This document shows positions 1 to 64,000 of a DNA stretch of 64,000 bases, in pieces. Below the pieces are notes generated by a model, which was not told the origin of the DNA, made no database searches, and worked only from the letters and a program-made list of their open reading frames with translations. Both the position numbers and the translations under genes were made by a program. Location: positions 44,130,101 to 44,194,100 of the forward strand of contig CM069872.1 of NCBI GenBank assembly GCA_036172665.1, given 5' to 3'. This DNA is from Prosopocoilus inquinatus (Eukaryota > Arthropoda > Insecta > Coleoptera > Lucanidae). Numbering within the stretch: position 1 is the stretch's first letter; each line of letters starts with the position of its first letter.

Positions 1-43
1 ATGCGACTAAAACCAAATTAATTTACTGGTAAATGTGTTTCAG

Positions 44-2371
44 AGGACTGGCCGGAGTTATGCAAAACAGGCACACAGCAATCCCCAATTGACCTGTCCA
101 GTGACGTGGCGGTAGCCACAATTTACCACGCGTTCGAATTCGAAAACTATGACATCCCTCGCACAGGAAGAGTTACTAACAACGGACATTCAGGTAATTA
201 TTAAGGTCATCAAAAATTACAAGAGACGAAATTAAATGTTCCCTTGCAGTTGCGATCAACTTGGACGTGCCAGTTGAAGAGATACCCACTATAACTAAGG
301 GTGGTTTGGTGGGTGAATACGCACTGGATCACTTACATTTTCATTGGCAATCGGAACACACAGTGAGAGGATACAGGTAATAAAAGAATAAAATGTACCT
401 AATGACATTGGCAGCAAAATTTTTGTTTTTTTAATTCTGAAGAGTACTTTGAAATTTTGGCGCTAAAAACGGGCTTTGTCATTGGTAGCTATCCGAAATT
501 GGCCAATGACAAAGCTCGTTTGATCAATAAATAACCAAAGCTCGTTTGATCAATAAATAACCAAAGCTCGTTTGACCAATAAATAACCAAAGCTCGTTTT
601 TACCGCCAAAATTTGAAACTAATCCGGCGAATTAAAAAACAGAGTATATTAATTAGAATCGTCATCGTCTATAGTTTTTTTTTTTAATTCGGAGGAGTAT
701 TTTAAAATTTTGGCGCTAAAAGGAGCTTTGTCGTTGGTAGCTGGCCGGAATTGGCCAATAACGTTTGACCAATGAGAAAACTCGTTTTTAGCGCCAAAAT
801 TTCAAAGTTCTCCGCCGAATTGAATTAGAATCGGTTATTAAATTAGGTATTACCTGAAACGTTTGTTTTTTTTTAATTCAATGCTTTGTTGTAGGTTTCC
901 CCTAGAAATGCATTTGGTTCACTACGACACAAAATACGGCAATTTTTCCAATGCGGCCAATTATGCGGCCGGCGTAGCTGTGTTGGGAGTACTATTTGAC
1001 GTAAGTCAAGACGGATTTAAATTTTAATCGAGAGCTCAATTTTAATTCGTCGTAAACGCAGGAGGACTGATTGAATTTTCTTAAGAGATCATAACAAAAT
1101 TGCACATTAAAAAAAGTTGTAAAATCTATTTCTGTTGAAGAGGGTAGAAACTTGATTAATTTTATTGCTAACGGAAGGTGTATATTAAACTTTAACAAGA
1201 TTCGCAAACTAAAATAGCTCAAATAATTTTTTCTTCTATTTAGCTACGAGTGTTAATTAAATGACGAAAACTCGTATTAATCGGAAAACTTAAAAATAAG
1301 TACAAAGTATTTTTAATATCAAACCGGACAGAAAAATGAAGGGAACACACTCAACGTTTCGCTATAGATTTATAGCTTCGTCAGGAGTGTATAAATCTAT
1401 AACGAAACGTTGAGTGTGTTCCCTTCATTTTTCTGTCCGGTTTGAGATTAAAAGAACTTCGTACTTACAATTTTCATCGGACAAGAACAAACTTCAATTA
1501 TGGAAAACTTAAACTGACAAATCACGATTATTAGGTTTCGTTAGACGATGACAGGGACTTCGTTCCTTTAATCGAAGTCATGGATAAAGTCAAGTCATCT
1601 CCGAATACAGAGGCCATCCTAGAGAGGCCCATCACTGCAAGGAGTTTCCTGCCTCGAAACACTGGTGATTACTTTAGGTATAGAGGTTCTCTTACAACCC
1701 CCGGATGTAATGAGGGAGTAATCTGGACTGTTTTTACAAGAACCTTACCACTTTCAGCAGAACAGGTTGGTTCTATTTGCTTACACCACTATTTCATTAA
1801 TTCGAATAAGTACATTATGCTTGAATTCTTGGCTTCCGGTTGGAACCGCGTGTCTCGGATTTCTTCTACTACCGACGTTTCGTTCTCCATTGCAGAAGAA
1901 TTTTCTTTAAGTCGTTGAGACGGTCTCAATGATTTACAAGAAGACCACCACCAGCAGCAGCAGCCCTGAGGAAATTCTTCTTCAATGGAGAACGAAACGA
2001 AACGAAAATTCGACACGCGGTTCCAAGCGGAAGCCAAGAATTCAAACTTAACGCAAACAGAAATCTTTATTGACGTAAAAAGTATGTTAGTTACCGGAAG
2101 CCAAGAATTCAACCATGGATCACGGTCGCGGAAGCCTTCAAGCTAAATTACATTATGCTTTTAGGTAAAACATTTTGAAAGTGTCTGGTTGGATGATGGC
2201 CCTCTCACTCTCAACTATCGCCAAGTTCAAGATATAAACGGAAGAGAGATTTTGTTAAGGAGGGTCTGGACAAAAACAACCACCATTCTAGACAGTGCTG
2301 CAACTTCATTCCACAAAGTTTCGCTTTTCGCAACAATCATCATATGCGTTACTACAATTTTCATTAGATAA
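44..2371 (+). CDS. alpha-carbonic anhydrase, 3' five exons (5' end outside window)
   Basis: Exons 44-193, 250-376, 895-1000, 1535-1765 and 2165-2371, all with AG/GT borders and matching phases; about 273 residues are visible. Family knowledge: zinc metalloenzymes that hydrate CO2 reversibly to bicarbonate. Seen: the proton-shuttle His in NNGHS, two zinc-binding His in HLHFHW, the third in EMHLVHY, and the Thr of the SLTTPGC active-site segment, so a catalytically competent enzyme is expected. The loop between HFHW and SEHTV is several residues shorter than in typical family members. The C-terminus after the domain is a hydrophobic stretch (VSLFATIIICVTTIFI) ending in Arg-stop, which fits a GPI-anchor signal or tail anchor (inference). 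The signal peptide and first residues must lie in exons left of base 1. Introns 2 and 4 carry inverted-repeat elements. Confidence 0.93.
431..635. mobile_element. MITE copy 1 with TTAA flanks, carbonic anhydrase intron
   Basis: Body 435-631 with inverted ends (left arm contains GAAATTTTGGCGCTAAAAAC, right arm its imperfect complement) flanked by TTAA at 431-434 and 632-635. Inside are three tandem copies of a roughly 29-bp unit (AAAGCTCGTTTGATCAATAA) at about 510-600. A TTAA duplication suggests a piggyBac-type source, but this is inference from the flanks only. Confidence 0.6.
684..823. mobile_element. MITE copy 2, same family, shorter internal region
   Basis: Body 688-819 with the same inverted ends as the copy at 431-635 (GGAG..TTTTGGCGCTAAAA and TTTTAGCGCCAAAATTTC). 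Left flank TTAA, right flank TTGA, one change from a TTAA duplication. It lacks the internal 29-bp tandem units. Two copies 50 bp apart in one intron suggest either local hopping or a duplication. Confidence 0.55.
1319..1445. repeat. near-perfect long hairpin in carbonic anhydrase intron 3
   Basis: Arms 1319-1374 and 1390-1445 (56 nt each) are complementary with a single mismatch; loop 15 nt. On the - strand the segment 1384-1356 reads CTGACGA, a 6-bp stem, then GAAAC, the order of conserved bases in a hammerhead ribozyme core. No coding potential. Probably a foldback transposable element. Confidence 0.8.
1815..2112. repeat. imperfect inverted repeat in carbonic anhydrase intron 4
   Basis: Left arm about 1820-1905 (TTGAATTCTTGGCTTCCGGT ...) is matched in reverse complement by about 1968-2045 (... 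GGAAGCCAAGAATTCAA). A third partial copy of the terminal motif sits at about 2096-2112. Open frames over this stretch on both strands are by-products of the repeat and of exon read-through. Confidence 0.6.
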
Positions 2372-4268
2372 ATTATTTTTGCAACGCTATTGCAAACTAC
2401 TTTCCCCATCTCGATGTATAGACATTCTGGAATACATAGATCATGTATAATAGCAGTAGCATGCGTTGCATAGTGATTAATGTAAACCTGGGTGAATGTT
2501 CATCAAAAGTAAAACAGAAATTAAATTGTTTTGGCCCTACAAGTGAAAGAAAATATCTGCTGTGCAGAGAGTGATGAATGTGTAATTCCTCGCATTTAAC
2601 GTCCTGTAAATATGTATGTATGTAAATAGAATATAAAAACGTTATTTTTTAGTCATTACTTTGTTAAATCACTCAATATTTCATCTGAAGTAAACTGAAA
2701 AGACGGTATCAAAAGAAACAAACACAAATAAACAATCAAAAAGAAATAAATTGCTTTTATTTAACAGCTCACTAAAATCTGCAAACTCACTTCATTCAAC
2801 CCCAAAATGTTAATGGCAAAGGAAAAATTACTGTTTGAGGAGGATGTATTGCACGAAACTATAAATTATAACTTTTATTTCAAAATGTAGCATTAAACAT
2901 ACATCGTAATTGACAATAAATCCGAAATCATAAAATTATTTTGGTAACTAGATCAAATTAGTTTCTCACATACCAAAAGACACATATAAAAATACAAAAT
3001 TTCTGTTGCACTTACGTTTCTACATATTCAGTCTCCCTCACACACATAAACTGTACAGGGTGATGAAGCAAAATCAATCAATTATCTTTCTTTTTTTTGT
3101 ACGATCATATAGGTTATTTAATTCTTCATGAGACTGGTTTAAGCTACACAGTGACTATGACTATTATTATTCAAAATTAATTGTCATGAATCGACTTTGC
3201 AAGGGGCGCTCCCTTGATCACAATAAACTCATATTATTTAAAATTATGTTAAACTGAATTACGTCAAGCATCAAATACAAACTGCAACTCATTTTTATCA
3301 TATTATAAGGAACTAAAAGCTGCTTCACATATATCTAACATCCTGATTACCCGCATCAAAATACAGGAAATTTAAAATCACATTTTACATACTGGAGGAC
3401 TTGACTTATATACATAATTACACGCGTTAACACATGAAGTGTTAAAACCTCAACAAGCTACGTGAAGGTGAGGATAAATTGTAACACACCAAGGCTAGGT
3501 TGCTTAAAAGTTTAAACCAGGATTAAATTTAAGCCTAAGATAGAATATACATCACGTGTGTCACATCTAACTTAAGGCGATTTACAGCACTTTCAGTTAA
3601 GTTAAAATTTACGCTCCAGTTAATAATAATCACCAATAAAAGTGAATCTAGATTGGTGCAAATAAGGCATAAACTATAATTCTAGCTTAAATCTTTCTTG
3701 TAACTCAGCCTAAGTATTTCATTTTTCCATATTCCAAACTAAGTGCTTATATTAAGACTCCCTGTTTAAGGCAGAGTTTCAAAAAGTAGTGGCTTATTTT
3801 CTGATAATTTTTATTTGTAGACAATCTATATTTAAACTGTAGATGGGCAAATATTGCAAGTAAATACATTTTCGCCAATATTTATCCAACCAAACCTACT
3901 GTCAAAATTTAGAGTATAATTTAATTACTCTCAACGTTGAATTACATTTCAGTTATTACTGCTTGCAATTATGTATGTAAATTTAAAATAATACGTTACA
4001 AAACAGGAGTTTATAACCTGTGGAATGTTTACATCACACACAATTAATTATTTTACAAGCACATTACACGCTAAAACATAGTAATAAATAAGTGCGAAAT
4101 TGCATTAGAAGTAAGTGTGCGTGCATATTTGACAGTAGTAGTAGTAGTAAAATTCGCAGATAAAAAAATATATAAAGACATGGCACATTCTCGTGTTTTA
4201 ACTAAATTGTTTTGTTAATCTCATTCGATGCATGTCTGTCCGTAAAAAAAACAGTATGTATGAAATGA
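2372..4268. other. convergent 3' untranslated / intergenic region
   Basis: No coding exon seen. AATAAA at 2727-2732 and 2745-2750 can serve the carbonic anhydrase; TTTATT at 2756-2761 and 3810-3815 are AATAAA on the - strand and can serve the zinc-finger gene. If the 2.75-kb signals are used on both strands the two transcripts would overlap at their tails (inference). Confidence 0.45.
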
Positions 4269-6571
4269 TCAATCACAGGGAAGACTCGACTGGATGAATT
4301 GAGATGATATGAAATCATTGAACTGTACTGGAAGAGATAGCTGTGAGGTACTTTGCAATGTCTGCGTAGGCATCTGGTTTTGGAAGTAAGGAACTAATAA
4401 ACCCACGGAACTGTTACTTGTACCTGAAATGGAAACATTATTGCATGCTTTATATACTAAAGTAAATGTTAATCACTCATTCGCATATTTACTTACCTGC
4501 AAATAAATCAACCTGTTGATGAAATATAAACTTCTCATCACTAATAGGAAAATGCAACAAGCCTTGCTGCAACAACAATTCCTCGGTTTTGCTAAGTGTA
4601 AAATCAGTGCTAATTATATCTGAAGCAGAATCGCTGAGTGATGCAACCGTTGTTATATCCGTGACAACTGCAGGAGTGGGTGGGGCCTCTATCTTCGGGG
4701 TTTTCACCTCCAAGCCCTCACCCGTTCTATGATCGACTTTGTGCCTTCGTCTTGTGTGTTTCAACCAGTTTGGATAATTTGTGAATTTACGTTCGCAATA
4801 CTTACATGCATAAGGCCTTTCACCTGTGTGCACATTGTAATGTTGCTGGAAAAATTATTTTAAAATATCGTCACTTAACGTTTAGGTAATTAACAAAAAA
4901 CCTTCAGTTTTGTACTGCTAAGGAATCCTTTGCTGCAATAAGTGCAAACGAACGGTCGCTCAGCAGAATGAACCATGCTGTGGACTTTTAAGCAACGTTC
5001 AGTCTTATACATTTTTTGGCATACTTCACACTTGTAGGGTCTCTGCTCACTATGGAAACTATAGTGCCTTGCTAAATGAGATTTTTCTGCAAAACTGAAA
5101 ACGAATTCGTAAAAAATTGATTTTTTTTTAAATTGAGGGAATGTTTATGAGTTTTTCTTACATACTGTCAATATATAAATATAAAGTGAATGGTGAAGAC
5201 CTAAACATAATTATCAGGTTTGTTGAGGCAATTAGTTTAAAACTATACAGCTTTTCACAGTGTATAAGGAAACTTACGTCTTCCCACATTTATCACAACC
5301 ATGAGGTTTATCTCCCGTATGCTGTTTCGCATGTTGTTGCATGTTAACTTTCTGCGTGAAAGTTTTGCCGCAAACATCACACATGAAACGTCTTCCAAGT
5401 CTGTGTACATTCATGTGAGATGTCAATCCGCCCCTTGTATGCAATCTAAAATTTACATCGTCACCTCTGTATTACTTGTAAATAACCACCGCAGCTTACA
5501 CTTTCCCACAGATGACACACGGATAATCCTCCTTGATTTCAGTCTTATGTTTTTTTAAGTGAATTTTTAGGCCTGGCTTGGTCACGAAACTCTTACCGCA
5601 TTCCTCGCACATGAAAGGTTTTGCCTTGCTGTGTTTTGCCAACATATGAACTTGCAGCAAGCTTTGCAAACTAAATCCCTTTGGACACTCTTTGCATCTT
5701 CAAATAACACCAACATAACAATAAGAGAACAATCTTATTAACACAAACTCATACTTATATCGTCCTTCTGTAATATGCCTGTAGCAATGAGACCGAAACG
5801 TAGAATACTTTTCAACAGTCTTATTACAAAACGAACATGTATATACAGGTGCTACGTTGTAAGATGTAACATAATGCTTATCGAATTCGACTTTGTATGG
5901 AAAGACTTTCTCGCACATGTTACACTTAACACCCCAATGTGCTCGCCATTCTTCTTTGACGTTATCCATCATCTCATCATCCAGTTTTTCACCATCTAAA
6001 ACATGAATAAAAATAGAACCCTTACATACTCTGTATTATTTACATGTAAGTAGTCACCAGTTTCCTCTTGCAGGCCTTTAAAAATATTTTCTTCGTCGAT
6101 ATCTCGCAATAAATCCTCGCCTTCTGGTAACTCCGAGTCTGAATGAAACAAGTCATCCTTCATTAGCGAATTTGAAATTACATCCGCCTGGAGATCTATG
6201 GCATTTATGATCCGCTCGGATAATTCCTGAGAGCTTTCTGAAGTGTTACCAACTGAATCGGTTCGGTTATTCTCGGCCTGTATGGCTCTTTGAGGTATAA
6301 GGGCTTTCCTTTTATTTTTTCTTGTCTCACACTTCTTCGGTGATTCATAGCTCTCCCCGAGCTCACTCTCAGAGCTCAGAGTTAGCTCAATGTGTGTGTC
6401 ATTTATAAATTCGTTCTTAATCAGCTGCTCACATTCATCGAAACTTAGCTCGGGAATCTCCGATTTCAGATCAACCTCGCTCTTCAAATCTTCCAGGTTG
6501 TCCAAATCCTCTTGTTTTACTTGGACAAACGGGTCACTGTGAATCGCATTTATCGTCTCCAAGTGCCTCAT
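4269..6571 (-). CDS. C2H2 zinc-finger protein, about ten fingers, seven exons
   Basis: Exons from the 5' side: 6571 down to 6026 (or a shorter end near 6058), 5995 (or 5972)-5755, 5697-5500, 5445-5278, 5094-4902, 4845-4497, 4423-4269; 605-608 residues depending on the first junction. Residues 1-180 are acidic and Ser/Glu-rich without fingers and without a ZAD domain. Then come ten C2H2 units, the first degenerate, for example CSFCNKTVEKYSTFRSHCYR, FMCEECGKSF and YACKYCERKF, with TGDKP and TGERP linkers, followed by a low-complexity tail. The family binds DNA, usually as a nuclear transcription regulator; the target is unknown. Several introns fall inside finger codons. I chose the ATG at 6571 for its A at -3; an in-frame ATG at 6703 exists upstream but extends into unlikely sequence. 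Exon 1 with donor GTAAGG ends in phase 0, which does not fit the strongest exon 2 acceptor at 5995. Confidence 0.88.
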
Positions 6572-7429
6572 GATTATTGTTTTAGAATGAGGATGAGAAT
6601 GAAACCAGCAACATTGTTTACTTCTGAAAAGTAAGGTTATAACGAACTTGATCGGCTGAAAATTAATTTTACGATTCCCATAAATATTCAAGGCATTCCG
6701 CAATCATTCAGATTTGCCTTTGTCTGCAGATTCCTTGCAATTAGTTTAACGTACAATAAACCAAAGCAATAATAAATGACTCACACAAAACGGTAATTCC
6801 TAAATAGTGGGACGCGTCAAATTCCTGTGATCTGATGAAAAACCTGAGACTGTTATTTTACGATTTGCAACTTAAAATAATGTTAATCACTTAACATAAC
6901 ATTCTGTAAAACTTATGGAAGCCATTTTACGCATTTTAATTCAATTTAATTTTTAATTGTGGTCTATTTCCTGTTTCCCAAATTTTTAAATTAGAGCGCC
7001 AAATTTGAAAACTGCAGTCATTTTCAGAGATGTACTCTAATTATGGTATTTCTATCGTGAAAACGTTACTGAGATTACATTTAAACTAACACACATGTGT
7101 GCGTAAATAAAGTGGGTATTTGAAATTATAAAATATACAAAACTCAATGTCGCCAAATTTTTACGTACCTGTCAAATTAGTAGCGCAGTGTTCCCAACAT
7201 ACCACAGAACTAAAACAACGGGAATCTCTTCTATTAGAAGGAACTCAGATCAGGTAAGAGAGGGGATGATGAACAAGCGAGGCACATCCAATATTAAAAG
7301 GGTCCAACTCAAGGACAGTTCCTTTTGCCTGTGAAAAATCATTCCGAGCCCTTTTTTCTACGGCCGGCTTTTGTTGTAACAGCGAATGAAACAAATACTG
7401 ATGGTTTATAGATTGTTTCTATAATTTAT
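6572..7429. other. 5' flank of the zinc-finger gene
   Basis: AT-rich, no coding exon and no repeat recognised up to about 7430, where the tandem array starts. It presumably contains the zinc-finger promoter; no clear TATA box seen. Confidence 0.4.
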
Positions 7430-9110
7430 CAGTATCTGAAAACTGCATCAATTTATCTCGTTTCTGAATTATCGCAATTTCTCTGGAAAATTATGGCGGA
7501 AGCCCCGCCCGGAGAGAAATAAAATAATTAATTTTTCCAGAACGGATAGAGATAGGAGGGTGTGGTTTTCACTAGCACTAAGCCCTCGAAGAGCAGCGTA
7601 AGACAGATGCAATTCATTCCGGAATTTTTCAAAAGCAGGGAAGTTATTCAGTTTTAAGTTGACAAGAAGTTTCGCTTATTTGTTAAAAAAATTATTTCCA
7701 CACAGAATAATGGCACCCTTATGGGGTCATCGTATAGTGAAAACCGCATCAATCTATCTCTTTTGGTTTCTGAATTACAGCGATTTTACTGGAAAATTTT
7801 GGTGGAAGCGCCGCCCGGAGCGAAATAAAATAATTAATATCTCCGGAACGGTTAGAGTTAGGAGGGTGCGGTTTTCACTAGCACTAAGCCCTCGAAGAGC
7901 AGCGCAAGAGAGATGCAATTTATTCCGGAATTTTTGAAAATCAGGGAAGTTACTCAGTTTTAAGTTGACAAAAGGTTTCGCTTATGTGACAAAAAAATTA
8001 TTTCATCACAGAATAATGGCACCCTTATCGGATCATTGTACAGTGAATACCGCATCGATCTATCTCTTTTGGTTTCTGAATTATCGCTATTTCTCTGAAT
8101 AATTATGGTGGAAGCGCAGCCCGGAGCGAAATAAAATAATTAATATCTCCGGAACGGTTAGAGTTAGGAGGGTGCGGTTTTCACTAGCACTAAACCTTCG
8201 AAGAGCAGCGTAAGACAGGTGCAATTCATTCCGGAATTTTTGAAAAGCAGGGAAGTTATTCAGTTTTAAGCTGACAAAAAGTTTCTCTTATTTGTTAAAA
8301 AAATTATTTCATCACAGAATAATGGCACCCTTATCGGATCATCGTACAGTGAAAACCGCATCAATATATCTCCATTGGTTTCTAAATTATCGCTATTTTT
8401 CTAAAAAATTATGGTGGAAGCGCCGCCCGGAGCGAAATAAAATAATTAATATCTCCGGAACTGTTAGAGTTAGGAGGGTGCGGTTTTCACTAGCACTGAG
8501 CCTTCCAAAAGTAGCGTAAGACAGATGCAATTCATTCCGGAATTATTGCAAAGGAGGGAAGTTATTCAGCTTTAAGTTCACAAAAAGTTTCGCTTATTTG
8601 ATAAAAAAATTATTTCGTCACAGAATAATGGCACCCTTATCGGGTCATCGTACAGTGAAAACCGCATCAATCTGTCTCTTTGCGTTTCTGATTTTTCGCT
8701 ATTTTTCTCGAAAATTATAGTGGAAGCGCCGCCCGGAACGAAATAAAATAATTAATATCTCCGGAACTGTTAGAGTTAGGAGGGTTTAGGAGGGTGCGGC
8801 TTTCACTAGCACTGAGCCCCCCAAAAGTAGCGTAAGACAGATGCAACTCATTCCGAAATTCTTAAAAAGCACAGAGAAGTTATTCAGTTTTAAGTTGATA
8901 AATCTATCTATCTCTTTTGGTTTCTGAATTATCGCTATTTTTCTATTTTTCTGAAAAATTATGGTGGAAGCGCCGCCCGGAGCGAAATAAAATATTTAAT
9001 ATCTCCGGAACAGTTGGAGTTAGAAAGATGCGGCTTTCACTGTTATTTAGCCCTCAGAGCCCCGCGTAGGACAGAAGCAATTCTTTCCATTTTAATTTTT
9101 AAAAAGGAAA
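7430..9110 (+). repeat. 306-bp tandem repeat array, left flank
   Basis: About 5.5 units. The landmark AGAATAATGGCACCC recurs at about 7704, 8010, 8316 and 8622, a period of 306 bp. Each unit also carries GGTGGAAGCGCCGCCCGG and GGTTTTCACTAGCACT. The first unit has the variant GGCGGAAGCCCCGCCCGG; the last is truncated. Short frames here are repeat artefacts with no recognisable protein. Reverse-oriented units of the same family lie at 11955-12890. Confidence 0.9.
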
Positions 9111-9289
9111 CTAAATGTAGTTTTTTTATGTAAAATAATACTTTCTCAGCAAGAGTGCTGAAGACGAGTAAAAGTTAAATAAACTTCTTCCTGGCATATC
9201 AAGTCCCACTGCAGAAAATAATCTGCCATCTGCATATCGAAAATAAGCTTTAGCGATGTAATTATATAAAAAACTAGACGTATTGAATT

Positions 9290-10170
9290 AACGGTGAGAA
9301 AAGCAAGTTATCTGAAATCGTTCTCGACTTATTCAATTTTTCTGCATCCGACTCAAATTTTCCATTTTTTTTCTCAGAAACGGCTCCAGTTAGAGACTTG
9401 CGGTTTGCACCATTCGATTCGTCTGCTCAAGCTCTACAAGGGTGATTTTTTTCGCGGAAATCTATTTTCCGTTGAAATCCTCAAATTTTCATGGACTATA
9501 GGCTTGCTACTTTTTCGGCGAAAAAATATTTTTGTCTCCTAAAATCGCGAAAAAATTCACCTATGTAGAGCTCGACGAGGCGCATTCAAAACCGAGCTCC
9601 GTTCCTCCGTAGCTCACCCCCATTCCAAATATCAACCCTTAAAATGCCGTCGCAGAAAAGCAGTATTTTCTCAGTAGAAAAGTGGAAAAGTAAATATCCG
9701 CTCAGGCCAATCGAATAATCGTTATTTATCGAACGATATAGCACGTTTTTCATTTAAAATGCAGTTAGAATAGCAATAAATTGAATCAAATTACAATAAC
9801 ATTTCAATATATCCTGGTGCTGCCACCTTTGAGTAAGAATCAAAACTCATTAATTATCGGTAACTACAATTTCCTGCAGATTGATATAATTATAGAGGAA
9901 ACTGTAAATACAGTTTCCTGCAGGTTTATGTAATTATACAGAAAACTTTTGTAATTACCGGTAATTGATATATCACTCTTCTTACTTAGAGATGGCAGCA
10001 CCACCATTTATTAAAATTAATTTTGTTTGTTGTTATTTGATCTATATTTTAAATTAAAGTTATACCATATGGCTCTAGTAATTACGGTTGTTCGATTGGC
10101 GTGAACAGATTTTTACTTTTTTAGTTTTTCACTGAGAAAATAATTGTTTTATATACACCATTCATTTCAT
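9290..10170. repeat. palindrome A, centre near 9910
   Basis: The segment 9670-9910 is repeated in reverse complement at 9910-10150 (GGTGCTGCCACC on the left, GGCAGCACCACC on the right). The left arm continues to about 9290 without its partner, so the right side looks truncated. Shares long stretches with palindrome B, for example GAGACTTGCGGTTTGCACC. Confidence 0.75.
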
Positions 10171-10442
10171 TATTTTTTAATTAAACAGGACGGAAGAAAT
10201 TTGCCTTTCTCGTCTAAAATAGCGCGGGAATGAATAAAGATTATGAGATCAAATTTTAAATCATTTTTTTCCCTGTGGAAGAGAAATTTGTAGAGAAAAT
10301 GTGTAGGGGGTGATTACGATTGGTTTATCAATTGCGTTGGGGTAAAAAACGATTAAACCAACTTGAATTTGACGATAGAGGATGAATGTGGAACCCAAAA
10401 AGTGAAATCAATATCCCAAACCATCATCGACTCATTGAATTT

Positions 10443-11525
10443 TTTTAGATTTTCAGCAACAAATTAATTTTTCAACATTTTTTTTCTGGAAAACGATGCG
10501 AGATAGAGACTTGCGGTTTGCACCGTTCGATTCGCCTGGTCGAGCTCTATAGGGGTGATTTTTTTCGTGGCATTCTATTTTTCGCCGGAAACCTCAAATT
10601 TTCATGGCTACATTTTCGGCGAAAAAATATTTTTTTCTCCTAAAATCGCGAAAAAAATCATCCGTATAGAACTCGACGAGGCTCATTCAAAACCGAGCTC
10701 CATTCCTCTGTAGCTCACCCCCTTTCCGAGATAACGTCCCCTAAAATGCCGCCGCAGAAATGCAGTATTTTCTCAGTGGAAAACTGGAAAAGTAAGAATC
10801 CGCCCGCGCTAATTGAATAATCATTATTTATGAAGCGAATTGGTACGATTTTAATTAAAAGAACAGTTAAAACAACAATAAATTAAATTAATTTTCTATG
10901 TATAGGTAGTGCTGTCATCTTTGGATGGGTGGTGCGATCTACGGGCATTCATAATAACAGATTTCTGTAATTCCTTGCAGGAATTTTACAGGTATCTGTC
11001 ATCATAAATAATCTACAGGTGTCAGGCCTTTGCTCAAAGATGGCAGCACTACCAATGCGGGCAAAATAAATTAAATTAATTATTATTTCAACTGATATCT
11101 TAATTAAAATCATTCCAATTCGCTTCATAAATGACTTTTATTCGATTAGCACAAGCAGATTGTTACATTTCTAGTTTTCCACTGAGAAAATACTGCTTTT
11201 TTTCGGGGCACTTTAGGGGTCGATATCTTGGAAAGGGGGTGAGCTACAAAGAAACTGGGCTCGCTTTTGAATGCGCCTCGTCGAGCTCTATACGGGTGAA
11301 TTTTTTCGCGATTTTAGAAGAAAAAATATTTTTTTACCGAAAAAGTAGCAAGGTTATAGTCCATGAAAATTTGAGGTTTTCGGCGGAATATAGAATGTCA
11401 CGAAAAAGATCACCCTTATAGAGCTCGACTAGACGAATCCAACGGTGCAAACGGCAAGTCTCTGACTTACACTGTTTTCGAAAAAAAAAATGTTGAAAAA
11501 TATTAATTTGTTGCTGAAAATTGAA
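10443..11525. repeat. palindrome B, about 1.08 kb, centre near 10987
   Basis: Both ends read CAGCAACAAATTAAT in inverted orientation, and arms pair over more than 500 bp each with moderate divergence. Landmarks from the outside in: GAGACTTGCGGTTTGC, a GAGCTC-containing block, a GTAGCTCACCCCC block, AGTATTTTCTCAGTGGAAAA, then GTAGTGCTGTCATCTTTG at the centre. The inner portion (about 10905-11065) with its GCAGCACTACC ends could be a separate MITE. No protein of note. Confidence 0.8.
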
Positions 11526-11954
11526 ATAAATTTAATAAATCGATGACGGTTTGAGATATTGACTTGGCTTTTCCACCACTAACCCCAATTGATAAAACAA
11601 CGCAAATGGCGGAAAGCATAGCTTTCTCTCTTTACCATTTTCAAGACATCAATACTGTCGTGAATCCCACCGGCGCATCCACCAAATCGTATCGGTAAAA
11701 CCGCGATATCGCAAGAACTGTATGAGATATAGAAATGAAGTTTTCATCAATCGATCACCCTAATCGAAGCTACAATAAAGTGTGCTAAAGTTTTTCCTTT
11801 TTAATCAAGTTTGAATGTATAATTAACTTGAAGAAAATATTGAAAATTATATAAAACGATGTAGACCTAAGTTGTTTTTAATGGAGAAGACCTACTCTAA
11901 TCGTTCCCATCGCAGAATAATTCTTTGCTCTCACCTCAAGTGACGCTCTTTGAT
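11526..11954. other. spacer between palindrome B and the right tandem array
   Basis: No gene seen. It probably belongs to the same composite element; I could not match it elsewhere in the window. Confidence 0.3.
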
Positions 11955-12890
11955 CTATCAATAAGGGTGCCATTATTCTGTGTAGAAATAATTTTTTTGT
12001 CAAATAAGCGAAAGTTTTTGTCAACTTAAAACTGAATAACTTCTACGCTTTTCAAAAATTCCTGAATGAATTGCATCTGTCTTACGCTACTCTTCGAGGG
12101 CTCAGTGCTAGTGAAAACCGCACCCTCCCAGTTCTAACCGTTCCGGAGATATTAATTATTTTATTTCGCTCCGGGCGGCGCTTCCACCATAATTATTCAG
12201 AAAAATAACGTTAATTCAGAAACCAAAAGAAATAGATCGATGCGGTTTTTCACTGTACGATGACCCGATAAGGGTGACATTGTTCTGTGTGGAAATACTT
12301 TTTTTGTCACATAAGCGAAACATTTTGTCAACTTAAAACTGAATAACTTCCCTGCTTTTTAAAAATTCCGGAATTAATTGGATTTGTCTTACGCTGTTCT
12401 TCGAGGGGTCAGTGCTAGTGAAAACCGCACCCACCTAACTCTAACCGTTCCAGAGATATTAATTATTTTATTTCGCTGCGGGCGGCGCTTCCACCATAAT
12501 TTTCCAGAAAAATAGCACTAACTCAGAAACGAAAAGAGACAGATTGATGCGGTTTTCGATGCACGATGACCCGATAAGGGTGCCATTATACTATGAAGAA
12601 ATCATTTTTTTGTCAAATAAGTGAAACTTTTTGTCAACTTAAAACTTAATATTTTCCCTGCTTTTCAAAAATTCCGGAATGAATTGCATCTGTTTTACGC
12701 TGCTCTTCGAGGGCTTAGTGCTAATGAAAACCGCACCATCCTATCTCTATCCGTTACGGAGATATTAATTATCTTATTTCGCTCCGGGCGGGGCTTCCGC
12801 CAATATTTTCAAGAGAAATTGCGATAACTCAGAAACAAGATAAATTGATGCGGTTTTCACATTCTGATAAAAAATTCCGGAAGGAATTGC
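11955..12890 (-). repeat. 306-bp tandem repeat array, right flank, inverted
   Basis: About three units in reverse orientation to 7430-9110, with AAGGGTGCCATTATTCTG landmarks at about 11965, 12267 and 12572. The outermost unit (12670-12890) carries the GGGGCTTCCGCC and GATAGAGATAGG-type variants that are otherwise found only in the outermost left unit, so the two flanks are mirror images, not random copies. Confidence 0.85.
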
Positions 12891-12980
12891 ATCCAGTTTT
12901 CCACTATGCAAATACCGCTTTCTTTAGACAGCATTTTAAAAGTCGATATCTCAACTCTGACTTTGTTGAAAATTGAAAAC
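12891..12980 (+). repeat. fragment of the palindrome arm
   Basis: CAGTTTTCCACTATGCAAAT ... AAAAGTCGATATCTCAAC resembles 11170-11240 of palindrome B in the same orientation. It may be the right limit of the composite element. Confidence 0.5.
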
Positions 12981-13501
12981 ATTTGAATTAGTCTTGCAAT
13001 CACTTAAAAAATAAAGCAAAGGCAAAAGTTAAGAGGTGATTGAAAAATATATCCCTTTCTTGAGACTGAGATCAGATTTTTATTATTATTGTAGCATGTT
13101 ATTATTTATACTATTTTTTTCTTTAAAATATTGATTTTTTGGACATTTAATTGACATTTAGAAAGAAAACACTTATGTAAAAACAATGACCCGTATTCTC
13201 ACCTCGTCTTTAATTTAGCACCACCTTGATTAAATTCTATCTTACTTTCTTACTCCTGAAATACTCACGAACAAGTTTGAACTAAGATTTTAGCATCCCA
13301 CCTTGCTGCTCAAATACTCCCATTAGTTGCTCGAGGGATTCACTGCAATCAAAAACGATTTGCAACAAAATTTGTTAAAATATTCGTTCCAATTTACTTA
13401 TTCATGATGTTCATCTGATCTGAGGTGAGATTTGTGGCAAATGCCGAGCGCCGTAAGACTAAGACTTGGATGTATTTGGTAGTGAAAGGAAGTAATGCTA
13501 T
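12981..13501. other. intergenic, nothing recognised
   Basis: AT-rich DNA with no gene or repeat that I can support. Confidence 0.4.
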
Positions 13502-13834
13502 TGTGGCGAGCCACTCAGCAGTACGTCAAACTGAAGTCGTCAAGAAGTCGGTTCGCTGTTATGCGTCATCGGCCGTCACGCCACCGGGGCCTACATCGAA
13601 CAGACTAGACTTTTCCAGCGTGAAGAATTCGAGACGGCAGCAAAGGATATAAAATCGGCCGAAGTTGACTCACCAGTCAGTCGAATTCGAAATAGCGATC
13701 GTCGAAGTTAGATGTAGTGTGTAAATAAATTGTTACAAATAAATTAGATTGTAAGCATTAATAAATTACGGTTAAGTTTTTACAGAGTGTTTTGTTCGTT
13801 TAAATAAATAAATTTAAACCCAAGAAACGTAACA
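13502..13834 (+). mobile_element. solo LTR of a Gypsy family related to the full element at 25-31 kb
   Basis: 333 bp, starts TGTGGCGAGCC and ends AAACGTAACA, flanked on both sides by CTAT (13498-13501 and 13835-13838), a 4-bp target duplication. It aligns along its whole length, in opposite orientation and with clear divergence, to the 316-bp LTRs at 25069 and 31253. It conserves TATAAAA about 30 bp before the initiator TCAGTC. No internal sequence follows, so it is the product of LTR-LTR recombination. Confidence 0.88.
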
Positions 13835-13957
13835 CTATTTTTACAATAAATTAATCATATGAACTCGTAAATAAATTTATTTAAACGATTTGTCGACTCT
13901 AAAAACAAAGTAATAATAAACATGTTACGTTGTTTTAAACTGCCCTTCATTTGAAGG

Positions 13958-14236
13958 ACGCCTGAACGGTCCAGTGGTAAAGGACCGGCCTTGCAATCGT
14001 AAGGTCGTGCATTCGCATCCCACTCGAGATATTTTTCGGGGGTTGCTACTCACTTCAAGTACCCTTTAGTATTGGGGAGAAAATTCGACACTACTTTCCC
14101 TTCAACGACGAGGAGGTTTGGAAGTAACAAAGCCATGTAACACTTTACACACACAAAAATATATTCCCGCTCCTGAAGTCCTGACAAGTCTATGACTTAG
14201 GACCCCGTTGGGCAAACACCACAGATAAAAAAAAAT
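13958..14236 (+). mobile_element. tRNA-derived SINE
   Basis: The head resembles a tRNA, with a box A-like TGGTAAAGGACCGG and a box B-like GGTCGTGCATTCGCATCC. A roughly 200-bp body follows, and it ends in CAGATAAAAAAAAATT. Divergence in box B suggests an old copy. Confidence 0.65.
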
Positions 14237-15067
14237 TGTGCAGCTTACATTTTTTTTAAAGAAAATAGCAGAAACCATTGAAAATTACCCAATTTTAATT
14301 TTTACATGAATGTTTTAAGAATAAATAGTGTTTAAACTTTAAACTTCAATTATTCTGCTTCAGGTGAATATAAATTACGACATCTTCAGCAGCCATAGCA
14401 AGTTCGAAGTACTTTAAACATTCCCCTATTAAAACCCCAGAAAAAGAACGCAATCTGAAAGGTTTAGATTGTGTACTAGGCGTTGATAATAGGGATGGAT
14501 GGATAGGACAAACGTATCCTAGAATTTCGTTAAAAGGAATTCGAGATTCGTAAAGTCAAACTTTCGATATCTGCGCAAAATTTGAACCTTTCAAATCCCG
14601 ACTAAAAAACTATTAAAAATGTAAAAAAATATTTACGGTATTGTTTGTTTTAAAAAAGTGCAGGAAAATTTCTGAGTGTCTTTACCTCCAGACGAATCTT
14701 TCTCATGCCGAGGTATACACATACACAGACTGAAGACTTGGCTTTTGTTAAAATAAACCTGTGCTATAGTTGAAGATAACAGATAAATGGTAAAAGTGAT
14801 CTTCGGTGTTACGTTTTTGCCGTTGAATCCAAAATCCATAAGAAGAGATCTTTGACCTTTGTAATTGAATAAATAAAACTGTGTAACTAATCGTGATTAT
14901 AGCTTATTTATTAATTGTTAAATCAACCATCCATAGGCAATCTTGCTGACAGCAAAATTATACTTAAAACACAGCAATTTATCTATTTATTAATATAATA
15001 AATAAGTAACTCGATACTAACTAAAATAATTTATTAAAATTTTAAGTAACAGTAGGAGGTATAGTCA
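14237..15067. other. intergenic and 3' flank of the Kallmann gene
   Basis: No coding exon seen. TTTATT at 14996-15001 (AATAAA on the - strand), 67 bp past the Kallmann stop codon, is the likely poly(A) signal; another is at 14907-14912. Confidence 0.45.
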
Positions 15068-18000
15068 TCACTTTGTACACTTAACTCTTCTGTTTCTGAT
15101 CTTCATGTCTTCGCAAGGAGGAGTTGAAAATGTCAAAGAAGTATCTTGTACGGGCTTGATCCCTTTCTGCGGCACTTCTCGAATAGAAACCTTGTATCTG
15201 CACTTAAATTTCAAGTTGTACAAGTCAAAATGAGATCCCTAAAATTTCATCCTTAAGAACATCCCAGGGAAGGACACGAGTACTTACCCTCGTGGTGCCC
15301 GCTAATTTAGTATGCTCAGTATCAATCCCCTCGCACGAACTACTCCACCAACTAATACTGTACTTTGAATCCTTTTTGGCCCTCCACACTAACCTAATGC
15401 GGAGGTCTCCTTGCGCCCAGACGGGTTTCTTTAAATCGAGCCCTTCGATTCTGTAGGGCTGTGTTAATTCCCTTCCCATGCTACCGTTATTTACTGTAAA
15501 TATAAAAACAATTATATCATTACAAAAAAGAAAACACAATGTAAATCATCGTTACCAGTGATATATTCGGTGGTATTCAAAACCAGACCGGACTTTTCGC
15601 CTTTAATTCTTTCCTTTCCATAATGAACGATTGCTTGAATTTGAAGAAAGTATGAGGAGTTGGGCTGAAGCTTTTGCAGCAGAAATTTCGTTTGGTCCTA
15701 CAATTCAAATAAATATTTAATTCAATTTGTTGAAAAATCAAGTTTATGATCAGGGAAAAGGATTCGGGCCACTTGTTGCGTGAACGGTACGTAAGTGTAG
15801 AACGCCTTGCCCACAATAATTCCTGCGGAAAGCGAAAGTTCTCTTTGCACTTCTTCCCCGTCCACTTAATAACAATTCGATGCATTGAAGCCGCGGAAAC
15901 GTAACAGAAGTAAATAGTGCATTCGGAGTAAAAACGTCCGACACCGAGTGGCCTGAATTCTTTTCCCTGCTTATAAGACAACACGCATTATAGTCTAATA
16001 TTTCTTCGCCTACACTTTCTGCTCCTGTCCCTTTGCTCGATGAAATGTGAAATAAATACTCATCACTAGTCAACCACTTAGAGAGCAGACAATGTCGTAA
16101 TTTTAGTCGAAAAACTGCGTTACTTGTTGTGACTTATGATACGAAAAGATTGGGGGGTAACTCTTGGTTACGACCCACACATTTTCATTGTTTCCCCGAT
16201 TTATATAAGGGCAGAAATTCCAACTAATTATTACATTCAAGGGGTAACCTTCTTACGAGTACGTACAAATGGAAGAGGTATGTGATTTTTTTCGTTTGAA
16301 AAACCGATTTTACCTCACGTTTATTTTACAGATTAAAATTATCCTGGTGTTCTTTCTTTTGGCCGGTTTTACCAGTGGAACTGTCTTGGATGTGGAAGAA
16401 TTTCAGGCGCCCTGGGATAACTTGCTGCTGGGGAAAGAAACCGAACAAAATCTATGCCTCAATGGCGAGGGAAAATGTTTAGGAAACTTACAGCGACCTG
16501 ATAATTTGAACTTGTTTGAAAGTGATACCTTTCTTGTGGGCATTTCTTATCGTAGAAGAATTTAAATGTAATAATATAAATGTGATTATTTCAGGATAAA
16601 AGAGGACAGTCGCGTTTGGTGGAATTTGGTAATATTTATTCTTGTTCATGCGGAATGGATCGACGTCTAATGGACTTGGGGCAATCATACTTTCCACGGT
16701 AAGTTTTCCTTAATTAATTTCGCAATGAAAAAAAAAATCGCACAAGTAATATCCCCATTGTATGTCAAATTTTATCGATGATGGAAAGGGTACTTAGAGG
16801 ATTATTTCCTTCATCAAAATAACCCAGTTCTTTTTTCTTTTTGAAAATGCAAACCATAAATAGAAACTATTTTGAATTTTGATTAATTTGCACTACATAG
16901 TGCAAGATTATCGCATAATTTGGCACGGATGAGTAAAATATCTATTTTATGTGTCTTATAAGGCAAATGAGTCACGAAAGGAATGTTTAGCCACGAGAGC
17001 TTGCTCGAGTGGGCTAATTATTCTTGAGTGACTTATTATCTGTTAAGGCACGAGTCTAATACATATTTTTATCCAACACTTATTTATTATGAAGCCGAAT
17101 TTAAATATAAGTTTAATTTTGGGTTCATAATTGCACTAGTGTTTTATAGACCTCATAATATACTCAAAATCTGCATCATTACGATTTCACAACAAACAGG
17201 TGTTGGATAAAACAGTTAAGAGTGGTTTGTATTTATGTTGCGAGGGAAATAGTCGATAAAAAAAGAAGTTTCGATAATTATTTTCAGGTATATTCTAACT
17301 GGAAAATGTCAGCTGACATGTCGCGCAGGTTTTCAAAAGTGTCGGCCTAAACATTACCCTGTGGTTGTGCTGAAAATGAAAAGTTTCGAAGATGGTGGTT
17401 TGAACACTTCTGTAAACGTGATGCACTCGAAACTAAAAGATTCGTGGGTAGCGGAAAAAATAAATGTCGTTGTGGGATGCGAATGTGGCCCATAAATAGA
17501 AAATCATCAAATGATAACCATACGATGACGACCCAGCGAGTTTTTGGCTACGATTCTTGTAAAACGTAATAATAAATATATGTATAATCACAAACAAAAA
17601 TATATGATAAAGAAATAAATATTTCTGAGAGCATTTTATTAAATTTTATTTTTAAGTAAGGTATTATGACCATCTATAAGGTTTCAAACTTTTTAAGCAC
17701 ATTCACGAAAGTATAGAAATATCACGTACAGCAAAAAATACTTACTTTAGGTACGCTTTGATGTTGCACCAAAACAGAATCTAAAGCAGTGGCTCCTCGA
17801 AGACGTCTGCTCCAAAAAACGTTGTACCTTTGAATAGGAAGATCTGATTGGGGTGCGGTCCATCTTATCTCTGCATTAACGGTATCATTGATCGCCCAAA
17901 GAGGACCAACAGATACATCCTGGGGTGCCTTCGGCGGCCTTGGACCTTCAATGTTTTTAAATTACACAAAAAGCTTTTGTTTAAAAAATACGTCATCCAG

Positions 18001-21000
18001 CAAGAAAAACTCGAATTAGTTTAAATTTGAATTTTTAAATTTAGATATATACTTGCTGAGAAAATGAAGTTGAAAGATCGCTCGGAGAATCCCCTGGTTC
18101 CATTCTCGTTAACGGCAGCCACCCTAAAGTGGTACCACCTGCCGGGCTTCACCACGTGTTTTATGCTGGGCTTGTTCGTTCTTAAGCAGGCTGTCCACTC
18201 GCTCATTCGCTCATCGATGAGATGTTTTCCGGTGTAATGGCGTTCTTCTATAACATACAGGACGTTTCCGTTTGAAATGTACTCCCCGGGTTTCCACTCG
18301 ATCACCACCGATTTTTTCCGCCTCCTTTCTTTGACAGTCACATCAGTGGGTATGGGCGGTATACCTATACCAAATTGCACAATCAAAAGTTGCCATAATG
18401 CAGACTTAATTAAATGGAAAGTCGTGGAAGAGGATTACTTAAATTAAATCAGTTCCATTAAAATTATATGTAAGTAGCAAGTAATTAACTTTCGTAGCGA
18501 AATGCATAAAGATGTAATAAGAACTAAAGAATTAGAAAGTGTAGAATACACTTTTTTATTTTTTATTAGAATAAAGATTTTAATTAATAATTAATTTATG
18601 TAAATTTTATTTGCATACAAAAAAACCGAAATCAATTAAACTTGAGGCGCAGAAATTCGTTACTTTGTATAAGCATTTATTTTATCTTTTAATTGAAATA
18701 ATGAATACGTTCACTAGAATCTCATTTTTTAATACTTAAAAAAATAATCAAAAAACTGCATTATTTAGACGTAGGTACCTAAATAGAATTTTTTTTTTAA
18801 TTTTACTTTTATAAACTTAGGAATAGTTTTTCCCCTGATTCTCGTGGTTCCAATATTTTGCCTTGCGATTTTGAAAACAAGAAGTTAAAAGAACAATTCT
18901 TTAAAACGATCTACCTCCATAAAAGTGACCTTTCAGAAAAGGCTTGCTCCTTCGAATTTGTCAGATGGCAACAATAATGGTATGGGGTCGAGGTATCACT
19001 CTCAATCTACTTCAAGAATTTTAGTTTAAGAAAAATTACACAGGGTTCCCCATATTAGACTAATTACACTAGGTATCCAATTTGATGTATGATTTAAATC
19101 CAAACGAAGTGTGTGATTCTTTTCTCATTAATAGGTCATGTTGAGTAGGTTTCCAAATTACATTTTATCGATTAGGCACCCCTGTCATATAACCGAGTCA
19201 GTATCATAAACAGTAGTTTTACAAATTGTGACAAATTTGTAATATTTTGCAATCGTATGGATTATTCAGTGTGTTTTTCGTGGAAATTTACGTTATTTAG
19301 AACTCGTTCAGTAGAAGGAGTTCGGCCACCGAGATCCCCCGACCTAACAACACCTGATTATCTTCTGAGGGTTACTTGAAGTGAAAGATCTTTGCAAATC
19401 ATCCTGCAACAGTTGAGGAATTAAAAGACCTCATTTGAGATGAAACCACAGATGGAGATTTGTTTCGCCGGGTGATGCATAATTTTACATTCGAAATTGA
19501 AGGTTGTGGCAACTCGATGGAGATCATTCAGAAAATGCTTTTTTTAAATTAAATTGAAAATCCAGCATTAGCGTAATAAAATATTTTTCTCCTCGCCTTA
19601 GAAGGATTTAATTCAAATAATAAAATGGGTGCTTAATATGGGGAACCCTGTATATGTACACAGCAATGGCAAACATGAAAATATTACAAAAAACTAGAGG
19701 ATGATGTAGTAAAGGAAGTAAAATGGTGGAGGGTCAAATAGCTAGGGAAATGCACTAAAAACAACAGGACCAACTGATCTTATAATGAAAAAGGCATCAG
19801 TAACGAAGAGAGGAAATGAAAAGCCAAAGTTAAGAGGGCTAGTTGAAGTAAGAGAAGACCTAAGAACTATAGGAACTGTAGGCGTGGTCCAGAATACGAA
19901 TACGAATACGAAATTATGGACCAAGATTAGCAGTTGGATAAAACATGAATGAGGACCACTTTCCTAAAAAATTGAACTGCATCCACAAAGCTTCATAAGA
20001 GGTGCAATCCCTTAAGCATTAAGCCGTACATACATACATAAAGTTAAAGAATGTGATGTAATAAAATATATATATAATTCTGGAAAATAATTTTCAAAAC
20101 TGAGTTTTGAAACTGAAACATACATTAATTTCTTTTCTCATAACTCATCCGCTTTTTGCACGCCTCCGGTGTTCATATTTTCACTTTTCACTTTCGCCTT
20201 GCTTTTCCCCTACTTGTTCCTGTCTCTTTTATACCTTCCCTTGGACTGTCCTTAATAACTAAAAAACTACTTTGAGTTGGGTATAGGGAACCCTTATTAA
20301 AATTACTGTAAAATAACCGTAGTAACTCAAATACTTTATAAAATGTAGGGCGTTCCATTAAAATAACGAAGTTCCACATCGTATAGACAGACAAGTTGGG
20401 ACTCCCTGTATACGTATATCAAATTTGAAGTATGCGGAGCTTGAGAAGATTAAACTTATAAGACGTTTTTTCATATATTCAACAGGAACAGCGCCATTGA
20501 AGAAACCTCGTTGGATGACACACCTAGTATATATTTTCTGGTATAATATTTTCAAAAATATATTATTTAAAATTTTCTCTTTTCTTTTATTTATATATTT
20601 TTTATATAATATCCGAAACATTTGCTTATTTTAATGTACTTCATTGGGGTACTGTCTCTAACAGAAATTTTTTATGGCAAAGTGATCAAAAAGTTGATCA
20701 GACCCACAATTCTGGTTTGTGACAAATTTTCTCTTGCTTTATTAATGGTTGTTGCAGGAAAAGTTATCTACTACATATTTTATAACTGTGAATCCCCTAA
20801 TTGTTTGCTGCAATCTCGATTTACAATGTTACTTGCATGTGGTTGCATGAACATTTGTTGTGTTGATAGCAGAGTGAGGTATAAAATCGGAAAGGTTTCG
20901 TGCTTCTTTCCTTGTAAAATCGACTTCTTTGCCTATGATGAACTATTGATCAAATCAGATGATTTTAATTTATGATTATGTGGCATTTCGATATGGCAAG

Positions 21001-24000
21001 TGATGTAGAAGATGATTTAGTAAATTAAAGTAAGATACTTTCTTGTCTGATGAAAACTATTATAAAATATTATTAATAATATTTTGAAAAGTCTTCAGCT
21101 GCAGTTTGTTAATTTTTTATTTTCTTTCTAGACCAGTTTTGCAAAAGTCCATCGTCAGTAGAAATATATAGGTATAATATAATTTTATCCTTTAGATTAA
21201 TGTGTGCAGTATTTGGAAAAAAAATGCATATACTATACATGTTAATCTAGAGGATAAAGTTATATTATATTTCTTCTGACGATGCACTTTTGCGAAACCG
21301 GTCTAAAAAGAAAATAAAAAATTAACCAATTGCAGTTGAAGACTTTTCAAAGTATTATTATTTACTAATAACTGCAGTTATCATGGACAGCATGTTTAAT
21401 GAAATATTATAATTATTTTTGCACGGACACTTGGCAAATTGAGTTTAAAGTCAACGTTTCGCTATACTATATTTGACGCTTCTTATCGCTTTCCTGAAGA
21501 AGCTGTCAAATACACGGCGAAACGTCGACTTTTGACTAAATTTTTCGAAGTGCCGTCGTGGAAATTTACACAGAACAAAAAGAAAACAATAGGGTACAAT
21601 TGTACCCCACGCGGCCTTTAATGTTAATTTTGAAACCCGGCCTTATGAAGGTTAATAAAAAAGCGAATGATGAAATATTCAAGGAATGCAGTTTAGTATC
21701 TATGTAGGTACAAGAACTTAATTATAAAGGCCGTTTTATACCACCCTGTTCGGTTAAATATCTTAAGCAATTTAATTTGTGCAGTAAACTGATTTAAATC
21801 GAATTAAAAACTATCTGAAAAAAGAATATATTCGTTTTATCCTTAAACCGTAACTGCATTTCAAAAATCACTAAAAATCACTTGTGCAGATTTATTTTTA
21901 TTGAATCAAATATTGTACAAGAAATAGAATAGCTTAATTCATTTGATTAGACATTTTTTGCATATAAAATTGTTTCTGAGAAGTGGTGAAACAATTGAAG
22001 TTTGATTTGTAACAAAATTCTACGAGGAATTCCCCGTTTGCAGAACGATTTTTAAAGTGGTGGGAAACGAAACGTTACGGTTTAATTTGTAGTTCACGAG
22101 AAGGAAAAAATATTCAAGGATATCGATTGGAAATAAAAAAAAAGGAAAATAACTGGCTGACATGAGGCAACGAACTACTAAGAAAATAATACGGTAAATC
22201 GTTTTCAAATCAAATTGAAAACCACAGAGGAGGCAAAATAATTCAGCGCAAATTATAGGGCGCAAGAGCAATTTGAGACCGCAGATGATGATTCGGGACA
22301 TTATCATATCCGTACGTAATTCAGCGTTGTTAAACCACTTTGTTAACGTCTCGTTACGTATTGAGATGTTAATAATTCGCAATTCTTGGTGGTCCTGTTT
22401 GAATGCGGCGAGGAGGCCGGCCATAAAAACTGGGTCATTATTTTGATATCTAAACCAGTTCCGATGGGTTGTTTAAAATCAATCAGTTACACTCCGCAGT
22501 GGCGGGATGGCATTTTTGCCGAATATCGATCCTTATTAAGACATATTCGCTTTCGACGTTATCAAGATTGATTTGGCATCGGTTATGCGAAAGTACGTTA
22601 CATTTTACAATAAATTACTTATCTGATGTTAAAACGAAAAAAAAAAAAACAAATAAATGGAAACAGTACGTGCACGTTTTATCCAAAAGATTCCACCACA
22701 TATTGAATACAAACAATCCACTTGGTCTGATAACCTTGCAACGTCGAAACAAGAACACAATTCAAATACAATTAAGAATAAAGAAAATAGAAGAAGACTT
22801 TGAACTTATCCAGGTAATTTCACTACTTAAATCAATTCAAAATAATTTCGATTACAAATATGGTTTCGATTTGTCTGACTACTGCAGAGTCTGACTAATC
22901 TTAAATCGTCGGATTCTGACGGCTCCAGAGTTCACCTAAAGTTCACGAGTTGGCAAAGCCAAAGGGCCGAAGACATGATTGATAATAAAAGTGATGTTAT
23001 TTTAAAAAATCGTGAAATAATAAAAAACAGCATTCATTTAAAACAATTTGAAGAACACTTAACCAAAGAAGAAATTTAAAAAGTACAGAAATCCATAACT
23101 GATAAACTTGATAATATGACGCGACAAATTCTTAATTCAAGAAATGTTATAGCAATCGAGGAAGACAAACATGATTCAATGAATGCAGATCTAAGCGATC
23201 CGGATCGCTTGTTACAATTACCAATGTCCAAAAAGGTAGAATACAGATCACATTCGCCTTCAACACAAATGAAATCACCTTCATCAACTTTGACTAGTGC
23301 TCCGCATAACTCGATAAGTGTAAATCCAGATAAAGATTTAAATTTTGATATTATTGGAAAAACAATTTAAATAGGAAAAACCTTCACATTTATTATCGTC
23401 AAATATAAGAAATACGAATGCAAAAATTGATACAACGATACCCGAAGTAGTAATCGTTGAACGCGTACATTACAAAAGCAAAGTGAACACAAGAAAAAGA
23501 AAAAAAAAATGAAAATTTACACTATTTACAGTATGTTTATTCATAGTTAAGGAAATACAAAAGTGGGTTAGAAGATATTCGAAAAATTCCTTTCTACGAA
23601 AAGTCTCCTGAACACGGAGAGACAGGAAAACCCGAACTAGTAATCGTTGAACGCATACATTACAAAAGCAAAGTGAACACAAGAAACAGAAAAAAAAATT
23701 ATAATTTACAGTATGTTTATGCATAGTTAAGGAAATATAAAAGTATATTAGAAGATATTCGAAAAATTCCTTTCTAAGAAAAATCTCCTGAACAGGGAGA
23801 AACAGGAAGTGGTATTTAGACTTTATCCCTGGACTGAGTTGATCAATGTTAGACGTATGCAAATAAAATTATGACATTTGATAAGAATTTCCATAATGAT
23901 GTTAGTAATCAGTATGTAATGAAAAAGTAAGAGGAGATGTGTCTTAAGTTACTAAGAAAAATCAGATTTCGAAACAATCTATGTATTGGGCATATGTTTC

Positions 24001-27000
24001 GGCCTCAGTAGAAGGCCATCTTCAACACGCGGAAGACTACAATTATTAACAATTAACAGCAAGTTATGAACAATTCGAATTATAATGTTACGTACCTTAA
24101 CCAAAGTGGGTAAGTTAAATAGATTGCACACAAGATACAAACAAAATAAGCCCTAAAAATTCTGCCAGTTAAGGTTCCTAAGGAACTGCTCCTGAGGTCC
24201 ATCCAACATCCAACTGATCGTTGAGAACGTTAAAAAGTTTTTATTATTTTCATGTAAAAATATTTCTAAGTTTTCATCAATATAAAACAGGTTAAAGTTA
24301 TGGAGAGACTTGATTGGAATCTAAATCATGGGAAAAGAAAATAGAGTGATTGGCGAAATTAGAGTCAGACTTCTCAAATTTGAAGGATCTAAAGGATCTA
24401 ATACGTTCCTTAATACGTGTTCTTATGTTTCTACCTGTTTATCCTATGTAAATGGAGTTACGGGAGTTACAGGAGAAAAAGTAAACACCACTCCGTTCTA
24501 AAGGATTGGTTTTTTTTTTATCTTTAGTGTGGGTATCATAATTTTTAAGTTTTTTTTTATTGGAGAATGAAGTTTTTAAATTAGTTTTACTGGTATTTTT
24601 AGGGAAGTAATCTTTAATTTTTTTAGAAAAGTAGGATATACAGGGTAGCCTGTGTGGGCGTGTCTTGTGAAGTGTCAGTATTGTTAAGTCTTATTAAGTA
24701 CTTTATTTTTAATTCTGAAAAATAGGTTTTTGATTATGGATAGAGAGAAAAATCCTTATTGTAGGCAATTTATAGTATGGTGTAATTCTTGTTAGAAATC
24801 TGTTTGACTCATTGGGATAAGGAAGGAACCCTTTTCTAAAGGGTGTTTGGAATTGTAAGGTGCCTATACAAGTCTGTATGAGTTGGTTTCCTGAATATTT
24901 TATAAGACAGAGATAGAAGATGTTTGGTAATAGTAATGTAGAGAATGTTAATAGAGTTATTAATCTAAAATAAATAATATTATGATACGCAGTTTGAAAA
25001 TATTAAAATTATTAGGCGTTTAATACTGGGATATCCTGCATGCAACGTATGCAACTATTTATACATACTGTTACGTTTCTAGGGTTTGAGTTTATTTATT
25101 TTCACGAATAAAACACTCGATAAAAACTTAACCGTAATTTAATGAAGCTTAAAAACTAATTTATTTATTACAATTTATTTTCACACTAAAATCTAACTTC
25201 GACTATCGCTGCTCGAATTCGACTGACTGGTGAGTCAACTCCGGGCCATTTTATATCATTTGCTGGCGTCTGGAAGTCTCTATTCGGGAAGATTCCAGTC
25301 TGTTCGATGTGGGCTCCGGCCGATGACACATCGAAGCGGACCGACTTCTTGACGCCTTGCGCTAAGTCAGGTTGGCTCGCCACACTGCCCCCTTCTTAGA
25401 AACGTTTCGTCTCGAAATGTTCCTGGTGATAGTCTTGAAGGAGGGTGTCGGAATCTACATGCTGGCCCATTCTTGCAACTTCCCGCCTGGAAGAAGTAAC
25501 AGTCCACGGTTTTGCTGTTGCTGACTGTTGCCTGTGGGTGGTGGCTGCAGACTAGGACTTCAATTCCCGTTCTGTGGAAGATGACTTCCAGCATGCTTCG
25601 AATTACTCTCCAGTCTAGTCCGTCCAATCCGCAGCCCAATTTGGGGATGGCTAACTTCATCTGATGGGTCTCTATTAGCTGTCTCCTCAGGCTATATAGG
25701 GCTCTCCACATACTTTGATAGTCAGGTTTACCGCTTGATGTCTTCTTAGTGACTAAATAATGCACGTGGCGCCTCCGATCTGCCGTCGAATCAATGATCT
25801 GCAAGCTCTTGCCTACCACGGGATGCTGTCTTCGTAGCTCCTCGATTTGGCCAAATTTCTTCTTAAACACCTGAGCGATTCCTTTGGACATTTTCAGGTC
25901 TTCTGCTACGCAGTGGGCCAGACTGTACTCCAGTGGCACTTTAAAGAGATCTTGTTGCTTCTCCGTGGTCACTCCAAACCGTGCCTTGCTTCCTTCGGCG
26001 TGATGAGACATGAAGGTTTCGAAGTTCACTTCGGAAACTTGCGCCATTTGTACTGTCCCTTCATCTGCTTCTCCATGGTAAGGGGCTATCCGGTTGAAGT
26101 GGATTACTTTGGGTTTGCCATGGGGGACCTTCCTGATGCGGTAAACGACGTCGTTGATCCGTTTCATCACTTTGTAAGGACCTTCCCAAGAGGTCTGTAA
26201 TTTTGGGGAGAGGCCTCGACGTCTTTGGGGGTTATAAAGCCAGACCAGTGCTCCAGGGTGGTATCCCCCGTGTTGAGCGTTGATGTCATAGTGCTCCTTC
26301 ATCCGATCGCTGGCCGTCTGTATATTGTGACGCACTTGGTTGTGGATATCATCCTTTTTCCTGCGTAATTTGCTCACGTAATCTTCGTCGGCAGAGACTT
26401 CGCCAGGCTTCACACCAAACTTCAGGTCGCAGGGCAGTCTCGGCTCTCGCCCGAATACCACTTTCGCGGGAGTCTCCCCTGTTGTCTCATGAACAGATGA
26501 GCGGTATGCCATTAGAAACAGGGGGATGTACGTGTCCCAGTCCCTCTGATGATTGGAAACGACCTTGGACAAATGTCGGTTGATGGTTCTATTGAACCTT
26601 TCCACCATTCCGTCCGACTGTGGGTGGAGTGCAGTTGTTCTAGTTTTTCGTACGCCGAGCAGAGTACACACGTTCTTGAACAAGGCCGATTCAAAGTTCC
26701 TTCCTTGGTCTGAATGCAGTTCCATAGGTGCACCATACCGACTGATCCATTCCCTGACAAGGACTTCCGCAATAGTGACTGCCTCTTGGTTAGGTAGGGC
26801 GTAAGCTTCAACCCACTTGCTAAAGTAGTCCATTACCACGACGATGTACTTGTTTCCACCATTCGTTTCTGGAAACGGGCCGGCTACATCGATGGCAACT
26901 CTCTCAAAAGGACTTCCAACGTTGTACTGTCTCATGGGAGCCTTACCCCGCCTGTGGGGACCGTTACTGGCTGCGCAGACTGCACATTTTCTGCACCAAT

Positions 27001-30000
27001 CCTTTACGTCTTCCTTGCAGTTCACCCAGTAAAATCTTTCGCGCACCTTCTCCATAGTCTTCTTAACTCCCAGATGCCCTCCCGAAGTTCCATCGTGAAG
27101 TTCCCTCAGAACTTCTGGCACCCTATTCTTGGGGATCAGTAACTGTGTCTTCTGTTCCATGCCTTCCTGATTCTCTATGCTTCGTCTCAGAAGACCACGA
27201 TCCAACACTATGGAGTCCCACTGCGCCCAGTATGACTTTACGGACGGTGCACATGGTGCTACCTCTTCCCAGGTAGGCCTCGCGTCCCTGCTTTTCCACT
27301 CTAGCACTAATTTCAAATCCGGGTCGTTCTCCTGGTCTCTTCGCAGTTCTTCGGCTTGCCATTTGTCGTCAACAATGGCTGTCCTCGCAGTCGTGGCTAC
27401 TTTCTCGTCCAAACGACTACAGTGCTTACAGTCTTCGGCACAGGGTCTTCTCGACAGAGCATCGGCATTTCGATGGCTAGTTCCTGCCCGATGCTGAATT
27501 TCAAAATCGTACTCCTGAAGTCGTTCGATCCATCGTGCAACTTGCCCTTCTGGGTTCTTGAAACGGAGAAGCCATTTTAGAGCGGCGTGGTCGGTCCTCA
27601 GCAGGAAGCGTCTACCATACAAGTACTTGTAGAAGTGTTCTATCGTTTTTACGACGGCTAGCAATTCCCTTCTTGTGACGCAATAGTTTCGTTCCGGCTT
27701 TGATAGGACCTTACTGAAGTAGCCGATCACCTTCTCTTGCCCCTCTTGTATCTGGGAGAGTACGCCACCAATCCCAACGTTGCTAGCATCTGTGTCCACG
27801 ACGAACTTGCCTTCCAGGAGAGGATAACTCAGAATAGGAGCACTAACCAAGTACTGCTTTAGTTGTTCAAAGCCAATTTGACACTGTTGGTCCCATTCAA
27901 ATGGACGACCTTCTTCAGTGAGTTTTGTCAACGGCTTAGCAATGTCTGCAAATCCAGGAACGTAGCGCCGATAGTAAGTGCACAGGCCAAGGAAACTCCT
28001 TATTTGGTGTTTATTTCTGGGAGTTGGCCAGTCTTTCACCACCTGAATCTTCACAGGGTCCACGGCGATTCCATTTCCATTAACAATGTGCCCCAGGTAA
28101 TTCACTTCCTTCTGGAACAGGTGACACTTCTTGAGGCTAAGCTTTAGTCCAGCTCCGCGAAGCCGCTGGAACACTCCTTCCAGGTTCCTTAGGTGGTCGT
28201 CGAACGTCTTTCCCACGACAATTATGTCGTCAAGGTACACCATGCACGTTGTCCAGGACAGACCTTTCAGAACTGTCTCCATTAACCTCTCGAATGTCGC
28301 TGGGGCATTACATAATCCGAATGGCATCACTGTGAACTGCCACAGACCCATACCAATGGAAAACGCCGTCTTTTCTCGATCTTCGGGCGCCAGCTCCACT
28401 TGCCAATATCCACTCTTTAAGTCCAAAGTTGAGAAGATCTTTGAGCCGGCCAGGGTGTCCAGGGTATCATCAATCCGTGGCAGGGGATAGCTGTCCTTCT
28501 TGGTGACATTGTTGAGTAACCGGTAGTCTACACAGAATCTGGTGGACCCATCCTTCTTCTTCACAAGCACTACTGGTGACGCCCACGGGCTGCTTGATGG
28601 TTCTATCACATTATCCTTTTCCATCTCGCGAATAATGCGTTCCGCTTCCTCACGCTTTGCCAACGGTAATCGCCTTGGAGCTTGACGGATAGGTCTTTCT
28701 TCTCCAGTCTCTATTTTGTGTTTCACGACATCAGTTCTTCCCTTGGATCCATCTTCTACCTCGAATACATCTTGATAACGGCCGATCAAATTCTTTGCTT
28801 TTGTCTTCTGGTCTGGAGTCAATTCCTGGGCTGTTGACATAACCATTTCCCATAATTTCTTTGGGACTTTCGCTTCTGGCACGTTTGTTTCAAGTTGCCG
28901 GGAGATGGAGGACACCATGGTGCAGCTTCCCAAGATTGTTCCTTTCTTGATATTGACAGAGAAACAATTGACGTTCATCAGGCGGACAGGTACTTCCTTC
29001 TTCGCCGTCAACAACATTTTCCCAACGAGGACTCCTCTTCCAATCCTTTGATCATCAGTATTAGGTTCAACCATAATGACTTGCCCATCTTGAAAAACAC
29101 CGTCCAGTTTTGCGTCGACGATAACCTCAGTCCTGCTGGGTAATACAACGTCTTCAGCGAGGACTACTCGAGCGGCCACGTCCCCTCGTTGATGTAGAAC
29201 CAACTCCTCATTATTGACCGCCATCACGCCACGCTTTAAGTCCAATTGGAACCCGTGGGCACACATGACGTCCATGCCCAAAATTGCCTCGTCCTCTATA
29301 TCTGCCACCAGTGCACGGTGTTTAATTGGAGTTGAACCAATGGTGATGATAACCTCTACTTCACCGTGGACAGTTGCTGATGTTCCAGTTGCAGTTTTCA
29401 GTCTCCACTTGGTCGGCTCGGTGCGTCCAGATGACTTAATGACGTCGGGTCTTAGGATGGTCTTCGTCGCACCCGTATCCAACAACATGGTGTGAGGAAT
29501 GTCATCAATGGTGACATCCACGAAGACACTGCTGGTTAACTGCCGTAGGAATATTACTTGGTTGGCTTTCGTCTTTGGGGGCCTTTGAATACGGGTCGAC
29601 GTTTGCCCCTCTGCACCGACCCGGCTTAGTTTAACTGTGGCTTCCTTGGATCCTGTCTGGGCTTTGGACATCGCCTGCGAACATGTCCTTCCTCCTGGCA
29701 ATTCCAACAAACCAGCGGCCTCTTCTGCTTGAAGACCTGTTCCACAATGCGGCGAACATCCTCGGCGGTGGCATACTCCCTGGCTCGCTCCTTTATAGTA
29801 GATCCCACCTTGGCGTTAGCGGATTCTTCCTCTTCTTCCTCTTGGAAGTCCATAGCCGCTCGCACCTTGACATGCCCTCTTGAGACTCGTCTCGCTGCTT
29901 CAAATTCCAAGGCATAAGCTAATGCGTTCTTGGACGTCTTCGGATGGGTCATTCTCAATGCCTGCTGGTTGTCTGGGTCACGGATTCCATCTATGAAGGT

Positions 30001-33000
30001 CTGCACCGTCAAACATTTGAGGAATTCAACAGGAGCTGTGGGATATGCCAACTGGGCCAGACGCGCAACGTCTGCTTCGAATTCCTGAAGACTTTCTCCG
30101 GATTTCTGACAGCGATTCCTCAACTGCGCATGGTATACCTCGGTCAGATGGGCCTGTCCGTAACGCATTTCCATCCTATTCACCAGCTTGTCGAAGTCTT
30201 CTTGTTCCTCTGGCGGCATCGTCTGTAGCACATCGATAGCGTCCCCTCTCAAGGCCACAATTAACGAAGTGGCTTTTTCGCTGGCCGTCCATCTGTTCGC
30301 CTTTGCTGCTGCTTCGAACTGTTTGAAGTAATTGGGCCAAGAAGACTTTCCATCGAACGTTGGTGGTTTTACTTTCAGTTTAGAATTTTCTGCTGGTCCT
30401 TCCATAATTCGGGTTTCATTATTTTCTAGTACTTCTACTGGTGGCTGATCCCCGAACACTCGCAACCCCGCCATGATTTGTTCCAGATTTTTGATTTTGT
30501 TATCCTGCTGGAATATTATTTCTTCCACATTTTCTTGCAGGTTTCTTGTTTCTTCCGATATTTTTACCACTAGTTTATCTTCGAGTCCTTTCGTCTGTTC
30601 TAGAAATTCACCCTTCAAATTTCCGGACTGTTCTAGAAGTTTCTCGTCGAAATTTCTGGATTGCTCTAGAAATTTCTCGTCTAAGTCTCTAGATTGTTCC
30701 AACAATTTATTTTGTAATTTGTCGAAATTTCCAGATTGTTCTAGAAGCTTCTCCTCTAAATTTCTGGATTGTTCTTGAAGCTTCTGTAAATTTCCAGACT
30801 GTTCTTGAAACTTCTCGTCCAAATTTCTGGATTGTTCTCGAAGTTCGTCCTTGAAATTTCCAGATTGTTCTCGAAGTTCGTCCTTGAAATTTCCAGATTG
30901 TTCTAGAAGCTTTTGCTCTAAATTTCTGGATTGTTCTCGAAGTTCATCTTTCAGGATTTTATTAAAATCGGCGGGACCACACGAAATTTCGAAAAGGAAG
31001 GTCTCTGGATCTTCGCCAGCTGTCAACAAATCGGATCGGAGACGCTGTTGAAGTGCGCCTTTCAAACCACAGGTTTCTAATTCTCGTTCTTCCAATTCGG
31101 TTTTTAATTCGGCCACTTTTAAGTCTTTCAACAACACTTTTCTCGTAGCCATTGTTTTTTTTTTTCGATACTGTACTTATTTAATAATCTGATTAAATTT
31201 AATTTACTTTAAATTGTTTATTTATTTGCACAAACCCGCACACCGACACCACTGTTACGTTTCTAGGGTTTGAGTTTATTTATTTTCACGAATAAAACAC
31301 TCGATAAAAACTTAACCGTAATTTAATGAAGCTTAAAAACTAATTTATTTATTACAATTTATTTTCACACTAAAATCTAACTTCGACTATCGCTGCTCGA
31401 ATTCGACTGACTGGTGAGTCAACTCCGGGCCATTTTATATCATTTGCTGGCGTCTGGAAGTCTCTATTCGGGAAGATTCCAGTCTGTTCGATGTGGGCTC
31501 CGGCCGATGACACATCGAAGCGGACCGACTTCTTGACGCCTTGCGCTAAGTCAGGTTGGCTCGCCACAATACAATGGCGTGCGTGCGTTCTCAGCATTGT
31601 TCTTAGCGTTTCTTGTCGTTTTCTCTTGTTGGAGTCAGACTCAGCTCAGAATATGTACAGTCATGATCAAGCTAATCGAGACCGATTGACAGTTCTTACT
31701 ACCAGCGTTAATAAGGGCACAGTTAGCTTACAGCGGTCTCGATTAGGATGATCGCGTCTGTAGGTAAGTATTAAAATAATGAAATAATTTTAGAAAATTT
31801 TTTGTGCAAATCGTTTTTGATTGCAGTGAGAACCTCGAGCAGCCTCTGGACAGCTGTTTCAGCCCTGCATTGCGATGTAAGAATGATGAACATATAAAAT
31901 AGCGACATCTTACTATCGCTTTTTGCACACAATTTTTCTAAAATCTTTCATTATGCTTTAACAGCAAGCATGGCCGCCTTGCATGGGGGACTCATTAGGA
32001 GCAAATCCCGCTTGAATTTGTCTATCCTACTGCAATGTTAGGTCAAAAAGCGATAGTAAGATGTCGCTATTTTATATGGAAATAATTTTAGATAAAATGG
32101 ATATGAAAAAACTGATAAAGGATTTCCGTGAGTTCCAATGCGAACGAAAGAGAGTCAACTTAAAAGAGAGAAAGATGTTTCAGGAGTGCACAATTTTAAA
32201 GAAGCGAAAACCCAATTCAGTTGAACGTGACGGTTAAGATGCACCAACTATCACATCACGTTTAGAAGCCAAAATGGGAATATATTTTTTTGGGCTAGAA
32301 GATATAGATATACCAACGAAGAACTCGCAGCGAGTATAGTGACTATCATTTACAAAGGAGTAGAAAAAATCGCCTTAAAATTCCAAGATGTGGAAGAAAA
32401 AGAAAATTTTGTCGCGGTGTTAGAGCGATTCTTACAGTTTTGGTGATAAAGTACTGTGATTTTACTTTAACATGAAACATTGCTGTTCATGTTACTATAG
32501 AAACGAATTACATTTTTTTAAAATATCGTTGCATTATCGTCGTCGTTAAATTTGTCCATTTTAGTTTGGAACATCTATCAGGCGAAGAAAGTGAAAATCT
32601 TTGAAAACTTATTGCGTCGTTTGTTTTGAATTAAAGAATTTCTGTTTTTCTTGTGTTTTAAGTTCATTTATTTCAAACAAGTGTATACTTATCAAAGGCA
32701 AATGAAAGAGTCGGTGTTATTTTATTGTAGAAATATGTCGAAATCACTAATAACTAAGGCAAGGCGGAAATTCTTGATTGACTCCCACCACTTCTCTTCT
32801 GAAGCGCGGTATCGTGAACGGCATCTTTGCATTGTGTATTGCATTAAATTTTGTGGACGATACTGGAGTCCGATGAGTCAGTGAGGTGAGAGGTAAATCA
32901 ATTGCGTTTCCACCGAGTTATGCTAATAACAGAAGAGATTCATGACAGCTGTCATCTCGTGTTCAATTTTAAAAAAGTTGCTATGCTAAGGTTTCTCAGA

Positions 33001-36000
33001 TTCATACATAACAGCAATCTTTTATGTTAAAACAGTATATGATACATCGTATAACATGAATGAAGTAGATGGTAAGAAACAGGCTCAGAAACGCAACGAG
33101 AATTCTTTCACGGGAAAATAATATATTTTCTTTAATTTCATGCATTGGATGAAATGCGATTTTCAGTAAGGTTTTTATGTTTCATTTTCTTTTGAGCGAA
33201 GGAAAACTAACGGTGCAATTATCATGTAGTGTACGGGACGTCGTGGGAAGCTCTGGTAGAAACAACCCCAAGCGACTTCACTGCGCTACCTAACGGATGG
33301 AGCTATTTGTGGTAAAAGTGTCTCGAGGGAAGGCGGGGAGATGCAGCTTGAATGTTAATAAAAATCTTTAACATTTGAGTTAACAGTAGTTGTTACTTGC
33401 TCTTCGATTAAGATTATCTTATCTTGTTCCGGGAGATTCTACATTGAATTCCAGATTCAATCTTCTTTTATTTAAATCCTGTAATTATAATGTAAAGTTT
33501 CATAACCGCGAAATGGAAGCAAAAGCTTTCCCGTGCAGTCTTTTTTTGTGTATTTAAACCGTTCAGAAGAATAGTCTTATATTTTTTTGTCTTTTTCATA
33601 TAAAATCATTGTGTCGTTAAATTTTGGGATTACGAAAAAAAAATACTATTAGACTCGGATTGGTAAGTTGGTTTAATGCCTCCAGACAAACTAACCTCTG
33701 CAACTCTGTAGGTTCACTATAAATTTGATTGAAGGGAATCCACAATCGGCGATTACTTTAATCCCATGATAGCATCTCATTAGATTCAAACTCATCGAAT
33801 ATTTTATACAGATCTTATCTAACGAAAGGCGGCATTATTTTTCTATAAATTATGTACGTCATTCATGCATCTTTTTTACCGAAATTAAATCTATACTGGG
33901 TGATCATTTTCAATCCGAAACATAGGAGATTAACATGATTACCCTTGACAATGACATTTTTAATTAAAATCAATTAATAACCAATGAACGTTAACTATGG
34001 TAGCATGGCACTCACTTTAAACAAGATTTTATTTTATACAAAACTTGTATGTATGATCCGGGCCTAAATCATGTTAAAAACATCAAAAATATATCATAAT
34101 CGAGGGTTGTTAAGCTAACAGCACGTGTTCCAGATTGGAAATGATCACCTTATATATCTGTATACAGGATGTCCCAATACTATGTTCTTGGGCTGTAACT
34201 ACTGAAGATATGAAAAAAGTTTCCAGAATTTTTGTTTTATATTTTAAAGGTCTACGAAAATATTATGTTGCAAACCTGTAACATTCAAAATAAAAATAAT
34301 TAATAATATAAATAATAATTCTGCATGCAAGTAACTTCAGTAGGTAGTTATGGAAATATTGCCCGAGAACGAACTGTTGGAATACCCACTTAATGATCTC
34401 TCTTTATTTCAATGTATGGACCGTGTCTTAAAAGTTTCTTTTAATTAAATCCAGTTTTCTCAATGAAAAACGGTCCAAAAATATTTACGATCATAGAAAT
34501 ACTAGTATATCAATAATTTATTACGAATTGAAATTCAAATTATCAATTTTCAAGTTATTTGAGTGTCCTCAAATAAGAAGTAAGAAATATAAATTTGTTA
34601 CACCGTGAAAGAGATAGCTTGTTATAGTCAATTAGTTTATTAGCTGATTCGACACTTCTCTCTCAGTTTTTAACAAATTTTATCTAAAAATTATTAGCAA
34701 GTCATACGTGCCTGAGGACAAAGATTAAAACTTCAATAAATAAATAAATTTTTATAGTATTTAACATTTCTCAAGTGAAATTTTCAAAAGATTTATACAA
34801 TCGTCTGCTGACTTTAGGAAAATTGTTTGAATTCCGTCGCCCGTCGATTAATTTTATCTTATCTAAACTGCTTTATTTGTTCATTAAATTTTCTTGAAAC
34901 ATTTACAAACATATGATATTTGATTGCTAAAACATTGCAAAGTGTTATGTCTTTAAATAACATGTAAACAGATTAGTTTAATTAACATTATTCATTAATG
35001 ACCGCAAAAATTGTATGGGTTTTTCATTGCTTGATTACTTCTTTTAGTGATTGCTAAATTTTTTAGGAGTATTATTTATTCAGATTCTTTTAACATTAAA
35101 TAATTTAATATATTAAAAAAGAACTTGTTCTATTTGATTCGTTTTCTTCATAATGAAGTAAATAAGTCCCAGTAAATTAATCGTTTAAGATGAATTCTGA
35201 AAACAAATTTGTTTATTCAGTTTAATAATCTCTCGTCTGTTCCTAAGTACTTGGCAATCATTCGTAATTAATTATTTGTTTTGTTTTGCAAGTCGTGCAT
35301 TAAATTTATTTGACAAAACGAAATAATTGGCTGAGATATGAGGCGTGCGTTCGCGAGTAATCACATCAAATCGGATTTATTCATTTCGGTGACGTGGATG
35401 ACTTCGGAGAATTTCTGAAAAACGAACAACAAAGGCGAGCGTGGTTACATAAATTCCCCAACAAGAGAACAAAATACGAAACTTATTTTCTTTCCCACGT
35501 TTATTAGCTCGGTTATGGCATGGGTATTAAGTTACGCCACTGCTGAAGACTCCATCAACCAAAAACTGGCTTTCGGAAGGTCCAAATAAAACTCCGTCGA
35601 TATCGGGTTACCAATAAGTAATCAGACCACCGGTGTGTTGATTATATTATTATTAATTCCACGTTTAACGACTAACAAACTCTGATTGCTCGATAATTTA
35701 TTCAATAGCGTAATCACGCGATGACGTATCATTACTGCCTTTTTGATTAATTACTCTTTTAGTGCGCCAACTGGCCAATAATTATTATTAATCCAGTCGG
35801 GCAAAGAAGAGTGAAGCTATTTTAATCGATTTATTGTGCTGGTGGCGTTAATGTTACTTTTTTTTCGGAGGTCTTTTTTTAATTTCATTTTATTTAACGA
35901 TGCAAAAAATCGCGTAATCACGAGCAATTTTCGCAGGAAGAAAACCACAAATGAATTAAATCTCACTCTCAGAACATTTCATGTTAATCTATGTTATAAT

Positions 36001-39000
36001 TATTGTGTGAAATGTAATTAATTAAATTACCAACAAATCAACAATTTATTCCTGGCATTAAAAATTTAAAATATAATTGTTCCTTTGGATATATATCAAA
36101 AATAAATAAATTAAATATCTTTCTCTTAAACGAACAAACTCCAGTTAATGCATTAGGACCCTTAAATTTTTCCTAAATTAATTTTTTTGGCGTTATTTCA
36201 AGTTTTTTCACTTTACCTGGTACGTTTTGCAATCCTTGTGGATACTGACAGGTAATCCCACACTGATGTTGGCAGCACTTATGCAAGCCAGGACATTGCG
36301 AATCCTTCCAACATGTTTCCATGCATACGGCGGCGAACGGAGAAAGCGTCGAATTAATACTGGTCGGGCAATCCCCTGGTTTTTGGACGCCCTTGTGAAT
36401 GCAGGCTTTTACACACTGAAAACAATATTGTAATATAAATATTTAAAAAGTTACTGCAAGTAGCAATTTTTCTTTTTAAAACGAATAAAATTATTCATTT
36501 TCTTATAATTTTTTTTCTTCCTAAAATTCACGATTTTTATTGTATAGGAAAGAAAGACAACAAATATGAAAGCTATAGTCCGCTTTTTAATTTCCATCTG
36601 CATTTAAAACTGTGTAAACTATACAGTGTGTCTCAGGATTGATGTTACTAAAAAAATTTGAGTTTTATTTTAAGATCGTGGGATTAAATTATACAACAAT
36701 GTTATTATTAAAATTAATTTGTCAATAAATACAATTTATTTTTGTTTATAATCTGAAAAATGACAGTTCCATCAGAGTACGTAGATTTTCCTAAAATTTT
36801 GCCATATTTTCTTATTCCGAACAATGTTTCTTATAGCCTCTTTACATTATCTTATTTTCCATTTGATTTTGTATTTGGGAGAAAATTAAATGGCCGATTC
36901 TGTCGCTATAAGAAGTCACATGAAAAATCAAACAGCACATCTCAAATAAAAACTCAAACAGTGTGAAAACGAACGTATATTTCCGAAGTCAAATTCAAAA
37001 TCAAATGGAAAATCAGACAATGTAAAGGGGTTATTAATAACATACTGCTATATCATGAATAAAATGGGTGCTTTCCCTGAAAAGAAGTAGTTTTTGCTTC
37101 TCTGTCTTGTTTCTCAAAAATTCAAAATATTCTTAAAATTCTATTCACACCAAGCAACCTTAAAATAAAATTCAAAATTTTCTAGTCCAATACATATCTT
37201 GAGACACCAATCCTTACTAGGGACACACTGTATTTTATGAACGTTACATAAGATTATTTTTATTAATTTAGTTTACCGCAATTTTTTAAAACCTTCAAAA
37301 CTTTTGAATGATTTATTTGATATTTTGAAACGAATTTTGATAAATGAATTACGTGGAGAAAAATTAAGAAGCAATAACGTGTTTCCATTTTCCTAAGTAA
37401 GGAATTTTAATACATTAGGATCTCTATAATCCGAACGTGCCCTAATCAGAACCTCCAGTAATCCAAACAGTGGTCATTCGAAATCATAATCCGAAGTCAG
37501 TCCCGCTGGGTTATCCAGCATGTTGCATGTTTTCTAATAAATGCCCTGTTTGTTTACTTTGATTCCTAAGATAGCGGTAGAAGAAAGTAGCGGCCGTAAA
37601 TTGGCGGTGAATGACGTCACAAAAAATTAAATGTTCAAATAAGCAGATTCAAAGAAAGTGAGACATGTGTCCACGCCTGAAGAGCTCCGAACAAACGCTT
37701 TTTTGTCGTACGAACTGCTTTATTAAAAAAAAAATTCGGTGTACACCAAATAAACAGCTCCAAGGGATTCCAAATTTGTACAGCCATTCCTTACACAAAA
37801 AATCTCATGACATTAAGCACATATATCTAGTTTGCTAGAAATGTCACCGTCACGTAAGAAAACGTAAAAAAGTATTTTTTAAACGTTTGAAATTCTGGAG
37901 TTTGGAGTCAGATCAAGTTGAGCTATTATAAAAAAAGTAAAATTTTCTGTTTGCCTACTTTATGTCAGTGTACGTCATTTTTTTTAATGCTATGTGACGC
38001 CATTTTTCAACACTACATGGCGTCATTCACGGTCATAAGATGGCCGCTGTATTACGGTACCGCTGTGCTAAAAAGTCAAAGCTTTACTGATTGTGAATTC
38101 AGTTTGTATTGCTATTGCATCTCTAGTTCGATAATCCAAACATTTCGAAAGTCCGAATCAACCAGTGCAATTATTAGTTCGGATTAAAGAGGTCGTATTG
38201 TAGTACACGTAATAAAAAGGCCTTTACTAAACAAGTATGGTTTGTTTGAGTACGTGCGAGTGGAGGAAGCAATTTAATAAGCCATACGAATTTAGCGAAC
38301 CTTTTTCTAACAAGATTGCTTAACATTGTTTCTAACAAAATTGCTTTTTTTAATTTAGTTTTATTAGGAAATGACATTAATCACTGTCGCAATCGAAGGG
38401 CATTGAAGCAAAAGAATAAAAGTGCAGTTCATTTTTTTTATTATTGCCGATCAGATCAGTCAACACCGTCTTTAGTAACAGGCCTGAGTCATCGCGTTTC
38501 AGTCATTCAGTTTCTAGGGACTAAGACGCAAGCCTTTCGCTGTTGAACCGTGACAATATAAGCGCACCGCTTACTAATAAGGACGGAAAGATAACTTAAA
38601 ATAGTGAATTTATGTGTTGGACCGCATTTCAGGTTAATCAATTTTAAAGTCGGGGTATTCTCCCACCTAATGAATCAGGCCTGTGTGAAGTGGGCGTTGG
38701 ATCAGTCAGACTTGAGCTAAGAACACAACACAAACGACCTCCGAGTGCAAGCGACAAAGCTGTTACACAAAGCTTGAAAGAAGATAGCTTTATAAAAGTA
38801 CTTTATCTACTCTATCGATCGATGCCACGGGTATATATAACAAAAAATGAACTATTATTTAATTAATTAATTATTATATTGTAAAATGGCGCTTTATTAA
38901 TGATTTTATATGTAGAAATGTTGTCATTTACTGAATAAAATGCAAGAAGGTAACTTGAATAACAGTTCGTAGTTTTCTTCAACCAGAAAGGTATTTTTTT

Positions 39001-42000
39001 CATTTTTTTTTTGGCACATCTACATATATTATATATTACATATATATTATATATATTATATATTATATATATTATATATATTATATATATTATATATATT
39101 ATATATATTATAAAATAGATTAGCTTTGTATGCACTATGATGCTCAACTTAAATGACATTCCTGCCTGCAAACAACACCCTTAAGACCATTCAGCGGAAG
39201 GGATACGAAATTGTCAAATGATATCTTTCTTATTTTAATTTAATTTAAAAATGGATATGTAAAAAATTTCAAGTAATAAAAAATCAATTAGTTTAAAAAC
39301 TTGTAAGTGTTATGTTTACAAATAGGAACTGCATTACAGAAACGATTGTAGAGATAAAACGACATTGAACGAATAACAGGTTAATGTAATAAATTTTTTT
39401 ATTTTTCTTTTAGAATCTCTTCTTTTCCCTGCTAAGAGATTATGTAAATGTCAAACTGAGTTTATTACGGAATTTTACTGCATCCCATTAGGAATTCTAA
39501 TGTCAAATCGGTTAAAAATAAAATTTTAATAACATGAAAATAAGTTGTTGCTGCTTCCTTGATGCGGCGCATCTTTATTTTTCTAATTAATTTTTTATAG
39601 CGGCTGAGATATTTTAAATCCATCGTAAAAAGGCCCACGGTTTCTAACATGTCGTAACTCGTGTTTCCTGCGAGTTCGTCACTTCAGCTTAGCCGTAATT
39701 AGAACGTTATTAATTAAAACCTTATCGCCTCACACTAAACGATACGTTTAAAACATATTGACGTGCTTTAATTTATTTCCATTGGATGTAAAGTCTTTTT
39801 CTTCGTTTTTTATGTGCCAGTTATCTCGATTGATTCTCCTACAAAACGTCAAGGATCATCTCAAAGAACATAAAAGTGTTCTAATTGAATTCATATCGGC
39901 TGACCTTAACCCAAAATCAACACAGCAACTAAAACGACGTGAAAATCTGGCTGTTTGGAAGTTAACACTCCTAACAATTTAGAGAGTGAGATTTATGCAA
40001 CTGCGCCAATCAAAAAATGCATTTCATTAATTTGACGAGATAAGAGAACCGCCGCCACCTTCACCTTTTAATCTTCGCGGAAGTAAAAGCTCGACATTTT
40101 TTTTATGCAAACTCGTTTCAGCTGCAAATTGGCTTGACTTGCTTGATCGTAAAATGAAGTTAAAGTGCCCAAATTTTTTGTCCTGTTACAACTAATGGAA
40201 CCCGCGGCTAGTTAAATTAGGTATGCGATGTATAGCACAAAAAATGCCAATAATCCCGTAAAGAGATAATTCGTTAAAACGGCCTGTTCATACTCCTGAT
40301 TGATATTTTAATTAACGAGCTTGGAATTACATTACATTACATTACATTACATGCTTTCCTGACTCTGCACTTTGGAATCGCATAGTTTTGCTTGTTTCAG
40401 ATTTTTTTTTCAACTCTTGCCTTTCAGAATTATTCCTTATTTGTGTTTTTTTTATTTATAAAAAAAAGAACTCTTTAAATGGTTTATCATGATGATGACG
40501 TTAACTGATACCTGATTATTAAATGTTGAAAAAAAACGAAACACAATGCTATATCAAATTGTGTCAGAGTAATTAATTCTGTAACAAGGTGGAAGAGTGG
40601 AAGATTCCGAACGCGATCGTAGCAAGCGTGAGAAACCACAAGTAGATCGAATTTTCATTCTAACCGAGTAACATACAGTATTTTCTAAAGGCCCAGAAAG
40701 TATGAATCAAAAACAATTAAGTCTGAACAAAACAATTTATTTATTCTTCAAACAATTATAAATATTATAATAATAATCTATTATTAAAAATTATTTAGAA
40801 CTTATTACATTCAGTAATGATCGTGGAAAAAATAATATTTCACACTATAGATTAAGACAAAATAATAACTTTTTTATACTTATTTTTTCTCTCCGGATTA
40901 TTAATGCTCATCAAATTTAACAACCTTGCTAAATTTAAACCTACCATGTATCTCTTCTAATAAGCGAGGTAGCCATGGTGAGAATCGAATTTGAAATAGC
41001 CTGTATAGGGTTTTTAAGGAAAAAAAAAACTAAATCATTTGGACATATTCCCGATTTCATTTATTTATAGTTTAGTTTTGATTCTAAATATTTTAATGTT
41101 TCAAAATCACATAAATTGCTCAAAATTGAAAATCACTTAATTATAATAAATGCTGAAAATGTCGTCCTCCTACTTCAGTGCATGCTTAACAATGACAAAT
41201 GACAGAGTTTTGGCTTGAACGAAAAGGTTTGGCTGATTTTTGTAATTTGAGTAGCAGCACTTTGTTTTAAAAAAAACGAACATAAGAGTAGACACAATTT
41301 TTTTTTTGTAGTATTTGATAAACATATAAGGTGTCCCACTTAGATTGCACAATACTTTCTCAGCGTATTCTTCACTCAAAATTAAAAGAACAATCCTACT
41401 TAATAAATATGTCTGAAAATGCGGTATTTTTAGTTTAAATTTATTTATCCAACACAGTAACCTAATAATAACTCATAATAATGCCGATTTATGAGGTCTA
41501 TAAAACACTGTTGGAATTATGAACCCATAATTAAACTGGTATTCAAATTTAATATTATTTTGACTTCATAATAAACAAGTGTTGGATAAAACTATGTATT
41601 ACACTCGTGCCTAACAGCACATAAGTCACTCAAGAAAAATTAGTCCACCCGAGCAAGCTCTCATGGCTAAACATTCCTTTCGTGGCTTATTTGCCTTTTA
41701 AGACACTTGTATAATAAATAGCTATTATTACCATCATAATATTTCAAGATTAGCGCAAATATTACGTTTAGGTAGTTTGCCTGAATTTATTTCTTTAATC
41801 CCCGCCCCACAATAATTTGTAAATAAATCCATATAATACAGAAAATGAATGTAATAAGTAGTTAACAACCACCAAGACATGATTTCTTTTTTTGGTAAAA
41901 ACTCGATTCATAGATCTTCCTTTTAATGAATAAGGATGGTACGTCTCCTTTGAGGTCAAGTACTTCCGCTTGAACCGACTAATGTTATTTACTGTAAAAC

Positions 42001-45000
42001 CACTTCTTTCTAAGCAATCCCATAGAAGGAAACGCATTTCATCGTTGAATGATTCATCGCCGATAAATAAATAATGCCTCGAACGAAATTTTGCATAATC
42101 CTCAATTTGTTTTCCTCGCTGCTCGGTGGCAATTAGCGCGCACCGGCGATAAATAACGGAGGAAAATGCAGGAGCCGATGCAAATCTGCAATGGTGGTAA
42201 TTAATTTTCAAATGGAACGAGAACTGTCACGGCGGATTATCATCTGTAAACATATTTTATCTGACCCGATTTGTCGATAAAAATAGAATAAGTGCGTTTT
42301 TTCTCTATAGACGGGAAGCAAAAAATGGGCACATTAATTATATCAATCAATAATAATAATAATCTGCATAAAAGTTAATGACACATTCATATTAAACGTT
42401 CTATGAATTTTAATGTGGCTGAAAACTAGTTTGACTGACAATAGAACAATCAAAAACCAAAATAAACATCTAGACAAGATTCAAGGACCACTAAGGGCGT
42501 AGCATGGGTTCAAATCCCAACAGGGCCTTAGATGTTTGTTCTATCCGTTGATTGACCCAACTCAGGTTACACACAGTAAGTGCTTAGATGGTTAATACCA
42601 AAAGGCAAAATGAGCGGGGACTGCGCAAAGCAAATAGACAAGACAAGAACCACTAACAAAAATTGAAGTTACTTTAGAAAAACCTCATATAACCTAATAA
42701 AATTCGTACATTTTCTTATAGACTGATAACATCTACATTATTCTGTTAGCATGTCAAAAAGAAATTAATAAAGAAAACGTAATTGTTTTCGTGCGAATAA
42801 AAGCGAAGAATAGAAATATGAGTCAAAATTTTAAACTGTTTTGATCTAGTAAATAATTCTGTGAAGTGCCATCAGGGAAAAAAGACTGCTTTTAAGTCTC
42901 AACTCTTCTTAAAATACGTTTAGGCGTTATCTTGCAATCGTAGTTTTGTTTTCATTACATCCAATTTAATATAGAGTTAATGGGACACCAAAAGAGATTC
43001 CGAATCTACCACACTACTTCCAAATTAAATACTTGCTTCTACTGTTTTTGGTGGTTTTTGAAGTTTACCTTGACTTAGAAGTGTTTGTTTTTGAACGGTT
43101 TCAGTACCTAAAGCTTTTGTAAATTTGAAAAATACGCTAAAGTCAAGAGAGTTGCCAGAAACATATAAACAAGGAAATTCTTTAAAGTAGAAGCACGCAG
43201 GTGTTACTTTAACGCTTGGTTTTTCAATCACAAGGAAACCTTAACCCTTATTTTCATGGTAACAGGTACAAAGACAATTGTTTCCATGGCAAACTGAAGC
43301 TTAACTAGAGGTAAACTGAAAGTTTTTAGTTAACTTGTGATTGAAAAATCGTCCATTAAAGTCAGAAGGACGCCACCATTCAGATGTTTTTAATCCTATT
43401 CGAATTTTCAATCTAGTTTCAGAATTTTTATCTGATTCTTGATGGCATATTTCGGTTCAGCTATCTTGTCTGACTGAGATTATTCATAATATGGTTACAA
43501 ATAACTTACAGATATCTTTGCAGATATTTAATCAGTGGCTTAGCGGTTAGCCTAGCCGACTTATAAAGTCGTGTCACTCGTCGACGTGGGTTCGAATCCC
43601 ACCGGGGTCGTGGATGTTTGTGTGGTCTTACGTTCAGAAGACCCAGCTCATTGTAAACTATGTGAGTGCCTAGAATTGTTATTACCAGGGGAAAGAATTG
43701 GACCCACTTGATGTTGAACGCTCCGATGCATCTAATTGTTACAGATTGGGAGGGAAAAGAGTTATGTACAAACAATGTGAATGTTTATACGTCGCAGAAA
43801 TTATTGCTATTACAGTCCGAACACTAAATTTTTATATTGTTCGCGGAAGAAGTGGACTGATTTCTTTTTTCTGGTTATTACCAATAAGGAAAGGAAAAAA
43901 TGACGATTACTGCCGAAAGCTTAAGACGAAGAAGAATCGCGTGATTTTAGGTTCACATTAAATAATATTTAAATAGAATTCTTCTTTTCTTTGGTTGTTC
44001 AGACATTGATTAAAATGTAAAACGAAGTTTAACTACATACGAAAGAAAATTGTGGTTTGATACATAACCAGCAGTTAATAAATTGCCGGCTTAGGCCCGA
44101 TCTTACAACGTCCTGATAAATTTAACCATCGGTTAATATACTAGCAAACCATTATCGGCAAAAAGGTTCCCAAGGATATTAACCGACGGTTAAATTTATC
44201 AGGAGGTGGTAAGATCGAGCCTAAGGCCTGATTTCTTCATCCACGGATAAATTTATCTGCCAGGTAGTATCCTCGGAAACTATTATCGATACAATGGTTC
44301 CCAAGGATAATACCTGACAAATAAATTTATCAGGAGGCGAAGAAATCGGGCATTAATCGAACACTGAGTAACTCAGCCTTAAGTAATACAAAACTAAAAA
44401 TTCACTGTCACTGAAAATAAATATTAAAAAAGACAGAATGGGATGTGGTTTCGTGGGCAACAAATAAAACGCAACTCCTTTGTTTAAGGCCTTAATATTT
44501 CGTTGACATTTGAGACATCATTGGGAAGTTAAACAGGAAGGAAGTAGACAAAATGATCAGCAAATCCTAACATTGGGACATTTTAAGTACAATTACATTA
44601 TCAAAATCAGGGCTGTGTAGTCGGAGTCGGAGTCAGAAGCAATTATTGCGTTACCGGAGTCGAAGTAGGAGTCGATAATACCGACTCCGGCTCTGACTCC
44701 TGTGATCGTTTATGTAGGTAACCTTATTTTTCTCGTGATTACGTTTTTCTACGTTACGTGCGCACCGTAACGATGGTAGATGGTTCATTTTAGTTGTGGA
44801 TGAGTAAACATGTATTTTGGTAGAAATAAAAATGTCAATAATTATGTAATGTAAATACGACTGTGTTACGATAAAAGAAAATACTTGTAGAGGTCTGTAG
44901 TGGTATATAAAGAGTCGGGGTGAGAGTCAGAGTTAGAGTCAGGGTTGGAATCAGATCTGAATCGGAGTCCGAGTCAAAGGTTTTAGGTACCGACTCCGCA

Positions 45001-48000
45001 GCCCTGATCAAAATTACGTTAAAATTGTAAAGCCACGTAAAACCTTACCAAGACAAACATGACCATTTACTTTACACTAAGTTAGACGAATGGAAGATCA
45101 TTATAAGCAAGAAAGTTCTTAAAATAAATAGAAAAGGAGTAAGTACCGAACAATGAGAGAAAATAGAAAAGTTTCAAACTGACTTGGAAAACAGATAAAT
45201 TAAGAGAAGGTGATGATAAAACACCGAATCTCAACGACTATAAAGGATGTACCAAAGGAAAAACGTAAGAAGAAAATCTAAAAGGAAATGGAACGTCATT
45301 TCATCACATGTATATGCATGATTGATGCCAAAAAATAACTCACTTTTGACAATAGAGTTCCTGGGATGTCAAATTTCATTCAAAGTGATATTAAATAGAG
45401 AACAGAAAATTAAATAGTCGTACGATTACTGATTGTGAATACAGACACAGAGTAAATGATGATCAGCGTAAGGAAAAGGGATTTTATAATTAATAAACAA
45501 AGAAACAGTAAGTACAAAAAAGGTGGATAAATGAACAAGTTTCAGGCTCACTTGGAAACTAGATAAATTACAATAGGATGACTCAGGCATAATAAAACAC
45601 TAAACAGCAATATTCGTGGAATATACTAAAGAAGAAAACAAGGAAAAACCTAAGGAAACACAAGATTTTAAGAATATAGAAAGAGAAATGTAGACTAGGA
45701 AGCAAAAGGAGCTTTTATGGAGGAGCAGAGTGAATTAAATAATTAAAGTTGTCTAAGCTGCGATAATAAAGGATACGCACCTAATATTAAGCAGAAAGAA
45801 TAACAGAGAACCAAAGGCCCAAAAAATATGAATTATGTGGTTATAAAAAATAGAAGATAAACGAGAGATTAAAGAAAAGAAAAGCGAGCTTTAAAAACGA
45901 ATATGTGTTTGAATGAAAAGTTTAATTAGGGGGAACTGCTCAATAAATGGAAACCTACAATTAAATTAACTTTTCGAGATAGCGAAAGATAATACAATAA
46001 TAAATGGAAATAATATCAGATCGTCTCAGATAGCGGAAGTCAGAAGAATGTGTTTATGGAAGGCGCAAGCATACGATGTAGAAACGAACTAAACGTTTGA
46101 AACAATAGATATTATTGATCTAGAAAGTGGAAGCTATATGGAAGCTAAATTAAAAGAACAATAACAGTAAATGGCTCATTAGGTAACTTGAATTATACAA
46201 CACATTTACAATGCTTATTTAATCTCTTCTATATATTAATTTGTTTTTAGAATTTATTTATCTATTATCCTATATGTCATTAATTTAGTTTTCTTTTTCT
46301 TTAATTTAAATTCAGCCAACAAAGTAAAGAAGTGACAGTTTGCACATCCTGCAAGTGTCCATGGACATATTCTTTACATTAATTATACTTCTCGCAAAAT
46401 AGTTTAGATTACAAACGTAACAAAATTTTAAAGCCAATGGTGGAAAGCTTGGGAACCTCTAATCTCGCAAGGGCTTAGAAATTTTTCCACAAAACAAAAT
46501 TCTTGAGAAGGTACGTATAGGTACGTTATTTATTTAAAAAATATTTGATGACTTTTATAGAAAATCCCCGTTGGAGAAGATGAATAATTTCATTATTAAG
46601 AAGAATAAGAAGAAAGTGACTTCATTTCCAAGGAATCCACCCCATTACCTTACCTGTAGAATGCACGTTCAGCTCTTAAGATTTATTAATGGAGAGAATG
46701 GGTGTAACTTCATCTTTAAGAATTAAGTATCATTTTGCATTATTAATGGAAAAGATGAGTGTGACTTCATTTTCAAGTATTCTATCCCATCACCTTTCTC
46801 ACAACAGTTGTCGAAGTCAACTCTTATCTTATCTTAAATTGTAAGAAAATTGATTTTAATATTTAAACGAACACATTTAAAATTTTAAAGAATGCTCAGC
46901 GTTGTGATTATAGCTATTAACCGACAATGAAATGTTGAGCGAAAGTGATAACTAACAACTAACCGATAGTGAAACGTTGAGAGTTCCTTACAATTTTAGC
47001 AGTGTCCGTTTAATAATTAAAAACAATTTTCTCACAATAATTGAATCGATGAGTGCATAATGATGTTCAATCCAAATTTAGTGTTTTGAGAAAACAACAA
47101 ATAACTTTCTCTAAATTTTTATTTTAAGTAATTATTGACTTCAGTAGGCTTCACTTATCGTTATCTGAAAGAATTTTAAGCAAATAATTCACTTAAAATA
47201 AAAATCTAGAAAGTTGTTTGTTGTTTTCTCAAAACAGTAAATTTGGGCTGAACATGATTATCCACTCATCGATTCAATTGTATTCAGTATTGAGTTACAT
47301 CCCCGTTGAAAAAGAAAATGACGCGTACTCAACTCTTATGATTAGTAGAAAGGAAGAGGTTGGTTTAAAAGGATTCAACTTCTTCCTTACTACTAATGGA
47401 AAGCAAGAGCATAACTTCATTTTCAAGCATTCCGTCCCGTCGTCTTATCAACAACAATTGTATTCAGTATCGAGTTCCATCCCCATTGAAGAAGATAACA
47501 ACGAATCTCAGCTGTTATTAAAGGAAGAGAGGAATGGTGAATTCATTTTCAAAAACTCAACTTCGTTCCTTATTATTAAACTGAGAATCATCGGGCTCCC
47601 CTATTACTGATGATTCGAAATCTGTTAAAATACAATGTGATCACCGTAAGGAAAAATGAAGTTGACGATGGTGGGAACGAGATGAGAGCTCTTATACAAA
47701 ATATAATGTTGCTGTCATAGAGAGTTCAAAAAAATGTCTGTAGAATGTATTAGTTATATTGCGATTCCTACAATAATAACTTCTGAAAAAATTTTTGGTT
47801 TTTTGGAAATATTTCAAAAGCTAGAAATTGTGCAAGATTTTTCTGAACGGCTTATTATTATGCACCAAAATATGCAACTTTACCCTAATTTACTACTTTA
47901 CGACTTCGTATCTCTTACTGTTTTCGAGATGCCAATGGTGACCCTCGAATTTGTAACAGCCTGTATACATATTTGTAATTTGACTAAAAACACTATTATA

Positions 48001-51000
48001 AAATTCTTCCAAAGAAAAACACGGCGTTTTACATTGAAATTTATATAAGAAAAAACAAGCAAGGAAAGACCATTAATTATTTTCGAATTCTGATTTGAGT
48101 AGAAAATTACAGAAATTAAGTTGACGTTGAGGTTTCACAAAATTAAATAATAATAGCCAAATTTCAAGCTGAAATTGTATGGCACGGTCTAGAATTTCAG
48201 TCTATCCGATTCACATCAAATTTCGTATGGGGGGTTCCTTCCTTTCGATACGATTATACGATTTCGTGCGGCGTTTCATGGAACCGCGCGCTTTATTTAC
48301 GGCCGCACATTATTTTAATGCGCGTTCGTTATTTTAACAATGCTCGCACATATATGTCGGTCATATATTATAAGGTTTATTGGGTAGATGTCCTTCAATA
48401 TGGTATTACGAATGTAAAACGAACAAGTTCGTGTATTTTATTTATTTTCGTTTCATCGTGCTTATTGTGTTTTGCATGCACGCACGCCTCGAATTGTTGT
48501 TAATTATGCGCACTTAAACGGACTACTTTAACGTACGGGTCTAATTGCCCACGCTGATTGACACTTTTCAGTCATCCCCATGTTTCTTTGCTAATCAGCC
48601 AAGTGATTATATTTGTATCGGTCAGTTTGCTGTCACTCGAAAAGGAACGTTTACAGCGAAATGTAATTACGCGAAGTAATCCCTTTTTGTCGGTCGATGT
48701 TGCTTCGCTTACTGCATTTTACCTCGATTCAATTAAAACTAATTTATTTATTAATTTGTTTATCAACAGCGTTTCAGAAATGGCACTAGATTTTAATTTA
48801 AAATGAACATGAAGTGATTAAATATGAGGTGATTATATAGTTAGCAATGTGTATTTATTGAAACAAACAAACCATTAATTGATTCCGTTTTATTTTATTG
48901 CCTACTTAGTTGTTAATACCCATTTCACTTTTCCACTTTTCTAGGCCTAAGTTAATTTATGCGTAAGTTTCTACTTTATGCTTCTTCTAATAAATTAATA
49001 AGTCCATGTGCCTACAATTTAATATAAAGCAAAAACCGGGCGAATACATAAATAATGAAGTCATCTTACGAGATGCGTTTTATACATTTTACTTGATTAC
49101 TTCCTCTCAATGAAATCTTTTTGTTCAATCTTCATCTTAATTCTTTTTTGTCCGTATATTAATATTAATCAATTTTTTATATTACTCGACGTGTAAGCGT
49201 TTTTGTAACTTCTTCTGAATTTACTTCTCAATGCAGTTCAGTTCATGAAACGAACTGACACAATTAACTTTGACATTTTTACTTGTAAAATTAACCGGCC
49301 TTTTGGTATTCGTTTCTTACTTTATTTAAGTATCTTTTTTTTTATTATAACCTGTATTGATTTTTATTATTTTACGCTTATTATGAAACCGCCGGCATTT
49401 ATTGTAAAAGTGTTTTTGCTCTTTAATTTGCACGATCGTTCGACGTTAAGGTGTTAATGATGTATGCAGCGGTTTTATGAACTGGAAGAAGTGTTAAAAA
49501 TGGAAGAGGCGAACACCAAGTAAAGTGTAAAATTAAAGTTTAAAGTGCTTAAGCTACTTATGAATTAAAACGAGCAGATATTTCCTTTTAAGTCGACGAG
49601 GTAATCTGAGAATTAAATGATTATTTTTCAAAAGCGGTTTTAATTTTAATATTCGTCGTGGTCATACATATTAATTAATTGATTAATAATACGTATGAAT
49701 ATTTCGTTTTTACTTTTTTTCAATAACATGTACTTATAGAAGATAGATTTTCTAAGAAACGCAGTTCAAAATAAAAGAAAAAGAACGGATACCTACATTA
49801 TAAAAGAATGCAAAGCATTTCATCAAGATAACAAAAGCAAATAATAATCATCCCAGCAGGAATCAATTTCTGAATTTCTATATTATAGTATGAATTTTCC
49901 TCCGACTATAATTACACAACTGAGAAGGCCGTCCTATTAATTGAGAAACTTAATTCGCACAGAGAAATGACCGCATTTTAGCCGTCGTTATCTCGTATCT
50001 TACTTGTAGGTGCAGGTTTCGCGTAATTACCTGAAAAGATGTACGTATAGATAAATTTAATTACGAACGCTATTTAATTTGTTTTTAGGAGAGTCGTCTT
50101 GTTTTCATAGAAATAACTGTCACAATTTTGTTGCAACCAATGCCAATGGAAGTGTCATAAATGGCAAGACCAGTTGCCTCGACTTTATATGTAGCTACAG
50201 AAACAATGATCATTTTGCTTTTGCAAATCAAAAATATAACGCTAAACTTAATTGCACTTGAACTGACCTGAAATTAATAAATTAATCTGGCACAACAAAA
50301 GGCAAAAAAAAATTGCTTCGTAAATATCCTTCATATCCTTTTTTTTTGTAATTTTACGTATGCACTAACTTATTTCATCAATTAAATAACAAAAATTCTA
50401 CAAAATGACGAGCAATTTGATATTTTGAAACCATTTTGACACATTTAGATAAAACAGCTGAAAGAAAGTTTGTTAAAAACATTTTCTAGTCGTTCTAACA
50501 AAATGCTTTAATTATTTATAAGTAATTGTATCTTTGAAGACTATATGGCATCAAGTCAGCATCACACTAGGTTCATTATTCAGGGACACTCTGAACGTAA
50601 AAAAAGCATCGAAGAGTTCTACTTCATGTTTTAATAAAAATACAGAGGTTTCACGACTGACGCCGAAAAATTCTAAATTTTCATGAATTTAATTTAATTT
50701 AGTAATAAATTCTAATACAAACTTTAATGCTAAATACTGAGTGTCTCAAAAATAACGTCCAAATTTTATACGTGATCTACCATTAACCAATCCAACTCAA
50801 TCACAAACAAAACATTCCTATGATGCTTGTTTTTCAAGACATAGGAGTATCCAAATTCTTGATTTATAATATCTCAGCAAAAATGTCGTTTAAAATTATT
50901 CAAAGTAAAATAAAATAAAAATTTGTTAAAATAGTTTTTTTAACACAAATTTTAGGAAAATAGTTTTCACATTAAAAAAAATAACTTAACAACTACTAAT

Positions 51001-54000
51001 TACTTTTTTGTAATCGATTTTGTACGCTGTAGGGACAAACAACTTTAGCTTATAATGGATATACATTGTTTTCGAGACATCCTGTGGAGTGTATTTAAGA
51101 AGAAACTTTACATAAAGTAATTATTTGCTGAAAATGTGCTTGGGTGTCAACTCGCACTATAACATAATAAATAATTTTATTTAAATAAACGCTTGCTGTG
51201 ACATTTAAAGTAGTACTTTTTCGACATGCTAAGACATCTGTCATATTCACTATTAATTGAAATTTTCACGTCTTTAAGAAATCATGGGATCAAATTTTTA
51301 ATGCTTGGAAGCCGGAAGGTATTCCTGAACAATGCTGCGGTTTGTTAATTCACCGATTTTTCTACACCCTGTATATTTACTTGGTCTAAATACAAAATGA
51401 AAGTAAATCAATATTTTATTTAAATTATAAAATTTCATATTTTTTTTCATTATAAATTATTTGTTATACCTACTCTTCTACAGGGGATTATCTATTGTCT
51501 GATTAATGCTTCGTCCCATTCAAAATAAATTCTAAATTCAATTCAATTCTAAAAAAATAGAAACTATTAAAATATTTTTAAACAAATGGATCATTTCTAA
51601 TAAGGAAAAGTTAGAATTTTGCATGTTTCGTTCTGTTTTATTTTGTCAAAATGAAAATTATGTAGTAAATAGTACACAAGAAAGTAATATACAGGCTGTT
51701 TAAAAAAGATACCTGATATTTTATCCACCTACAGTAACCATCAAATGAAACAAAAAAAATTCTTAATGAAAATAGGTACGTGAAACAAGTGTCTACGTAT
51801 GGAGTTGGATTTGTGCAAAGTTTATAAATGATTCGTTGGACATAGTAGTCGTTGAAATGTTCCGCTTCTTTCAGCCTGTGAAATTAATGGCATTTCTGAC
51901 AAATGTTTGTCCGTTTGGTGAAAGTATTAATTTCACCTTATTTTATTCTGAAGGTTGAATGAAATTTATCGTACCTTATGTATCCTGTAGCGAATAAATT
52001 AGTTAGCTGATGTTCGTGATACGTGATTGTATATGTATATTTAGGTCATTGTGATGGCTGACGCTGTTATTAATACGCCAAAAATGTTCATTTAAAAAAA
52101 AATTCAGAATGAAAATGGAATGAATCCATAAGGAAGAACTTTGTAATTTAATCAATAAACAGCATACCTGGATTTTCAAGGCAAAATGTTACAAATTCAA
52201 GTAGGTTTTGTTTTCCTTTAATTGCTATCAGTGTTTTTAATGTCGCTGCTATAAGTTTTCATTTTAATTCATTAATAACAGCTCGTTTTTCAATTAAAAA
52301 AGTGTCATTATATAGCAATGTAGAAACAGACGACATGCATTTTATATACGATCGTGCTAATTAAGGACGCCTATAAAGCAAAGCGTCCGCACGTCGAAGC
52401 ATTTTTATTCGCTTCTTAATAATATTGTTGACTAATTGATTTACGATTTGTTATGTTAACTGATATGTTAACTGAAACTCTCTTGTTTCTTTTCTCGAAT
52501 ATTTGACGTGGTTAAAATATTAAACAATTTTCTTTAAACACCCTGTAGATGGTGTTGAATTTAAAACACCATTTATACATCATTGAAAATGGTAAAAAAA
52601 TAATGAACGCCCGATAAACTTAAATTTTGACAAAATACTGCAACAATATAAAAAATTAAATAAATAAAGAATAGGATAATATTTTTCTGAAATGTTTGAC
52701 AGATGTTTTTAACTCGACTGGTTCTATAGTAAAAGTCGATTTTATAAAATATTTTTTTTTTAATAGAATTAAAAAGTACTTAAATACGAAGATGTTACAC
52801 TGCTATTCGTTTTGAAAGTCAACGTAATGTAGGTATCTAACACGATAATAAACGTTTCTAATTTATTTTTTCTTACTTTCTTTTCTTTTAGTACAATTAC
52901 TATTAGTACTTACTAATTATTTACCCAAAATTAATAAATGTTAATTCCTACGTTCGACTTTGAGAGTGTACAACCTGTATACTTTTTTTTCAATTTAAGA
53001 TTAAAAGGTCAAAGCTAAGCGATTTATAGGTAGAATTTGGTATCAGGCACTGAGAAAAACGTTCTCTATTGAATTAGATTAAAAAAACACATAAGTTATA
53101 ACTCAATAAAAATTTCAAATGCTGCAAGAATATTAAAAATCAAATACAATCCAAAGAAGTGAATATTTCGAATTATTTGATCTCATAAAAACAAAAATAA
53201 ATAAATACATAAATATATAGGGTGTTCCATTTAAAATAACAAAATTGATGTCGCTTCCGGCGAAACCGACAGTCCAGTAGATATACGTCGAAATATTCAA
53301 ATTAAATTTTTGTTTAACTTAACGTTTCCAAATTTTAAGCAAATTTATTAAAAAGATTAAGATTCTAGAAGAACGAACATGTAGCCTGGGACACACGGTA
53401 GAAATTCAATGGAATCAATTGAAAAGATAATGTTACAGTATGAGCAGGAAAGCGGAAGACCAGTATGTTTCAAAATATAATTAAATAGTAGAAGGTTAAA
53501 TGTTGAAAAGGTATTTTAAAATTTCGCAATATACTGGGTGTTTGGAAATTGCTAGACAAAAAAAAACTGTGGCATCTGGAAGTCCTAAGAAATCCCAGAA
53601 ACCAATTTTTTTTCTGTAAAATAACACCATGTCCATCAATTCATTATTTAAGTAAGCCGCATTCATTTCGCTAATAATAATATACCGAGTTGTGATGACT
53701 GGTATAAGATTACCTTATTGTTACCTTAACTCAGTGGCGCAGAAACAATTTTGACCAAACCTTTAGTAATTTTTATCTCGAAAACCAAAGGATTTTTATT
53801 AGAATTTCTTTTGCCAATGACTTCAACTCACCATCACCAACTCCCAATTTTTTTTGTACTAGCAATTTCCAAACACCCTGTATTATTCTGGTGATCAGTA
53901 ATAATTATTAGATTGATTATAACCCATCTAATGCAATTCATTTTAAATCAAGAAACTATCAGAGCCTGCAGTGTGTTTATCACGTCATGAACTCAGCCAC

Positions 54001-54897
54001 GCATTGTCTATAATTATTATTAAAACAATTGATATGGAATTAACGAAATTTTAAAGTTTAAACAATTAGCATCAGTGTTACGTTGCAAAAATAAAACAGA
54101 AGTGTTCTTTTTTAGCTTAAAACCACAAAAAGTGATTTTAAAACTTTACCAAAAAGAAACATGTTTAAAACATTTTGTTTGAAACAGACGGTATGTTATT
54201 ATTTCGGTGTTTTAGGCACCATGTTTGAAACAGTTTGTTTTAAACTTTCCAACCCTGTATTCATATTCATCGGATTAAATTTGAAGCATTTAAAATTGAA
54301 CAAACCTGACCGCAGATTTTTCATATTTTTGCAAGTGGCCCGCTTTTCTGATTTCATCTACGTAAAGCCCATGTGACACGATAATAATTTTTGTATAAAA
54401 TTAAAAAAAAAACTTACAGAAAAATGTGGAATCATCCAATAAACGTTCACTGTCTCTGACTTTTACAAAAAAATAAAAATAAAGTCATGACATACGGGTT
54501 TTAAAATAAACAATATTAAAACAAATTTTTTGACGGCAATTTATTTTTTTTGTTGCTATTTTTTTTTGAGAGCATTCACTTCAGGAAAAGCCAAGAGAAT
54601 AATAGTAAGTACCTTAGGATAATCAGCACTTCTATATTTAGAAGAATGACTACCAAAAGCGACCCAAACAATTTTAATCGAACAAAGCGCAAACAAACGC
54701 GACAATAATTATTTTTACATAGATTGCCTTCTATCGTTTCATACCGATTGTTTTTCTTTATTGTTCCAGCATCGCGCCTCGCATGTCGTGACGAAAATGG
54801 CATCGTGTTGTCCTTGTCGGAAGCGACACTTGCCGGAGACGACGTGCAGGTCGAACAGACCTAACACTAGACCCGCTGTGAGAACAGATGCGATCAT
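15068..54897 (-). CDS. Kal1: Kallmann syndrome protein / anosmin-1 homologue, seven exons over 40 kb
   Basis: Exons 5' to 3': 54897-54745, 36415-36217, 18364-18053, 17945-17746, 15697-15556, 15493-15288, 15238-15068. They sum to 1383 nt and all phases close, giving 460 residues. Seen: ATG with a signal peptide (MIASVLTAGLVLGLFDLHVV), a Cys-rich start (GKCRF ... TCEARCW), a WAP four-disulfide core (KPGDCP ... CWKDSQCPGLHKCCQHQCG), then fibronectin III repeats (VVIEWKPGEY ... WYHFRVAAVNENG; EIRWTAPQSDLPIQRYNVFW; LQPNSSYFLQIQAIVHYG; DLRIRLVWRAKKDSKYSISWW) and a basic tail. The WAP plus FN3 order is diagnostic of anosmin. Family knowledge: secreted, heparan-sulfate-binding matrix protein acting in cell migration and axon guidance. 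Introns 1 (18.3 kb) and 2 (17.9 kb) are full of repeats; intron 4 contains a hormone gene on the other strand. An earlier 5' UTR exon cannot be excluded. Confidence 0.93.
15750..16020 (-). repeat. dispersed repeat copy in Kal1 intron 4
   Basis: The segment containing AGTAAAAACGTCCGACACC and TGAATTCTTTTCCCTG matches 62035-62115 (AGTATATTCAGCGTAAAAAG, CGTCCAACACTAGG, GAATTCATTTCCCTGATTAT). Two overlapping - strand frames here have no recognisable domain and are repeat-derived. It lies just upstream of the PTTH/Trunk promoter. Confidence 0.55.
16202..16209 (+). promoter_or_regulatory. TATA box of the PTTH/Trunk gene
   Basis: TATATAAG, 60 bp before the ATG at 16269; transcription would start around 16230, leaving a short 5' UTR. 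Confidence 0.6.
16269..17495 (+). CDS. PTTH/Trunk-family torso ligand precursor (cystine-knot hormone)
   Basis: Exons 16269-16277, 16332-16535, 16595-16698 and 17288-17495 give 174 residues. Seen: signal peptide after a three-residue first exon (MEE plus IKIILVFFLLAGFTSG), a propeptide, a dibasic DKR site at the start of exon 3, then a domain with seven Cys: CSC, DLGQSYFPRYI, GKC, C, C, a VVVLKMK strand, WVAEKINVVVGCECG. This spacing (CxC, DLG..PR.I, C, C, C, W.AE, CxC) is that of prothoracicotropic hormone and Trunk, ligands of the Torso receptor kinase. PTTH triggers ecdysone synthesis, Trunk patterns the embryonic ends; I cannot tell which this is. The first intron is 54 bp and in frame, so retention would still translate. 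The exon 2 donor (CTT, GTGGGC) is the one that keeps phase. It is nested in a Kal1 intron, antisense. Confidence 0.82.
16955..17216 (+). mobile_element. dispersed repeat copy A inside PTTH/Trunk intron 3
   Basis: Matches 41445-41705 in reverse complement, for example ACGAAAGGAATGTTTAGCCA and AGAGCTTGCTCG, with a terminal inverted TATCCAACAC ... GTGTTGGATA. It fills much of the 589-bp intron. Confidence 0.65.
17571..17576 (+). terminator. poly(A) signal of the PTTH/Trunk gene
   Basis: AATAAA 76 bp after the stop codon; it lies before the antisense Kal1 exon at 17746, so the two transcripts need not overlap in exons. Confidence 0.5.
18365..19040. other. Kal1 intron 2, no feature recognised
   Basis: AT-rich intronic DNA next to the FN3 exon at 18053-18364; nothing else supported. 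Confidence 0.4.
19041..19650 (+). mobile_element. decayed DNA transposon with Tc1/mariner-like transposase tail
   Basis: Perfect 17-bp terminal inverted repeats, CAGGGTTCCCCATATTA at 19041 and its complement ending at 19650. Internally a + strand frame reads RPPRSPDLTTPDYLLRVT then a stop, followed after decay by ATVEELKDLI and RRVMHNFTFEIEG, the C-terminal catalytic region of mariner-type transposases (P.SPDL...DY.L, then an E-rich helix). Most of the transposase is missing and stops interrupt it. Confidence 0.7.
19651..21069. other. Kal1 intron 2, miscellaneous repeat fragments
   Basis: No gene. GGGCGTTCCATTAAAATAAC near 20350 resembles AGGGTGTTCCATTTAAAATA at 53220, so a short dispersed repeat is present. 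Small frames near 20400-20975 have no domain. Confidence 0.35.
21070..21361. mobile_element. foldback element with hammerhead-like core in each arm
   Basis: Arms of about 115-130 nt are inverted (left CTTCAGCTGCAGTTTGTTAA, right TTAACCAATTGCAGTTGAAG; TTTAGATTAATG and TTAATCTAGAGG flank the loop). On the + strand 21276-21298 reads CTGACGA, a GCA/TGC stem, then GAAAC; the left arm holds the complement with AAAAC instead of GAAAC. Confidence 0.75.
21446..21541. mobile_element. short palindromic element with hammerhead-like core
   Basis: Inverted arms CAACGTTTCGC and GGCGAAACGTCG surround an inner hairpin (ATTTGACGCTTCTT pairing with AAGAAGCTGTCAAAT). On the + strand 21494-21523 reads CTGAAGA, a stem GCTGT/ACGGC with one wobble, then GAAAC. 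Resembles the hairpin at 1319-1445 in its CAACGTTTCG ends. Confidence 0.6.
21542..22656. other. Kal1 intron 2, nothing recognised
   Basis: Open frames such as the one around 22020-22424 (-) have hydrophobic content but no domain, splice context or codon pattern that I would defend. Confidence 0.35.
22657..23510 (+). pseudogene. degraded coding sequence, probably a retrocopy, unidentified
   Basis: From ATG 22657 a frame reads METVRARFIQKIPPHIEYKQ and ends at about 22799. From about 22900 another frame runs to 23370 with a single in-frame stop at 23077-23079; it is hydrophilic and coding-like (for example FTSWQSQRAEDM, KQFEEHLTKEEI, SPSTQMKSPSS). A third frame at about 23435-23509 reads TIPEVVIVERVHYKSKV and ends in a Lys-rich stretch. 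The pattern of long coding-like segments broken by one stop and two shifts suggests a recent pseudogene. I do not recognise the parent protein. A small live gene with unseen introns is the alternative. Confidence 0.35.
23447..23815 (+). repeat. two-unit tandem duplication, period about 190 bp
   Basis: GTAGTAATCGTTGAACGC ... ACAGTATGTTTATTCATAG ... TTCGAAAAATTCCTTTCTA occurs twice, at about 23447 and 23636, with few differences. It overlaps the end of the degraded coding sequence at 22657-23510. Confidence 0.8.
23996..24025 (-). ncRNA. hammerhead-ribozyme-like core motif next to the Penelope-like element
   Basis: - strand: TTGAAGA, GGCC, a TTCTACTGA loop, GGCC, GAAAC. This matches CUGANGA-stem II-GAAA with C3 changed to U. 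Hammerhead ribozymes are reported in Penelope-like elements. I could not confirm stems I and III or a cleavage site, and the C3 change would impair catalysis. Confidence 0.4.
23996..24960 (-). mobile_element. decayed Penelope-like retroelement (RT tail and GIY-YIG endonuclease)
   Basis: On the - strand near 24895-24863 the sequence encodes FRKPTHTDLY, the conserved motif after the RT domain of Penelope-like elements. Around 24510-24400 it encodes SGVYFFSC followed by NSIYIG, a stop in place of Gln, then TGRNIRTRIKERI, the GIY-YIG endonuclease signature of this class. Multiple stops and shifts make it inactive; the upstream RT is missing. A hammerhead-like motif lies about 400 bp downstream of the GIY-YIG region. 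Confidence 0.78.
25069..25384 (-). repeat. 3' LTR of the Gypsy element
   Basis: 316 bp, identical by eye to 31253-31568. The pol stop codon (25367-25369) lies inside this LTR. Confidence 0.96.
25367..29710 (-). CDS. pol: Gypsy Pol polyprotein with C-terminal TARG1-like macro domain and CCCH finger
   Basis: Open frame of 1447 codons (numbering from the Met at 29710); in the element it is probably entered by a -1 shift at residues 26-27. Domains: aspartic protease with DTGA at 78-81; RT about 330-510 with YLDD at 492-495; RNase H about 630-750 (VVDTDAS, RTDHAALKW, RNADALS); integrase zinc finger H872, H879, C909, C912; catalytic D941, D1001, E1037; GPY/F-like region 1177-1212. Residues about 1254-1392 form a macro domain of the TARG1/OARD1 type: EYSLAHCVAEDLKMSKGIA, VFKKKFG, HYLVTKKTSSGKPDY, LAIPKLGCGLDGLDW. 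A CCCH finger follows at C1404, C1412, C1418, H1422. The frame then crosses the polypurine tract and ends 18 bases inside the LTR. Replicates the element through reverse transcription and integration; the macro domain role is unknown. Confidence 0.95.
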   Translation of the reverse strand: MLELPGGRTCSQAMSKAQTGSKEATVKLSRVGAEGQTSTRIQRPPKTKANQVIFLRQLTSSVFVDVTIDDIPHTMLLDTGATKTILRPDVIKSSGRTEPTKWRLKTATGTSATVHGEVEVIITIGSTPIKHRALVADIEDEAILGMDVMCAHGFQLDLKRGVMAVNNEELVLHQRGDVAARVVLAEDVVLPSRTEVIVDAKLDGVFQDGQVIMVEPNTDDQRIGRGVLVGKMLLTAKKEVPVRLMNVNCFSVNIKKGTILGSCTMVSSISRQLETNVPEAKVPKKLWEMVMSTAQELTPDQKTKAKNLIGRYQDVFEVEDGSKGRTDVVKHKIETGEERPIRQAPRRLPLAKREEAERIIREMEKDNVIEPSSSPWASPVVLVKKKDGSTRFCVDYRLLNNVTKKDSYPLPRIDDTLDTLAGSKIFSTLDLKSGYWQVELAPEDREKTAFSIGMGLWQFTVMPFGLCNAPATFERLMETVLKGLSWTTCMVYLDDIIVVGKTFDDHLRNLEGVFQRLRGAGLKLSLKKCHLFQKEVNYLGHIVNGNGIAVDPVKIQVVKDWPTPRNKHQIRSFLGLCTYYRRYVPGFADIAKPLTKLTEEGRPFEWDQQCQIGFEQLKQYLVSAPILSYPLLEGKFVVDTDASNVGIGGVLSQIQEGQEKVIGYFSKVLSKPERNYCVTRRELLAVVKTIEHFYKYLYGRRFLLRTDHAALKWLLRFKNPEGQVARWIERLQEYDFEIQHRAGTSHRNADALSRRPCAEDCKHCSRLDEKVATTARTAIVDDKWQAEELRRDQENDPDLKLVLEWKSRDARPTWEEVAPCAPSVKSYWAQWDSIVLDRGLLRRSIENQEGMEQKTQLLIPKNRVPEVLRELHDGTSGGHLGVKKTMEKVRERFYWVNCKEDVKDWCRKCAVCAASNGPHRRGKAPMRQYNVGSPFERVAIDVAGPFPETNGGNKYIVVVMDYFSKWVEAYALPNQEAVTIAEVLVREWISRYGAPMELHSDQGRNFESALFKNVCTLLGVRKTRTTALHPQSDGMVERFNRTINRHLSKVVSNHQRDWDTYIPLFLMAYRSSVHETTGETPAKVVFGREPRLPCDLKFGVKPGEVSADEDYVSKLRRKKDDIHNQVRHNIQTASDRMKEHYDINAQHGGYHPGALVWLYNPQRRRGLSPKLQTSWEGPYKVMKRINDVVYRIRKVPHGKPKVIHFNRIAPYHGEADEGTVQMAQVSEVNFETFMSHHAEGSKARFGVTTEKQQDLFKVPLEYSLAHCVAEDLKMSKGIAQVFKKKFGQIEELRRQHPVVGKSLQIIDSTADRRRHVHYLVTKKTSSGKPDYQSMWRALYSLRRQLIETHQMKLAIPKLGCGLDGLDWRVIRSMLEVIFHRTGIEVLVCSHHPQATVSNSKTVDCYFFQAGSCKNGPACRFRHPPSRLSPGTFRDETFLRRGQCGEPT
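25385..25397 (-). promoter_or_regulatory. polypurine tract
   Basis: - strand AAGAAGGGGGCAG directly before the 3' LTR: the plus-strand DNA primer site in the family. It is also translated as part of pol. Confidence 0.8.
25535..25951 (-). other. macro domain (predicted ADP-ribose / ADP-ribosyl-ester hydrolase) within Pol
   Basis: Pol residues about 1254-1392. TARG1 (OARD1) removes mono-ADP-ribose from acidic side chains and O-acetyl-ADP-ribose, using a Lys nucleophile and an Asp. Here the Lys pair of TKK (1322-1323) and the Asp of GCGLDGLDW (D1363) occupy those positions, and the ligand-binding GIA and GCGLD loops are kept. Residue match is much closer to TARG1 than to MacroD or viral macro domains. 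Activity is predicted, not shown. Confidence 0.88.
29626..31152 (-). CDS. gag: Gypsy Gag with SAP-like motif, 11-residue coiled coil and zinc knuckle
   Basis: 508 residues from ATG 31152 to TAA 29626. Residues 5-44 fit a SAP motif (KVAELKTEL ... GLKGALQQRL), a DNA/chromatin-binding helix pair. Residues about 72-195 are repeats of an 11-residue unit such as EQSGNFKDELR and EQSRNLEEKLL, a predicted long coiled coil, encoded by about 33-bp tandem DNA. Residues about 260-425 match the retrotransposon capsid domain (PPTFDGKSSWPNYFKQFEAA, FIDGIRDP). A CCHC knuckle C482-C485-H490-C495 ends the protein. Forms the particle and binds the genomic RNA. The SAP-like start and long coiled coil are unusual for a Gypsy Gag. 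Confidence 0.93.
   Translation of the reverse strand: MATRKVLLKDLKVAELKTELEERELETCGLKGALQQRLRSDLLTAGEDPETFLFEISCGPADFNKILKDELREQSRNLEQKLLEQSGNFKDELREQSGNFKDELREQSRNLDEKFQEQSGNLQKLQEQSRNLEEKLLEQSGNFDKLQNKLLEQSRDLDEKFLEQSRNFDEKLLEQSGNLKGEFLEQTKGLEDKLVVKISEETRNLQENVEEIIFQQDNKIKNLEQIMAGLRVFGDQPPVEVLENNETRIMEGPAENSKLKVKPPTFDGKSSWPNYFKQFEAAAKANRWTASEKATSLIVALRGDAIDVLQTMPPEEQEDFDKLVNRMEMRYGQAHLTEVYHAQLRNRCQKSGESLQEFEADVARLAQLAYPTAPVEFLKCLTVQTFIDGIRDPDNQQALRMTHPKTSKNALAYALEFEAARRVSRGHVKVRAAMDFQEEEEEESANAKVGSTIKERAREYATAEDVRRIVEQVFKQKRPLVCWNCQEEGHVRRRCPKPRQDPRKPQLN
29629..29635 (-). promoter_or_regulatory. candidate -1 ribosomal frameshift site between gag and pol
   Basis: - strand G TTA AAC in the gag frame, immediately before the gag stop TAA; a -1 slip gives GTT AAA, which is the pol frame. 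gag and pol overlap by 85 nt with exactly this -1 phase. G UUA AAC is a known slippery heptamer in some viruses. No stimulatory structure was assessed. Confidence 0.65.
31235..31251 (-). promoter_or_regulatory. primer-binding site
   Basis: - strand TGGTGTCGGTGTGCGGG one base after the 5' LTR. The TGG start fits a tRNA CCA end; which tRNA is not resolved here. Confidence 0.6.
31253..31568 (-). repeat. 5' LTR of the Gypsy element
   Basis: 316 bp, identical by eye to the 3' LTR. AATAAA-type signals occur in the region downstream of the initiator. Confidence 0.96.
31405..31439 (-). promoter_or_regulatory. LTR core promoter (TATA plus initiator)
   Basis: - strand TATAAAA at 31439-31433 and TCAGTC initiator at 31410-31405, spaced about 30 bp. 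Both are kept in the diverged solo LTR at 13502-13834, which argues that they matter. Confidence 0.65.
31891..32079. mobile_element. short inverted-repeat element
   Basis: Perfect arms of about 34 bp (AAAATAGCGACATCTTACTA on the left and its complement on the right) around a 120-bp loop. No coding content. Confidence 0.7.
32097..32447 (+). pseudogene. coding-like fragment in two frames, unidentified
   Basis: ATG 32097 opens 46 codons (MDMKKLIKDFREFQCERKRV ...) to TAA 32236-32238. A second frame ends at about 32447 with EELAASIVTIIYKGVEKI and FVAVLERFLQFW. Amphipathic and charged, like a small structural protein, but broken and not recognised. Could be a processed pseudogene. Confidence 0.25.
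32448..33895. other. Kal1 intron 2, nothing recognised
   Basis: Intronic DNA without a repeat or exon that I can support; the small frame near 32651-32884 has no domain. Confidence 0.35.
33896..34152. mobile_element. MITE with TA target duplication
   Basis: Ends GGTGATCATTTTCAATC (left) and GATTGGAAATGATCACC (right), with TA on both sides (33894-33895 and 34153-34154). No transposase. Suggests a Tc1/mariner-type source. Confidence 0.65.
34163..34395. mobile_element. second inverted-repeat element, adjacent
   Basis: Left CCCAATACTATGTTCTTGGG ... CTACTGAAG; right CTTCAGTAGGTAGTTATGG ... GTTGGAATACCCAC. Imperfect arms, loop AT-rich. Confidence 0.5.
34396..36216. other. Kal1 intron 2 near the WAP exon, non-coding
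   Basis: AT-rich. The stretch 35330-35800 has a more even base composition than its surroundings and could be a regulatory element; no motif is claimed. Confidence 0.3.
36624..37230. mobile_element. MITE with CAGTGTGTC ends, nested inverted repeat
   Basis: CAGTGTGTCTC at 36624 and GGGACACACTG ending at 37230, TA on both outer sides; further inside, ATTGATGTTACT and AGACACCAATCC are imperfectly inverted. Within it, 36829-36875 (CTCTTTACATTATCTTATTT) is inverted at about 37000-37036, so a second element sits inside the first. Confidence 0.65.
37416..38205. mobile_element. pogo/Tigger-type non-autonomous element
   Basis: Left end CTCTATAATCCGAAC and right end GTTCGGATTAAAGAGG, the AATCCGAAC motif typical of pogo/Tigger ends. 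Inner long inverted arms around 37570-37630 (GCGGTAGAAG ... GTGAATGACGTCAC) and 38000-38075 (GGCGTCATTCACGGTC ... GGTACCGCT). No transposase frame survives. Confidence 0.6.
39022..39113. repeat. AT microsatellite
   Basis: Repeats of TATATATTA, about ten units, slightly irregular. It creates a spurious Ile/Tyr-rich frame on the - strand. Confidence 0.9.
40326..40351. repeat. ATTAC pentanucleotide microsatellite
   Basis: Five consecutive ATTAC units. Confidence 0.9.
41445..41705 (-). mobile_element. dispersed repeat copy B (partner of 16955-17216)
   Basis: Same family in reverse orientation: TATCCAACAC ... GTGTTGGATA inner inverted repeat, CGAGCAAGCTCTCATGGC, ACATTCCTTTCGTGGC. Lies in Kal1 intron 1. 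Confidence 0.65.
41706..42469. other. Kal1 intron 1, possible conserved non-coding segment
   Basis: 41795-42211 is open on the - strand for 138 codons but shows no domain. The part 42060-42260 is richer in CG-containing words than the surrounding intron (GCGCGCACCGGCG), so a regulatory element is possible. Confidence 0.3.
42470..42640 (+). mobile_element. SINE copy, tRNA-derived, truncated
   Basis: Box B GGTTCAAATCCC at about 42507, then GATGTTTGTTCTATCC and GACCCAACTCAGG, matching the body of the SINE at 43532 (GATGTTTGTGTGGTC, GACCCAGCTCATTG). Box A is degraded. Confidence 0.6.
43532..43780 (+). mobile_element. SINE copy with well kept tRNA head
   Basis: Box A TAGCGGTTAGCC at about 43541 and box B GGTTCGAATCCC at about 43589, in a cloverleaf-like head of about 80 nt, then the shared body. 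Not a functional tRNA: the acceptor arm and anticodon arm do not close cleanly. Confidence 0.75.
43781..44093. other. Kal1 intron 1, nothing recognised
   Basis: Non-coding, no repeat assigned. Confidence 0.35.
44094..44351. mobile_element. two adjacent palindromic MITEs of one family
   Basis: Copy 1 (44094-44221): GGCCCGATCTTAC ... GTAAGATCGAGCC. Copy 2 (44225-44351): GGCCTGATTTCTTC ... GAAGAAATCGGGC. Both share CTGATAAATTTA arms and a GGTTCCCAAGGAT centre. TTA/TAA trinucleotides flank and separate them, which fits the TWA duplication of PIF/Harbinger (inference). Confidence 0.7.
44608..45006. mobile_element. hAT-type MITE with 8-bp target duplication
   Basis: 399 bp. Ends CAGGGCTGTGTAGTCGGAGT and ACCGACTCCGCAGCCCTG; perfect 8-bp duplication ATCAAAAT at 44600-44607 and 45007-45014. 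GAGTCGGAGT-type subterminal repeats on both sides. The 8-bp duplication and CAGGGCTGTG start are typical of hAT elements. Confidence 0.88.
45120..45660. repeat. diverged direct duplication, spacing about 370 bp
   Basis: AACTGACTTGGAAAACAGAT near 45178 and GGCTCACTTGGAAACTAGAT near 45543, each followed by similar A-rich sequence with AAAACACCGAAT/AAAACACTAAAC. A-rich, no frame. Confidence 0.5.
45661..47034. other. Kal1 intron 1, A-rich, non-coding
   Basis: Contains a short near-duplicate (TAACCGACAATGAAATGTTGAG at 46919 versus TAACCGATAGTGAAACGTTGAG at 46961, one continuous 42-bp step). No exon. Confidence 0.35.
47035..47282. mobile_element. foldback element, arms of about 100 bp
   Basis: Left arm 47035-47133 (TTGAATCGATGAGTGCATAA ... 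ATTTTAAGTAATTA) pairs with 47183-47282 (CACTTAAAATAAAAATCTAG ... CATCGATTCAA); loop about 50 nt. The adjoining frame 47218-47610 reads through the right arm and is not credible as a gene. Confidence 0.75.
47283..53533. other. Kal1 intron 1, long non-coding stretch
   Basis: No exon of Kal1 or of another gene found. Short frames (47734-48048, 48318-48503, 49245-49457, 50079-50261) lack domains and splice context. The portion 48180-48720 has a more balanced composition with several CG words and may be regulatory. Repeat ends occur near 47940 and 53220. Confidence 0.35.
53534..53880. mobile_element. MITE with TA duplication
   Basis: 347 bp. Ends GGGTGTTTGGAAATTGCTAG and CTAGCAATTTCCAAACACCC, TA on both sides (53532-53533, 53881-53882). 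No transposase. Tc1/mariner-type by its TA site. Confidence 0.8.
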
Positions 54898-56386
54898 TGC
54901 CGCACTAAGACTGACAATCACTAACTTGACAAGCGCTGCTGGCCTGCTGATCTAGCCACTGCCTGATGCTGCTGCTGTTGTTGCTGTTAGCCCCCTGGTC
55001 CTTACCTACTCCTCCTGCTGAGTGCTTACCCAAATCCGAAAAAAAAGTGCTCCAGTTTCGAACACTCCCAGGTTTTAACGCAAACCTCCACAAGATTATA
55101 CACACTCTGAAGTTCTAACAGCAACTAAAAACTAAAATATGTATTTCTTCTCAAGTTAGCATTAAATAAAAAAAAAAAAACAGATAAATGTTAAAAAAGT
55201 CTTCTTGTTACCTACTAAATAAGATATAATTGACAACTATTTTTATTAGATAACGCGTTATGTAACGTGATTAAATCCTGAAACAAAAATCATGCTTTTT
55301 TGAAGCTTTGAGAGATTACAACGACTTTGCAAGCATTAATCATATGTTAATGAAGTTTTTTTGCGCGCTAAAAACAGCGATAATTTGTCTTTTATTGCCC
55401 TTATTTTTGTTTTGGTAATTAGAGGTTAATATTGAGATATGCAATGTATGGAGGGCGTCGCACTTTTAACGACCTTAAATTTATCGATCGAAATAAATCA
55501 AATCGAATTCTAACGGAACGCATGTCACAAAATGCGTTAAAATACATCAAGTAATTCTTTTGAATACTTAAGTGACGTATAATCCAAATTTTTCCAACCA
55601 GTTGCTAAAGAAAACATTTTTAATTATAATTTAATTTATGTTTCCTTAATTTTATATTTTTTTAATTTTATATATTTGTTCAAATCAGAATGAATAATTT
55701 TCTATGGTTACACCGAATATGACTTTTTCCTTGCCTTTTTTGCGTTTAATTTGTCTTATGTGACAATTTTTCATCAGCAATGACAATCTGAGCAAAGTTA
55801 AAAACCTTTTTAATACTTTTCCATTAAATCATTCGAAATAAAATTGTAATAAATTACTTTTCACGGCACAACTTCTACGACATTTTTATTAACCAACTTT
55901 ATTAGTGCACCAAGCACATTCTCGAAATTAATACAAACGAAATTTTTCCTCAAGATTTAAAAAAAATATGACGTAATGTTACAGTTTTTATTCCCCCGAA
56001 AAATTATGTCATTCCTTATCGCCATCGATTTAAAAAGTGATTTAAAAGATAAATTGAAACTTAAAAAGGCTGTCCTTTAATTTATTTTATTTCCGCCTTC
56101 TTAGTAAATGACATTTTACAGGTTAATTTTGTTGTTTATGGTAACCAAGTAAACGATAAATTACGGGAGCCGATCTGTAATATTTTACGGGCTTGTATAA
56201 AAGACCTGTAAGATTTTAAAGGCTTGTAGACAAGTAATTTGTCTGTTTACATCATCATGACTATGTCTAGCTAGAAACTAGCTAGAAATAACGTCTTCGA
56301 TAAAAAAACGTTTTCATAAAAAAATTAAAGTAAATTAATTAAAAATCGATACGTGAGAGTGAAAACAAAAGTTTGTAGGCGACGCG

Positions 56387-56492
56387 CTTTGTAAATTAAT
56401 CTTTACCAGGCTCAGTGGATTATGGGGCAAGCGACGCAGGAGCGAACCCCACAAACTTCCAGCTCGCCCGTAAAGATTAATTTACAAAGCTT
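56387..56492. repeat. hairpin with 21-bp perfect arms
   Basis: CTTTGTAAATTAATCTTTAC at about 56388 and GTAAAGATTAATTTACAAAG ending at about 56491, around a GC-richer 60-nt loop that also holds GTGGGGTTCGC-like sequence. Too long a loop for a typical insect miRNA; probably a MITE remnant. Confidence 0.55.
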
Positions 56493-58900
56493 AACACGTA
56501 AAGCCGATTATTTATGTATAACGAAACATCAGTTAAAAAGTGTTATAAAAGCTATCAGAAGATGAGGAGAGCCGTAATTAAAATTAACTTCCGATGTTCT
56601 AGAGGTTGCGCAAACATGCCGTTAATTTATAAATGCAATTTCTTTACATTTGCAATACATTTTCTAAAAATGTCTTTTATGTTTCATACCCTTTCTACAT
56701 TTTCTAATGTATAACATAAATTAAAAAGTGTAATTACTGCTCGAAAATGAACAGGAGAAGCATAGTATATGAGAAATTGTCGAAATTTAAGCATATACGA
56801 GTATTTTCTTAAATCTTGTGCGTTTTAAAATATTAACTACCTTTTTATTATATAACGATGCATTTATAACGTAACGGTGCATATTCGTAAACTCTCTATT
56901 ATTTAATTGGGCAAAAACTGCCAGGACACAGAGAAACGTTGTTAAAAAAATGTTCTCCGGAGAATAAATTCATAACTGTAAACAAATGAGAAACTAGGCT
57001 GTATTATTTAAAAGTTGTTATATTTTATTGATCTGTGATATTCTAGATCAATCCGCTCCTGTGTTTCTTTACTTTCTAGTATTTAAAAGCGTGCAAAATG
57101 TAAAATAGATTTGACATTGTCATTGAAATTAGTAGATTTTTACGCGATTACTTTTTTTTAAGATTTCAATTTGGCCAAATAAGTTCAAAAGTAAACAAAT
57201 AAATTCGATAGCTTAAAAACTGTTATTGTCTTAATAAGGAAATTTCGCCTGTGTTTGTTTTGAAGTCAACTACTCATGCTAAATTTAACTTTTTCTTTAG
57301 ATAACCTTCACTTTTTATACATTTAAATTTTTGGTCTTTACTTATTTTAAGGTTGCATTAGTCGTCATAATTCGTGGAATTTTGAAGAAAAAAAAATGAT
57401 TTATTATAAACATTTATTTGTGAAAGTAAATAAACAGTCGGTATTAAGAATTCCACTTTTTATAATGATAAATATTTGTGTACAAACGCGGCCAATAAAT
57501 TTCGTTTTTTTTAATTTGTAATTATCGTAAGGAAAAATCAAAAACATGACGCATTTCCTTATGCGAAGTTAAATAATAACGACAATCTAAAAATGCATAC
57601 CCAAAGAAATTTTATTGTCAAAAAAGTGGACGAAAATGTTATTTAAAAAATAGTAGTAATAGTATAAATTAACGAACAAATACAAATATAAATAAATTAG
57701 AGGAAAGTACTATGGACTTCGTGAACACAAATAAATGAATAATGTAAAAGAGATTTCAAATTCGAATTGTAACACAATGAAAATTATTAATAATAAAAAA
57801 ACGAAATTCATATTAACGAACTTTGCAAATCTAAAAATAAAATTGAAACAGAGTAAAGAATCGAGAACAAGTAAGATTTATATTTATTTTATCTATAAAT
57901 AAAATCAATGATTTTTGAGAAAAAAATAATTAAAGGTAAAATAATTTTAGTAAGTTGAAGTTCCTATAAATACAGTATATGCGGATAAACAAGAGTCAGT
58001 AAGTTCTGTCTTCTTTATTTTGTAAACGACTTTATTTTTATTATCAGCACAATACCCACATTTCTAATAAACAAGAAGTTTAATTACGTTTTAATTCCAC
58101 AAATAAACAACTCTATAATTCCCTGACTTAAAGTTCATTGTAGAGAAACAATGCTTTAGGGCTTAGGGGTTTATTAAAAGCGATAAGGTGTAACATAATT
58201 ATTTTCTTAAAATAAAATAAAGTTTTGCAAAAATAAATTAAGGATAACACTACAGGATTAGGTGTATTAAAAAGCAAAAAGCTGTTATGTTATATGTATA
58301 TTTCGTTTTAATACTGGAAAACCAATTATAAAAGTGAGAGAAATCTTTATTTGATTAGCTTTAAATTTAAATAATATGTATTAAAGTGCAACTTTGTAGT
58401 TTTTATTTTTACGTAGTTGTTAATTGAAGAGTTTCTTTTATCGTTGCCTCAGTTCTTACTATGCGAAGTATTTAACTTCGGCAAGTTCCTAACACAAGTT
58501 TTGCAGTAATAAAGGTAATAACAGTTAATTATTTAATAACTGCCGTGATTCAGCTATTAAAATAGGTATACATACATAAATAATGCGGCGTACGCGTGAT
58601 ACTATTTATATAAGTGTCTCACTTTAGAATTCTATCCATGGGAATCTCGCATATCTGAAGGTACATGAAAGTTAGATTAGGACAACAACGTTTCAGTTTG
58701 CGCAAAAAATAATTTCGGTTATTCAAAGTATTTATTTAAATTAATAAATTGCTTTGTTATTATTACTTAATTCTTTATTTAATTATATTGTTGATTTTGT
58801 TTTCTTTTCTACTTCCTCACATATATTTTTACATTTTCGACTTTTTAAACTCAGTACTTTTTAATCAATTAAAAGAACCCCGATTTGTGCATATAAAATA

Positions 58901-58906
58901 TTTATT
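58901..58906 (-). terminator. poly(A) signal of the Asn-Gly repeat gene
   Basis: AATAAA on the - strand, 54 bp past the stop codon. Confidence 0.55.
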
Positions 58907-58959
58907 GCGCTTGGTAACATACTTAAAGTGACAACATATAAAACTATAACAGAAATTTC

Positions 58960-61900
58960 TTATTCTTCATCTGCTGTATCCATTTCTCCATTACCATTCG
59001 AAGGTCCACCATTGCCATTACCATTCGAAGGAGGAGACATACCATTTCCATTGCCATTACCATTCGAAGGAGGAGACATATCATTTCCATTTCCATTACC
59101 ATTCGAAGGAGGAGGCATACCGTTTCCATTTCCATTACCATTCGAAGGAGGAGGCATACCATTTCCATTCGAAGGAGGTGACATACCATTTCCATTTCCG
59201 TTACCATTCGAAGGTGAAGCAGTTGTGGAAGGCATACCATTTCCATTTCCATTACCATTGGGTGGAGGCGCAGTGCTAACTGAAGTCGATGTTGTTGGTG
59301 GTATGGTTGGACACGGAGTCGTTTCATCCTCACAGAATAAATCGCAAAAAAAATTTTCGAACCAATCATCATCATCATCGCACCAATCGCAATCAAACTG
59401 GAATTTAATAAAATTGAAATTTTGTTTATCGATTTTTTTTAGTTCAACAATAAAACGAAATAAAACCGTTCCGCAATCAATTGTGGGTATAATTTTTCCC
59501 TATTAGTTTAAAAATATAAAAGCGTCGATTAAAACTTAAAAGAACGCGAAATACAAAGTATTAAAATGTAAATGAACTAATTGCTTAATTCGAAATCGTA
59601 AACGGCCAGTAAATTTCTCATGTCTTTTAACAAGAGTTAAACATCTAAAAATCCAGTTCCAGTTCTCATCAAGTTCACAAACGGCTTGTGCTTAAGGAGG
59701 GACAAGTTGAAATGTACGAAATATTCCAGTTAACAGAGACGTTTTGGTTAAAACGAGAAATAAATGTGTTCATAAGCACATATACTGTGTAATTTTAGTG
59801 TTTAAAGGCAGTTTAAGCGAGCGACTGAAAACTTGTACAAGGTGGGCCCAAAATTCAAGTTTCAATATTGACAGTTTTATTGATTGCAATATTTAAACCA
59901 TATGCAAATAACTGATTTAAATTAATGGCACTCGATAAACTTAATGATAAAAATATTATTGTAAAAGAGAAATTTCACTTTTATTGGTTGTATTGATTAA
60001 TACAAGTTGATTTCTACTTATTACAGTTAAACAAATATATTTTACATTCTGTTATATTACGTAAAAGTCCTCAGCAGGACCAAATCATTTTTCGCAATAT
60101 ATCAAACGATCCAATTTACAGATTTTTTTTTAATTTTGTTAATTATTCATGCATTATTAGACTAACGTCAAAATGTTTATAAGTTAATCGAAATGATATA
60201 AAAGAGGGGGTTTGATGTAACACCATGTTTTCTCGTCACAAATACAAAATAAATGTCTTCTTGTCTTCTTGTTGGTTGCATTAAATATTAATCAATTTAA
60301 TATATAACGCGTATCTACATGTCGCTATACAAAATATATGATAGTCTCAACCACTGTATTAAAAAAATGACACACGATCATTTCTTTTGCTTTGCGACTA
60401 AACAAATTATATTAACATTTTTTTATTTGATTTTTTAACAGACTAAAAATATTTATATTTGGAAATTTTAAAGACGTTTCCCAAAACTATAAAATATAAT
60501 ATAAATAATAAGAACCAAAAGCACTGTATCTAACAGAAACAGTAAGACGCGGATGGTTATGAGAAATATCTACCATTCCATACAAATATTAAACAAGAAT
60601 TCAGTCCTGCAGGTTAAACAAGGTCACCGTGTTGATAGTTTATTCAAAAATCATATCAGTCATACTATTATTGTCACTTATAAAATTAAAAAAAAAAACA
60701 CAAAACGAGCAAAATGCATTAAAATACTTACTCTTAACATTTCACTGGCTTTACAAAGCAGTTAATCAAGTCAAGAAATAAATGAACAAATCAAACTAAC
60801 CAAGTATACAGGATGCGCCACTGCAAATATGTTCAATCGCAATGTATTACGGTCGCCAATATCTATCACGTATGTAAATATACCGTTCAGATATTGTGAT
60901 ATAATGTACACAATACTCTGGCCAGCATGAACTATGTTTAGGGATAAACCAAGCTTCCATCAGAAACCATCAGAAATTTTGACACAGAATGAAATATCTC
61001 ATCTTTGGTTCGACGTCTTCAACGTAGATATTTCTTATTACATTTTCTTTGATAACAGAAATGGATTATTCATGGATCTCAAAAATAGTCTACGAAACAC
61101 CTAAAGAGTTTGTCCGTTATTTGATTAAGTCATGGATTATAGTTGCTTGGAAATAATTTCAAATATTTCTTTGTCCTTGGAATAGAAATATATACAAATA
61201 CAAATAAAATCTTAAAAACAACAAGAAAAGTTTTGATTGCGAAATTATCCAGTTCCCAAATTCACATTTGGCAAGCACAAAAAACGTAAACATCTACGAA
61301 CGATAATATCGGAAGACTGGTGAAGTCAAGGAAAAAATCAGAGAAACAATGGCAGTGAAGATAAACTGTACAATAGTGTCAAAAATACCTTTCCTTTGAA
61401 GGAAAGAAAGAAATCCCTGAGGAAGTAAGAAAACAAGTATTTAAACAATTAATAACATAAATACTTATAATAATATGCGAAGCACAAACATGGACATTAA
61501 AGAAAAGACAGAGAAAAACGTTCTGGAAAACAGATTAAGATAACACGAAGCAAAAATGTGTAATAATAATAATGTATTGTTATTGTTGATTCCTTTTACA
61601 CTTACTTACCTTTCCTCACTTAAATTACACGTTTTTTTCTTTTTACTTGAAGTGGAGTGAGCAAAAGTGAGGAATATACTTCCAAAAGACTCACGATGAA
61701 ACGTAATAGTATCTTGAAGTAGGTAGTCACTAAATATCATTGCATTTGGTTATTTTTTTTATAATTGACACAATTTCTTGACTAAGAATTTTTTCAGGTT
61801 CCTCCTCCTCAGTTGTTCCACGAAGAAAATTTTTTGCCTACTTTTTTATGTGATGTGGTCCAGTCACGTCGCCTGGCCTAATCTCAAGTCATTTGTAAAA

Positions 61901-62915
61901 GGAATTATGCTTTTTCTACAGCAGAAGCTCGTTTCAAAATAACTTACAAGCTAATATTATTAGAAGGGAAAAGAAATCGGCCAACTCGTTCCGCGAATAG
62001 TACAAAATTTAGTATTTGGACTGTATTAACTTTCCCTTTCATTCGAGGCCACGGAAGGAGTGAATAGTATATTCAGCGTAAAAAGCGTCCAACACTAGGT
62101 GGGCCGAATTCATTTCCCTGATTATTAGTCTTATAGTACATGTTCATACATGTTAAACTAGTAAATAGTTAAGTTAGATGGTTACAGTTCAGTTCAGATG
62201 ACTTTTAAGGAAATTGGCGTCAATGGATTATGAATTTCTGATGGTTTTGTGATTAGTTGAAAGCATGAATTTACGATGGTTAATTTATGAATACTTTCAT
62301 CGAAAAAGCTGTAATGAGGAGGATGTAAATCGAGAGAGTAGAAAAACACCTTATTGAATCACTTTAACAAGAAAAAGGTGGAAGTTCCATTCAAATTTCA
62401 AAATTGCTAGTAAAGGTATGTTTTATTTAATACTCCTAATACAATTTGAATTCCACGGTAAAATTATTAATTTAATTGAGCTATTTATTTAGCACAAATA
62501 ATTATATTGACTTTGTCGTCAATGGAATTCCTTTCTGATTTTTTGGTCCACTTTGTAATTGTAGTAAACAGTGGAGATCAACTGCTGCGTGTGGTATTAT
62601 TTATTTCGTAATTTTAAATTTCGTTGTATGTAGATTAATGGCATAGTAATACTTGTGTAATATACATATTACAAACAATGTATTGTGCCTTTAATTTATT
62701 TAGAATCTTTTGGATTCTAATCAGGTTCACGTTTTTTTGGCCACCTTGTGCAGAAAAAGTAACTATCACGTCACTAAACGTTTTTAATATATGTCGTTCT
62801 GTGCTCTCATATACATAAAAGTGCAGTTAAAACAAATGAAAAATGAACCCACCAAATCGGCAACCACAACAGAGGCCACCGCTGCGAGGACCACCAGCAG
62901 AGAGATGCGCACCAT
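58960..62915 (-). CDS. small secreted protein, Asp/Cys-rich head and Asn-Gly repeats, two exons
   Basis: Exon 1 62915-62853 encodes a signal peptide (MVRISLLVVLAAVASVVVAD L); exon 2 59397-58960 follows an AG acceptor in the same phase; 166 residues. The mature protein starts FDCDWCDDDDDWFENFFC with five Cys and many Asp/Trp/Phe, then PTTSTSVSTAPPP, then eight blocks of (NG)n separated by MSPPS, MPPPS or similar, ending EMDTADEE. Not recognised. Features suggest an extracellular or cuticle/matrix-type protein; the Asp run could bind cations (inference). Supported by a TATA box 66 bp upstream and a poly(A) signal. Exon 1 to exon 2 joining is inferred from phase and the lack of a better partner; an extra exon in the 3.5-kb intron is possible. 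The + strand frame opposite (58928-59506) is a mirror of the repeat. Confidence 0.65.
58985..59275 (-). repeat. tandem repeat coding the Asn-Gly blocks
   Basis: Units of 24-48 bp built on CCATTCGAAGGAGGAGACAT and CCATTTCCATTACCATT (+ strand). Units differ in length, as expected for slippage. Confidence 0.9.
59398..61859. other. intron of the Asn-Gly gene, non-coding
   Basis: AT-rich, no exon or repeat that I can support. Confidence 0.35.
61860..62115 (+). repeat. dispersed repeat, partner of 15750-16020
   Basis: Shares GAATTC.TTTCCCTG and CGTCC.ACAC blocks with the copy in Kal1 intron 4; moderate divergence. Confidence 0.5.
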
Positions 62916-62980
62916 TATCACGAGATCCGCCGCCTCAATAAAGATGTCGCCGAACCAGCTGGGTCCCTTCGCATGGCTTA

Positions 62981-62988
62981 CTTATATA
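62981..62988 (-). promoter_or_regulatory. TATA box of the Asn-Gly repeat gene
   Basis: - strand TATATAAG, about 66 bp before the ATG at 62915; same octamer and spacing type as at the PTTH/Trunk gene. Confidence 0.6.
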
Positions 62989-62989
62989 G

Positions 62990-64000
62990 TGCTGCCGTTA
63001 TTCACGAGCACACGTTAATAAAATAGGGTACGTGTGTGCGTGCGTCCTTTTTTTGTCCACCGCACGTTTACCCGTTAACTACGGCCTTGTCACAGATCTG
63101 AAGTCTGTTAACAATTTTTTGTACCGACTTCTGTCTTCTTATTTCTTCAGAACACGTTGTGATAAGAACACAATGGCACATTAAGAAAGATTCAGAAGTC
63201 TCCTATAGTCCAGCAAAACTAGCGATAAGTTATCACCGATAAAGGACCATTTCCACATTAGTTATCGCCCATGATACTTATCAAGCCAATACTAGTATTG
63301 CAGTACATTCAAGAGAATGTTAAAAGTAAATCACGCATAAGTTGTGAAATGAGCTCTAATATGTGTATCTATGTATATTCCAGAATGAGTTGTTGTTATA
63401 CGAAGGACAAGATAAAAAAAAACTTACATCAGTACCTACTTAATGAAATGTCCTTACAAGTCGATCGATTAAGAATGGTCCTTCTAAACTATGTATTCAG
63501 AATAATTTTGATAAATTCTGGATTTTGAACCATTTTTACTGAGGATCGCCAATGGTACCTAACTAACTGGTTATTGGAATGTCCATAATTTTATTTAGGA
63601 GGATATCGCCCCTTAAACTCGTTGAGTAACTAACAGTTGTTCAATATGTATTATCATGAAATCTATCTGCAAAGTCTCAGCAATAAATTTTTTACTGAAA
63701 TTAGAATAACATCTGCACCTCGAATCTTTTCCTAATGAATTTTTGGCCCGACGTCGAAGTACGTCCATATTTGAAATAAGTATGTATTAAGCCACGACCG
63801 CATGTTACGTCTACGTCGCACTTTTTATTTTGTTGCGGCGATAAATATTTATGCCGACTTGAATAGATGTTTGAATAAAATTAATTACGTTCAACATATG
63901 TTTCGAACGCCATACAAGGAAAACGTTCGTTTTGTTCGATTGAACAATCATGCATGCACATTACTAGATTTAAATCCAACCCCACTGGAACAATTAAATT
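62990..64000. other. intergenic right end
   Basis: Upstream of the Asn-Gly gene; no gene or repeat recognised to the window end. Confidence 0.4.

What the first reader, a model, noticed from the sequence alone, without database searches (positions are those of the whole stretch)
25535..25951. A Gypsy retrotransposon Pol carries a TARG1/OARD1-type macro domain
After integrase, the same unbroken frame encodes an ADP-ribosyl-hydrolase fold with the family's Lys (TKK, 1322-1323) and Asp (D1363 in GCGLD) in place. The element is young and intact, so the domain is under use or very recently acquired. A plausible role is reversal of host ADP-ribosylation (PARP-based DNA-break signalling or antiviral marking) during integration or particle assembly, parallel to macro domains of some RNA viruses. 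I do not know whether this arrangement is already described.
Basis: partly seen in the sequence, partly recalled or inferred. Interest (0 to 1): 0.95.

Follow-up and report, generated by a model that had tools for sequence, protein, structure and literature searches.

The report
Beetle-type Gypsy elements carrying TARG1 domain
A family of virus-like jumping genes, known from several beetles, carries a copy of a host enzyme domain that removes ADP-ribose marks, and other jumping-gene families in the same genome carry it at a different place, which suggests that such marks may matter in the contest between hosts and jumping genes.

The parts
25069..31568 (-). whole Gypsy-type LTR element
   Evidence: direct repeat of 300 nt at 100%, ends extended by eye to TG...CA
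31253..31568 (-). 5' LTR, 316 nt
   Evidence: read by eye
25069..25384 (-). 3' LTR, 316 nt, identical to the other; holds the Pol stop codon
   Evidence: read by eye
25065..25068 (-). target-site duplication GTAT (3' side)
   Evidence: read
31569..31572 (-). target-site duplication GTAT (5' side)
   Evidence: read
31235..31251 (-). putative primer-binding site TGGTGTCGG...; tRNA not identified
   Evidence: read; inference from position and TGG start
29626..31152 (-). Gag ORF, 508 aa: SAP domain, 33-nt repeats, CCHC knuckle
25367..29710 (-). Pol ORF, 1447 aa, -1 frame relative to Gag: PR-RT-RH-IN-macro-CCCH
25544..25969 (-). TARG1/OARD1-type macro domain, Pol residues about 1248-1389
25745..25747 (-). 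Lys1322 codon (TARG1 K84 equivalent)
   Evidence: K84 role
25622..25624 (-). Asp1363 codon (TARG1 D125 equivalent; number recalled)
25439..25513 (-). CCCH zinc finger, residues 1400-1424 (C-x7-C-x5-C-x3-H), CPSF4-like
   Evidence: Pfam PF00642 E 3.3e-5, over cut-off; PDB CPSF4 E 1.7e-8
25385..25397 (-). polypurine tract AAGAAGGGGGCAG, coding for RRGQ within the Pol C-terminus
   Evidence: read; RRGQC seen in P0042 and P0110, P0175 and P0179

Best explanation
A Gypsy (Ty3/Metaviridae-type) lineage took up an insect-type TARG1/OARD1 gene and has kept it for a long time as a working ADP-ribosylhydrolase at the end of Pol, coupled in this family to a CCCH (RNA-binding type) finger. Inferred mechanism: the domain travels in the particle or preintegration complex, fused to integrase or released by the element protease, and hydrolyses ADP-ribose that host PARP-type enzymes place on Gag/integrase (Asp/Glu) or on RNA/cDNA ends, so that reverse transcription, cDNA ends or integration are not blocked. 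Shown: anatomy, fold, catalytic residues, spread, high copy number, purifying selection on the domain in other families of the same genome. Inferred: hydrolase activity, substrate, packaging, host opposition.
For: TARG1 is top by sequence and fold. Lys and Asp kept in 17 of 17 family-A representatives, 16 of 16 macros from other element families, 31 of 31 OARD1-like rows; in the redundant set K 130 of 130 non-gap rows, D 131 of 132. Positions conserved in OARD1-like rows are conserved in family A at 19 of 31, other positions at 9 of 101; in the other families 17 of 31 and 14 of 101. Purifying selection on the macro between diverged internal-type subfamilies: six pairs, NG86 dN/dS 0.135-0.26. 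A macro match lies upstream in 18 of the first 19 places found through RNase H, not through the macro. The same domain sits at a second Pol position in other Gypsy families of this genome, as if useful apart from integrase fusion. In PMC8501950 (passages) TARG1 removes Asp/Glu-linked, thymidine-linked and terminal-phosphate ADP-ribose, and K84A loses the DarT rescue. In PMC7712786 (passages) Drosophila parp-1 mutants tend to over-express mobile elements.
Against: No activity, expression or particle data. The first G of GCG is A or S in many relatives (A 99, G 18, S 15 of 132; 7 of 17 non-redundant rows are not G), so substrate or rate may differ. The parp-1 support is thin: of eight significantly changed elements five are LINE-like and three Gypsy-superfamily, five up and three down; nine of ten further up-regulated ones are Gypsy-superfamily but fail the FDR limit, and the authors allow an indirect cause. 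For the window's own family dN/dS could not be measured at useful divergence; 29 other copies give pN/pS 0.33 for macro plus CCCH and 0.44 for the macro core alone, against 0.40 for IN, from copies chosen by protein score, which biases the macro figures downwards. RT is more constrained than the macro (RT dN/dS 0.04 in two family-C pairs, 0.27 in one family-D pair).
Confidence: 0.55

Rival explanations
1. One reading: the macro domain (with the CCCH finger) binds ADP-ribosylated chromatin or break sites and steers integration, as the chromodomain is thought to do in chromoviruses (recalled); hydrolysis is secondary.
For: In family A it sits at the integrase C-terminus, where chromoviruses carry a chromodomain (PMC3605345, start of abstract). 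Other macro domains are known as readers (recalled).
Against: The TARG1 catalytic Lys, not needed for mere binding (recalled), is kept in 33 of 33 element macros. L080, L084 and L085 carry the domain between PR and RT, far from integrase.
Confidence: 0.2
2. Genome-end protection: the true substrate is ADP-ribose on nucleic acid (terminal phosphates of cDNA or RNA, thymidine), so it keeps LTR ends usable for integrase; protein de-ADP-ribosylation is incidental. A narrower version of the best explanation.
For: Best non-TARG1 matches are DarG, a DNA de-ADP-ribosylase; TARG1 acts on DNA; a nucleic-acid-binding type finger adjoins it.
Against: No data on ADP-ribosylated element DNA; TARG1 also acts on proteins; the finger is not seen in family B (L063).
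Confidence: 0.2
3. Passenger: a host sequence picked up by chance and carried without use.
For: The macro diverges faster than RT (A-type macros 48-78% pairwise; RT-RH of eight relatives 77-83% to the window). Macro-core pN/pS among near-identical copies of the window's family (0.44) is no lower than that of IN (0.40).
Against: Catalytic residues kept, dN/dS 0.135-0.26 in other families, macro match in 18 of 19 RNase-H-found places, spread over several beetle genera.
Confidence: 0.04
4. Artefact: a host OARD1 gene joined to a transposon by misassembly or chimera.
For: None found.
Against: 150 of 150 scored copies, out of 1477 candidates in the same genome, match at 98-100% over macro plus CCCH; same fusion in other species; the frame runs through the PPT into the LTR.
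Confidence: 0.01

Closest known systems
TARG1/OARD1/C6orf130 (terminal ADP-ribose protein glycohydrolase 1)
   Same: Fold; 34-37% identity to the human structures, 40-42% to five fly rows; catalytic Lys and Asp
   Different: Here a domain of an LTR-element Pol, with a CCCH finger behind it; GCG loop altered in many relatives
Epsilon-like endogenous retroviruses of ray-finned fish with macro-domain ORFs (Basta et al. 2009, as cited in PMC4977317; passage seen; the original not held)
   Same: A retroelement that carries a macro-domain gene
   Different: There described as additional ORFs in vertebrate retroviruses; here inside Pol of Gypsy elements of beetle type, and of TARG1 type (type of the fish domain not seen)
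Macrodomains of positive-strand RNA viruses
   Different: MacroD-like chemistry (recalled); 14-16% identity in the VIA rows
DarG antitoxin macrodomain
   Different: Bacterial antitoxin; 19-24% identity
Kadipiro virus VP8
   Same: First Foldseek hit among viral models, 42% identity; a virus from mosquitoes (recalled) with a TARG1-like domain
   Different: RNA virus protein, not Pol
dUTPase in retroviral and some LTR-element Pol (recalled)
   Same: A captured host enzyme domain placed at differing Pol sites, such as PR-X-RT
   Different: Different enzyme and substrate

Membership tests
TARG1/OARD1 macro domain | Sequence and fold nearer to TARG1 than to other macro classes | tested here: met
TARG1/OARD1 macro domain | Catalytic Lys (K84) and Asp (D125) | tested here: met
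   K1322, D1363
TARG1/OARD1 macro domain | Phylogenetic placement with animal OARD1 | tested here: met
   18 element macros one clade (99/97), joined with insect OARD1-like rows (99/96) apart from non-insect rows; in the wider tree a branch (97/92) parts 14 non-insect or unnamed rows from insect rows plus all element macros. Both trees are drawn from the midpoint; one long phage row falls beside the elements
TARG1/OARD1 macro domain | ADP-ribosyl hydrolase activity | not testable with these tools
   needs purified protein
Ty3/Gypsy (Metaviridae) LTR retrotransposon | Pol order PR-RT-RH-IN | tested here: met
Ty3/Gypsy (Metaviridae) LTR retrotransposon | LTRs with TG...CA, target duplication, PBS and PPT | tested here: met
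   by reading; the PBS tRNA not identified
Ty3/Gypsy (Metaviridae) LTR retrotransposon | RT groups with named Ty3/Gypsy reference elements | not tested
   the RT tree used only contaminant contigs as outgroups
Errantivirus-like element with env | env ORF between IN and 3' LTR | tested here: not met
   Pol runs into the 3' LTR, leaving no room
Viral counter-ADP-ribosylation macrodomain (works like) | Removal of host-placed ADP-ribose during replication | not tested
   inference only
CCCH zinc finger | C-x7/8-C-x5-C-x3-H | tested here: met
   C1404 123 of 123, C1412 120 of 123, C1418 118 of 122, H1422 115 of 118 non-gap rows

The most novel reading that the evidence does not exclude
Gypsy elements of beetles have taken up insect TARG1 more than once, at two Pol sites (after IN; between PR and RT), and use it as an enzyme against host ADP-ribosylation of element proteins or cDNA ends; this would make ADP-ribosylation an antiretroelement pathway in insects and TARG1 a recurrent counter-defence domain, comparable to retroviral dUTPase.
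Probability: 0.35. Interest if true: 0.92.

Novelty: new variant of a known kind. Interest (0 to 1): 0.78.

Why it matters
Macro domains of RNA viruses are studied as counters to host PARPs. A TARG1-type hydrolase domain kept in the Pol of abundant Gypsy elements, and found at two Pol positions in one genome, offers a direct handle on whether ADP-ribosylation restricts retroelements in animals, and on which ADP-ribose linkage matters. It also probably explains database entries in which beetle proteins are named OARD1-like or cleavage and polyadenylation specificity factor.

Tried and rejected
Led nowhere: IMG/VR scans with the single C-terminus, an RT alignment and a macro alignment found no relative. 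The one genome-contig scan gave 18 Gypsy-like loci in bacterial assemblies, which I take for contamination, none with the macro by tblastn; they serve only as outgroups (11 of 18 used), and several are short. A look by eye at the Gag/Pol overlap for a slippery site gave nothing clear. Basta et al. 2009 is not held.

Considered and rejected: misassembly or host gene, passenger, recent single acquisition. Not settled: the number of captures. The ML macro tree keeps A, B, C, C2/E and D apart, but one clade of all element macros is not rejected (AU p 0.212), nor is one clade of the internal type (p 0.182); A+B is borderline (p 0.048) (all). On RT, A and B are sisters (96/92) and one clade of all macro-bearers is borderline (p 0.038). 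These groups were named after seeing the data. No host OARD1 was recognised in the window's genome: 150 of 1300 candidates were scored and the rows read as full-length, intronless matches, so neither presence nor loss is shown; no beetle host OARD1 was among the 120 proteins listed (of 2742). The macro-like gene at C2:52359025-52359543 reads as MACROD-like by eye and recall, not OARD1. Absence claims about print rest on paper searches in one open-access library; mostly listings were seen.

Full report
Check of the observation. The window holds a complete-looking LTR element on the minus strand, 25069-31568. A repeat search gives 300 identical bases at 25067-25366 and 31251-31550; reading the ends extends each LTR to 316 nt, TG...CA, flanked by GTAT on both sides. 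Gag (29626-31152, 508 aa) has a SAP domain and a CCHC knuckle, and Pol (25367-29710, 1447 aa) has protease, RT, RNase H, H2C2 and core integrase and an integrase p58 C-terminal domain. Behind integrase, in the same frame, come residues that match human C6orf130/TARG1 at E 5.9e-29 and then a CCCH finger that matches CPSF4 at E 1.7e-8. The general Pfam Macro model misses its gathering score for this copy (E 0.017). The frame passes through the polypurine tract, and its stop codon is bases 16-18 of the 3' LTR, so the domain is part of the element and not a neighbouring gene. Gag and Pol of this copy are in a -1 relation; many other copies have one frame of about 1870-1995 aa around the macro.

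Spread. A search with Pol residues 1238-1447 found 162 proteins at E 1e-3 or better, 120 listed: 94 from Aromia moschata and 15 from Molorchus minor (longhorn beetles), one from Callosobruchus maculatus, one each filed under Klebsiella pneumoniae and Erysiphe pulchra, which I take for contamination, and eight without an organism. Shorter pieces come from Pyrocoelia and Leptinotarsa, and Gonioctena and Brassicogethes. The 131 element macros fall into 18 groups at 85% identity. In 132 rows, host OARD1 rows included, K1322 is kept in 130 of 130 non-gap rows, D1363 in 131 of 132, G1361 in 132 of 132. In a non-redundant set K and D are kept in 17 of 17 family-A macros, 16 of 16 macros from other families of this genome and 31 of 31 OARD1-like rows (one of the 18 groups, the Leptinotarsa piece, was left out as cut short). 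Among 31 positions conserved in OARD1-like rows, 19 are conserved in family A, against 9 of 101 other positions; in the other families 17 of 31 and 14 of 101. Eight relatives with full RT-RNase H are 77-83% identical to the window there (a ninth, partial, 75%).

The same genome. The window is C4:44130101-44194100 of a 650-Mb assembly in 173 contigs. The macro plus CCCH protein finds 1477 candidate places; the best 150 were scored, at 98-100% identity without an inner stop (this is the top slice, not a random sample). The Pfam Macro profile finds 39 matches, 24 of them inside open frames of 900 aa or more. Stretches fetched around 19 of the element-like ones (ten of these again with other flanks) show further arrangements: family B (L063, L068, L069), macro after integrase, RT 63-65% to the window in L063 and L069, no CCCH by Pfam in L063; family C (L080, L081, L082, L088, L089) with the macro before RT, RT 51-55%, and by Pfam between protease and RT in L080 (1914-aa frame; L088 and L089 are broken); family D (L084, L085) with PR-macro-RT by Pfam, RT 56-57%. 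L083 and L086 have PR-macro frames without a detected RT. Another Gypsy-type locus of the same genome (L090, RT 47%) shows no macro match at E 1 over 3.6 kb, which begins 870 nt before RT; integrase was not matched there either. Of the 19 best RNase H places, 18 have a macro match 1.9-2.7 kb upstream (coordinates); I cut the list at row 19, where other families begin to mix in, after seeing it, and did not score rows 20-150.

Origin. In a 57-row tree the 18 element macros form one clade (99/97), with an aphid OARD1-like protein nearest (91/50), and a branch (99/96) groups them with dipteran rows apart from vertebrate, crustacean and coral rows; a long-branched phage row falls near them and is not trusted. 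With families B-E added (64 rows) the A clade remains (99/96) and a branch (97/92) parts 14 non-insect or unnamed rows from insect rows plus all element macros, but the element macros do not join: five lineages appear. One clade of all element macros is not rejected (p 0.212). So uptake from an insect-type OARD1 is supported; whether there were one or several uptakes is open. On RT, A and B are sisters (96/92), C and D lie apart.

Selection. NG86 on macro codons: family C subfamilies 0.135, 0.15 and 0.16 at dS 1.2-1.3; the second internal group 0.178, 0.188 and 0.258; six near-identical pairs 0.19-0.80 with few changes; two pairs saturated. RT pairs: 0.043 and 0.039 in family C, 0.27 in D, two saturated, so RT is the more constrained. 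For the window's family only near-identical DNA copies were at hand: 29 copies against the window give 17 non-synonymous and 16 synonymous single-base variants, no stops, pN/pS 0.33; the macro core alone 0.44 (12 and 8); the IN stretch of 24 of these 29 gives 0.40 (33 and 25) and three stops, 5 being dropped for indels or dissimilarity. The macro figures are biased downwards by choice of copies on protein score, so for this family purifying selection is seen at the protein level between relatives, not by dN/dS.

How it may work. The conserved Lys/Asp pair points to hydrolysis. TARG1 removes Asp/Glu-linked mono- and poly-ADP-ribose, thymidine-linked and terminal-phosphate ADP-ribose (PMC8501950, passages). 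In Drosophila parp-1 mutants mobile elements tend to be up-regulated: eight significant ones (five up; five LINE-like, three Gypsy-superfamily) and ten weaker ones, nine of them Gypsy-superfamily; the authors allow an indirect cause (PMC7712786, passages). I commit to an enzyme that erases host-placed ADP-ribose from element proteins or nucleic-acid ends, at 0.55. The internal PR-macro-RT position argues that fusion to integrase is not essential to its use. The CCCH finger of family A may hold the enzyme on element RNA; this is inference.

Known or new. Nine paper searches showed no report of a macro domain in a Gypsy or other LTR retrotransposon; listings were seen, and five papers were opened for passages only. 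The nearest precedent is the fish Epsilon-like retroviruses with macro-domain ORFs (PMC4977317, passage). So this is a new variant of a known kind: TARG1-type, inside Pol, in Gypsy elements of beetle type, at two Pol positions.

Noticed in passing
L080, L084, L085 (own genome): Gypsy elements with a macro domain between protease and RT in one frame (Pfam); a second architecture in the same genome.
   Followed up: partly
window 13534-13834: LTR-like piece about 84-86% identical to the element's LTR, opposite orientation; no other macro copy in the window.
   Followed up: no
rows: Copies of the window's family come in two main sorts: a Pol frame of about 1482 aa, and one longer frame of about 1870-1995 aa, besides shorter ones.
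   Followed up: no
P0124, P0061 and other Molorchus rows: Database names such as OARD1-like (Leptinotarsa) and Cleavage and polyadenylation specificity factor (Molorchus) are attached to what look like pieces of this element.
   Followed up: no
Kadipiro virus VP8 is the first viral fold match, at 42% identity: another TARG1-like domain in a virus.
   Followed up: no
L019, L020, L021: 12 phage records (Lactobacillus, Bacillus, Fusobacterium phages and others) encode TARG1-like domains, up to 38% identical.
   Followed up: partly
P0101, P0106: Element proteins filed under Klebsiella pneumoniae and Erysiphe pulchra, probably insect contamination.
   Followed up: no
window 30584-30951: 33-nt repeats in Gag coding for a repeated EQSRNLxEKL-like, coiled-coil-looking stretch.
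   Followed up: no
window 21074-21360: Inverted repeat with 95-nt arms, 91% complementary, 97 nt apart, perhaps a small transposon.
   Followed up: no
window 24300-24500 minus: Decayed stretch that by eye resembles a Penelope-type GIY-YIG endonuclease.
   Followed up: no
window 18021-18434 minus: ORF with a fibronectin type III match (E 1.2e-6), perhaps a host exon.
   Followed up: no
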